A stretch of 37,272 nucleotides of DNA from Bacteroidaceae bacterium (GTDB lineage Bacteria > Bacteroidota > Bacteroidia > Bacteroidales > Bacteroidaceae). The stretch is taken from assembly GCA_017455585.1 (NCBI GenBank), contig JAFSZU010000069.1, positions 1-37,272 of the forward strand. Direction: 5' to 3'. The position numbers and the translations under genes are program-made. A model generated the notes under the pieces. That model made no database searches. It saw nothing but the letters and a program-made list of their open reading frames with translations, and was not told where the DNA came from. Shown in pieces: positions 1 to 37,272 of this stretch. Position 1 is the stretch's first letter; the number at the start of each line of letters is the position of its first letter.

Positions 1-69
1 ATCAATGAAGCCCTGACGAAACATAACAGCTACAGCGTCTGGGAGGACGACTGGAGCGACGAGGAGTAA
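1..69 (+). CDS. C-terminal end of an unidentified protein (partial)
   Basis: The window opens inside a reading frame whose last 22 codons end at a TAA at 67-69. The visible tail is acidic and rich in Trp, Asp and Glu (ends WEDDWSDEE). It is too short to assign to a family. A strong hairpin terminator follows it, which supports this being the true 3' end of a gene rather than a chance frame. Confidence 0.5.
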   Translation: MNEALTKHNSYSVWEDDWSDEE

Positions 70-91
70 TAATCCTCCAGCCACAGACAGA

Positions 92-139
92 GACAGCCCC
101 GCAGCTGCCCCCTTTCATCGGGGGTGCTGCGGGGCTGTC
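92..139 (+). terminator. Rho-independent-type hairpin after the partial gene
   Basis: A perfect 14-bp inverted repeat (gacagccccgcagc at 92-105, its complement at 126-139) encloses a 20-nt loop that itself contains a CCCCC/GGGGG pair. It lies 23 bp after the stop codon of the partial gene. The downstream T-run is poor, so termination strength is uncertain. Confidence 0.65.
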
Positions 140-213
140 GCGTAGAAAATATGGGAAAAATGGGCGGTGGCAAGCAAAAAACTTACCAGAAATGAAAGTT
201 TGTCTCGGTTTTG

Positions 214-244
214 TTTGTCTGGAGGATAATTATTCGTACCTTTG
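214..244 (+). promoter_or_regulatory. Bacteroidetes-type promoter for the DUF234 ATPase gene
   Basis: A TTTG at 214-217 is followed after exactly 19 bp by TACCTTTG at 237-244, matching the Bacteroidetes primary sigma consensus (TTTG, N19, TAnnTTTG). Transcription should begin near 251. That rules out a TTG start at 242 and supports the ATG at 293. Confidence 0.8.
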
Positions 245-292
245 CAGACAGTAATGGCAGTTACTGTAATAACCATTACTATTTTTAATCGT

Positions 293-1609
293 ATGAAGTT
301 CTATGACCGGAACCGTGAGCAGCAGACGCTGCTGAACGTGCTTCAGCAAAGCAGGCGTGAAGCACGCATGACAGTACTGATGGGGCGCAGACGCATCGGT
401 AAGACAGAACTATCTGTCAGATGTGGTGATGAGACGCTGCTGTATTTCTTCGTCGGTAAAAAAGCTGAGACGCTGCTGTGTCAGGACTATGTGCGGGAGA
501 TCAGGGAGAAACTGGGCGCCCCCATACTGGGTATGCCAAGCACCTTCTCCGAGGTGTTCAGGTTCGTGCTGCAGTTGTCAGAGAGCCGCCCGTTCACTCT
601 TGTCATCGACGAGTTCCAGAATTTTCTGAGAGTCAATCCCTCCGTCTTCAGTGACATACAGCGTGACTGGGACCTGCACAAGCGCACCAGTCACCTGAAT
701 CTGATTATCAGCGGCTCTGTATTCACGCTGATGACCAAGTTATTCGAAGACAAAGAGGAGCCTCTGTTCGGGCGTGCCGATCAGAAGATGACGCTTGAGC
801 CGTTTTCTACAGATGTGCTGAAGCAAATCCTTTCCGACTTCAATCCCGACTATACTCCTGAAGACTTGCTGACACTTTTCAGCATCACAGGCGGCGTGCC
901 CTGGTATGTCACCCTATTGCTGGACAGTGGCAAAACCGACAGTGAATCAATGCTCAATGCATTAACAGAGACAAACTCGCCATTTATCAATGAGGGAAGA
1001 AACATCCTGATAGAGGAGTTCGGCACCGACTACGTTACCTATTTCTCCATCCTGACCTGTATAGCCAGCGGCATGAAAACCCGTGCAGAGATTGAGAATG
1101 AGCTTGGCAACAAGAATATCGGCTCCTATCTGGTGAAACTGGAGGACTACTACAAAGTCATCAACAAGTCACTCCCCCTTTTTGCAAGAGAGAATAGCAA
1201 GAAAGTGAGATACCATCTTGACGATTGTTTCCTGATATTCTGGTTCCGCTTCTTTTTCAAGTATCAGGCACTGGTGGAGAACAAGGCACTGAAGGCTCTC
1301 GGTGAAATCATCCATAGAGACTACAGCAGTGTGTCCGGCCTGATGATGGAGCGATATTTCATGAAGAAATTCCAGGAAGAGGGACGATATATCATCGGTA
1401 AATGGTGGGACAGAAAGGGCGACAACGAGATTGACCTGATTGTCGTTGACCCGATAGCCAAGGAAGCCTGGATATATGAACTGAAGAAACAGGGCTACAG
1501 ATATAAGGAAAATGAATTCCGGAAGAAAGTGGATAACGTGTTGAGCCAGACGCCCGAGCTGCGGAAACTGACAATCCATCTGGGTTCACTGTCAATGGAC
1601 GACATATAA
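293..1609 (+). CDS. AAA-type ATPase with C-terminal DUF234/PD-(D/E)XK-like domain
   Basis: This 438-residue protein belongs to the archaeal-ATPase/DUF234 group that is common in Bacteroidales. A P-loop (GRRRIGKT, residues 31-38) lies near the N-terminus, followed by a Walker B-like stretch (FTLVIDEFQNF, about residue 100) and a winged-helix-like middle. The C-terminal part has the spacing of a PD-(D/E)XK nuclease: EID with Asp381, then YELKK with Glu396 and Lys398. The family's role is not established; the domains suggest ATP-dependent DNA handling, perhaps defence or mobile-element related. An upstream in-frame TTG at 242 was rejected because it lies inside the -7 box. The gene is monocistronic, closed by a hairpin shared with the convergent gene. 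Confidence 0.8.
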   Translation: MKFYDRNREQQTLLNVLQQSRREARMTVLMGRRRIGKTELSVRCGDETLLYFFVGKKAETLLCQDYVREIREKLGAPILGMPSTFSEVFRFVLQLSESRPFTLVIDEFQNFLRVNPSVFSDIQRDWDLHKRTSHLNLIISGSVFTLMTKLFEDKEEPLFGRADQKMTLEPFSTDVLKQILSDFNPDYTPEDLLTLFSITGGVPWYVTLLLDSGKTDSESMLNALTETNSPFINEGRNILIEEFGTDYVTYFSILTCIASGMKTRAEIENELGNKNIGSYLVKLEDYYKVINKSLPLFARENSKKVRYHLDDCFLIFWFRFFFKYQALVENKALKALGEIIHRDYSSVSGLMMERYFMKKFQEEGRYIIGKWWDRKGDNEIDLIVVDPIAKEAWIYELKKQGYRYKENEFRKKVDNVLSQTPELRKLTIHLGSLSMDDI

Positions 1610-1641
1610 AAGTTCACGTAATCCCGCCCCCACAAGAAACA

Positions 1642-1681
1642 GTTCTCCCGCTGCCAGCACATTGCTTGGCAGCGGGAGAAC
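1642..1681. terminator. Bidirectional hairpin between convergent genes
   Basis: A perfect 15-bp inverted repeat (gttctcccgctgcca at 1642-1656, complement at 1667-1681) with a 10-nt loop lies between the stop of the plus-strand ATPase gene and the stop of the minus-strand outer-membrane protein gene. It is placed to end transcription from both sides. Confidence 0.8.
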
Positions 1682-1730
1682 GCTTTCTATGGCGTGTTAT
1701 ATGGGCGTGACATTCTGTGGCCCGGACGGC

Positions 1731-3314
1731 TCAGAAGCGGTAGCCCAGGGTGACGTTGAAGCCGTGGCGGTCCAGGCTGACCTTCTGCTTCTGAAGCAGA
1801 CCTGTGGTGCCTCCCCATGAATCGTCGAAGGCGTAGAAGTCGGCACTCTGAGCGCGGTAGCGGTAGGCCAGGTCGGCATAGAAGCTCTTGTGGCGGAAAC
1901 CGATACCGAAGGAGAACATATTGGTGGCTCCCAGATTCATCCACTCTGTGCCGAGAATGTAGTCCATGGCGTATGAATTGATGCCCTGGTCAAACGTGGC
2001 ACCGTTCTTGGAGGGACGGCTCCAATAGTTGTAGCCGACGCGCGCAGCGAAGGCGGGCAGCGGTTTGATTTCCAGTCCAGCGCGGATGTTGTGCACGCCC
2101 TGTATGCTGGCGTGCTGGAGCGTGGTCATGGCGCGGTCTTTATCCATGTTGATGGTGGGGCCGTCACTGTTATAGCTCTCGGGATAGCCCATCTTGGTGT
2201 AGTCATACATGGCATACTCATACTCCACGTCCCAAGCCAGGAAGTCACCGACGGTGGACCCCATCTGTGCGCGGAACTTCCACGGTGAGAAGACATTGAA
2301 GTCCATGAAGTTGTCATCCTGGCTGTTATAGATGTCATAGTCCCCTTGGTCATAGAGGTAGTCATAGATATATGACTTGCTTGGCTCGTCATAGCCTTGA
2401 TACTTCCACTTGGACGCGAAACTGAAGTAGCTGTCATCCTGTGTGAGGACATACCACGTGGGTGTTTCCACGGTGACACCGATGCGGAAGGGATCTTCCT
2501 CGAAGGGACGGACGATGGCTCCGAGCTTGACATTGAAGCCGGTGCCGTGGATCCGGCGGTTGGAGGTGAGGTCATAGTCCTGCACCCTTACATCAGCTCT
2601 TGTGGCATCACGGTACTCCACATATCGCTGTGACGTGCGGTAGTTGAGGAAGTCCAGTCCCACGGTGGCACCCAAATAGAAGCGATCCTGCAAGTTGCCG
2701 GAGAAGTTCATGTCCAGTCCATACAGGTTGCCCGTGGTCAGGCGATTGTAGTCATAGCCCGTGGCATTGGCCTTGATGCCGTCGGGCATGTCCCACAGGA
2801 GGGCATCAAAGGCACGAACCGGCAGCGCTGCCTGACGGGATTCAGGATCGGTATAGAACTGGCTGTAAAGCCCTGAGAGCTGGTTTGTCTGTGAGAGTCC
2901 GCCGCCCAGTGCTCCCTCCACAAAGAAGGAGTTGCCGTAATGGTTCTTCTTCTGCAGGTTGAGACCGAAATTAAAGAATGATGTGCGGTCTTCATTGGGG
3001 AAGCAGGCCACGAACCCGACCTGGTCAAAGGAGAAGCGTCCGCGACTATCCACATCGTATGGCTTGGCATCCTGGATTTGTCCGCCCATGCTGATGCTGA
3101 TATCGTTCTTGCGGAAGAGTCCCAGCGAAGCGGGGTTGTTGGAAATGGCAGAGATATCGGTGCCGAGTGCTCCCATGGCACCGCCCATGGCGACATATCG
3201 CGCCGTGCCAAAGAGGTCGGTGGTGTTCACCATCTGATAGTTGGTGAAGGGATCTTGTGCTTGTATGTGTGCAGCGGCCATGATGGCGAGGGCTGCAAAG
3301 AGTGTCCTTTTCAT
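1731..3314 (-). CDS. FadL/OmpP1-like outer-membrane protein
   Basis: The 527-residue product starts with a signal peptide (MKRTLFAALAIMAAAHIQA, cleavage before Gln20). Its mature N-terminus (GTARYVAMGGAMGALGTD, then SNNPASLG) is the typical start of the OmpP1/FadL/TodX family in Bacteroidetes. The rest is made of alternating aromatic beta strands, and it ends with an aromatic residue (GYRF) as outer-membrane barrels do. The family carries hydrophobic compounds across the outer membrane; the substrate here is unknown. It lies 88 bp downstream of the Gly/Tyr-rich exported protein on the same strand and is probably co-transcribed with it. Confidence 0.8.
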   Translation of the reverse strand: MKRTLFAALAIMAAAHIQAQDPFTNYQMVNTTDLFGTARYVAMGGAMGALGTDISAISNNPASLGLFRKNDISISMGGQIQDAKPYDVDSRGRFSFDQVGFVACFPNEDRTSFFNFGLNLQKKNHYGNSFFVEGALGGGLSQTNQLSGLYSQFYTDPESRQAALPVRAFDALLWDMPDGIKANATGYDYNRLTTGNLYGLDMNFSGNLQDRFYLGATVGLDFLNYRTSQRYVEYRDATRADVRVQDYDLTSNRRIHGTGFNVKLGAIVRPFEEDPFRIGVTVETPTWYVLTQDDSYFSFASKWKYQGYDEPSKSYIYDYLYDQGDYDIYNSQDDNFMDFNVFSPWKFRAQMGSTVGDFLAWDVEYEYAMYDYTKMGYPESYNSDGPTINMDKDRAMTTLQHASIQGVHNIRAGLEIKPLPAFAARVGYNYWSRPSKNGATFDQGINSYAMDYILGTEWMNLGATNMFSFGIGFRHKSFYADLAYRYRAQSADFYAFDDSWGGTTGLLQKQKVSLDRHGFNVTLGYRF

Positions 3315-3380
3315 TTTATGGAGGATAATTTGTGAATGGGGAATCTGTGAATTGAGTGGGGGACGCGCGAATACGCGCTA
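3314..3380 (-). repeat. Copy A of a two-part intergenic repeat
   Basis: On the plus strand this segment begins with TTTTATGGAG (3314-3323) and ends with CGCGCGAATACGCGCTA (3364-3380), the latter a 5-bp-stem hairpin (gcgcg, aata, cgcgc). The same two blocks in the same order occur at 4576-4623, upstream of the neighbouring gene. The first block overlaps the start codon of the FadL-like gene. Confidence 0.6.
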
Positions 3381-3402
3381 CACACGACCAGGCTTTACTG
3401 CG

Positions 3403-4482
3403 TTATCTGCCGCCGCGGCCACCACTGCGGCCACCGCCACCGCCGCCGCCGGAGCGACCGCCACCGCCACCGGAGCTGAATCCGCCGCCACTGCTGCGCC
3501 CTGTGCTGCCGCCACTGCTGTAGCCGCCACTGCGCGAGGTGCTGGAACTGCTGCTGCCGCTATAGGTGCGTGAACTGGAGGAAGTATTGCCCATGACGCT
3601 GCGGCCTGTGGAGGTGTTGCTGCCGGCACTGCGGCCACTATAGGTGGAGTTACCCTGCCTGACGTTGACCCCACCGGCACTGCGACCGGCCACACGGGAT
3701 GAGGTCTGTCCGCCAGAACGCCCTACGCCGGAACTGCGCCCTCCGATGACACTGCCGCCGGAACGTCCGCCACGATAATAGTTGCCGCTGCGACCCGTAT
3801 CGCCGGGACGGCGGTTGTTGCCGCGCCAGTAGTAGCCGCGACCGCCGTGGTGGCCATAGTAGCCGCCGTAGTAGGGACGATGCCAGCCATAGTAGCCCCA
3901 GCCGCCATACCAGTAGGGGTCATAGCCCCAGCTGTAGCCCCAGTAGGGACGGTGCCAGCCATAATAGCCTACATGATAGCCACCCCAGCCCCACCAGGGG
4001 TCGTAGTAGTCATAGTAGAAGGGGTCATAATAGCTGTAATACCAAGGCGATGCGTAGATGCTGCCGTAAGTGAAGCGCCCCATGCGGCGGCTGATGGCAT
4101 AGTCCTCGCCATCGGCATAGCCTTCGTCATAGCCTTGGGCATAGATGTCATTGGCCATGCTGCGCGTGGTGACGACGGTGGAGTCGGTCATCACATACAG
4201 CGTGTCGTCGGGCAGCCGATAGCCGCGCGAACTGCCCCCGCGGCGGTTGTACTCATCTACACTGCGGCTGGAGCCGGAGATGCCGCTTATGTCGGCATCG
4301 TCATCGGCGTAGATGATCTCGACATCCCGATAGCGGTTGGATATCTTAGCCGTTTGTTCGGTCTTCGCCGTCTTGGCCTTCTTCTTGGGGACGAAATAGA
4401 GGTCATCGTCCTGTGCCCATCCCATGAAGGGCACCAGAAGCAGCAACGTGGCTGCGGTGAGTTTTCTTACGCTGAACAACAT
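3403..4482 (-). CDS. Secreted Gly/Tyr/Ser/Arg-rich low-complexity protein
   Basis: The 359-residue protein has a signal peptide (cleavage near Ala23, mature start QDDDLYF) and a charged N-terminal third with no recognised domain. A Tyr/Gly/Trp-rich stretch follows (about residues 140-225, repeats such as GYYGWHRPYWG). The tail of about 130 residues is almost only Gly, Ser, Arg and Thr, ending GGGGGGRSGGRGGR. Similar exported low-complexity proteins occur in Bacteroidetes, but I know of no defined function. Tyr/Gly/Trp-rich and Gly/Ser/Arg-rich segments suggest a disordered, sticky or aggregating surface protein. It has its own good promoter and a leader of about 190 nt, and precedes the FadL-like gene. 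Confidence 0.7.
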   Translation of the reverse strand: MLFSVRKLTAATLLLLVPFMGWAQDDDLYFVPKKKAKTAKTEQTAKISNRYRDVEIIYADDDADISGISGSSRSVDEYNRRGGSSRGYRLPDDTLYVMTDSTVVTTRSMANDIYAQGYDEGYADGEDYAISRRMGRFTYGSIYASPWYYSYYDPFYYDYYDPWWGWGGYHVGYYGWHRPYWGYSWGYDPYWYGGWGYYGWHRPYYGGYYGHHGGRGYYWRGNNRRPGDTGRSGNYYRGGRSGGSVIGGRSSGVGRSGGQTSSRVAGRSAGGVNVRQGNSTYSGRSAGSNTSTGRSVMGNTSSSSRTYSGSSSSSTSRSGGYSSGGSTGRSSGGGFSSGGGGGRSGGGGGGGRSGGRGGR

Positions 4483-4488
4483 GATATT

Positions 4489-4566
4489 TACGATTTACGA
4501 TTTGACAATTTACAATTTATTTTCGATTTACAATTTATTCTCGATTTACAATTTATTTTCGATTAA
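4489..4566. repeat. AT-rich tandem repeat, 18-bp unit
   Basis: Three near-identical units of caatttattttcgattta follow shorter variants (cgattta, gacaattta). The array sits between the start codon and the promoter of the minus-strand gene, so it is transcribed as part of that gene's leader. Confidence 0.75.
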
Positions 4567-4575
4567 CGGTTTTTA

Positions 4576-4623
4576 TTTTATGGAGCGATTGTTTTTGAGG
4601 GGGGGGCGCGCGAATACGCGCTA
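4576..4623 (-). repeat. Copy B of the two-part intergenic repeat
   Basis: TTTTATGGAG (4576-4585) is followed by a G-run and then GCGCGCGAATACGCGCTA (4606-4623). The blocks match those at 3314-3380 but with a shorter spacer. The copy lies in the presumed 5' leader of the Gly/Tyr-rich protein gene. Confidence 0.6.
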
Positions 4624-4639
4624 AACCTAACCAGAGCAA

Positions 4640-4667
4640 CTCTCAACCTTCGACCCTCGACTCTCAA
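4640..4667. repeat. Heptamer array (ctctcaa type), four units
   Basis: Four 7-bp units read ctctcaa, ccttcga, ccctcga, ctctcaa. They lie just downstream of a minus-strand promoter. The unit matches the array at 25464-25512. Confidence 0.65.
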
Positions 4668-4675
4668 CTGCGGTG

Positions 4676-4706
4676 CAAAGGTAGCGCCTCTGTTGGACGT
4701 GTCAAA
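4676..4706 (-). promoter_or_regulatory. Promoter for the Gly/Tyr-rich exported protein operon
   Basis: On the minus strand a TTTG (complement of 4703-4706) and TACCTTTG (complement of 4676-4683) are separated by exactly 19 bp. Transcription would start near 4669 and give a leader of about 190 nt that contains the tandem repeats described above. Confidence 0.75.
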
Positions 4707-4752
4707 GGGGAAAATCCTACTTCTTGGGGGAGATTTCCCTACGTTTCAAGCG

Positions 4753-4784
4753 CAAAGGTAGCGCAAATCCATCATTCTCACAAG
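4753..4784 (-). promoter_or_regulatory. Possible second upstream promoter
   Basis: A second perfect minus-strand TACCTTTG box (complement of 4753-4760) has only a partial -33 match (CTTG, complement of 4781-4784, 20 bp away). It could be an alternative promoter for the same minus-strand genes. Confidence 0.4.
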
Positions 4785-4819
4785 CGTTTTAGTAACATTA
4801 ACATTCACTCGGCCACCGT

Positions 4820-4843
4820 TTTGAGAATAATTAGCTACCTTTG
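4820..4843 (+). promoter_or_regulatory. Probable fabD promoter
   Basis: TACCTTTG at 4836-4843 lies 43 bp before the fabD start. The nearest TTTG (4820-4823) is only 12 bp upstream, so the -33 element is weak or non-standard. Confidence 0.55.
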
Positions 4844-4886
4844 CCGCCAAATTGACAAATTAACACCTTATCTATAAATAGAAACA

Positions 4887-5783
4887 ATGAAGAAAGCATT
4901 TGTATTCCCCGGTCAGGGAGCCCAGTTCCCCGGAATGGGCAAAGACCTCTATGAGAGCAACGCCGAAGCCAAGGCCCTGTTTGACAAAGCAGACGAGATC
5001 CTGGGTTTCTCCATCACCAAGATTATGTTCGAGGGTACCGCCGAAGAGCTGAAGCAGACCCGCGTCACACAGCCCGCCGTGTTCCTGCACAGCGTCATCA
5101 CCGCCATCTGTCTGGGCGACAAGTTCCAGCCCGACATGGTGGGCGGCCACTCACTGGGTGAGTTCAGTGCACTGGTGGCTGCTGGAGCACTCTCCTTCGA
5201 AGACGGTCTGAAGCTGGTGAGTGCCCGTGCCCAGGCCATGCAGAAGGCCTGCGAGGCCCAGCCCTCAACGATGGCCGCCATCATCGGCCTGGCCGACGAC
5301 GTGGTGGAGCAGATCTGCGCCGAGGTGATGGCCGAGGGCGGCGTCTGCGTGCCCGCCAACTATAACAACCCTGGCCAGCTGGTCATCAGCGGCACGGTGG
5401 AAGCCATCCAGACGGCTTGCGAGAAGCTGAAGGCTGCCGGTGCCAAGCGCGCCCTGCCGCTGCCCGTGGGCGGTGCCTTCCACAGTCCCCTCATGCAGCC
5501 CGCCAAGGACGAGCTGCAGGCCGCCATCGAGGCCACCGAGTTCCACACGCCCCAGTGCCCCGTCTATCAGAATGTCGATGGTCAGGCACACACCGAACCC
5601 GCAGAAATCAAGCAGAACCTCATCGCACAGCTCACCGCCAGTGTGCGCTGGACACAGGAGGTGCAGGCGATGGTGGCCGCCGGTGCCACCGAGTTCACCG
5701 AGTGCGGTCCCGGCAAGGCACTGCAAGGTATGATTGCCAAGATCGCCAAGGACGTGACCATCCAAGGTGCTGCCGCACTTTGA
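4887..5783 (+). CDS. fabD: Malonyl-CoA:ACP S-malonyltransferase
   Basis: The 298-residue protein is full length for FabD, which moves malonyl from CoA to acyl carrier protein at the start of type II fatty acid synthesis in the cytoplasm. The N-terminal FPGQGAQFPGM motif, the nucleophile elbow GHSLGE with Ser89, and the catalytic His199 in GGAFHSPLM are all present. The C-terminal ECGPGKAL motif is also typical. The start codon is followed at once by the conserved start MKKAFVFPGQG. A GH13 lipoprotein gene follows after 32 bp on the same strand and may be co-transcribed. The other fatty acid gene in the window, fabH, lies about 15 kb away on the other strand. Confidence 0.95.
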   Translation: MKKAFVFPGQGAQFPGMGKDLYESNAEAKALFDKADEILGFSITKIMFEGTAEELKQTRVTQPAVFLHSVITAICLGDKFQPDMVGGHSLGEFSALVAAGALSFEDGLKLVSARAQAMQKACEAQPSTMAAIIGLADDVVEQICAEVMAEGGVCVPANYNNPGQLVISGTVEAIQTACEKLKAAGAKRALPLPVGGAFHSPLMQPAKDELQAAIEATEFHTPQCPVYQNVDGQAHTEPAEIKQNLIAQLTASVRWTQEVQAMVAAGATEFTECGPGKALQGMIAKIAKDVTIQGAAAL

Positions 5784-5815
5784 ACACGACGTATCGGGCA
5801 CAAACACCCGCAACA

Positions 5816-7597
5816 ATGAAACAACGAATACTGATTCAATGGGCTTGCATCGGACTCCTCGCGGGTCTGGCGCAAGCCTGTTCTGTTTCCCCCGAACCCA
5901 CACCCATGCAGAAACCTGTCATCTATCAAGTCTTTACGCGCCTCTTCGGGAACGACACCAATGTCAACGAGCACGACGGCGACCGCGCCGTCAACGGCTG
6001 CGGAACCATGAACGACTTCACGCTGAAGGCACTCGGCGAGATCCGCCGCCTCGGAGCCACACACATCTGGTACACTGGTGTGATTGAGCACGCCACACAG
6101 ACAGACTACTCCGCCTACGGCATCCTGCGAGACCACCCCGCCATCGTCAAGGGCAAGGCGGGGTCGGCCTACGCCATCAAGGACTATTACGATATAGACC
6201 CCGACATCGCCACCAGCGTGCCGGCTCGCATGAAGGAGTTCGAGGCGCTGGTGGAGCGCACGCACCGTGCCGGTCTGAAGGTCATCATCGACTTCGTGCC
6301 CAACCACGTGGCACGCCAGTATCACAGTGATGTCTGCCCCGAAGGTGTCAAGGATCTGGGCGCAGCCGATGACAGCACCGTTCACTTCTCCGCCCAGAAC
6401 AACTTCTATTACTTCCCCGGCGAGCAGCTGCACACAGACTTCGACCTCTGTCAAGGGCAGCCACAGCCATACACAGAGCAACCCGCACGTGCCACCGGCA
6501 ACGATGTCTTCTCGGCCTTTGCCCGTCATGATGACTGGTATGAGACGGTGAAACTGAACTATGGCGTAGATTACCTCGACGGCCGGTCCGAGCACTTCGA
6601 CCCCGTTCCTTCCACCTGGCAGAAGATGACAGACATCCTCCGGTTCTGGGCCGCCAAGGGCGTTGACGGCTTCCGCTGCGACATGGCGGAGATGGTGCCC
6701 GCCGCCTTCTGGGGATGGGCCATTCCACAGGTCAAGGCGATGAACCCGGACATCATCTTCATCGCCGAAATCTATGGGCCACAGTCCTATCGCACCTATA
6801 TCAAGGATGGGCATTTCGACTATCTCTATGACAAAGTGGGTCTCTATGACACCCTTCGTGCCGTGACCTGCAGCAACGCCAATGCCGAATCCATCAGCAA
6901 CTGCTGGCGCGCCGTGGATGACATCCGCGACCACATGCTCAACTTCATGGAAAACCATGACGAGCAGCGCATTGCCAGCGACTTCTTCGCCGGCAGTGGC
7001 GAGCGCGGGCGTGCTGCCATGCTGGTGGCCGCTACCATCAGCCGAGGGCCAGTGATGATCTACTTCGGACAGGAGCTGGGCGAGCGCGGCATGGACGACG
7101 AGGGCTTCAGCGGCCGCGATGGTCGCACGACCATCTTTGACTACTGGACGGTCGATGCCATCCGCCGCTGGCGCAACGGCGGCAAGTTCGACGGGCGCCA
7201 GCTGACGCCACAAGAGGTGGACTTGCAGGAATTCTATGCCACACTGCTCAACTTCTGCACCAAGGAGCGCGCCATTTATGCCGGTGACTTCTATGACCTT
7301 ATGTATGCCAACCCCGCCGAAGGGCAGTTCAACCCCCACCGCCACTACGCCTACCTGCGGCGCAACGGCAAGGAGGTGCTGCTGGTGGTGGCCAACTTCG
7401 ATGACAAGCCCGCATCCATCGACCTGCATATCCCGCAGCATGTGTTCGACCTGTATAACATGAAGCCGATGCTCAAAGCCCGCATCGTGGATCTCTTCAC
7501 AGACAAGACAACCCTCACCAGCTTTGCGCCCGACCAGACCACCCATGTGGATGTGCCCGCCAACGGCGGCACCATCTTCCGCATCCGCACACGATAA
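5816..7597 (+). CDS. GH13 alpha-amylase-family lipoprotein
   Basis: This 593-residue glycosidase has the four GH13 regions: DFVPNH (Asp159-His164), GFRCDMAEM with nucleophile Asp289, FIAEIYG with acid/base Glu318, and NFMENHDEQR with His381-Asp382. It should act on alpha-glucans or maltooligosaccharides. The N-terminus MKQRILIQWACIGLLAGLAQAC looks like a lipoprotein signal with Cys22 as the lipidated residue, so the enzyme is probably anchored in the envelope. The ATG at 5816 was chosen because an open frame extends upstream only through fabD in another frame. No SusCD genes are next to it. A hairpin terminator follows. Confidence 0.88.
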   Translation: MKQRILIQWACIGLLAGLAQACSVSPEPTPMQKPVIYQVFTRLFGNDTNVNEHDGDRAVNGCGTMNDFTLKALGEIRRLGATHIWYTGVIEHATQTDYSAYGILRDHPAIVKGKAGSAYAIKDYYDIDPDIATSVPARMKEFEALVERTHRAGLKVIIDFVPNHVARQYHSDVCPEGVKDLGAADDSTVHFSAQNNFYYFPGEQLHTDFDLCQGQPQPYTEQPARATGNDVFSAFARHDDWYETVKLNYGVDYLDGRSEHFDPVPSTWQKMTDILRFWAAKGVDGFRCDMAEMVPAAFWGWAIPQVKAMNPDIIFIAEIYGPQSYRTYIKDGHFDYLYDKVGLYDTLRAVTCSNANAESISNCWRAVDDIRDHMLNFMENHDEQRIASDFFAGSGERGRAAMLVAATISRGPVMIYFGQELGERGMDDEGFSGRDGRTTIFDYWTVDAIRRWRNGGKFDGRQLTPQEVDLQEFYATLLNFCTKERAIYAGDFYDLMYANPAEGQFNPHRHYAYLRRNGKEVLLVVANFDDKPASIDLHIPQHVFDLYNMKPMLKARIVDLFTDKTTLTSFAPDQTTHVDVPANGGTIFRIRTR

Positions 7598-7607
7598 ACC
7601 CACTGTG

Positions 7608-7632
7608 CCCGGCGGTTCCAACGCCGGGTTTT
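7608..7632 (+). terminator. Hairpin with T-run after the GH13 gene
   Basis: A 7-bp GC-rich stem (cccggcg at 7608-7614, cgccggg at 7622-7628) with a 7-nt loop is followed by TTTT. It lies 11 bp after the stop. A closely similar GTGCCCrGCGG hairpin occurs inside the downstream helicase gene at 9520-9541. Confidence 0.75.
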
Positions 7633-7645
7633 CCATCCATCCCCT

Positions 7646-10600
7646 ATGACCGACGAGTCCCTCACCTCCCCCACCCCCTCCATCGACATCGCCGAGGAAG
7701 CAGCCCTGCAAATCGACGAGCGCCAACTCACACGCCAGGCTCTCTGGGAACGCAAGCTCCTGGACTTCAGCCTCCGCAACAACCTCTTGAACACGCGCCT
7801 GGGCAAGCGCGCCGTGCAGTTCATCTCCTTTGAGACGGCCCGCATGGAAGACCTCCTGCAGACAGGAGAAACCTACACCATCCAGACGTGGCCCGAGGAG
7901 CGCAAGAAGCTGGAGGCCGAGGACGGCATCTACCACTCCGCCACACAGGCCGCACCGCTCCAGCAGCAGTTCGAGACGGATATCAAAGCCCACAAGCTCT
8001 CGACCTATCTCTCTGCCGCAGAGCTGAAGCCCGTCCTCACCAACCTCTACCGCTCGGCACGCACGGCACTGGAAGAGAACGGTGCCAACGCCCTCTTCAT
8101 CGCCATCGGCATGTTGAAGTGGTTTGTCACAGACAAGAGCGAGCAGCCACGCTTCGCGCCCATCCTGCTGCTGCCGGTGAACCTGGTGAGGAACGGAGGC
8201 GGCTATGTCGTGAGGATGCGCGACGAGGAAACGATTCTGAATGTCACACTCATCGAGTTCCTGCGCCAGCAGTTCAAGCTCCTGGTGCCCACCTTCGACC
8301 CGCTGCCGCGCGACGAGAGCGGCGTGGATGTGTCCCTCATCTTCCAGTCCATCCGCAAGGCCATTGAACAGCACAAGGACTGGGAAGTGCTGGACGAGAG
8401 CGTGCTGGGCATCTTCTCTTTCAACAAGTTCGTGATGTGGAACGACATCCACAGCAATGCCGACAAACTCCAGCAGAGCCCCATCGTGCAGAGTCTGGTG
8501 GAACGCCGCCTCACGGTCAACGACGAGGAGAAGAGTGTGGATGTGCGCGAGTTCGACCTCACGGCCCGCCCGGCCGACGTGGCCACGCCCATCAGCGTGG
8601 ATTCCTCGCAGCTGGAAGCCGTCATCGAGAGCGGCAAGGGCAAGAGCTTCATCCTCTACGGTCCTCCGGGCACGGGCAAGTCGCAGACCATCACCAACAT
8701 GATCGCCAACGCCCTCTACCAGGGTCGCCGCGTGCTGTTCGTGGCAGAGAAGATGGCGGCGCTCAGTGTGGTGCAGAAGCGACTGGCCAAGATTGGCCTC
8801 GACCCGTTCTGTCTGGAACTGCACTCCAACAAGGTCACCAAGACGCACTTCCTACAGCAGTTGCAACAAGCGCTGGATGTCACCCACGGACACGTCAATG
8901 AGGACTTCGAGCAACGCAGCGAGGAACTCTACCGTCTGCGCCAGCAACTCAACGGCTACATGCAGGCCATTCACCAAGAGAGCGAGTATGGGGTGTCGCT
9001 GTATGACTGCATTGAGTCGTATTTACAGCAGACCCACCCCCTTACCCCTCCCTGTGAGGGAGGGGAGCGGTCAACTTTGACTGCTGAAGGGAAAGCTGCC
9101 TCTCAATTTCATTCTACTCCCCTCCCTCACAGGGAGGGGTTGGGGGTGGGTCTAACCAAAGCCGACCTCGATGCCCTCACCGACGAGCTGACACAGCTCG
9201 ATGCCGTCTTCCGCATCACGGGACATCCTCACAACCATCCTTTAACGGGCCTGGCCCCGCAGGATGACCGCCGCGAATATCTGGGCACACTGGAGACCCT
9301 GCTGCACCAGCTGCAAGCCACCGGCGAGCAGCCGGCCACGCTGCTACAGGACTGGCAGACTGTGCAACAGAAATGGTTCCTGCCCCGCTTCTTTGCCACG
9401 GGCACCTTCCTCAAACGCCTCCAGCGGCTCAACCCAGCTATCAAGAAGGAGGGCATCACCTCCTTCCTCCAACAGTTAAACACCCTCTTTACCCCCTCCT
9501 CCCCCTCCCCGGCCACCGTGCCCAGCGGTTTTCCGCCGGGCTCATCCCTCCCCCTCTCCACCTGGCTGGAGCACAAAGACGAGTGGCGCGTCTGGTATCA
9601 GTGGTCGTCTGCCCGCCAGAGCCTCATCGACCGTGGCTATCAGGACGTTGTGCAGTACATCGAGGCTGGCCACACGGGCGCCGAGACCGCCGAAGCCCTC
9701 GCGCGTACCTTATATAAAGAATGGGCACTGCTGATGATCGATGCCAACGACGAGCTGCGCCGCTTCAACGGCCTCGTCTTCGAGGACGTGATAGCCCGCT
9801 ACCGCCAGCTGACCGAGCATTTCCAGGAGCTCACCAAGAAAGAGCTCTACTGCCGTCTGGCCGCACGCATCCCCTCCCTCTCCATCGAGGCCGCCACGGG
9901 TTCCGAGGTCAATATCCTCAAGCGCAACATCGCCAACGGCGGGCGCGGCACCAGCATACGCCACATCATCGACCAGATTCCCAACCTGTTGCCCAAGCTA
10001 TGCCCCTGCATGTTGATGAGCCCCATCAGTGTGGCGCAGTTCATCGACCTGGACCAGCCCAAGTTCGACCTCGTCATCTTCGACGAAGCCTCGCAGATGC
10101 CCACCGCCGAGGCCGTGGGAGCCATCGGACGCGGACAGGCACTCATCGTCGTGGGCGACAACAAGCAGATGCCGCCCACCAGCTTCTTCGCCACCCAGCA
10201 GGTGGATGACGAGGATGCCGAGCTGGACGACATGGACAGCATCCTCGATGACTGCCAGGCCCTCTCGTTGGCAGACCACTACCTCGCCTTCCACTACCGC
10301 TCCAAGCACGAGAGCCTCATCGCCTTCTCCAACCAGGAGTATTACGACGGCCGCCTGTTCACCTTCCCCTCTGCCGACGACCGCGTGTCCAAGGTCTCGC
10401 TGGTCCATGTCGAGGGCACCTACGACAAGGGTGGCCGGCGCAGCAACCGCGCCGAGGCCGAGGCCGTGGTCACAGAGATCGTCCGCCGTCTGGCAGACGA
10501 CGAACTCAGCAAGCGCAGCATCGGCGTGGTGGCCTTCTCCATGGCCCAGCAGAACCTCATCGAAGATGTGCTCATGGAGGTCATCAGCGGCAAACCCGAG

Positions 10601-11599
10601 ATGGAGCGGCGCGCCTTCCAGACCGAGGAGCCCATCTTCATCAAGAACCTCGAGAACGTGCAGGGCGACGAGCGCGATGTCATCCTCTTCTCCGTGGGCT
10701 ATGGGCCGGACAAGAACGGCAATGTGAGCATGAACTTCGGTCCGCTCAACAACCGTGGCGGCGAACGACGCCTGAACGTGGCCGTGTCCCGTGCCCGCTA
10801 TGAGATGATGGTCTTCTCCACCCTGCGCCCCGAGCAGATTGACCTGAACCGCAGCAAGGCGCTGGGCGTGGAGGGGTTGCAGAAGTTCCTGAAGTATGCA
10901 GAGCAGGGGAAGCGCATCCCCCGCACTGCAAGCGCGGAGAATGCGCTTCCCCTGCCAGACGCTATCGCCTCCGCCCTCAACGCCCTCGGCTACGAGACCA
11001 CCACGGCGGTGGGACGCTCGCAGTTCAAGGTGGATGTGGCCGTGGTGGACCCCCGAGACCCCGAACGCTACTTCCTTGGCATCCTCATAGACAGTCCCGC
11101 CCGTGCCGCCACCAAGATTGCCCGCGACCGCGAGATCACGCAACCCTCTGTGCTACAGGGCCTCGGATGGAAGGTCATCCGCGTGTGGAGCGTGGATTGG
11201 ATGCAGAACCGCCAGCGCGTGCTCGATGCCATCGTCCAAGCCATAGAGGATCCCGCCAGCACACCCATTGCCAATACCGCGCCGCTGAACTTGACGCCTC
11301 CAGCCATTGTCACCGAGACGCCACGCAGGGTCACACCGCCGCCCGCCGCAATCAAGGGAAACCCAGACAGCAAGAAGGCCATCGAGGACATTGACCCAGC
11401 CGTCATCGATGCCACCATCCTGCGGGTCGTGCAGGAACAGGTAGCCCTGCCCACCGAGGACCTGCTGCGTGCCACCAACCGGTTGCTGGGCTATGCCCGC
11501 CGCTCACCCCGCTTCGACGCCATCGTGACACGCCGCATCGCCTCGCTCATCGTGGAGAAGAAGGTGCGCCGGGACGGCGACAAGATCATGCGTTTGTGA
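7646..11599 (+). CDS. DUF4011/DUF3320-type superfamily 1 helicase with Vsr/DUF559-like nuclease domain
   Basis: The 1317-residue protein has an N-terminal DUF4011-like region (WERKLLDFSLRNNLLN near residue 33). An SF1 helicase core follows: Walker A GPPGTGKS at 339-346, DEAS at 813-816, then VVGDNKQMPP, HYRSKHESLI, VQGDERDVI and LNVAVSRAR. A restriction-fold segment comes next (FKVDVAVVDP, then FLGILID and ARDREI with LGWKVIRVWS), and a DUF3320-like C-terminus (about 1250-1317). It probably unwinds and cuts DNA; proteins of this layout are often suspected of defence or repair roles, but the function is unproven. Three palindromic sequences lie in frame inside it (9030-9153, 9520-9541, 10903-10955) without breaking the frame. 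The ATG at 7646 follows the GH13 terminator; no promoter box was recognised. Confidence 0.82.
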   Translation: MTDESLTSPTPSIDIAEEAALQIDERQLTRQALWERKLLDFSLRNNLLNTRLGKRAVQFISFETARMEDLLQTGETYTIQTWPEERKKLEAEDGIYHSATQAAPLQQQFETDIKAHKLSTYLSAAELKPVLTNLYRSARTALEENGANALFIAIGMLKWFVTDKSEQPRFAPILLLPVNLVRNGGGYVVRMRDEETILNVTLIEFLRQQFKLLVPTFDPLPRDESGVDVSLIFQSIRKAIEQHKDWEVLDESVLGIFSFNKFVMWNDIHSNADKLQQSPIVQSLVERRLTVNDEEKSVDVREFDLTARPADVATPISVDSSQLEAVIESGKGKSFILYGPPGTGKSQTITNMIANALYQGRRVLFVAEKMAALSVVQKRLAKIGLDPFCLELHSNKVTKTHFLQQLQQALDVTHGHVNEDFEQRSEELYRLRQQLNGYMQAIHQESEYGVSLYDCIESYLQQTHPLTPPCEGGERSTLTAEGKAASQFHSTPLPHREGLGVGLTKADLDALTDELTQLDAVFRITGHPHNHPLTGLAPQDDRREYLGTLETLLHQLQATGEQPATLLQDWQTVQQKWFLPRFFATGTFLKRLQRLNPAIKKEGITSFLQQLNTLFTPSSPSPATVPSGFPPGSSLPLSTWLEHKDEWRVWYQWSSARQSLIDRGYQDVVQYIEAGHTGAETAEALARTLYKEWALLMIDANDELRRFNGLVFEDVIARYRQLTEHFQELTKKELYCRLAARIPSLSIEAATGSEVNILKRNIANGGRGTSIRHIIDQIPNLLPKLCPCMLMSPISVAQFIDLDQPKFDLVIFDEASQMPTAEAVGAIGRGQALIVVGDNKQMPPTSFFATQQVDDEDAELDDMDSILDDCQALSLADHYLAFHYRSKHESLIAFSNQEYYDGRLFTFPSADDRVSKVSLVHVEGTYDKGGRRSNRAEAEAVVTEIVRRLADDELSKRSIGVVAFSMAQQNLIEDVLMEVISGKPEMERRAFQTEEPIFIKNLENVQGDERDVILFSVGYGPDKNGNVSMNFGPLNNRGGERRLNVAVSRARYEMMVFSTLRPEQIDLNRSKALGVEGLQKFLKYAEQGKRIPRTASAENALPLPDAIASALNALGYETTTAVGRSQFKVDVAVVDPRDPERYFLGILIDSPARAATKIARDREITQPSVLQGLGWKVIRVWSVDWMQNRQRVLDAIVQAIEDPASTPIANTAPLNLTPPAIVTETPRRVTPPPAAIKGNPDSKKAIEDIDPAVIDATILRVVQEQVALPTEDLLRATNRLLGYARRSPRFDAIVTRRIASLIVEKKVRRDGDKIMRL
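9030..9153. mobile_element. 124-bp palindromic (MITE-like) element inside the helicase gene
   Basis: The element starts AGACCCACCCCC and ends GGGGGTGGGTCT. Its terminal inverted repeats run about 37 bp (9030-9067 and 9117-9153) with one small internal mismatch. Each arm contains its own 21-bp palindrome (cccctccct, 3 nt, agggagggg at 9045-9065 and 9119-9139). The 49-bp middle is unrelated to the arms. It adds about 41 residues (about 462-503, with HPLTPPCEGGE and TPLPHREGLGVGL) between two conserved parts of the helicase. It has no transposase gene. A related element occurs at 19578-19712. Confidence 0.82.
9520..9541. repeat. Small palindrome inside the helicase gene
   Basis: A hairpin with 9-nt arms and one mismatch (gcccagcgg, tttt, ccgccgggc) lies in a Pro/Ser-rich linker, flanked by C-rich runs. 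Its GTGCCCrGCGG start resembles the terminator at 7608-7632. It may be a second small inserted element. Confidence 0.45.
10903..10955. repeat. 53-bp palindromic insert inside the helicase gene
   Basis: A perfect 15-bp inverted repeat (gcaggggaagcgcat at 10903-10917, complement at 10941-10955) encloses 23 nt containing a ccgc/gcgg pair. It encodes GKRIPRTASAENALPLP (about residues 1086-1104) between the helicase core and the nuclease-like domain, where a variable linker is expected. Confidence 0.6.
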
Positions 11600-12517
11600 A
11601 TGGGCGGCTATCATTTTGTTGCATTTCTGACGGTCGCCGTCTGGGGAAGTACCTTTGTGTTCACGAAGATACTCCTTGAGAACGGCCTCTCGCCGGCACA
11701 GATCTTCACCCTGCGTTTCATGATTGCCTATCTGCTCATGGCGACCGGGACGGCAATCGCCCGGCGACCGCTCAAGCTGTTCGCCAACTCGTGGCAGGAT
11801 GAGGTGCGGATGCTGTTGCTGGGCATCACCGGCGGTTCGGCCTATTTCCTCGCAGAGAATGCCGCCATGCTATATACCACAGCCACCAACACATCGCTCA
11901 TCGTGTGCACATGTCCATTGTTTGCCATGCTGCTCTTTGCCATCATCTACCGGCACACAGAACCCATCACCCGGACACAAGCCGCGGGCTCCGTGATTGC
12001 ATGTCTGGGCATGGCGGTTGTGGTGCTCAACGGCCATTTTGTGCTGCACCTGTCACCCCTGGGCGATTTGCTGGCATTTGGAGCATGTCTCTGCTGGGCT
12101 GTCTATTCGCTGCTGATGAAGGCGGCACTGCAACGCTACGACACATTTTTCATCACACGCAAGGTGTTCTTCTACGGCCTTGTCACCATCATACCTTATT
12201 ACATGGTGGAGCCCGGATTCCCGTCCCTGGAGGTCATCCTGCATCCAGACGTCCTGGGGAACCTGCTGTTTCTGGGGGTCGTGGCCTCCTTGCTGTGCTT
12301 CCTCCTTTGGAACTGGGTAATAGGCAAGTTGGGAGCCGTCGTGGCCACCAACTGGGTCTATTTCAATCCCATCACCACCATCCTCTTTGCTTGGTGGCTG
12401 CTGGACGAGCGCATCACCGTCTGGTTCCTGCTCGGCAGTCTGCTCATCATCGTCGGCATGGTGCTTTCAGAACGGACGGCAACAACAAGACACCGAGACG
12501 AGACGATTGCTGCATGA
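11600..12517 (+). CDS. DMT-superfamily (EamA) membrane transporter
   Basis: This 305-residue protein is almost wholly hydrophobic, with about ten membrane segments arranged as two EamA halves. It starts with the typical GGYHFVAFLTVAVWGSTFVFTKILL and its second half contains GDLLAFGACLCWAVYSLLMK. The family exports small metabolites across the inner membrane; the substrate cannot be told. The ATG follows the helicase TGA with no gap, so translation is probably coupled. The last codons run into a 22-bp tandem repeat, so the C-terminal tail (RHRDETIAA) may be a late addition. Confidence 0.85.
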   Translation: MGGYHFVAFLTVAVWGSTFVFTKILLENGLSPAQIFTLRFMIAYLLMATGTAIARRPLKLFANSWQDEVRMLLLGITGGSAYFLAENAAMLYTTATNTSLIVCTCPLFAMLLFAIIYRHTEPITRTQAAGSVIACLGMAVVVLNGHFVLHLSPLGDLLAFGACLCWAVYSLLMKAALQRYDTFFITRKVFFYGLVTIIPYYMVEPGFPSLEVILHPDVLGNLLFLGVVASLLCFLLWNWVIGKLGAVVATNWVYFNPITTILFAWWLLDERITVWFLLGSLLIIVGMVLSERTATTRHRDETIAA

Positions 12518-12571
12518 TGATTCAGCAATTGCTGCATCATGATTAAGCAATTGCTGCATCATCATGCAGCA
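12506..12571. repeat. 22-bp tandem repeat, three units, at the end of the transporter gene
   Basis: Three units start attgctgcat at 12506, 12528 and 12550, spaced exactly 22 bp, and each ends in agca. The units contain the pairs GCAAT/ATTGC and ATGAT/ATCAT, so they can form hairpins. The first unit includes the transporter's stop codon. Confidence 0.7.
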
Positions 12572-12678
12572 AACGCCAGAGGCGCATGAGTCGTCGAAGA
12601 GGCCAAGTGATAATCCCTTGAACACGGCGGCTACTGAGCAGAGACGGCTGCATCGTCTTTCTGTCGCAGGCAAAAAAA

Positions 12679-12739
12679 GAGGGTGTGACAAGATGCAGCG
12701 ACTGTATAGGCAACAGTCTGTTGATCCTGTCACACCCTC
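12679..12739 (-). terminator. Terminator of the minus-strand membrane-protein operon
   Basis: A perfect 12-bp inverted repeat (gagggtgtgaca at 12679-12690, complement at 12728-12739) encloses a second small stem (gactgt/acagtc). In the minus-strand reading it is followed by a run of seven T (complement of 12672-12678). It lies 28 bp after the stop of the membrane-protein gene. Confidence 0.85.
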
Positions 12740-12766
12740 AAGAAGAAGGATGTATTATTCTATGAG

Positions 12767-13459
12767 CTACTGCACTTCGACGTAGTCTGTGGCTTCTGAA
12801 GCGGGCATCTCAGGCTTCAAGACAAAGAAGGAGATGACCAGCATGAACTCGATGATAACAGCGGCGAAGAAGTAGCCGACGCAGCAGGCGCAGAAGCCAA
12901 GGATGCCGATGCCGATCATGGTGAGTCCCAGCAGGAGGAGTTCCCAGAAATGGCCCTTCGTCATCTCCCAGGAACGGCTGAAGGCCTCGGTGAAGGAGGC
13001 TCCCTGTGTGGCTGCCAGCAGTGGAGCATACCACAGACGGATAGCGAGGTAGATGCCAGGGATGATGAGTGCGACGCAGCCGATGGCCACGATGATGCCA
13101 TAGACAAGTTCCACGCAGAAGTAGATGGCCAGCTGGTTGAAATCAACCTTGAAGGCTTCGGCCATGGTGGCGTATGGCTTGCCCGTGCAGTGGGCGTTGA
13201 CGTAAAGGTTCAGCATCACATAGCTCAGGTATATGGCCAGCAGGAAGGTGACTGCCATCCAGGGGCTCACGGTGATGGCCTGTGAGATGAGGAGTGGATC
13301 GTTGTTTTGGATGCCTTCCATGTAGAGCGTCTGGTCGATGTTCAGACCGAAGCCGCTGATCATGTTATAGACGAAGGTGAGGAGCACGAAGATGGGCCAG
13401 TGTTTTACGGCGAGGTCCCACGCGCGGGAGACGATGTCTCCGATAACGAGCTGTTTCAT
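12767..13459 (-). CDS. Multi-pass inner-membrane protein of unknown function
   Basis: The 230-residue protein has about five or six hydrophobic segments, for example FVLLTFVYNMISGFGL, TFLLAIYLSYVMLNLYV and LGLTMIGIGILGFCACCVGY. Its layout recalls DUF975-like membrane proteins (an amphipathic GDIVSRAWDLAVKHWP start and EAFSRSWEMTKGHFWELLLL in the middle), but I cannot fix a family. It lies 48 bp downstream of the DUF2752 gene on the same strand, and a clear terminator follows. No partner hints at a function. Confidence 0.65.
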   Translation of the reverse strand: MKQLVIGDIVSRAWDLAVKHWPIFVLLTFVYNMISGFGLNIDQTLYMEGIQNNDPLLISQAITVSPWMAVTFLLAIYLSYVMLNLYVNAHCTGKPYATMAEAFKVDFNQLAIYFCVELVYGIIVAIGCVALIIPGIYLAIRLWYAPLLAATQGASFTEAFSRSWEMTKGHFWELLLLGLTMIGIGILGFCACCVGYFFAAVIIEFMLVISFFVLKPEMPASEATDYVEVQ

Positions 13460-13507
13460 TTGTTTGTGAGTTAATGGTTATTTTTTTGTTAGACGTAACT
13501 TGGGTGA

Positions 13508-13756
13508 CTAAAGTTGCAGGATATTGCGAATAATTCCCCAGATGATGGCCATGCAGAGGATGACGAAGGCAGCGCGAGAGGAGATTTCCCGCTGCCACAG
13601 CCACCACGCCCCCACCAACGGTGCGCCCACTGCCAAGCCGGGATTGAGCCAGAAGGCTTCTTCCAGATGACCATGCAGCAGCGCCAGCACCATGCGCTGG
13701 CCGCCGCAGAAGGGACAGTCAAGGCCGGTGAGGAAGTGGAAGGGGCAGGGGAGCAT
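13508..13756 (-). CDS. DUF2752-family small membrane protein
   Basis: The 82-residue protein contains FLTGLDCPFCGGQRMVLALLHGHLEEAFWLNP, which shows the DUF2752 pattern: a CPxCG motif followed by Arg, then hydrophobic residues and an Asn-Pro. Two membrane helices follow. The function of the family is unknown. It is the first gene of a probable two-gene minus-strand operon with the larger membrane protein. A heptamer array lies just upstream of its start. Confidence 0.75.
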   Translation of the reverse strand: MLPCPFHFLTGLDCPFCGGQRMVLALLHGHLEEAFWLNPGLAVGAPLVGAWWLWQREISSRAAFVILCMAIIWGIIRNILQL

Positions 13757-13764
13757 TGCTTAAT

Positions 13765-13806
13765 GAAGAATGAAAAATGAAGAATGAAGAGTGAAGAATG
13801 AATAGT
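13765..13806. repeat. Heptamer array (gaagaat type), six units
   Basis: Six 7-bp units read gaagaat, gaaaaat, gaagaat, gaagagt, gaagaat, gaatagt. The same heptamer in reverse orientation occurs inside the ABC ATPase gene near 30869-30886. The array lies between the DUF2752 and luxS genes. Confidence 0.8.
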
Positions 13807-13852
13807 TGGGGGTGGTGAGCTACTATTTATGGGAACAATAGGGAAGAAGTGA

Positions 13853-13886
13853 CCCGTGAATGGGGTAAAAACATCCTTGTCACGGG
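13853..13886 (-). terminator. Possible terminator after luxS
   Basis: A 7-bp stem (cccgtga at 13853-13859, tcacggg at 13880-13886) with a 20-nt loop lies just past the luxS stop on the minus strand. No T-run follows, so this is weak. Confidence 0.35.
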
Positions 13887-13901
13887 CCTTGACAGGGATT
13901 T

Positions 13902-14396
13902 TTATGCGTCGGCAAACGTCATACCGTCTTCCAAGGTGATCTGTAGCTTGGTGTATTCACAGTGGAAGTCATGCTGGAGGCGGTGCAGGTAGCGGCGGCA
14001 CTCCCACAGGCACATGGGCAGGTCATGCAGCAGATAGTTGCCGCAAGTAGTGGGCGTGGTGGCGGGCACTTCCGTTTGGGTGAGCATCCATGTCAAGCAT
14101 TCAATGGTCAGCTGGCGCATGTCCTGCACGGAGTAGTTGCCCGTCATGACAATATACATGCCCGTGAGACAACCCATGGGACCCACATAGACCACATCGT
14201 CCTTGACAGGGGAATTACGGAACCAGGTGGCCATCAAGTGCTCCATGCTGTGCATGGCAGCCGGAGCCACGGCGGGTTCCTTGTTGGGTTCGGTTATGCG
14301 GAGGTCAAAGGTGGTGAACCCCTTGTCCTGCCGGGACACATAGATGCCCGGCTTCAACCTGGTATGATCAATGGTGAAACTCTGAATGACTTCCAT
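13902..14396 (-). CDS. luxS: S-ribosylhomocysteine lyase
   Basis: The 164-residue protein is the right length for LuxS, which splits S-ribosylhomocysteine into homocysteine and the AI-2 precursor DPD. The metal ligands are His49 and His53 of the HSMEH motif and Cys118 in TTCGNY. The acid/base Cys76 is in GPMGCLTG, and FDLRITEPN carries the substrate-binding Arg. It is the last gene of a four-gene minus-strand operon, 30 bp after mtnN, whose product makes its substrate. It may serve mainly to recycle homocysteine; AI-2 signalling cannot be judged from sequence. Confidence 0.93.
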   Translation of the reverse strand: MEVIQSFTIDHTRLKPGIYVSRQDKGFTTFDLRITEPNKEPAVAPAAMHSMEHLMATWFRNSPVKDDVVYVGPMGCLTGMYIVMTGNYSVQDMRQLTIECLTWMLTQTEVPATTPTTCGNYLLHDLPMCLWECRRYLHRLQHDFHCEYTKLQITLEDGMTFADA

Positions 14397-14426
14397 CTGC
14401 TTTATTGCTAATTATAATGGAGTTGT

Positions 14427-15155
14427 TTAGTCGGCGAAGAGGAAGCGGGCGAACTGGGTGGGGAGGTTGGTGAGGAAACGGCGGGTGACCTCGAAGCTGT
14501 GGTCGGCCATCTCGTCCCAGAAGTTCAGGTACTGCTGCAAGTGCTCATCGGCACCGGGTGTATCGCTGAGGATGCGGAAGCTAAGGAAGGGCAGGGCGTG
14601 GAGGAAGCATGTCTGGGCGATGGCGGCACTCTCCATATCTACGGCCAGAGCCTCGGGGAAGGCGGTCTTGATGGCTTGCAGTTGCGCGCGGTCGCTGATG
14701 AATTGGTCGCCACTGCAGATGAGACCTTTCTTAACTGAATTGTCCTCAATGGCTTCCAACAATTGCTCTTCGGCGCGGAAGCGGGCGGGCAATCCTTGGA
14801 TTTGCCCGTGCTCGCAGCCTGGAATAGTCACGTCGTGATAGGCCACTTGCGTGCTGGCCACCACGTCCATCACCTGCAAGCCTTCCTCGATGCCTCCGGC
14901 GCAACCCGTGGAAATGATGCAATCGGGATGATAGCGGTGGATGAGGGTGGTGGCTCCCACGGCAGCATTGACCTTGCCGATGCCGCAAGTCATGAGAATC
15001 AAGGTGTTCTGCGAGGTTTGACCGCTCGCGGAGCTGCGGTCTATCTGACCTATGGTGAAGATATAGCGCCCCTGCTGTTCTGTGTGGGCATCATGGAGCA
15101 GGGCCGTCAGCTGCTTGTGCTCCTTCTCCATGGCTGAGAGGACTCCAATAATCAT
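14427..15155 (-). CDS. mtnN: 5'-methylthioadenosine/S-adenosylhomocysteine nucleosidase
   Basis: The 242-residue cytoplasmic enzyme removes adenine from S-adenosylhomocysteine and methylthioadenosine. Seen features are the start IIGVLSAMEKE with the Glu expected near residue 11, the CGIGKVNAA motif, SGDQFI, the substrate-binding VDMESAA with Glu175, and FRILSD with catalytic Asp198. It is slightly longer than E. coli Pfs. It lies 15 bp downstream of the caspase-like gene and 30 bp upstream of luxS, so the two-step breakdown of S-adenosylhomocysteine is co-transcribed with a secreted peptidase gene. Confidence 0.93.
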   Translation of the reverse strand: MIIGVLSAMEKEHKQLTALLHDAHTEQQGRYIFTIGQIDRSSASGQTSQNTLILMTCGIGKVNAAVGATTLIHRYHPDCIISTGCAGGIEEGLQVMDVVASTQVAYHDVTIPGCEHGQIQGLPARFRAEEQLLEAIEDNSVKKGLICSGDQFISDRAQLQAIKTAFPEALAVDMESAAIAQTCFLHALPFLSFRILSDTPGADEHLQQYLNFWDEMADHSFEVTRRFLTNLPTQFARFLFAD

Positions 15156-15170
15156 AGTCTTCTGTCTTTT

Positions 15171-16550
15171 TTATCTCAGTTTCAATGTATTCCAGCTGTC
15201 GCCCATCTGCGGAGCGAAGGATACAGAGGGGGTCTGCGGTTTGTTGTTCACCACGGCGGCCTTGCGTGTCACCTCCTTGCGGATGTAGTCTGCCAAGGTA
15301 CCGTAATCCACCTCACCTTTCGTATCCTTCAGCTTCTTCAAGAGGAAATAGGTGAAGAGGCCGTGGCCCTTCTCGGCATACGGATAGGACGTCTCGTCGC
15401 CCTGCGCGGCCGAGAAGACAACCATATTCCCCACGGGCTGCTCGGCCTTGGCCTTGATGGCCACGCTGCGGGCAGACACCAACATGCCGTCGCCGCGCAA
15501 GGTGCCACTGAAACAGGCGTCCATGAAGAGGGTGACGCTCTTGACGTTGAGCGCGCCCAGCTGCTTGTAGAGGGCATCGAGGCTGTAGGCCGAGGCCACG
15601 TCGTTGCCTGCCACATCCACGGGCAGCAGGTAGCCGGCGCCGTCCTGCTCGTTGGGGATGCCGTGTCCGGCGTAGTAGATGATGAGGCGTGCCTCGCCGT
15701 CGTAGGCCTGTGCCACACGAGCGGCCCAGTTCAGCTCGCTGGTGAGGGCTCCGGAGGTGGCATCCTCCACATAGTGAATGTTTTCTGTGGGCAGACCCAG
15801 CACGTTCTCGCAGTAACGCCGCATGGCGCGACCGTCGTTGAGGGCACAGGCCACCTTGGCCACCTTCTTGTAATTTTCGTTGGCAATGATGACGGCAAAG
15901 GTCTCGGTGTTCGTCTTGGACTGCTGGGGAATGTCCTCGTCCACATCGGATGTGGAGGCGAAGGCACTGCCCTCGTTGGAGGTCTTGCGCTGTGCCACGG
16001 CACCTGCCAACTCACTGTCCAACTGGTACTTGACGGTTATCTTCTTGCTCTCAGCATACAGGCCGTTGCCCGCCTGCATCCCTAAGGGCAGCGTCAGGTT
16101 GCGCAGTTGTGTGCAGTAGCCAAAGACGCGGTTGCCGATCTGCGTGACACTGGTCGGAATGTCCATACTGGTTACGGAGGTACGGAAGAAGGCATAGTCG
16201 CCTATCTCGGTGACGGTGGCGGGAATGACAATTTGTTCCACATTGTTGAAGCCCGCGAAGGCGGCTCGGCCGATGGACGTGATGCGGTACTCCTTACCGT
16301 CTTCGCTCTTGTAGGACGAAGGGATAATCACCGTTCGCACGCGTTCGTTGCCCATTTCTGCGAACTTACGTTTTGTGGCAAACATGGGATATCTGGAATC
16401 ATCGACCTTATAGTCATTATCCACGATGGCGGCCGTGCGCTCTGTCTCGTTGAGAGCCAAGTGGAAAGGCGTGCCCTGAATCCACAGTTCCTGGGCAAAC
16501 AGCGTATGGGTCAACAGACCGCAGAACAGAAAAAGAAGTATTCTTTTCAT
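15171..16550 (-). CDS. Secreted LRR_5 (BspA-like)-caspase-family peptidase
   Basis: The 459-residue protein begins with a signal peptide (ends TLFAQ, cleavage near residue 19). About residues 70-160 form leucine-rich repeats of the LRR_5/BspA type (IPSSYKS, ITSIGRAAFAGFNNVEQIVIP, VTEIGDYAFFRTS). A linker leads to a C14 caspase-like domain (about 215-455) with the His/Cys dyad His296 in YYAGHGIP and Cys346 in FMDACFSG. Bacterial caspase homologues usually cleave after basic or acidic residues; the target here is unknown. It starts 5 bp after the barrel-protein stop and ends 15 bp before mtnN. The secreted location separates it from cytoplasmic caspase-type defence effectors. Confidence 0.85.
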   Translation of the reverse strand: MKRILLFLFCGLLTHTLFAQELWIQGTPFHLALNETERTAAIVDNDYKVDDSRYPMFATKRKFAEMGNERVRTVIIPSSYKSEDGKEYRITSIGRAAFAGFNNVEQIVIPATVTEIGDYAFFRTSVTSMDIPTSVTQIGNRVFGYCTQLRNLTLPLGMQAGNGLYAESKKITVKYQLDSELAGAVAQRKTSNEGSAFASTSDVDEDIPQQSKTNTETFAVIIANENYKKVAKVACALNDGRAMRRYCENVLGLPTENIHYVEDATSGALTSELNWAARVAQAYDGEARLIIYYAGHGIPNEQDGAGYLLPVDVAGNDVASAYSLDALYKQLGALNVKSVTLFMDACFSGTLRGDGMLVSARSVAIKAKAEQPVGNMVVFSAAQGDETSYPYAEKGHGLFTYFLLKKLKDTKGEVDYGTLADYIRKEVTRKAAVVNNKPQTPSVSFAPQMGDSWNTLKLR

Positions 16551-16555
16551 CGTCG

Positions 16556-17146
16556 TTAGAAATTATAGGTTAGACCCACGCGGGCCAGGAATGTCCACTT
16601 GCCAGGGTGATAACCCCTGTCTTCTCCCATACAATTCAGTCCAGTCCCTTCCACTTGCATAGAGAAAGAGTGACTCAGTCGGAAGTCATAGCCAAGACCG
16701 ATGTTGCCGCAGAACGCATTGTCGTTCAAGGTATATGACTCATAGTAAGTCTGACTACTGTATGTTATCCCGCCGGGGCCGATTGCAGCGACTCCATCTT
16801 CGCTTATTTCATTCCTTTCATAAGAAACGAATCCCACACCGGCGATGATGTAGGGCCGTGCAGGACGAATGGAGGCCAGGAAGATGTGGCCGTTCAGGAA
16901 ACCTTTGAACAATGGAATGTCGTATTCCTTGCCCCCACCCGGATGAATAGCCATATACTCTGCCGACGGTTCAATGCGAAAGTAGTCCGAGATGTTGTAG
17001 TAATACTTCACGCCAATACCCAGTGCAGTGCCTCCGTCTCCCGTGGACAGAGGAATGTTCACGCCTACACCGCTCATCCCTTTCTGTGCCAGTGCACTGT
17101 CACTGCACACGGCTGCCATCAGTAGCACCATCATAATTCTCTTCAT
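16556..17146 (-). CDS. Small outer-membrane beta-barrel protein
   Basis: The 196-residue protein has a signal peptide (MKRIMMVLLMAAVCSDSALA, cleavage before Gln21). It continues with strands typical of an eight-stranded OmpA/OprF-like barrel, including GIGVKYYYNISDYFRIEPSAEY and FLARVGLTYNF with the terminal Phe. No ligand can be inferred. It is the first gene of the barrel-caspase-mtnN-luxS operon. Its promoter is listed at 17250-17280 and gives a leader of about 95 nt. Confidence 0.8.
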   Translation of the reverse strand: MKRIMMVLLMAAVCSDSALAQKGMSGVGVNIPLSTGDGGTALGIGVKYYYNISDYFRIEPSAEYMAIHPGGGKEYDIPLFKGFLNGHIFLASIRPARPYIIAGVGFVSYERNEISEDGVAAIGPGGITYSSQTYYESYTLNDNAFCGNIGLGYDFRLSHSFSMQVEGTGLNCMGEDRGYHPGKWTFLARVGLTYNF

Positions 17147-17249
17147 ACTTGTTGAGTAATCTTTGTAATCATTAATTGACGTCCCGATAAATTGTACTAA
17201 ATGGATTTGTTAAGACGTTCAACTACGTCCATTTTGCTTGATTCCGCCA

Positions 17250-17280
17250 CAAAGATACGGCTTTTATGCAGAACAGCCAA
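17250..17280 (-). promoter_or_regulatory. Promoter of the barrel-caspase-mtnN-luxS operon, with internal dyad
   Basis: The minus-strand -7 box TATCTTTG (complement of 17250-17257) and a -33-like TTGG (complement of 17277-17280) are 19 bp apart. The spacer holds GGCTTTT-N6-AACAGCC (17259-17278), nearly the same dyad as in the promoter at 18054-18085. The leader contains a gacgt/acgtc hairpin inside an aaatgga/tccattt pair near 17200-17234. Confidence 0.65.
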
Positions 17281-17310
17281 GGAAAATCACAAAAAGGAAA
17301 CGTGTGGGCA

Positions 17311-17346
17311 TAAAAAAGTTGCACCCTCGTAGGAGAAGAGTGCAAC
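17311..17346 (-). terminator. Terminator after the outer-membrane barrel gene
   Basis: A stem of gttgcac (17318-17324) and gtgcaac (17340-17346) is followed on the minus strand by a run of six T (complement of 17312-17317). It lies 35 bp past the stop of the barrel gene and upstream of the next operon's promoter. Confidence 0.8.
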
Positions 17347-17380
17347 GATGAATTTAACGATAATGTGGAATTACTTTCGC

Positions 17381-17968
17381 TTAGAAGTTGTAGTAGAAGC
17401 CAAATGACAAGTTGGCGGCTGTGAAGTTATTGAGCGTGTTCAAACCAGCATTGACGTGTGTGTCGGCATCGCCAGCATTGGGAATATCTGCAATAGGATC
17501 CTTCTTGTAGCCAAAGTTGAGCAGGTTGTTAGCCTTAGCAACAATGGAGATATTGTCAGTCAGCTTGTAAGCAATGCCGGGAGCTACATTCAGTCCAAGA
17601 CCAATACCTGCCTTGTAATTTTTCTGTGTCCTACTTTCAAAATATACGCCACCATCAACGAAAACGTTAACCTTGCCAATCTCAAGAGCCTGATAACGGA
17701 GGTAAGGATTAATACCCCACTTAGTAAGTGTTACATCATCCCGACCTGTAACCTTAGTAGTTTCAGAGGTTGCACCTAATACAACACCAACACCAAACTT
17801 GTCGTTCAGGACTGTACCAAACTCAGGCATAACAGTGTAAGAAGTAACCTTGGTGTTGCCATTGTTGGTCTTGTCATTGCTGAAACCAAGAGTACCACCT
17901 ACATAATACTGTGCGTTAGCGGTGAGAGAAGCCACTGCGAAAGCAGCCATCAAAAGAATCTTTTTCAT
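17381..17968 (-). CDS. Outer-membrane beta-barrel protein (OprF/OmpA N-terminal-like)
   Basis: The 195-residue protein has a signal peptide (MKKILLMAAFAVASLTANA, cleavage before Gln20). It then has alternating strands such as YYVGGTLGFSND, YTVMPEFGTVLNDKFGVGVVLG and LSFGFYYNF with the C-terminal Phe. The ATG at 17968 was preferred over an in-frame ATG six codons upstream because it gives the standard MKKILL signal start. The function is unknown. Codon use looks more AT-rich than in neighbouring genes, which may reflect high expression or a different history. It has its own promoter and terminator. Confidence 0.8.
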   Translation of the reverse strand: MKKILLMAAFAVASLTANAQYYVGGTLGFSNDKTNNGNTKVTSYTVMPEFGTVLNDKFGVGVVLGATSETTKVTGRDDVTLTKWGINPYLRYQALEIGKVNVFVDGGVYFESRTQKNYKAGIGLGLNVAPGIAYKLTDNISIVAKANNLLNFGYKKDPIADIPNAGDADTHVNAGLNTLNNFTAANLSFGFYYNF

Positions 17969-18053
17969 AATTGTTTTTATTATCACTTTATACCTTTCCT
18001 ACTCTGTTCTGGGTTTTCGGAATCTCCCATCTGTTCTTTTTTCAAATGCGGTG

Positions 18054-18085
18054 CAAAGGTAGGCTGTTCTGCGGAAACAGCCAAA
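18054..18085 (-). promoter_or_regulatory. Promoter with a perfect dyad in the spacer
   Basis: The minus-strand -7 box TACCTTTG (complement of 18054-18061) and a -33 TTTG (complement of 18082-18085) are 20 bp apart. The spacer is almost filled by GGCTGTT-N7-AACAGCC (18062-18082). A dyad between the two promoter boxes is where a repressor would bind. Confidence 0.75.
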
Positions 18086-18155
18086 TAATGGGGCGTAAAA
18101 TAGCCTCGGAATCGACAAATAGAACAAAATAAGAGTAGAATAGTATTATATACAC

Positions 18156-18214
18156 TCATCCCTCACCCACAAACTATAAGCAAAACAGCTCTTGGATAGT
18201 GGGGTGAGGGATGA
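18156..18214 (-). terminator. Long inverted repeat after der, possible terminator
   Basis: A 13-bp inverted repeat (tcatccctcaccc at 18156-18168, complement at 18202-18214) has an inner actat/atagt pair. It lies about 50 bp past the der stop. The sequence beyond it on the minus strand is AT-rich but has no clean T-run. The CCCTCACCC arms recall the GC-rich palindromic element family. Confidence 0.5.
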
Positions 18215-18260
18215 AGGTCTCAGGGGATAAATATATAAAGGTACGCGCGCGTAATAATGT

Positions 18261-19568
18261 TTACTTCTGGCGGACAAAGATGTTCATGGGGGTTCCGCGG
18301 AAGTTCCAGCGCTCACGGATCTTGTTTTCGAGGAAGCGTTTGTAGGGTTCCTTGACGTACTGCGGCAGGTTGGCATAGAAGACAAAGCTGGGGATGCGGG
18401 TCTCTGGCAGTTGCGAGCAGTACTTGATCTTGATGTACTTGCCCTTCATGGAGGGTGGAGGATATGCCTCGATGAGCGGCAGCATCTCCTGGTTCAGTTT
18501 GGTGGTGCCCACACGTGCGCGACGGTGCTTATCCACCTCAGCGGCCGTCTCCAATACCTTGAAGATGCGCTGCTTGGTGAGGGCGGAGGCGAAGATGATG
18601 TCGAAGTAGGTGAAGGGTGCCATGCGTTCGCGGATGGTGTCCTCGAAATAGTGGATGGCAGTGGGGCTCTTGTCCTCCACCAGATCCCACTTGTTCACCA
18701 CCACGACCAGCCCTTTCTGGTTGCGCTGGATAAGCTGGAAGATGTTGATGTCCTGGGCTTCTATGCCGCGTGTGGCATCCAGCATGAGGATGCAGACGTC
18801 GGCGTTCTCGATGGCACGTATGCTACGCATGACGCTGTAGAACTCCAGGTCCTCGTTGACCTTGCTCTTCTTGCGGATGCCGGCGGTATCGACCAGCAGG
18901 AAGTCGAAGCCGAACTTCTGGTAGTGGGTGTAGATGCTGTCGCGTGTGGTGCCGGCGATGTCTGTGACGATGTGGCGCTCCTCGCCGATAAAGGCGTTGG
19001 TGAGACTGCTCTTGCCCACATTGGGCCGGCCTACGACGGCGATGCGGGGGAGGTCAAGTTCCTCTTGCAGTTCATCTGTCTTGGGCATTTTCTCCATCAC
19101 CAGATCCAGTAGGTCGCCCGTGCCACTGCCTGTGGCGGCACTGATGCAGAAGGGGTCACCCAGTCCCAGACCATAGAACTCGGCCGCCTGCCACTGCTGG
19201 TTGCTGTTGTCGGTCTTGTTGGCCACCAGGATGACAGGTTTGGTGGCACGGCGCAGGATACCGGCCACGGCCTCGTCGAGGTCGGTGACACCTGTGTTGA
19301 CATCCACGAGGAAGAGGATGACATCAGCCTCCTCGGTGACGAGGGTGACCTGCTTGCGTATTTCCTCCTCAAAGATGTCATCGGAGTTGACAACCCATCC
19401 GCCGGTATCGACGACGGAGAACTCACGACCCACCCACTCACACTTGCCGTACTGGCGGTCGCGTGTGGTACCGGCCTCCTCGGAGACGATGGCGTGACGG
19501 GTCTTTGTCAGGCGGTTAAAAAGCGTTGATTTGCCCACGTTGGGGCGTCCTACGATGGCTACTAACAT
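18261..19568 (-). CDS. der: Ribosome biogenesis GTPase Der (EngA)
   Basis: The 435-residue protein has two GTPase domains in tandem, the hallmark of Der. The first P-loop is GRPNVGKST (residues 7-15) with NKTD at 117-120; the second is GRPNVGKSS (180-188) with a later NKWD. The C-terminus carries the KH-like domain ([23 protein letters not shown]). Der helps assemble the 50S ribosomal subunit in the cytoplasm. It is the last gene of the DUF177-rpmF-fabH-era-der run. The space to era is occupied by a palindromic element. Confidence 0.96.
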
Positions 19569-19577
19569 AAATGTATG

Positions 19578-19712
19578 GAAGAAGACCCACCCCCTGCCGC
19601 TCCCTTGTAGGCAGGGGAGTAGATACTTTTGCTATAGGTTACAATTTAATTCCATTTCTCGAAAGGTGACCACTCCCTCCCTACAAGGGAGGGTGAGGAG
19701 AGGGTCTTCTTC
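19578..19712. mobile_element. 135-bp palindromic (MITE-like) element between era and der
   Basis: The ends are GAAGAAGACCC (from 19578) and GGGTCTTCTTC (to 19712). The arms continue with matching GC-rich blocks, including tcccttgtagg on the left and cctacaaggga on the right, and enclose an AT-rich core of about 55 bp. The right end overlaps the era stop codon and the left end lies 10 bp before the der start. It shares the AGACCCACCCCC start and the CCCT/AGGG inner palindrome with the element at 9030-9153. No transposase is encoded. Confidence 0.75.
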
Positions 19713-20605
19713 TACTCCGGGTCATACCCATATTGCCGCATCGCCCTCTCGCTGCTGCGCCAGTCCTTATCGACCTTGACGAAGCACTGGAGGAAGATCT
19801 TCTTGCCGAAGAAACGCTCGAGGTCGCGGCGGGCTTCGGTGGAGACACGCTTGAGGGCCACGCCCTGATGGCCGATGATGATACCTTTCTGGCTCTCGCG
19901 CTCCACGTAGATGACGGCCTCGATGCGGATGATGTCCTCTGCCTCCTTGAAGCGTTCCACCACCACTTCTACAGAGTAGGGTATCTCCTTGTCATAATAA
20001 AGGAGTATCTTCTCGCGGATGATCTCGGTGACGAAGAAGCGGGCCGGCTTGTCGGTCAGCGCGTCCTTGTCGAAGTAGGCAGGTGACTCGGGCAGCAGTT
20101 CCTTGATGCGTTTGAGCACCTGGTCCACGCCGAAACGGTGCAGGGCGGAGATGGGATAGATTTCTGCCTGTGGCAGCACGGCGTGCCATGCTTCAACCTT
20201 GGAGGCGAGAACCTGCTGGTTGCTGAGGTCTATCTTGTTGATGAGCACCAGAATGGGCACGTTGAGCCGCTGCACTTTTTGCAGGAAGTCGGCGTTCTTG
20301 TCTGGTGTCTCCACCATGTCGGTGACATAGAGCAGGATGTCTGCATCCTGCAAGGCACTCTCCGAGAACTGCAACATCTGCTCCTGCAACTTGTAGTTTG
20401 GTTTGAGCACGCCCGGCGTGTCTGAGAAGCAAATCTGCATCTCCGGCGTGTTGACGATGCCGAGGATGCGGTGTCGGGTGGTCTGCGCCTTGAACGTGGC
20501 AATGCTGATGCGCTCGCCCACGAGGAGGTTCATGAGCGTACTCTTGCCGACATTCGGGTTGCCGACGATGTTGACGAAGCCGGAGCGATGCTTATTTCCC
20601 GTCAT
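19712..20605 (-). CDS. era: GTPase Era
   Basis: The 297-residue protein has one GTPase domain (P-loop GNPNVGKS at 15-22, switch region TTRHRI, DTPG, NKID) and a C-terminal KH domain with the IIGHQG loop. It lacks any second G domain, which separates it from Der. Era binds 16S rRNA and guides 30S maturation. Its start overlaps the fabH stop by 14 bp, which indicates translational coupling. The stop codon lies inside the end of a palindromic element. Confidence 0.95.
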
Positions 20606-21590
20606 ACCCCCATTTCATGTAGGCGGCTCCCCATGTGAAGCCAGCACCGAAGGCGGTGAAGATGAGGTTGTCGCCCTTGCGCAGCTGGCTTTCGTAGTCC
20701 CAAAGGGCGAGTGGCAGCGTGCCGCTGGAGGTGTTGCCGTACTTCTGGATGTTCACCATGACCTTCTCCATGGGCAGTTCCAGGCGCTTGGCCACAGCCT
20801 CGATGATGCGGATATTGGCCTGGTGGGGAATCACCCACGCGATGTTGTCCTTGTTGAGGCCATTACGCTCGGCGATGAGTGCGCAGGACTCGGACATGTT
20901 GGTGACGGCAAACTTGAAGACGGTGCGCCCTTCCTGATGCAGGTAGTGCATCTTGTGCTCCAGGGTGAAGTAGGAGGGCGGGTTGGCTGAGCCGCCGGCC
21001 ATGAGGCTGAGGTAGGGCAGGCTGAGGCCGTCTGTGCGCAGGTGGCTGTCCATCCATCCAAGATCCTCGGTGGTGGGCTCCACGAGCACGGCCCCGGCTC
21101 CGTCGCCGAAGATGGGGCATGTCTGGCGGTCTGTGTAATCGACGATGCTGGACATCTTGTCAGCTCCGATGACCACAATCTTCTTGTATCGTCCGCTCTC
21201 AATCATGCACGCGGCCTGGTCCATGGCATAAAGGAAGCCCGAGCAGGCGGCGGATAGCTCGAAGGCGTGTGCATTTGTGAGTCCGCACTTGCCCAGGACG
21301 ATGCTGGCCGTGGAGGGGAAGTGGTAGTCTGCCGTTGAGGTGGAACAGATAACGGCATCCACGCTCAACGGGTCGGTGCCCGTCTTCTCCAGCAACTGCT
21401 TCACGGCCTTGCGTGCCATATAGCTGGGGCCGATCCCTTCCTGATTGAGAATGCGGCGTTCCTTGACGCCGATGCGTGTCATGATCCACTCGTCGGAGGT
21501 ATCAACCATCCGGCTGAGTTCATCATTGTTCAGGATATAGTCGGGCACATAGCCGCCCACTCCTGTGATGATGGCATGAAGTTTTTCCAT
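20592..21590 (-). CDS. fabH: Beta-ketoacyl-ACP synthase III
   Basis: The 332-residue enzyme joins acetyl-CoA or branched acyl-CoA to malonyl-ACP and so starts fatty acid chains. The catalytic triad is visible: Cys116 in [10 protein letters not shown], His256 in PHQANIRI and Asn286 in [12 protein letters not shown]. Length and the [13 protein letters not shown] start fit the family. It lies 54 bp after rpmF, with a strong hairpin in between, and overlaps era. Grouping of rpmF and fabH is widespread in bacteria. Confidence 0.95.
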
Positions 21591-21603
21591 AAGTGGTTAA
21601 ATG

Positions 21604-21634
21604 AAAGGCCCCACCCCGGCGGGGTGGGGCCTTT
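21604..21634 (-). terminator. Strong hairpin between rpmF and fabH (attenuator or partial terminator)
   Basis: A perfect 14-bp inverted repeat (aaaggccccacccc at 21604-21617, complement at 21621-21634) with a 3-nt loop fills the gap between rpmF and fabH. In the minus-strand reading it ends in CCTTT, so it may reduce read-through from the ribosomal protein gene into fabH-era-der. It could also be a small member of the GC-rich palindrome family. Confidence 0.65.
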
Positions 21635-21644
21635 GATTTGACAT

Positions 21645-21827
21645 TTACGCTTCTTCCTTCTCAATGGCTATCTTGCCACGATAGTAACCGCAGGCGGGGC
21701 AAACGGTGTGGTAGATGTGGAACTCGCCGCAGTTAGGGCATACGGCCAGTGCGGGAGCCACGGCCTTGTCATGAGTTCTGCGCTTGAGCGTGCGTGTCTT
21801 GGATTGTCTTCTTTTAGGATGTGCCAT
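21645..21827 (-). CDS. rpmF: 50S ribosomal protein L32
   Basis: The 60-residue basic protein starts MAHPKRRQSKTRTLKRRTH, the usual L32 start with the conserved Pro-(Lys/Arg)3 stretch. Two CxxC pairs (CPNCGEF and CPACGYY) form the zinc-binding knuckle of the zinc-containing L32 form. It sits between the DUF177 gene and fabH on the same strand. Confidence 0.95.
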   Translation of the reverse strand: MAHPKRRQSKTRTLKRRTHDKAVAPALAVCPNCGEFHIYHTVCPACGYYRGKIAIEKEEA

Positions 21828-21887
21828 GATGATTTACTATTTAATGTTTTTACTATTTACTATTTATTTGTCTATTGTTATTATCTG

Positions 21888-22385
21888 TCAAAACAGCCCT
21901 TTCAGTGCGTCCCATCGGGTGTCTGTCTGGGTCTGTAAGGACTCCATGGAGTCCAGCAGTTGTTCCATATCCACGGCACACTGTCCGTCTGGATGCGCGT
22001 GGTAGATGGGAATAGCCAGCGCTATGGTCTCATAGAGGTTCCATGCCACATCCCACTCAGGTTTGTCCGCAGGAACCGTAATGGACTCCCCGTCATCTTC
22101 CATCGTCTGCCCCATTCTCACCTGAATGGTGTCCTGGGCCACGATGTCCTGCCGCATGGGTTCCAGACAGCGGTCGCAAGGGATATAGACATACCCTTGC
22201 ACCTCAAAATGGAACTTAAAGATTCCCGACGACTTCGTCACGTGGAGCGTAGCATCGAGTCTCCCCTGCTCTATTTCCTGTTCATCCAGCTCGCTGAAGA
22301 ATGAGTCGTCAAGGTGCCATGAACGCTGGAGACCTCCTGCTGGAACCTCGTCGAGATTGATCTTGAAACGGCTTGATGTGTCCAT
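21888..22385 (-). CDS. DUF177 (YceD-like) protein
   Basis: The 165-residue protein carries the DUF177/YceD pattern: a CxRC motif (IPCDRCLEPMRQDI, about residue 70), an acidic second half and a late Cys in DGQCAVDM. YceD-type proteins are linked with ribosome assembly and are nearly always encoded next to rpmF, as here. The ATG at 22385 was chosen over an upstream in-frame ATG because a perfect -7 box lies at 22394-22401, so the upstream codons cannot be transcribed from it. The mRNA appears leaderless. Confidence 0.85.
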   Translation of the reverse strand: MDTSSRFKINLDEVPAGGLQRSWHLDDSFFSELDEQEIEQGRLDATLHVTKSSGIFKFHFEVQGYVYIPCDRCLEPMRQDIVAQDTIQVRMGQTMEDDGESITVPADKPEWDVAWNLYETIALAIPIYHAHPDGQCAVDMEQLLDSMESLQTQTDTRWDALKGLF

Positions 22386-22393
22386 ACGGGCTG

Positions 22394-22424
22394 CAAAGGT
22401 ACGCCTTTTTTCTGGAGTGACCAA
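22394..22424 (-). promoter_or_regulatory. Promoter giving a leaderless DUF177-rpmF mRNA
   Basis: The minus-strand TACCTTTG (complement of 22394-22401) and TTGG (complement of 22421-22424) are 19 bp apart. Only 8 bp separate the -7 box from the DUF177 ATG, so transcription should start at or next to the start codon. Confidence 0.75.
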
Positions 22425-22439
22425 GGATTCGGGCAAAAA

Positions 22440-22474
22440 GTTTAGAGTTTAGGGTTTAGAGTTTAGAGTTTTTA
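22440..22474. repeat. Heptamer array (gtttaga type), five units
   Basis: Five 7-bp units read gtttaga, gtttagg, gtttaga, gtttaga, gttttta. They fill the gap between the sensor kinase stop and the DUF177 promoter. Confidence 0.8.
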
Positions 22475-22507
22475 GCATTTCAGGAGGCGGAATGCGCCCC
22501 TTATCAC

Positions 22508-23665
22508 CTATTTCTTCTTCAGTTCGATGCGGAAGGTGGTGCCCTTGCCCACCTCGGAGGACTTGACGAAGATGCGTCCCTTGTGGTACTCCTCCACGAT
22601 GCGCTTGGCCAGCGAGAGGCCGAGTCCCCAGCCGCGCTTCTTGGTGGTGAAGCCCGGGCGGAAGACGTTGGAGAACTGGCCCTTGGGGATGCCCTTGCCG
22701 GTGTCCGACACCTCCACGGCATAGCGCGACGGTTCCTCGGCGGCGGTAATGGTGATGGCTCCGCTGCCGTCCATGGCATCCACGGCGTTCTTGCAGAGAT
22801 TCTCCACCACCCACTCAAACAGCGGTGCGGAGAGGTTGGCGTAGATGGGCTGTTCGGGCAGACGCGTGGTGATGGTCACGCGGTTGCTGGTGCGCCGGCC
22901 GATGTAGTCGGTGACGTGGGCGATGACCTCGTTGAGGTTCTCCGGCTTGGGTTCGGGCAGCGAGCCGATCTTGGAGAATCGCTCGGCAATCATCTGCAGC
23001 CGCTTGACGTCCTTGTCCATCTCCGGCAGCAGCTCGTCGTCGGGGTAGGTCTCGCGCAGCATCTGTGTCCAGGCCATGAGGGAGCTGATGGGTGTGCCCA
23101 GCTGATGAGCCGTCTCCTTGCTCAGCCCCACCCACACCTTGTTCTGCTCGGCGCGCTTGCTGCTGAGAAGAGCGAACACGGCCACCACGGCAAACACGGC
23201 CACGATGCCCAGCTGGATATAGGGGTAGCTGGCCAGACGCTTGAGCATCACGCTCTCGTCATAGCACACTTCCATGAACGCCCGGTCGTCCAGCGAGATG
23301 CGCACCACGCGCCCGTCGGCCTTCATCCGGCTGGCCAGCTTGCGCACCTCCCTGTCTATGTCGGCCTCGCTCTCACTGCGCAGGTCCAGGTTCCTGTAGG
23401 CCTGCACGCTGCCGTCGTCGTTGAGCACGATGACAGGAATGGTGTGGTTGCCATTGATGACCTTCAGCACCAGCGAGAGGTCGGCATCGTCGTCGGCATT
23501 GCTCAGTGAGCGCATGGCCTCGGCCCACACCTCCATGCGTGTCTGTTCCTCCACGGCCAGGTCGCTCACCAGGAAGTGCGACCAGATGAGTGACGCGGCA
23601 CAGATGATCACGGCAGCCGTGACCAGCAATATTTTCACTTGGCGGATGCGGTCAGTCCATTGCAT
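22508..23665 (-). CDS. Membrane-bound sensor histidine kinase
   Basis: The 385-residue kinase has a first membrane helix (about residues 10-32), an extracytoplasmic sensor region (about 33-147), and a second helix (148-167). The phosphorylated His187 follows in KETAHQLGTPISSL. The ATPase domain has VENLCKNAVDAM (N-box, 287-298), DTGKGIP (from 321) and GWGLGLSLAK (from 345). It should report an envelope signal by phosphorylating a response regulator, but no regulator gene is in the window. The ATG at 23665 was preferred; an upstream in-frame start would add only residues encoded by the 22-bp repeats. It may be co-transcribed with DUF177-rpmF. Confidence 0.88.
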   Translation of the reverse strand: MQWTDRIRQVKILLVTAAVIICAASLIWSHFLVSDLAVEEQTRMEVWAEAMRSLSNADDDADLSLVLKVINGNHTIPVIVLNDDGSVQAYRNLDLRSESEADIDREVRKLASRMKADGRVVRISLDDRAFMEVCYDESVMLKRLASYPYIQLGIVAVFAVVAVFALLSSKRAEQNKVWVGLSKETAHQLGTPISSLMAWTQMLRETYPDDELLPEMDKDVKRLQMIAERFSKIGSLPEPKPENLNEVIAHVTDYIGRRTSNRVTITTRLPEQPIYANLSAPLFEWVVENLCKNAVDAMDGSGAITITAAEEPSRYAVEVSDTGKGIPKGQFSNVFRPGFTTKKRGWGLGLSLAKRIVEEYHKGRIFVKSSEVGKGTTFRIELKKK

Positions 23666-23683
23666 AGTTGGCTGTGCTTTAAG

Positions 23684-23811
23684 GCACGTGCGGGTGTGAA
23701 CCTCTGAACAAGCGGACGTGAAGCTCATCACGTGCGGACATGAAGCTCATCACGTGCGGACGTAAAGCCCATCACGTGCGGGTGTGAAGCCCATTACACG
23801 CGGGTGTGCGG
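23684..23811. repeat. 22-bp hairpin tandem array, locus 1
   Basis: Units start at 23690, 23712, 23734, 23756, 23778 and 23800 (last one partial), exactly 22 bp apart. The consensus is GCGGACGTGA-AGCTCA-TCACGT. Successive units form the stem TCACGT/ACGTGA around a GCGG tetraloop. The array lies between the divergent sensor kinase and clostripain-like genes. A second array of the same family is at 31015-31102. Confidence 0.9.
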
Positions 23812-23861
23812 TTTTCGACGCTTAATCTTTATTAAATAAACGAAAAAGTATGGCCGTTTAG

Positions 23862-23892
23862 TATGTCGTATGCAGAAAAAAATGTACCTTTG
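23862..23892 (+). promoter_or_regulatory. Promoter giving a near-leaderless clostripain-like mRNA
   Basis: TACCTTTG at 23885-23892 has a TATG (23862-23865) 19 bp upstream in the -33 position. The ATG at 23900 is only 7 bp downstream of the -7 box, so the mRNA should be leaderless or nearly so. This excludes an upstream in-frame ATG at 23870. Confidence 0.7.
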
Positions 23893-23899
23893 TGGCCGT

Positions 23900-25162
23900 A
23901 TGAAACAAAAGGCGCTACACCTTATATATATAATGTGCGCGTGCGCGATGCTGTGTGTGCCTTCGGCATGTCGTGACGACGACGGGTCCGCCACGCCGCG
24001 CCCGGGTCTGCCGGGCGACACGCTCTCCACCACCTTCATCTTCTACATTGCCGGCGAGAACTCTTTGTCGCCTTATATGGCCAAGGACACGCTGGAGATG
24101 GCTCAGGCCATGAACCAGATTCCCGCCGATGCCCGCGTGGTGATGTTTATCGACGACGCCCTCTCCACACGGTTGAGCGTGGGCACCCGCGAGACACCGC
24201 TACAGTGTGTCCGCACCTTCCCCACCAATCTCTGTGCCACAGACAGTGCCGACATGCTGGCGGTGCTCTCGGACATCGTGAAGACCTATCCCGCCCGTCA
24301 CTATGCGCTGGCCATGAACAGCCACGCTTCGGGATGGGTCTTTGAGAACGCCGGGACAGCGTCTGTGCGCCGCAACAGCTGGGGCATCGACAACGGCCGG
24401 CGCACCACCAGCAACCAGGGACGGCGCATGAATATCCCCACGCTGGCCCGCGTGCTGGAGCAGCTGCCCCATTTCGACTTCATTCTTTTCGATGCCTGCT
24501 TCATGCAGTGCATAGAGGTGGATTATGAGTTGCGACATGTCGCAGACTATATCATCGCCTCTCCCGCAGAAATCCCTGGCGACGGTGCTCCCTACCATAT
24601 CCTGCTGCCACTGCTGTGCCAGCTGCCCGCCAACGACCAGCGCGTCCGGGACATCGTGCAGACCTACGGCGATTACTACGTCAGTGGGGAGGGGGCGGCG
24701 GCCTACGGCGGCGTGGAGCTCTCGGCGGTCTCCACGACGGGACTGGAAGCCTTTGCCGAGGCTTCGCGGCCAATCATCACACAGCTCTTTGCTAATCGTG
24801 CCGAACAGGACTGCTCAGACGTCCAGCGATATAACCCATGGCGACGCTCCACTTCCTATGCCGACTTCTATGACTTCGGGCATCTCATCTATACGCTGCT
24901 GCCGGCAGACTATCCCGCGTGGCACGCCGCCCTGGACCAGATCATGCCCGCACGCCATGTGTCCACCCACTGGCTCTCGGCTTTCGGCTCAATGGGAGAG
25001 ATCTATACTCATTTCGAGACCATTCCAGACGATATACTGGAGCACTGCAGCGCGCTGTCCCTGTTTGCCCCTTCTTCCCGTTACGATGGGATGGGATGGA
25101 TCACGACCTATCATCAACTGGAGTGGTATCATGCTTCCGGACTCTCTGAGACCGGTTGGTAA
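23900..25162 (+). CDS. Clostripain-family (C11) cysteine peptidase lipoprotein
   Basis: The 420-residue protein has a lipoprotein signal with lipid Cys24 followed by RDDDGS, an acidic stretch of the kind that sends Bacteroidetes lipoproteins to the cell surface. The peptidase domain shows the C11 dyad: His142 in MNSHASGW and Cys200 in LFDACFMQCIEVDYEL. Related clostripain-like enzymes cut after Arg or Lys; the specificity here is not readable. It is the first gene of a plus-strand run with two more peptidases and a hexosaminidase, consistent with extracellular protein or peptide digestion. Confidence 0.87.
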   Translation: MKQKALHLIYIMCACAMLCVPSACRDDDGSATPRPGLPGDTLSTTFIFYIAGENSLSPYMAKDTLEMAQAMNQIPADARVVMFIDDALSTRLSVGTRETPLQCVRTFPTNLCATDSADMLAVLSDIVKTYPARHYALAMNSHASGWVFENAGTASVRRNSWGIDNGRRTTSNQGRRMNIPTLARVLEQLPHFDFILFDACFMQCIEVDYELRHVADYIIASPAEIPGDGAPYHILLPLLCQLPANDQRVRDIVQTYGDYYVSGEGAAAYGGVELSAVSTTGLEAFAEASRPIITQLFANRAEQDCSDVQRYNPWRRSTSYADFYDFGHLIYTLLPADYPAWHAALDQIMPARHVSTHWLSAFGSMGEIYTHFETIPDDILEHCSALSLFAPSSRYDGMGWITTYHQLEWYHASGLSETGW

Positions 25163-25180
25163 TCAAGAACAATCAGAACG

Positions 25181-25444
25181 ATGGCACCCGTCAACACTTT
25201 CTTCAAGAAGCACTACACGGCAGAGGAAATCTCCGAGTGCATGGAATGGTTCCAGCAGCGGATGGACAAACTGCCTGCCACATTGGACTTTGGTTCGGCC
25301 CATGTGGCAGACCTGCCCCACACCATCCGGCGAATGTTGACAGTGCTGCGGAACCAGATGAACGACAAAGGCACCTACAACGGGCAGTTCTCCGTCCTGC
25401 TGCAGATCCGCAAGATTCTGAAGGACTCGGGGATAGAACAATGA
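25181..25444 (+). CDS. Small conserved-looking protein of unknown function
   Basis: The 87-residue soluble protein (start MAPVNTFFKKHYTAEEISEC) is predicted to be mostly helical, with a WFQQRMDKLPATLDFG segment and no signal peptide, Cys motif or membrane helix. It loosely recalls the DUF6965 type of short Bacteroidales proteins, but this is a guess. It begins 18 bp after the peptidase stop and is likely co-transcribed. A heptamer array follows 19 bp after its end. Confidence 0.6.
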   Translation: MAPVNTFFKKHYTAEEISECMEWFQQRMDKLPATLDFGSAHVADLPHTIRRMLTVLRNQMNDKGTYNGQFSVLLQIRKILKDSGIEQ

Positions 25445-25463
25445 TGTCGTGATGACGAAATAT

Positions 25464-25512
25464 CTTTCAACTTTCAACTCTCAACTTTCAACTCTCAACT
25501 CTCAACTCTCAA
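25464..25512. repeat. Heptamer array (ctytcaa type), seven units
   Basis: Seven exact 7-bp units alternate ctttcaa and ctctcaa. The array ends 5 bp before the aminopeptidase P start codon and therefore occupies the place of a ribosome binding site. Confidence 0.9.
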
Positions 25513-25517
25513 CTCGT

Positions 25518-26918
25518 ATGTTATTCGACAAACAGACTTATATCCAACGCCGCACCATCCTGCGACAGCGCATCGGCAGCGGCCTCATCCTATTCATGGG
25601 CAACAATGAGTCGCCCATGAACTACCCCTCCAACGGCTACAAGTTCCGCCAGGACAGCTCCTTCCTCTATTACTTCGGTCTGCAGCGCGACGGCCTCGTG
25701 GGTGTCATCGATGCCGACAGCGGCGACGAGTGGCTCATCGGCGATGACATTGACATCGAGGACATCGTCTGGTTCGGCTCCGTGGAGAGCGTGGCCGACA
25801 TGGCCTATGCCTGCGGCGTAGAGAAGAGCGGCCCCATGAGCCGCCTGGAGAGCCTGGTGCACGAGGCGCGTGACCGTGGCCGACGCATCCACTTCCTCCC
25901 GCCCTACCGCCATGACCTGATGATTCAGCTCATGGACCTCACCGGCATCCACCCGCGCGACCAGCGTGCCGCCGCCAGCCTGGACCTCATCCGGGCCGTG
26001 GTGGAGCAGCGTATCGTCAAGAGTGCCGAGGAAGTGGCCGAGATCGAGCGTGCCTGTGCCATCGGCTATGAGATGCACACCACCGCCATGCAGATGTGCC
26101 GCCCCGGAGTCACCGAACAGGAGATAGCCGGGCGCATCAGCGGCATCGCAGCCTCGCGCGGCTGCATCACCAGCTTCCCCAGCATCCTCTCCATGCACGG
26201 CGAGATCATGCACGGCTATCCGTCGCCACGTCCCTTGGAGGCCGGACGCCTGATGCTCTGTGACTGCGGTGCCGAGACCAACGAGAACTACTGCTCCGAC
26301 AACACGCGCACCACACCCATCAGCGGACGCTTCACCCAGCGGCAGCGCGAGATCTACCAGATCGTGGTGGATGCCCACGACCGCGCCTACGAGATGGCGG
26401 CCCCCGACGTAAAGTGGTGGGACGTGCACTTCGCTGCCGCCCGTGTCATCACCGAAGGGTTGAAAGCCCTGGGACTGATGCAGGGCGACACCGACGAGGC
26501 ACTGGCAGCCGGCGCACACGCCCTCTTCTTCCCCCACGGGCTGGGACACGCCATGGGCATGGATGTGCATGACATGGAAGGTCTGGGACAGATCCACGTG
26601 GGCTTCGATGCCGAGGTGCAGCCGCGTCTCGACCAGTTCGGCACCAATGCCCTGCGCTTCGGGCGCCGCCTGAAGGAGGGTTATGTGATGACAGACGAGC
26701 CCGGCATCTACTTCATCCCCGCACTCATCGACGAGTGGCGCGCCAAGGGCCACTGCGCCGCGTTCCTCAACTTCGACCGCATCGAGCAGTACAAGGACTT
26801 CGGCGGCATACGCCTCGAAGACGACCTGCTCATCACCGCCGACGGCTGCCGCTACCTGGGCGAGAAGATGATTCCCTATCAGGTGGAGGAGCTGGAGGAC
26901 TATCTTTCACAGCGCTAA
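25518..26918 (+). CDS. Xaa-Pro aminopeptidase (M24B)
   Basis: The 466-residue enzyme removes N-terminal residues before proline. The dimetal site of the M24 'pita-bread' fold is complete: Asp249 in LCDCGAE, Asp261 in CSDNTRT, His340 in FPHGLGHAMG, Glu394 in TDEPGIY and Glu434 in RLEDD. The N-terminal half is the aminopeptidase P N-domain (GLILFMGNNESPMNYPSNGY). No signal peptide is seen, so it is probably cytoplasmic. The ATG at 25518 was chosen because upstream in-frame codons only translate the heptamer array. Confidence 0.92.
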   Translation: MLFDKQTYIQRRTILRQRIGSGLILFMGNNESPMNYPSNGYKFRQDSSFLYYFGLQRDGLVGVIDADSGDEWLIGDDIDIEDIVWFGSVESVADMAYACGVEKSGPMSRLESLVHEARDRGRRIHFLPPYRHDLMIQLMDLTGIHPRDQRAAASLDLIRAVVEQRIVKSAEEVAEIERACAIGYEMHTTAMQMCRPGVTEQEIAGRISGIAASRGCITSFPSILSMHGEIMHGYPSPRPLEAGRLMLCDCGAETNENYCSDNTRTTPISGRFTQRQREIYQIVVDAHDRAYEMAAPDVKWWDVHFAAARVITEGLKALGLMQGDTDEALAAGAHALFFPHGLGHAMGMDVHDMEGLGQIHVGFDAEVQPRLDQFGTNALRFGRRLKEGYVMTDEPGIYFIPALIDEWRAKGHCAAFLNFDRIEQYKDFGGIRLEDDLLITADGCRYLGEKMIPYQVEELEDYLSQR

Positions 26919-26922
26919 CTAT

Positions 26923-26967
26923 CTATAGCCTCTATAGTATCTATAGCTTCTATAACGTCTATTGTCA
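26923..26967. repeat. 9-bp tandem repeat, five units
   Basis: Units of ctatagcct, ctatagtat, ctatagctt, ctataacgt and ctattgtca repeat every 9 bp between the aminopeptidase P stop and the C1B peptidase start. Confidence 0.75.
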
Positions 26968-26993
26968 ATATCCAAACTATATCATTATCCAAC

Positions 26994-28199
26994 ATGAAAA
27001 AGCTATTTATTTGTTTCCTGGCCGCCCTCATCGCCCTGCCTGGCTACGCAGCCAAGAAGAAGGAAAAGGAAGAGGAGTCCAACAAACCCGAGTTCACCAT
27101 CATCAAGCAGCTGCCGATCACGAGTGTGAAGAACCAGAACCGCAGCGGCACCTGCTGGGCCTACAGCACCCTGAGCTTCTTCGAGAGCGAAATCCTCAAG
27201 AAGACGGGCAAGACCTACGACCTGGCCGAGATGTTCATCTGCAACAAGGACTACATGGAGCGCGCCGACGTGACCGTGCGCATGCACGGCGACTGTGACT
27301 TCTCACAGGGCGGCTCAGCCGGCGATGTGCTCCTCATCATCAAGAACCACGGCATCATCCCCGAGGAGGCCATGGCCAAGCCCGGCACCATGATTGGCGA
27401 CACGCTGGCCAACTTCAACGAGTTCTTCAGCGTCATGACACCCTATGTCAAGGCCGTGGCCACCAGCAAAAGCAAGACCATCACTCCACAGTGGAAGGTC
27501 GGTCTGCAAGGCATCCTCGACGCTTATCTGGGCAAAGCACCCGAAAGCTTCACCTATCAGGGCGCACAATATACCCCGAAGAGCTTCGCTCAGAGCCTCG
27601 GACTTGACTGGAATGACTACGTATCCATCACCTCCTACACACATCACCCCTTCTATACCAGCTTCGCCGTGGAGGTGCAGGACAACTGGCGCTGGGACCA
27701 CAGCTACAACGTGCCCATGGACGAGATGATGCGCATCATCGACAATGCCCTGGAGAACGACTACACCGTGGCGTGGGGCGGCGACGTCTCGGACGAGGGC
27801 TTCACCCGTCAGGGGCTGGCTGTGCTCTATAACACCAAGACCGCCGACGGCCTCAGCGGCAGTGACCAGGCCAAGTGGCTCAACCTCAAGCCCTCAGAAC
27901 GCAAGGACTTTATCGAGAAGATGGGTGTCAATGCCCCCGAGGCCAAGCCCACGCAGGAGCAGCGCCAGAAGGACTTCGACGGCTGGGAGCTCACAGACGA
28001 CCATGGTATGCACATCTACGGTCTGGCCAAAGACCAGAACGGACGTGAGTATTATCTGGTGAAGAACTCCTGGGGCGACACGGGCGACTACCACGGCACA
28101 TGGTACATGTCCAAGGCTTTCATCGCTGCACGCACCATGGACTTCCTCATCAACAAGAACGCCATCCCCGCTGACATCCGTCAGAAACTGGGCATCTGA
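26994..28199 (+). CDS. Exported C1B cysteine aminopeptidase (bleomycin hydrolase/PepC-like)
   Basis: The 401-residue protein starts with a signal peptide (MKKLFICFLAALIALPGYA, cleavage near residue 20), then a Lys/Glu-rich stretch. The papain-type triad follows: Cys54 in NRSGTCWAYST, His337 in DDHGMHIYG and Asn358 in LVKNSWGD. The layout is that of bleomycin hydrolase/aminopeptidase C, which normally works in the cytoplasm, so the signal peptide points to a periplasmic version found in Bacteroidales. It should trim short peptides and fits with the adjacent clostripain and aminopeptidase P genes. A long 15-bp array follows. Confidence 0.88.
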   Translation: MKKLFICFLAALIALPGYAAKKKEKEEESNKPEFTIIKQLPITSVKNQNRSGTCWAYSTLSFFESEILKKTGKTYDLAEMFICNKDYMERADVTVRMHGDCDFSQGGSAGDVLLIIKNHGIIPEEAMAKPGTMIGDTLANFNEFFSVMTPYVKAVATSKSKTITPQWKVGLQGILDAYLGKAPESFTYQGAQYTPKSFAQSLGLDWNDYVSITSYTHHPFYTSFAVEVQDNWRWDHSYNVPMDEMMRIIDNALENDYTVAWGGDVSDEGFTRQGLAVLYNTKTADGLSGSDQAKWLNLKPSERKDFIEKMGVNAPEAKPTQEQRQKDFDGWELTDDHGMHIYGLAKDQNGREYYLVKNSWGDTGDYHGTWYMSKAFIAARTMDFLINKNAIPADIRQKLGI

Positions 28200-28200
28200 A

Positions 28201-28349
28201 CATTTACCATTTAACCATTTACCATTTAGCTATTTACCATTTAGCTATTTACCATTTAGCTATTTACCATTTAGCTATTTACCATTTAGCCATTTACTAT
28301 TTACCATTTAAACATTTACCATTTAGCTATTTACCATTTAGCCATTTAT
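28201..28349. repeat. Long AT-rich tandem array with 15-bp (7+8) unit
   Basis: About ten copies of ctatttaccatttag, made of alternating 8-bp (ctatttac) and 7-bp (catttag) pieces, fill the whole gap between the C1B peptidase stop and the hexosaminidase start. Edge units are more degenerate than the central ones, as expected for tandem expansion. Confidence 0.9.
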
Positions 28350-28361
28350 TTGCTAACCTTT

Positions 28362-30071
28362 ATGAAGAAGATTCTGTTAACCGTATTCATGGCCGTGGCC
28401 ACCCTGTCAGTGATGGCCCAGCGTGCCGACTACCGCATCATTCCCCTGCCGCAGAGCGTGCAGGAGGATAGCACCCAGGTCTTTACCCTGCAAGACGGCA
28501 TGGGCATCGCCTACGATGCCAGCAACCCTGAAGTGGCTCGCAACGCCCAGTTCCTGCGCCAGTGGGTGGAGGAACTGACGGGCATCAAGCTGCAACTCAC
28601 ACCCGATGACAAGAAGGCCGCCGTGCGCCTCACCCTGGGATTCCCCGCCGACAAGAAAGCCAAGAAGCCCAAGAAGGGGCAGCCCGCATCTCAGCTGACC
28701 GAACAGCAGCAGGAGGCCTATACCATCACCGTCAACGCCAGCGGCATACAGGTGGCAGCGCGCCAGCCCATCGGCCTCTTCCGCGCCGCGCAGACCCTGC
28801 GCAAGGCCCTCCCCCTAACAGGCTCTGTGGCTGGCGGTACGTCCGCCAGCACCAGCCCCGCCGCTTCCGCAGCCAGCGTCGCCTTCCCCTTCGTCACCAT
28901 CCAGGACCAACCCCGCTTCGAGTACCGCGGCGCACACCTTGACTGTGCCCGCCACTACTTCTCCCTCGATGTCATCAAGCGTTACCTAGACCTGCTGGCC
29001 CTGCACGGTTGCAACCAGTTCCACTGGCACTTCACCGAGGACCAGGGCTGGCGCTTCGAGGTCAAGGCCCTGCCGGAACTGGCCAAGAAGGGCAGTGTGC
29101 GCGAGCAGACCGTCATCGGCCGCAACTCCGGTGTCTATGACGGCCAGCGCTATGGCGGCTACTACACCCAGGCCGAGTGCCGCGAACTGGTAAACTACGC
29201 CGCCGAGCGATACATCAACATCATCCCCGAGATCGACCTGCCCGGACACATGCAGGGTGCCCTGCACGTCTATCCCAACCTGGGCTGCACGGGCGGCCCC
29301 TACCCCGTCTGGCAGATCTGGGGCGTCTCCCGCGACGTGCTCTGCGCCGGCAATCCCGAGACGATGAAGTTTCTGAAGACCGTCGTCGGAGAACTCTGCG
29401 ACGTCTTCCCCTCCAAGTATATACACATCGGCGGTGACGAGTGCCCCAAGGATCGCTGGAAGACCTGTCCCAAGTGCCAGGCCAAGGCCCGCGAGCTGGG
29501 CCTGAAGGACGACGGCAAGCACAGCATCGAGAACCAGTTGCAGACATGGATCAACCACGAGATGGAGCAGTTCCTCAAGGAGCGCGGCCGTGACATGATC
29601 GGCTGGGACGAGGTGCTCGAAGGCGGCCTCACAGAGGGCGGCATCGTCATGTCATGGCGAGGCATCAACGGCGGCATCGAGGCTGCCAAGCAGAACCACC
29701 GCGTCATCATGACCCCCACGGACTACTGCTACATCGACTACTATCAGCTCAAGGAACAGTGGGGACAGCCCCTGGGTATCGGCGGCTACCTGCCTGTCAG
29801 CAAGGTATACAGCTTCGAGCCCCTCATCCCCGAGAAGCTCTCCGAGGAGGAGCAGCAGTATATCCTGGGTCCGCAGGTGAACCTCTGGACAGAGTACGTG
29901 GCTGTGCCGCAGCACGTCTTCTACATGCTCCTGCCGCGTCTCGATGCCATCAGCGAGGTGCAGTGGTGCCAGTCCGAGCAGAAGAACTTCGATGACTTCA
30001 AGGCACGGCTGCCCCGCATGTTGAAGCTCTACGACCGCATGGGCATCAATTACTGCCACAAAGTGGAGTAG
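28362..30071 (+). CDS. Beta-N-acetylhexosaminidase (GH20)
   Basis: The 569-residue protein has a signal peptide (MKKILLTVFMAVATLSVMA, cleavage before Gln20), a GH20b-type N-terminal domain (about 25-165) and the GH20 barrel. The catalytic pair is Asp359-Glu360 in HIGGDECPKDRW. HWHFTEDQGWRFE and WDEVLEGG are further family motifs. It releases terminal GlcNAc or GalNAc from glycans, probably in the periplasm. The ATG at 28362 was chosen over an in-frame TTG four codons upstream. The ABC ATPase gene follows after 2 bp, so the two are probably co-transcribed. Confidence 0.93.
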   Translation: MKKILLTVFMAVATLSVMAQRADYRIIPLPQSVQEDSTQVFTLQDGMGIAYDASNPEVARNAQFLRQWVEELTGIKLQLTPDDKKAAVRLTLGFPADKKAKKPKKGQPASQLTEQQQEAYTITVNASGIQVAARQPIGLFRAAQTLRKALPLTGSVAGGTSASTSPAASAASVAFPFVTIQDQPRFEYRGAHLDCARHYFSLDVIKRYLDLLALHGCNQFHWHFTEDQGWRFEVKALPELAKKGSVREQTVIGRNSGVYDGQRYGGYYTQAECRELVNYAAERYINIIPEIDLPGHMQGALHVYPNLGCTGGPYPVWQIWGVSRDVLCAGNPETMKFLKTVVGELCDVFPSKYIHIGGDECPKDRWKTCPKCQAKARELGLKDDGKHSIENQLQTWINHEMEQFLKERGRDMIGWDEVLEGGLTEGGIVMSWRGINGGIEAAKQNHRVIMTPTDYCYIDYYQLKEQWGQPLGIGGYLPVSKVYSFEPLIPEKLSEEEQQYILGPQVNLWTEYVAVPQHVFYMLLPRLDAISEVQWCQSEQKNFDDFKARLPRMLKLYDRMGINYCHKVE

Positions 30072-30073
30072 AT

Positions 30074-30997
30074 ATGGAATATGAACTGAAAGGACTCTCC
30101 ACGGGCTATCACACCAAGAAGGGTGACCGCGTCGTGTCACGCGACATCACAGCCCGTCTGCAGGCAGGTGAACTCACCTGCCTGCTTGGCCCTAATGGAG
30201 CCGGCAAGAGCACGCTGCTGCGCACACTCGCTGCCTTCCAGCCCCCATTAGACGGCGAGTTGCTGTTGGATGGCCGTCCCCTCAATGCGTTCACGCCGCA
30301 GGAGAGGGCCACACGCATCGGTGTTGTGCTCACAGAGCGACCAGATATTAAAGGTATGCGCGTGCGCGAGATGGTGGCAATGGGCCGCAGTCCCTACACG
30401 GGCTTCTGGGGCGGCCTCTCCGCACAGGACGAGACGGCAGTGGATGAGGCCATTCAGCAGGTGGGCATCCACGATCTGGAGCGGCGCATGCTGCACACGC
30501 TCTCCGACGGCGAGCGGCAGAAAGTGATGATTGCCAAGGCACTGGCGCAGCAGACGCCCATCATCTTCCTCGACGAACCCACCGCCTTCCTGGACTTCCC
30601 CTCCAAGGTGGAGATGATGCTCCTGCTGCGCCGCCTGGCCCGCGAGATGCAGAAAACCGTCTTCCTCTCCACCCACGACCTGGAACTCGCCCTACAGACC
30701 GCAGACCGGCTGTGGCTCCTAAGGGGAGGGACGAAGGAAGAAATAAGAAATAAGAAGGAAGAAATAAGAAATAAAAATGAAGAAATAAGAAATAAGAATG
30801 AAGAAATAAGAAGGAAGAAGGAAGAATTGGCAGTGTCTCCTTCTGGGCGACACCATTCTCCGTCCGTCATTCTTCATTCTTCATTGGTTATAGGCACCCC
30901 GCGCCAGCTGGCCGACAGCGGTGACCTGGCCCGTTTCTTCTCGGGAACCAGCATCACTTTTGATGTTGCCCAGCTGCGTTTCCACATTCAGTGCTGA
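30074..30997 (+). CDS. ABC transporter ATPase (FecE/BtuD-like) with an inserted repeat segment
   Basis: The 307-residue ATPase has Walker A GPNGAGKST (39-47), signature LSDGE (143-147), Walker B IIFLDEP (163-169) and switch His201, all intact. The RIGVVLTERP and GRSPYTGFWG segments match siderophore/cobalamin importers. After WLLRGG (about residue 218) come about 55 residues found in no standard ATPase: KEEIRNK heptads, then SPSGRHHSPSVILHSSLVI. The family sequence then resumes at GTPRQLADSGDLARFF. The extra part is encoded by the repeat element at 30733-30886. No permease or binding-protein gene is adjacent. The gene starts 2 bp after the GH20 stop. Confidence 0.85.
   Translation: MEYELKGLSTGYHTKKGDRVVSRDITARLQAGELTCLLGPNGAGKSTLLRTLAAFQPPLDGELLLDGRPLNAFTPQERATRIGVVLTERPDIKGMRVREMVAMGRSPYTGFWGGLSAQDETAVDEAIQQVGIHDLERRMLHTLSDGERQKVMIAKALAQQTPIIFLDEPTAFLDFPSKVEMMLLLRRLAREMQKTVFLSTHDLELALQTADRLWLLRGGTKEEIRNKKEEIRNKNEEIRNKNEEIRRKKEELAVSPSGRHHSPSVILHSSLVIGTPRQLADSGDLARFFSGTSITFDVAQLRFHIQC
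30733..30886. repeat. Heptamer array element inside the ABC ATPase gene
   Basis: Thirteen 7-bp units (gaaggaa, gaaataa, aaatgaa, gaatgaa variants) run from 30733 to 30823. A middle with a gtgtc/gacac pair follows, and then the same heptamer in inverted orientation (cattcttcattcttcatt, 30869-30886). Three 7-bp units make 21 bp, so the frame returns and the protein gains a 7-residue repeat. Outside this segment the gene is ordinary. Confidence 0.85.
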
Positions 30998-31014
30998 ACT
31001 GTGATTGACAACAT

Positions 31015-31102
31015 GCAGACGTGACCGCATTCACGTGTGCACGTGACGCACTTTTCGTGCGGACGCGAAGGCAATCACGAGCACTCGTGTAAATCATCTA
31101 CC
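31015..31102. repeat. 22-bp hairpin tandem array, locus 2
   Basis: Units start at 31015, 31037 and 31059, with a degenerate fourth at 31081, exactly 22 bp apart. They match the locus 1 consensus (GCGGACGTGA, six variable bases, TCACGT) with several changes each. The array lies between the ABC ATPase and comF-like genes. Confidence 0.75.
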
Positions 31103-31138
31103 ACCGGTAGGACTAATGACCTCTGACAGAGTCTGTTA

Positions 31139-31900
31139 ATGCAATTACCCGAGAACTTGAAGATAGGTTGCGAGAGTGTGCTTGACCTGCTGCTTCCACG
31201 CATGTGCAGCGGTTGCGGCCGGCCGCTGGCACGGACAGAGCAGTTCGTCTGTCCGCGGTGCCTGATGCAGTTGGATCGCGACACCGAGTGGGACTGGCAG
31301 AACAATCGACGCATTCTCCTTTGGCGCGAACACAAGGCATTGCAGCGGATGGGAGCCTTTGCTTTCTTCCGTCGCAAGTCCATCGCCGCCAACATGGTTC
31401 ATGAACTGAAATACCACGGTCAGCACAATCTGGGTGTGTGGATGGGGCGTCTGGCGGCCACGGAGTTGAGGGACAGCGGCTTGTTTGACGGAGTGGAGCG
31501 GCTGGTGCCCATACCTCTGACATGGCGTCGTCGTCTGCATCGGGGCTTCAACCAGGCCGAACGCATCGCAGCAGGGATGAGCCAGGTGCTGGACATCCCC
31601 GTGGAAACAGGCGCCCTGCGCCGTCTGCGCAACCGCGAGTCGCAGACCCACTTCACCCTGCACCAGCGCGTGGACAATGCCAGTAACATCTTCGGACTGA
31701 CGAAGAACGCCGGGCAGCTGGCCGCAAACAAACACGTGATGCTGGTGGATGACGTGATGACCACCGGCACAACAATGCTCAGTGCCATACAAGCCATGGA
31801 GACCCTGCCCGGCATACGCCTCTCCGCCTTCGCCTGGTCATGGGTCCACCTGCCCGAAATACTGACAATAGATACTTGTCGTTACAGAGTTAACAGATAA
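31139..31900 (+). CDS. ComF-family phosphoribosyltransferase-like protein
   Basis: The 253-residue protein has an N-terminal zinc knuckle (Cys23, Cys26, Cys38, Cys41 in CSGCGRPL and CPRC). A type I phosphoribosyltransferase fold follows, with the PRPP loop VMLVDDVMTTGTT (Asp204-Asp205). RGFNQAERIA and the NRESQTHFTLHQRVDN region are typical of ComF/GntX proteins. ComF is linked with DNA uptake in competent species, but in Bacteroidetes its role is unproven. It is the last gene of host-like base composition before the AT-rich island. Confidence 0.88.
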   Translation: MQLPENLKIGCESVLDLLLPRMCSGCGRPLARTEQFVCPRCLMQLDRDTEWDWQNNRRILLWREHKALQRMGAFAFFRRKSIAANMVHELKYHGQHNLGVWMGRLAATELRDSGLFDGVERLVPIPLTWRRRLHRGFNQAERIAAGMSQVLDIPVETGALRRLRNRESQTHFTLHQRVDNASNIFGLTKNAGQLAANKHVMLVDDVMTTGTTMLSAIQAMETLPGIRLSAFAWSWVHLPEILTIDTCRYRVNR

Positions 31901-31970
31901 GTAGTTGCACACAATTAGTTTTATCCTTTAGTCATGTAATTCTGTTCAGTTAGTTAAATATCGGGAAAAA

Positions 31971-32002
31971 TTGTGTTTTCTCAAAATATATTGTTAACTT
32001 TG
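31971..32002 (+). promoter_or_regulatory. Promoter of the Fic gene
   Basis: TAACTTTG at 31995-32002 has a TTG (31971-31973) 21 bp upstream. Transcription would start near 32009 and give a leader of about 145 nt before the Fic ATG. Confidence 0.7.
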
Positions 32003-32034
32003 TACCCAAATTATAAATACCGAGGTACGAATAT

Positions 32035-32121
32035 GCGTACACAGACATACACGGGCAACTAAGTTGGAAGAGCAAATCAATTCTCTTCTTTCCGGCGATA
32101 ATAATATGGATGTCTGTACGC
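32035..32121 (+). promoter_or_regulatory. Structured 5' leader of the Fic mRNA
   Basis: An imperfect outer inverted repeat (gcgtacacagacat at 32035-32048, atgtctgtacgc at 32110-32121; two extra bases on the left arm) encloses an inner gaagag/ctcttc stem (32067-32072, 32083-32088). The right arm overlaps the start of a short open frame. It matches no riboswitch I recognise. Confidence 0.5.
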
Positions 32122-32156
32122 TTTTGGCAATACAAAATAAAAAGATGAGCAAATGA
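32106..32156 (+). CDS. Possible 16-codon leader peptide overlapping the Fic start
   Basis: ATG at 32106 opens a frame of 16 codons (MDVCTLLAIQNKKMSK) whose TGA overlaps the Fic ATG as ATGA. The right arm of the leader inverted repeat lies within its first codons. Translational coupling to Fic is plausible, but no other evidence shows that the peptide is made. Confidence 0.3.
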   Translation: MDVCTLLAIQNKKMSK

Positions 32157-33331
32157 AAGAGGAACTGAAGAAACGATTTATTGATGCCCTCCGAGAATAC
32201 CATTTGCTGGGAATTGCAGAACAGATAGACTACCAGAAGTTCTATCTGTACTCTATCATTACCCATTCCACTGCCATTGAGGGTTCTACGGTGACGGAAA
32301 TCGAAAACCAGTTGCTGTTCGACGAGGGAATCACAGCCAAAGGCCGCAGCTTACAAGAGCAGATGATGAACCTTGACTTGAAAGCGGCATACGAGCACTC
32401 TATGCAATTGGCCCATCAGCATACAGACTTCTCCATTGATATGCTGAAAGAATTGTCTGCCATCGTAATGAAGAATACAGGTGCTTCATACAACACAGCA
32501 CAAGGTTCATTCAATGCCTCGAAAGGAGACCTTCGACTTGTAGGCGTTACGGCTGGCATTGGTGGACGTTCCTATATGAATTACCAGAAGGTGCCCGCCA
32601 AGTTAGCGGAGTTATGCCAGCTGATTAACCGACGGAGAAGCGAGCTCAGAGCGAAGCTTGCTTCGACTATGACGAGTCTTGACGGAGGTCGACTAAAGGT
32701 CAATCAACGTCAGCAAACGCTGTTGCAAAGCACCGATATTATTGAGCAGTATCTGCTGAGTTTCGGTGCCCACTATCAGCTTGTGACCATCCATCCGTGG
32801 GTAGATGGCAATGGTCGCATGTCACGTTTGGTGATGAACCATCTGCAATATGAGTTCGGATTGGTGCCCGTGAAAATAGTCAAGGAGGACAAGGCCGAAT
32901 ATATCCAGGCTCTGATAGATTCTCGTGAACAAGAGTCACTTGAACCTTTCCGTGAATTTATGATGGAGGAGCACACCAGAAACATCACCAAAGAGATAGA
33001 AGCATTTAAGAAATCGCAGAACGATGACTTTGTCGACTTCCGTCACGACTCGGCCGTTCAAGCAAGCTTGACGACGCTCACGGCCCCGTCAGTTGACCCG
33101 ATAAAAGCCGCTTCTGACCCGATAAAATCGTTTGATGACCCGATAAAAGGAAAACTCTATCAGGCTGTCGAGCAGGATGGTACACTCAATTATGCAGAAT
33201 ACGGCGTCCGAATAGGCGTTTCAGAAGCCACCGTCAAGCGTCGTCTCGGAGAACTGAAAAATGATGGTTTCATCATCCGGGTCGGCAGCAATAAGACAGG
33301 CCATTGGGAAATAGTAAAAACAACAAAATAA
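32153..33331 (+). CDS. Fic-domain protein with N-terminal inhibitory motif and C-terminal winged helix
   Basis: The 392-residue protein has the Fic core HPWVDGNGRMSR with catalytic His214. It probably transfers AMP or another nucleotide group to target proteins. The inhibitory motif STAIEG (Ser39-Glu43-Gly44) precedes the core, which marks a class II, self-inhibited Fic. The C-terminus has three DPIK repeats (about 313-335) followed by a helix-turn-helix (RIGVSEATVKRRLGELKNDGFI) that may bind DNA or regulate its own gene. About 25 residues (162-187) look inserted before TLLQSTDI. It is the first gene of the AT-rich island. No antitoxin gene was recognised. Confidence 0.9.
   Translation: MKEELKKRFIDALREYHLLGIAEQIDYQKFYLYSIITHSTAIEGSTVTEIENQLLFDEGITAKGRSLQEQMMNLDLKAAYEHSMQLAHQHTDFSIDMLKELSAIVMKNTGASYNTAQGSFNASKGDLRLVGVTAGIGGRSYMNYQKVPAKLAELCQLINRRRSELRAKLASTMTSLDGGRLKVNQRQQTLLQSTDIIEQYLLSFGAHYQLVTIHPWVDGNGRMSRLVMNHLQYEFGLVPVKIVKEDKAEYIQALIDSREQESLEPFREFMMEEHTRNITKEIEAFKKSQNDDFVDFRHDSAVQASLTTLTAPSVDPIKAASDPIKSFDDPIKGKLYQAVEQDGTLNYAEYGVRIGVSEATVKRRLGELKNDGFIIRVGSNKTGHWEIVKTTK
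32637..32715. repeat. Probable in-frame insert within fic
   Basis: This segment encodes the extra residues between NRRR and TLLQSTDI, a join that is continuous in the Fic proteins I remember. It contains inverted repeats (cgaag/cttcg near 32652-32666 and tcgac/gtcga flanking the next stretch) and reads through without stop codons. Confidence 0.4.
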
Positions 33332-33339
33332 AGTAATAA

Positions 33340-33571
33340 CCCGCCATTTCTAAACATCTGAATAACATTTTCAAAAGTGAGGAGTTGGACGAAGATTCAG
33401 TTCATTCCATTTTGGAATATACTGCTAATGATGGGAAACTCTACAAAATCAAGTTCTACAACCTTGATGCCATCCTTCGGCTATCGCTCAACAATATTCA
33501 TGGGATATAACAAGAGTATCTTTCTCGTAACATCTTATTCACGATTCAGAACGCTAATTGAGAGAACATGA
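33340..33571 (+). pseudogene. Frameshifted remnant of a RhuM-family gene
   Basis: From 33340 one frame reads ISKHLNNIFKSEELDEDS and then GKLYKIKFYNLDAIL, which resembles the middle of RhuM proteins (a KHLKNIFEEGELDE-like block followed by a YYNLDAIISVGYRV-like block). That frame stops at 33508-33510. The expected GYR continues in another frame (FGYRSTIF near 33475-33505), showing a frameshift. Both the N-terminal part and most of the C-terminal part are missing. RhuM genes are often found beside restriction-modification systems, which fits the neighbours. Confidence 0.6.
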
Positions 33572-34005
33572 AAAAAGAGGCAACCATCCTACCAAATCAT
33601 ACTGAACTGGAGAAACAGTTTGAGTATATAAACATCCTCATTGAGCAACACCGTTCATCGGCTATAGCTAAAGTGAATACGGAGGCCTTGCTGACAAATT
33701 GGGAGGTGGGACAATACGTTTCTCAGCAGTTGAAGTCAGCCCGTTGGGGAGCCAAGGTGGTCAGCGATTTGGCTGACTATCTGAAGCGTATGAATCCGAA
33801 ACGGCGAGGCTTTGGTAAGCGTCATCTGTATAATATGGTCAAGTTTTATGATACTTACAGCACCGAGGAATTCAACAGTTTGGGAATGCAACTACGTTTG
33901 GATGAATTTGTGCAATTGCCAATTGCACAAATTGAAGAGAGCGGAATTGTGCAGTCACTGCCTGCACAATTGATTCCGAATGGAAGTCAAAACAGTTGGA
34001 GTTAG
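33568..34005 (+). CDS. Truncated DUF1016 (YhcG-type) protein, N-terminal part only
   Basis: The 145-residue product matches the DUF1016 N-terminal domain: LIEQHRSSAIAKVNTEALLTNWEVGQYVSQQL, then LADYLKRMNPKRRGFGKRHLYNMVKFYDTY. Full-length relatives have about 350 residues and end with a PD-(D/E)XK nuclease domain, which is wholly absent here. The frame stops after QNSWS, about where the linker to the nuclease domain begins. It overlaps the end of the RhuM remnant by 4 bp and lies 80 bp before the restriction-modification gene. It may be a dead fragment or a surviving N-terminal domain. Confidence 0.75.
   Translation: MKKEATILPNHTELEKQFEYINILIEQHRSSAIAKVNTEALLTNWEVGQYVSQQLKSARWGAKVVSDLADYLKRMNPKRRGFGKRHLYNMVKFYDTYSTEEFNSLGMQLRLDEFVQLPIAQIEESGIVQSLPAQLIPNGSQNSWS
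33905..33933. repeat. 29-bp near-perfect palindrome in the DUF1016 fragment
   Basis: Arms AATTTGTGCAATTG (33905-33918) and its complement (33920-33933) flank one central base. A second pair, aattgtgcag/ctgcacaatt, follows within about 40 bp. The DNA encodes the repeated VQLPIAQI and VQSLPAQL peptides. Confidence 0.8.
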
Positions 34006-34059
34006 TAGGTAACTACAATACACTTAGTGGGTAACTCGGAAAAGTTAGTGGGGAAGTCA
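34001..34059 (+). repeat. Three imperfect direct repeats upstream of the restriction-modification gene
   Basis: Units gttagtaggtaactac (34001), cttagtgggtaactcg (34023) and gttagtggggaagtca (34044) are 22 and 21 bp apart, ending 26 bp before the ATG at 34086. A ggaagtcaaaa block occurs both before and after the set. They may be operator sites or traces of recombination. No TAnnTTTG box is seen here. Confidence 0.5.
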
Positions 34060-34085
34060 AAATATACGTATATTATCACATTAAT

Positions 34086-37000
34086 ATGGCAAGCAAACAG
34101 AAGCATAGCATTGAGGAAATAGCGGAGCAATGGGCTAAAGAGCAGCTGAAAGGAATAAAGCTCTACGCCAAGAACGATTTCATTAATTCGCAAATTGAAA
34201 AGGCTTTAAAAACTGCTCCTTCCAAAAAAGGAGGTAAAGGGCCTAATTACCCCGACATTAAATGCATGATTCCAACAGCAGAAGGGGACATTCCCGTGAT
34301 GATTGAAGTTAAGGGAATGGAAGATGCGCTCATAAAGAATGATGAAGAAACAGGGTTGCCCGACAATGAGACAAAGAAAGGCGAGCCAAACTTTGCAAAT
34401 ATCTCCAAATATGCCGTCAATGGAGCAGTACACTATGCCAATGCCGTCGTGCGACATACGACATATAAGGAGGTGATAGCCATCGGAGTAAATGGATATG
34501 AGGAGGAAACAGGCGAAATCGTTTATGAAGTCAGTGCTTGGTATCTCTCGCGCAAGAATCTTTTTGTTCCAAAAGAAATTGGACGTTACAACAACCTCTC
34601 TTTTTTGTTGAAAAAATATCAGCAGACATTGTTGAAACAGATTGCTAATATCGACCTTACCGAAGAAGAAATAGAACAGCAGAAATCCAACCTAGAGGAT
34701 GATATTGAGCACAAACTTAAGGAATTAAACCAAAAGATGCAGGATGAACTACGTATTGTGGTTAATCAACGTGTGCAACTTGTTACAGGCTTGATTATGG
34801 CAGGGCTTGGCGTAAAGAATGATAATGGCACATACAAAGTACATCCGTTACAAGAAGATGAGCTACGCGGTGATAGAGACTCTGAGAACAATGATGGTGC
34901 TGTCATCATCAGTAAAGTTAAGTCTTACTTGAAGGATAAGAGTCTTCCAGCGGAAAAGATAGAAATGATAGTCGACATCCTTAAAGTTGTTTTTATTGGT
35001 TCAGGTTTAGAGAAACCAGACAATGGAGAAAGTAAACTTAAAACATTGTATCGCGTCATTAAATCGGATATTATTCCTTTTCTCACTGGCGAACTACACA
35101 ATTTAGACTTCACGGGTAGATTGTTCAATGTACTCAACGCTTGGGTCTCCGTCCCCGATGGAGACAAGAACGACGTGGTGCTTACACCACGTTCCGTTAC
35201 TGAACTGATGGCAAAACTCTGTCTAGTTGATAAAAACTCATACGTATGGGACTTTGCAACAGGTTCTGCAGGATTCCTTATTTCTGCTATGCATTTGATG
35301 ATTGCAGATGCCAACAAAATTACAGACCCAAAAGAAAAGGCAGAAAAGATTCTGCATATCAAAACAGAACAGTTGCTTGGCATTGAAAAACTATCTGATA
35401 TATATCTATTGGCAGTGCTTAATATGATTTTGATGAAAGACGGTTCTGCCAATATCATACATGGTAATTCACTGACCGAATTCAAGGGCAATTATGAACA
35501 AGGTGAGATGAAAGGTAAACCTTTCCCTGCTGATGTGTTTCTGTTGAATCCGCCTTATTCCGCTCCTGGCAAGGGTTTTGTATTTGTAAAACGAGCTCTA
35601 CAGATGATGACACATAAAGGAATGGCAGCTGTTCTTATACAAGAAAATGCTGGTAGTGGCAATGGTTTACCATATACAAAAGAGATTCTTAAAAATAATA
35701 CGCTTGTAGCTTCAATTAAGATGCCAATAGACTTGTTCATTGGGAAATCAACAGTAGAGACAGCTATATATGTGTTTAAGGTAGGTACACCCCACACAAG
35801 AAAAGCAGTGGTAAGATTCATCGACTTCTCAAATGACGGTTATTCACGTACGAACCGTCGTCATTCCAGTCAAAGTGTGAATCTTCGTGATACCAATAAT
35901 GCTCGCGAGCGTTATGCTGAGGTTGCAAGTTTAGTACAATATGGCAAAGGAGTCAATAATGAGAATCTTAAATACTATAGAGGCTCTTTTATAGAAGACT
36001 ATATAACACTTAAAGGTAACGATTGGACTTATGGGCAACACAAGCAAATAGAAACAATACCTACGGAAGAGGATTTTCGCAAGATAGTAAAAGAGTACCT
36101 TGCTTGGCGAGTGTCTGAAGTCATCAAACAGGATGAAGGAAAAATGGGGAGACCTGCCTGGGCAATGAGAGAGCCCGAAGGTGGATATAAAAGTTTTAAG
36201 ATAGGAGACCTCTTTAGAATTCAGAAAGGGAAACGTTTGACAAAGGCAAACATGATTCCTGGTGATATCAATTTCATCGGTGCCACCTCTGCCAACAATG
36301 GCCTGACTGCAAGGATTGGTAATGTCGGACATGTTCATCCAGCAGGTACAATAACTGTAACTTACAATGGTTCTGTAGGTGAAGCTTTCTATCAAAGAGA
36401 GCCTTTCTGGGCCTCTGATGACGTGAATGTCCTATATCCGAAATTCCCAATGAACGAACTTGTCGCACTCTATTTCTTAGCTCCATTTATTAAGAAAGGC
36501 AAAGGTTATGGTTACAGTTATAAGTGGACTAAAGATAAAATGAAAAAAGATAAAATCCTCTTACCTGTTACTTTGGAAGGTAAAATAGATTTTGTTTTTA
36601 TTGAGAAGCAAATGCGTGAACTTGAAGAGAATCGCATAATTGAACTTGTAGCCGAACGTAAGTACGAGTTAGAGATGTATCGTAAGGTTTTAGACAAGCA
36701 GTCAACAGAGATAGCAGAAACTAAAATTATGGTATCTAATTCCAATTATTCTGAAGAAGAGGACGCAGAACTTCTTATGGCTGCTGAGCCTTTCAATCGT
36801 TACAAGTGGAAAGGGTTCGACCAAAGTATCAGTGATTTCTTTGGTGCTAATAAGACTATCCTGATAGGTTGTTACAAGGGAAAAGAATATCAAGAATGGA
36901 TTCGATCTCACAAAATATATAATATAAGGTTAGGTAAGACTAAAGGTTCAATGGAGGCAAACCGAGAACTCTTTGAGAGTGCATCTTTATTAGTCCTCTA

Positions 37001-37241
37001 TGAATTGGGAAAACCAGACAAATTGAGTGCATATAAGATAACTGGCCATCATGAGATAAGCAAAGACGAACTGATAAAATTAGGCTACCCCAACAAGAAG
37101 CCCAGAAAGAATTATATAGCATTTGACATTAAAGCTCTTGGAAAGGATTTGACTTTCTTGGTCGAGCATCATCTAATTGAAAGACTGGTAGAACTGAATG
37201 TAAATAATGCAAAAGGAACTCCAGTATTTATAGAACCGTAA
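34086..37241 (+). CDS. Single-chain restriction-modification enzyme (type IIG/BcgI-like) with extra C-terminal domain
   Basis: This 1051-residue protein joins cutting, methylation and site recognition. Residues 1-150 carry PD-(D/E)XK nuclease residues: Asp57 in YPDIK, then Glu74 and Lys76 in IEVKG. A gamma-type N6-adenine methyltransferase follows, with motif I FATGSAG (390-396) and motif IV NPPY (488-491). About residues 700-880 resemble a type I HsdS/BcgI target-recognition domain (FKIGDLFRIQKGKRLTKANM) ending in a helical segment. The last 150 residues (from about 903) are extra and unidentified. One chain without a second specificity half suggests a short asymmetric recognition site. The gene is complete and intact beside two decayed genes. 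Confidence 0.87.
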   Translation: MASKQKHSIEEIAEQWAKEQLKGIKLYAKNDFINSQIEKALKTAPSKKGGKGPNYPDIKCMIPTAEGDIPVMIEVKGMEDALIKNDEETGLPDNETKKGEPNFANISKYAVNGAVHYANAVVRHTTYKEVIAIGVNGYEEETGEIVYEVSAWYLSRKNLFVPKEIGRYNNLSFLLKKYQQTLLKQIANIDLTEEEIEQQKSNLEDDIEHKLKELNQKMQDELRIVVNQRVQLVTGLIMAGLGVKNDNGTYKVHPLQEDELRGDRDSENNDGAVIISKVKSYLKDKSLPAEKIEMIVDILKVVFIGSGLEKPDNGESKLKTLYRVIKSDIIPFLTGELHNLDFTGRLFNVLNAWVSVPDGDKNDVVLTPRSVTELMAKLCLVDKNSYVWDFATGSAGFLISAMHLMIADANKITDPKEKAEKILHIKTEQLLGIEKLSDIYLLAVLNMILMKDGSANIIHGNSLTEFKGNYEQGEMKGKPFPADVFLLNPPYSAPGKGFVFVKRALQMMTHKGMAAVLIQENAGSGNGLPYTKEILKNNTLVASIKMPIDLFIGKSTVETAIYVFKVGTPHTRKAVVRFIDFSNDGYSRTNRRHSSQSVNLRDTNNARERYAEVASLVQYGKGVNNENLKYYRGSFIEDYITLKGNDWTYGQHKQIETIPTEEDFRKIVKEYLAWRVSEVIKQDEGKMGRPAWAMREPEGGYKSFKIGDLFRIQKGKRLTKANMIPGDINFIGATSANNGLTARIGNVGHVHPAGTITVTYNGSVGEAFYQREPFWASDDVNVLYPKFPMNELVALYFLAPFIKKGKGYGYSYKWTKDKMKKDKILLPVTLEGKIDFVFIEKQMRELEENRIIELVAERKYELEMYRKVLDKQSTEIAETKIMVSNSNYSEEEDAELLMAAEPFNRYKWKGFDQSISDFFGANKTILIGCYKGKEYQEWIRSHKIYNIRLGKTKGSMEANRELFESASLLVLYELGKPDKLSAYKITGHHEISKDELIKLGYPNKKPRKNYIAFDIKALGKDLTFLVEHHLIERLVELNVNNAKGTPVFIEP

Positions 37242-37272
37242 AAAAGTACTATTGAGATATGGGTGTTTTTGA

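Follow-up and report, generated by a model that had tools for sequence, protein, structure and literature searches.

A palindromic element within a helicase-nuclease gene

The window (the whole 37,272-nucleotide stretch of DNA analyzed, from a Bacteroidaceae bacterium) harbors a forward-strand gene at positions 7646-11599, encoding a protein of 1317 residues with DUF4011, SF1 helicase (AAA) and MTES_1575 nuclease domains. This DUF4011 helicase-nuclease lies near the anti-phage families ProA, Hhe, and PDC-S37, scoring 1422.7 bits against ProA, just below the curated cut-off of 1500, and well below the curated cut-off against Hhe. The gene is interrupted at positions 9030-9153 by a non-autonomous palindromic element of 124 bp, without strand assignment, which has the termini AGACCC...GGGTCT. 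It consists of a left arm of 38 bp on the forward strand (9030-9067), a spacer (9068-9116), and a right arm of 37 bp on the reverse strand (9117-9153), the latter being an inverted copy of the former with one mismatch and one indel. Each arm contains its own strand-neutral palindrome of 21 bp (9045-9065 and 9119-9139, respectively), so that the nested architecture described in the original prediction is real. The predicted folding of the 124 bp was better than in all 200 shuffles both as RNA (-95 kcal/mol, z -11) and as DNA (z -12), and the arm pattern, searched for in the window with at most three mismatches, was found twice against 0.09 expected, a count of two being reached in one of 100 shuffles.

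The reading frame at 7646-11599 stays open through the element, which touches residues 462-503 (codons at 9029-9154, forward strand), and no stop codon is introduced, as had been proposed. The accompanying idea of a simple gain of about 41 residues did not hold, since the 78 aligned relatives of the helicase have a variable linker of some kind at this site; the nearest one (79% identical) has a stretch of 18 unrelated residues in this position, and the net difference read from the alignment is 25. The peptide translated from the element was absent from all 78 of these relatives, in agreement with the earlier view that it is unlike helicase sequence and not an ancestral segment shared with distant homologs.

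Copies of the element across the genome

BLAST searches of the genome to which the window belongs (2.82 Mb, 80% complete) returned 133 pieces of the element at about 40 places, and a looser arm pattern gave 151 matches versus 74 for the reversed control; as 40 of 97 candidates were scored in the first look, further copies may exist. An arm profile run on the loci fetched from this genome detected 52 arm pairs, of which seven were left out (partial arms or locus edge) and three of the remaining 45 proved to be second readings of the same element, leaving 42 distinct paired elements. These span 51-206 bp, with a median of 125 bp for intragenic and 165 bp for intergenic copies. Twenty-four of the 42 are intragenic and all are read through in frame, whereas the other 18 are intergenic or extend into the end of a gene, and these counts support the proposed non-autonomous, frame-preserving palindrome comparable to the Rickettsia palindromic elements (RPE) for the copies examined. 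In 23 of the 24 intragenic copies, the frames indicated by codon usage in both flanks agree and are open, while the copy L062:50, at a locus edge, was assigned by its open frame only. Of the 18 non-intragenic copies, 13 start 0-43 bp past the end of the upstream frame and four contain this end (L041, L043, L054, and L067, where gene truncation is possible), and no upstream frame was seen for L062:1291. Of the seven loci submitted to Rfam, none gave a match.

An ORF scan of 23 ORFs besides the helicase revealed that Pfam domains flank or surround the inserts in ordinary genes, including those for FeoAB, the CCA enzyme, DnaX, ABC-F-like proteins, acyl-CoA synthetase, GH31, DprA, PspC, GH43 (two elements), an AcrB-type transporter, and TsaD, the last with the insert within the domain; L035 and L053 gave only matches below the cut-off, and L039, later classed as intergenic, gave none. 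In the TsaD gene (L056), which is usually essential, a 38-codon element sits just after an NHLQGH stretch that we take to be the likely metal-binding motif. In an AAA_12 helicase gene (L033:4937-5116, copy L033:4991), a TAG stop codon interrupts the frame 27 bp before the outermost arm; this gene looks broken at that codon, while the frame through the element stays open. In a hybrid histidine kinase gene (L029:2132-2235), the insert is extended by tandem arm units of 33 bp, each corresponding to 11 codons. Immediately outside the termini, A or C is found at 42 of 44 ends in 22 intragenic elements of this genome, at 27 of 32 ends in other genomes, and at 21 of 22 ends in a set of 11 elements labeled intergenic, a preference of either the target or the terminus.

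Reading frame, phase, and encoded peptide

The usual peptide takes the form RPTP...GGGS; owing to its palindromic nature, the element gives a similar peptide in either orientation. Intragenic copies have spacers with a G+C content of 0.50, and each of these copies has one or more open frames, whereas the spacers of intergenic copies have a G+C content of 0.34 and lack any open frame in 12 of 18. The ends of the intragenic elements in this genome fall in a preferred codon phase in 17 of 24 cases on the left and 22 of 24 on the right, a preference that follows partly from the open frames themselves, given that just one sense frame is open in 26 of 45 elements. For G138, a genome of the same genus, 10 of 11 in-frame elements start in phase 0 (L159 being the exception), but phase 0 was seen at the right end of just four of 10 elements counted. 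The frame in use was the most hydrophilic open frame no more often than by chance in the genome of the window (4/9, 4.3 expected), and in 8/10 elements elsewhere (5.0 expected).

Related genomes and orthologous sites

Matches to the element were detected in 85 of 139 genomes of the same genus, which, from the names of the relatives, we guess to be UBA4372, a rumen genus, and in a sample of the family in 67 of 399 genomes and 10 of 30 genera. Twenty-one of 27 paired elements at loci of other genomes are in frame, two contain stops, and four have differing flank frames; 14 of the 27 come from G138, where 11 are in frame. A pattern search for short spacers succeeded in one of six genomes. Two near-complete genomes, G192 and G226, at first looked like carriers of the element that have no above-cut-off match to Y1 transposase, but they were dropped as an argument against RAYT mobilization, the pattern matches merely equaling the control in G192 (21 versus 21) and giving a weak excess in G226 (40 versus 31).

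Orthologous loops in six genomes of the genus (86 rows at 16 sites, with some loci counted twice) are mostly occupied by other linkers. The loop of the relative is still element-like at the DNA level, with at least 15 bits, in six of the 86 rows (three for PspC, two for GH31, and one for the CCA enzyme), and scores 8-12 bits in four further rows. Beyond what had originally been noted, the sites are thus variable linkers and not clean empty sites. In TsaD, all five relatives have five residues more than the joined flanks, hence a target of about 15 bp was apparently lost, and the insertion there would seem, from these alignments, to have been accompanied by that loss; a pattern like that of TsaD was found in part of the rows for the CobL-like, the YfhO, and one GH43 site. 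In three genomes (L047:552-2573 in the genome of the window, L155, and L312), elements occupy one or two shared positions in a PspC-domain gene, and each copy resembles, by eye, the subfamily of its own genome, which may denote a hot spot or concerted change.

DUF559 genes between inverted arms

All five DUF559 genes found in the genus lie between inward-facing arms. Four of these loci were recognized by the arm profile; the fifth gene has an internal deletion, and its arms, at 10.5 and 9.7 bits, are a weaker pair that forms a clear inverted repeat. Six pairs of facing arms 260-5000 bp apart were detected, and four were examined for their contents: two enclose a DUF559 gene (L086 and L333; Pfam E-values of 1e-35 and 1e-32, respectively), and two enclose different ordinary genes (L246 and L335), with L067 and L070 as the remainder. 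Twenty stretches of G138, which included L333 again, yielded two more intact DUF559 genes between arms and an internally deleted fourth. Since the arms were the reason for fetching L333, and the G138 sequence was to a large extent picked near arms, L086 is the only unbiased find. A DUF559 gene was not found in about 1.06 of the 2.82 Mb of the genome of the window, and the DUF559 gene of L099, a relative from outside the same-genus matches, has no arms. The DUF559 proteins match the solved endonuclease-like protein 3hrl (E-value 2.5e-19), and 16 aligned members have in common E, LW, Q, DF, E.DG..H, and D..R.

The short elements also resemble the DUF559-bearing ones at their inner ends, with 16 of 44 intragenic and seven of 36 intergenic ends being alike at p <= 0.01 against shuffles, L035 and L063 being left aside in this comparison. 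For the element at 9030-9153, the inner right end of the spacer is like the inner end of a DUF559 element of G138 (shuffle p 0.015), and the inner left end showed no likeness to it (shuffle p 0.85).

The association extends to other phyla. A tblastn search of plasmid records returned 35 records, of which 18 were fetched and 17 tested, one being a giant fused frame. Inverted palindromic arms scored above every shuffle at nine of the 17 plasmid DUF559 genes, and at 11 of 20 DUF559 loci when L333, L086, and L099 were added, compared with three of 143 neighboring genes in four of these regions that reached the arm threshold (Fisher p 1.3e-9). The three control genes that passed were a neighbor of a DUF559 element, an IS transposase beside another DUF559 element, and one unrelated gene, and the only one of 3000 random windows to score was itself the DUF559 element L086. 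Nine of the 20 DUF559 loci failed the first arm test; with other flank limits, taken from the conserved domain, L376 was clear, L364 and L360 were marginal, and the remaining six were negative. Five of the 20 loci, none of them passing, were tested with guessed ORF ends.

DUF559 genes between arms occur in four phyla. Gene-less arm pieces were detected in Pseudanabaena, in Shinella (Rhizobiaceae), and, by BLAST spans, in Rhizobium, and the arms in S. meliloti may be akin to RIME repeats. Deinococcus records vary in the presence and position of a DUF559 gene within the hpa and paa operons, with the gene at different operon junctions in four records; for example, D. psychrotolerans has the order paaD-DUF559-paaZ versus paaD-paaZ in Deinococcus sp. 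QL22. The C-termini of the DUF559 proteins of L360 (Synechocystis) and L376 (Sphingomonas) look arm-derived (LPSPVGEG and HPNPSPEGEG, respectively).

Proposed origin of the element and alternatives

The short elements are probably non-autonomous derivatives of a palindromic element that carries a DUF559 (Vsr-like nuclease) gene, and are tolerated in genes as linkers. The 124-bp insert would then be a MITE-like copy of a mobile palindromic element whose full-length form, of about 500-600 bp, would comprise two inward-facing, internally palindromic arms and one DUF559 endonuclease gene of the Vsr-like, PD-(D/E)XK/EDxHD type. Internal deletion of the gene would give rise to the elements of 51-206 bp, made up of the arms and a short spacer, which would spread in turn. 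As the putative mover, the DUF559 nuclease would recognize or cut the target or the hairpin arms, after which repair would insert a copy of the element and create no target-site duplication. Survival within a gene would require a net change that is a multiple of three, an open sense frame, and a tolerant loop; the read-through proteins would be made and would work, with the surviving insertions acting as linkers before they decay. An autonomous DUF559-nuclease partner, which the original prediction had not foreseen, likely exists in the genus, and for the element at 9030-9153 it may be the DUF559-bearing form described above.

Movement in trans by a RAYT (Y1 HUH) transposase, as for a REPIN, would account for an architecture resembling a REP doublet and for the absence of target-site duplications, and 62 of the 139 genomes of the genus contain Y1 matches with E <= 0.001 (53 of them above the family cut-off). 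We nevertheless consider it quite unlikely, given that the genome of the window, at 80% completeness, holds no Y1 match at E <= 0.001, that none of the 30 best Y1 places in the genus has an arm above 14 bits at distances of up to 1.5 kb, and that the arms share no consistent tag (among 98 arms, GTAG occurs in 25 and CGTC in 14 when any position within the leading 48 nt is counted). A classical MITE mobilized by an unseen DDE transposase would likewise display terminal inverted repeats, short gene-less copies, and a high copy number, but no target-site duplication reaching 3 bp was found around any of the 48 distinct elements tested (in sets of 22, 16, and 11, with one element in common), and 2-bp target matches numbered three versus 1.8 expected. 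With DUF559 genes in two of the six facing arm pairs and different ordinary genes in two, such an origin appears very improbable.

The DUF559 gene could also be a passenger, or a domesticated repair gene, among repeats that spread by replication slippage or gene conversion. The available part of one report describes the DUF559 protein VsrA of Caulobacter as a Vsr-like endonuclease with a hypothesized repair role (PMC12907096), the E. coli gene ycjD has no arms and fails the arm test, and the tandem 33-bp units of L029 suggest slippage. Against this stand the different operon junctions occupied by DUF559 in the four Deinococcus records, the recurrence of DUF559 between arms in four phyla, and the resemblance of the inner ends of the short elements to those of the DUF559 elements, so we regard the passenger explanation as unlikely.

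A more general form of the DUF559 explanation is put forward tentatively, at slightly less than even chances taken as a whole: DUF559 (Vsr-like) endonucleases may be the hallmark of a class of mobile palindromes widespread in bacteria, spanning at least Bacteroidota, Deinococcota, Cyanobacteriota, and Alphaproteobacteria, whose gene-less derivatives would be orphan REP/MITE-like repeats and, in rumen Bacteroidaceae, would still be making protein linkers in core genes.

Comparison with known systems and implications

As far as the accessible portions of the literature go, RPE and the Wolbachia palindromes are 100-150 bp long, preserve the frame in ORFs, occur in intergenic regions as well, and often occupy sites that vary between species (PMC3767692, PMC2229807, PMC4224334). 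Likened by these descriptions, the present elements agree with them in being palindromes of about 100-150 bp in many copies that keep the frame in genes, lie between genes too, and occupy variable sites, but they differ in the phylum, in a C/G-rich palindrome doublet, and in the candidate nuclease partner. The REP dimers with GTAG/CGTC tags, according to the sections available of PMC3733652, are mostly intergenic repeats of which some form doublets in ORFs, including repair genes, and the intergenic ones lie near an upstream stop codon. The present elements share the doublets within ORFs, including repair genes, and the position of intergenic copies near the upstream stop codon, but carry no consistent GTAG/CGTC tag, show no linked Y1 gene, and are intragenic in 24 of 42 cases. 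Similar to a REPtron (a RAYT gene flanked by REPs), one small DNA-processing gene lies between repeats that have many gene-less copies, although the gene here encodes a DUF559 Vsr-like nuclease and that of the REPtron a Y1 HUH transposase. One DUF559 gene has been assigned to the EDxHD family in the part of PMC9403480 at hand, a placement that connects the present genes with the EDxHD (Vsr-like) homing endonucleases; unlike in these, the gene here is located between palindromic arms with gene-less derivatives and not in an intron or intein.

Further background, likewise in partial form, is provided by reviews of RPE and MITEs (including PMC10969869) and by work on HUH endonucleases (PMC6006769) and Coxiella MITEs (PMC5896051). 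The accessible portions of the open-licence literature contain no link of DUF559 to palindromic repeats and no report of in-frame palindromes in Bacteroidales, and those of a paper on a REP survey tool (PMC12306157) hold nothing on RAYT, DUF559, or intragenic copies. In the same partial sources, the protein-coding palindromes described are mainly those of Rickettsia and Wolbachia, with no mover named for them. The present study adds a lineage from the gut whose genomes carry dozens of copies each, many of them in core genes, together with a concrete and testable candidate for the mover. If the DUF559 explanation is true, several orphan families of palindromic repeats would be tied to one small nuclease family, and the elements would represent a live route for the birth of new protein loops.
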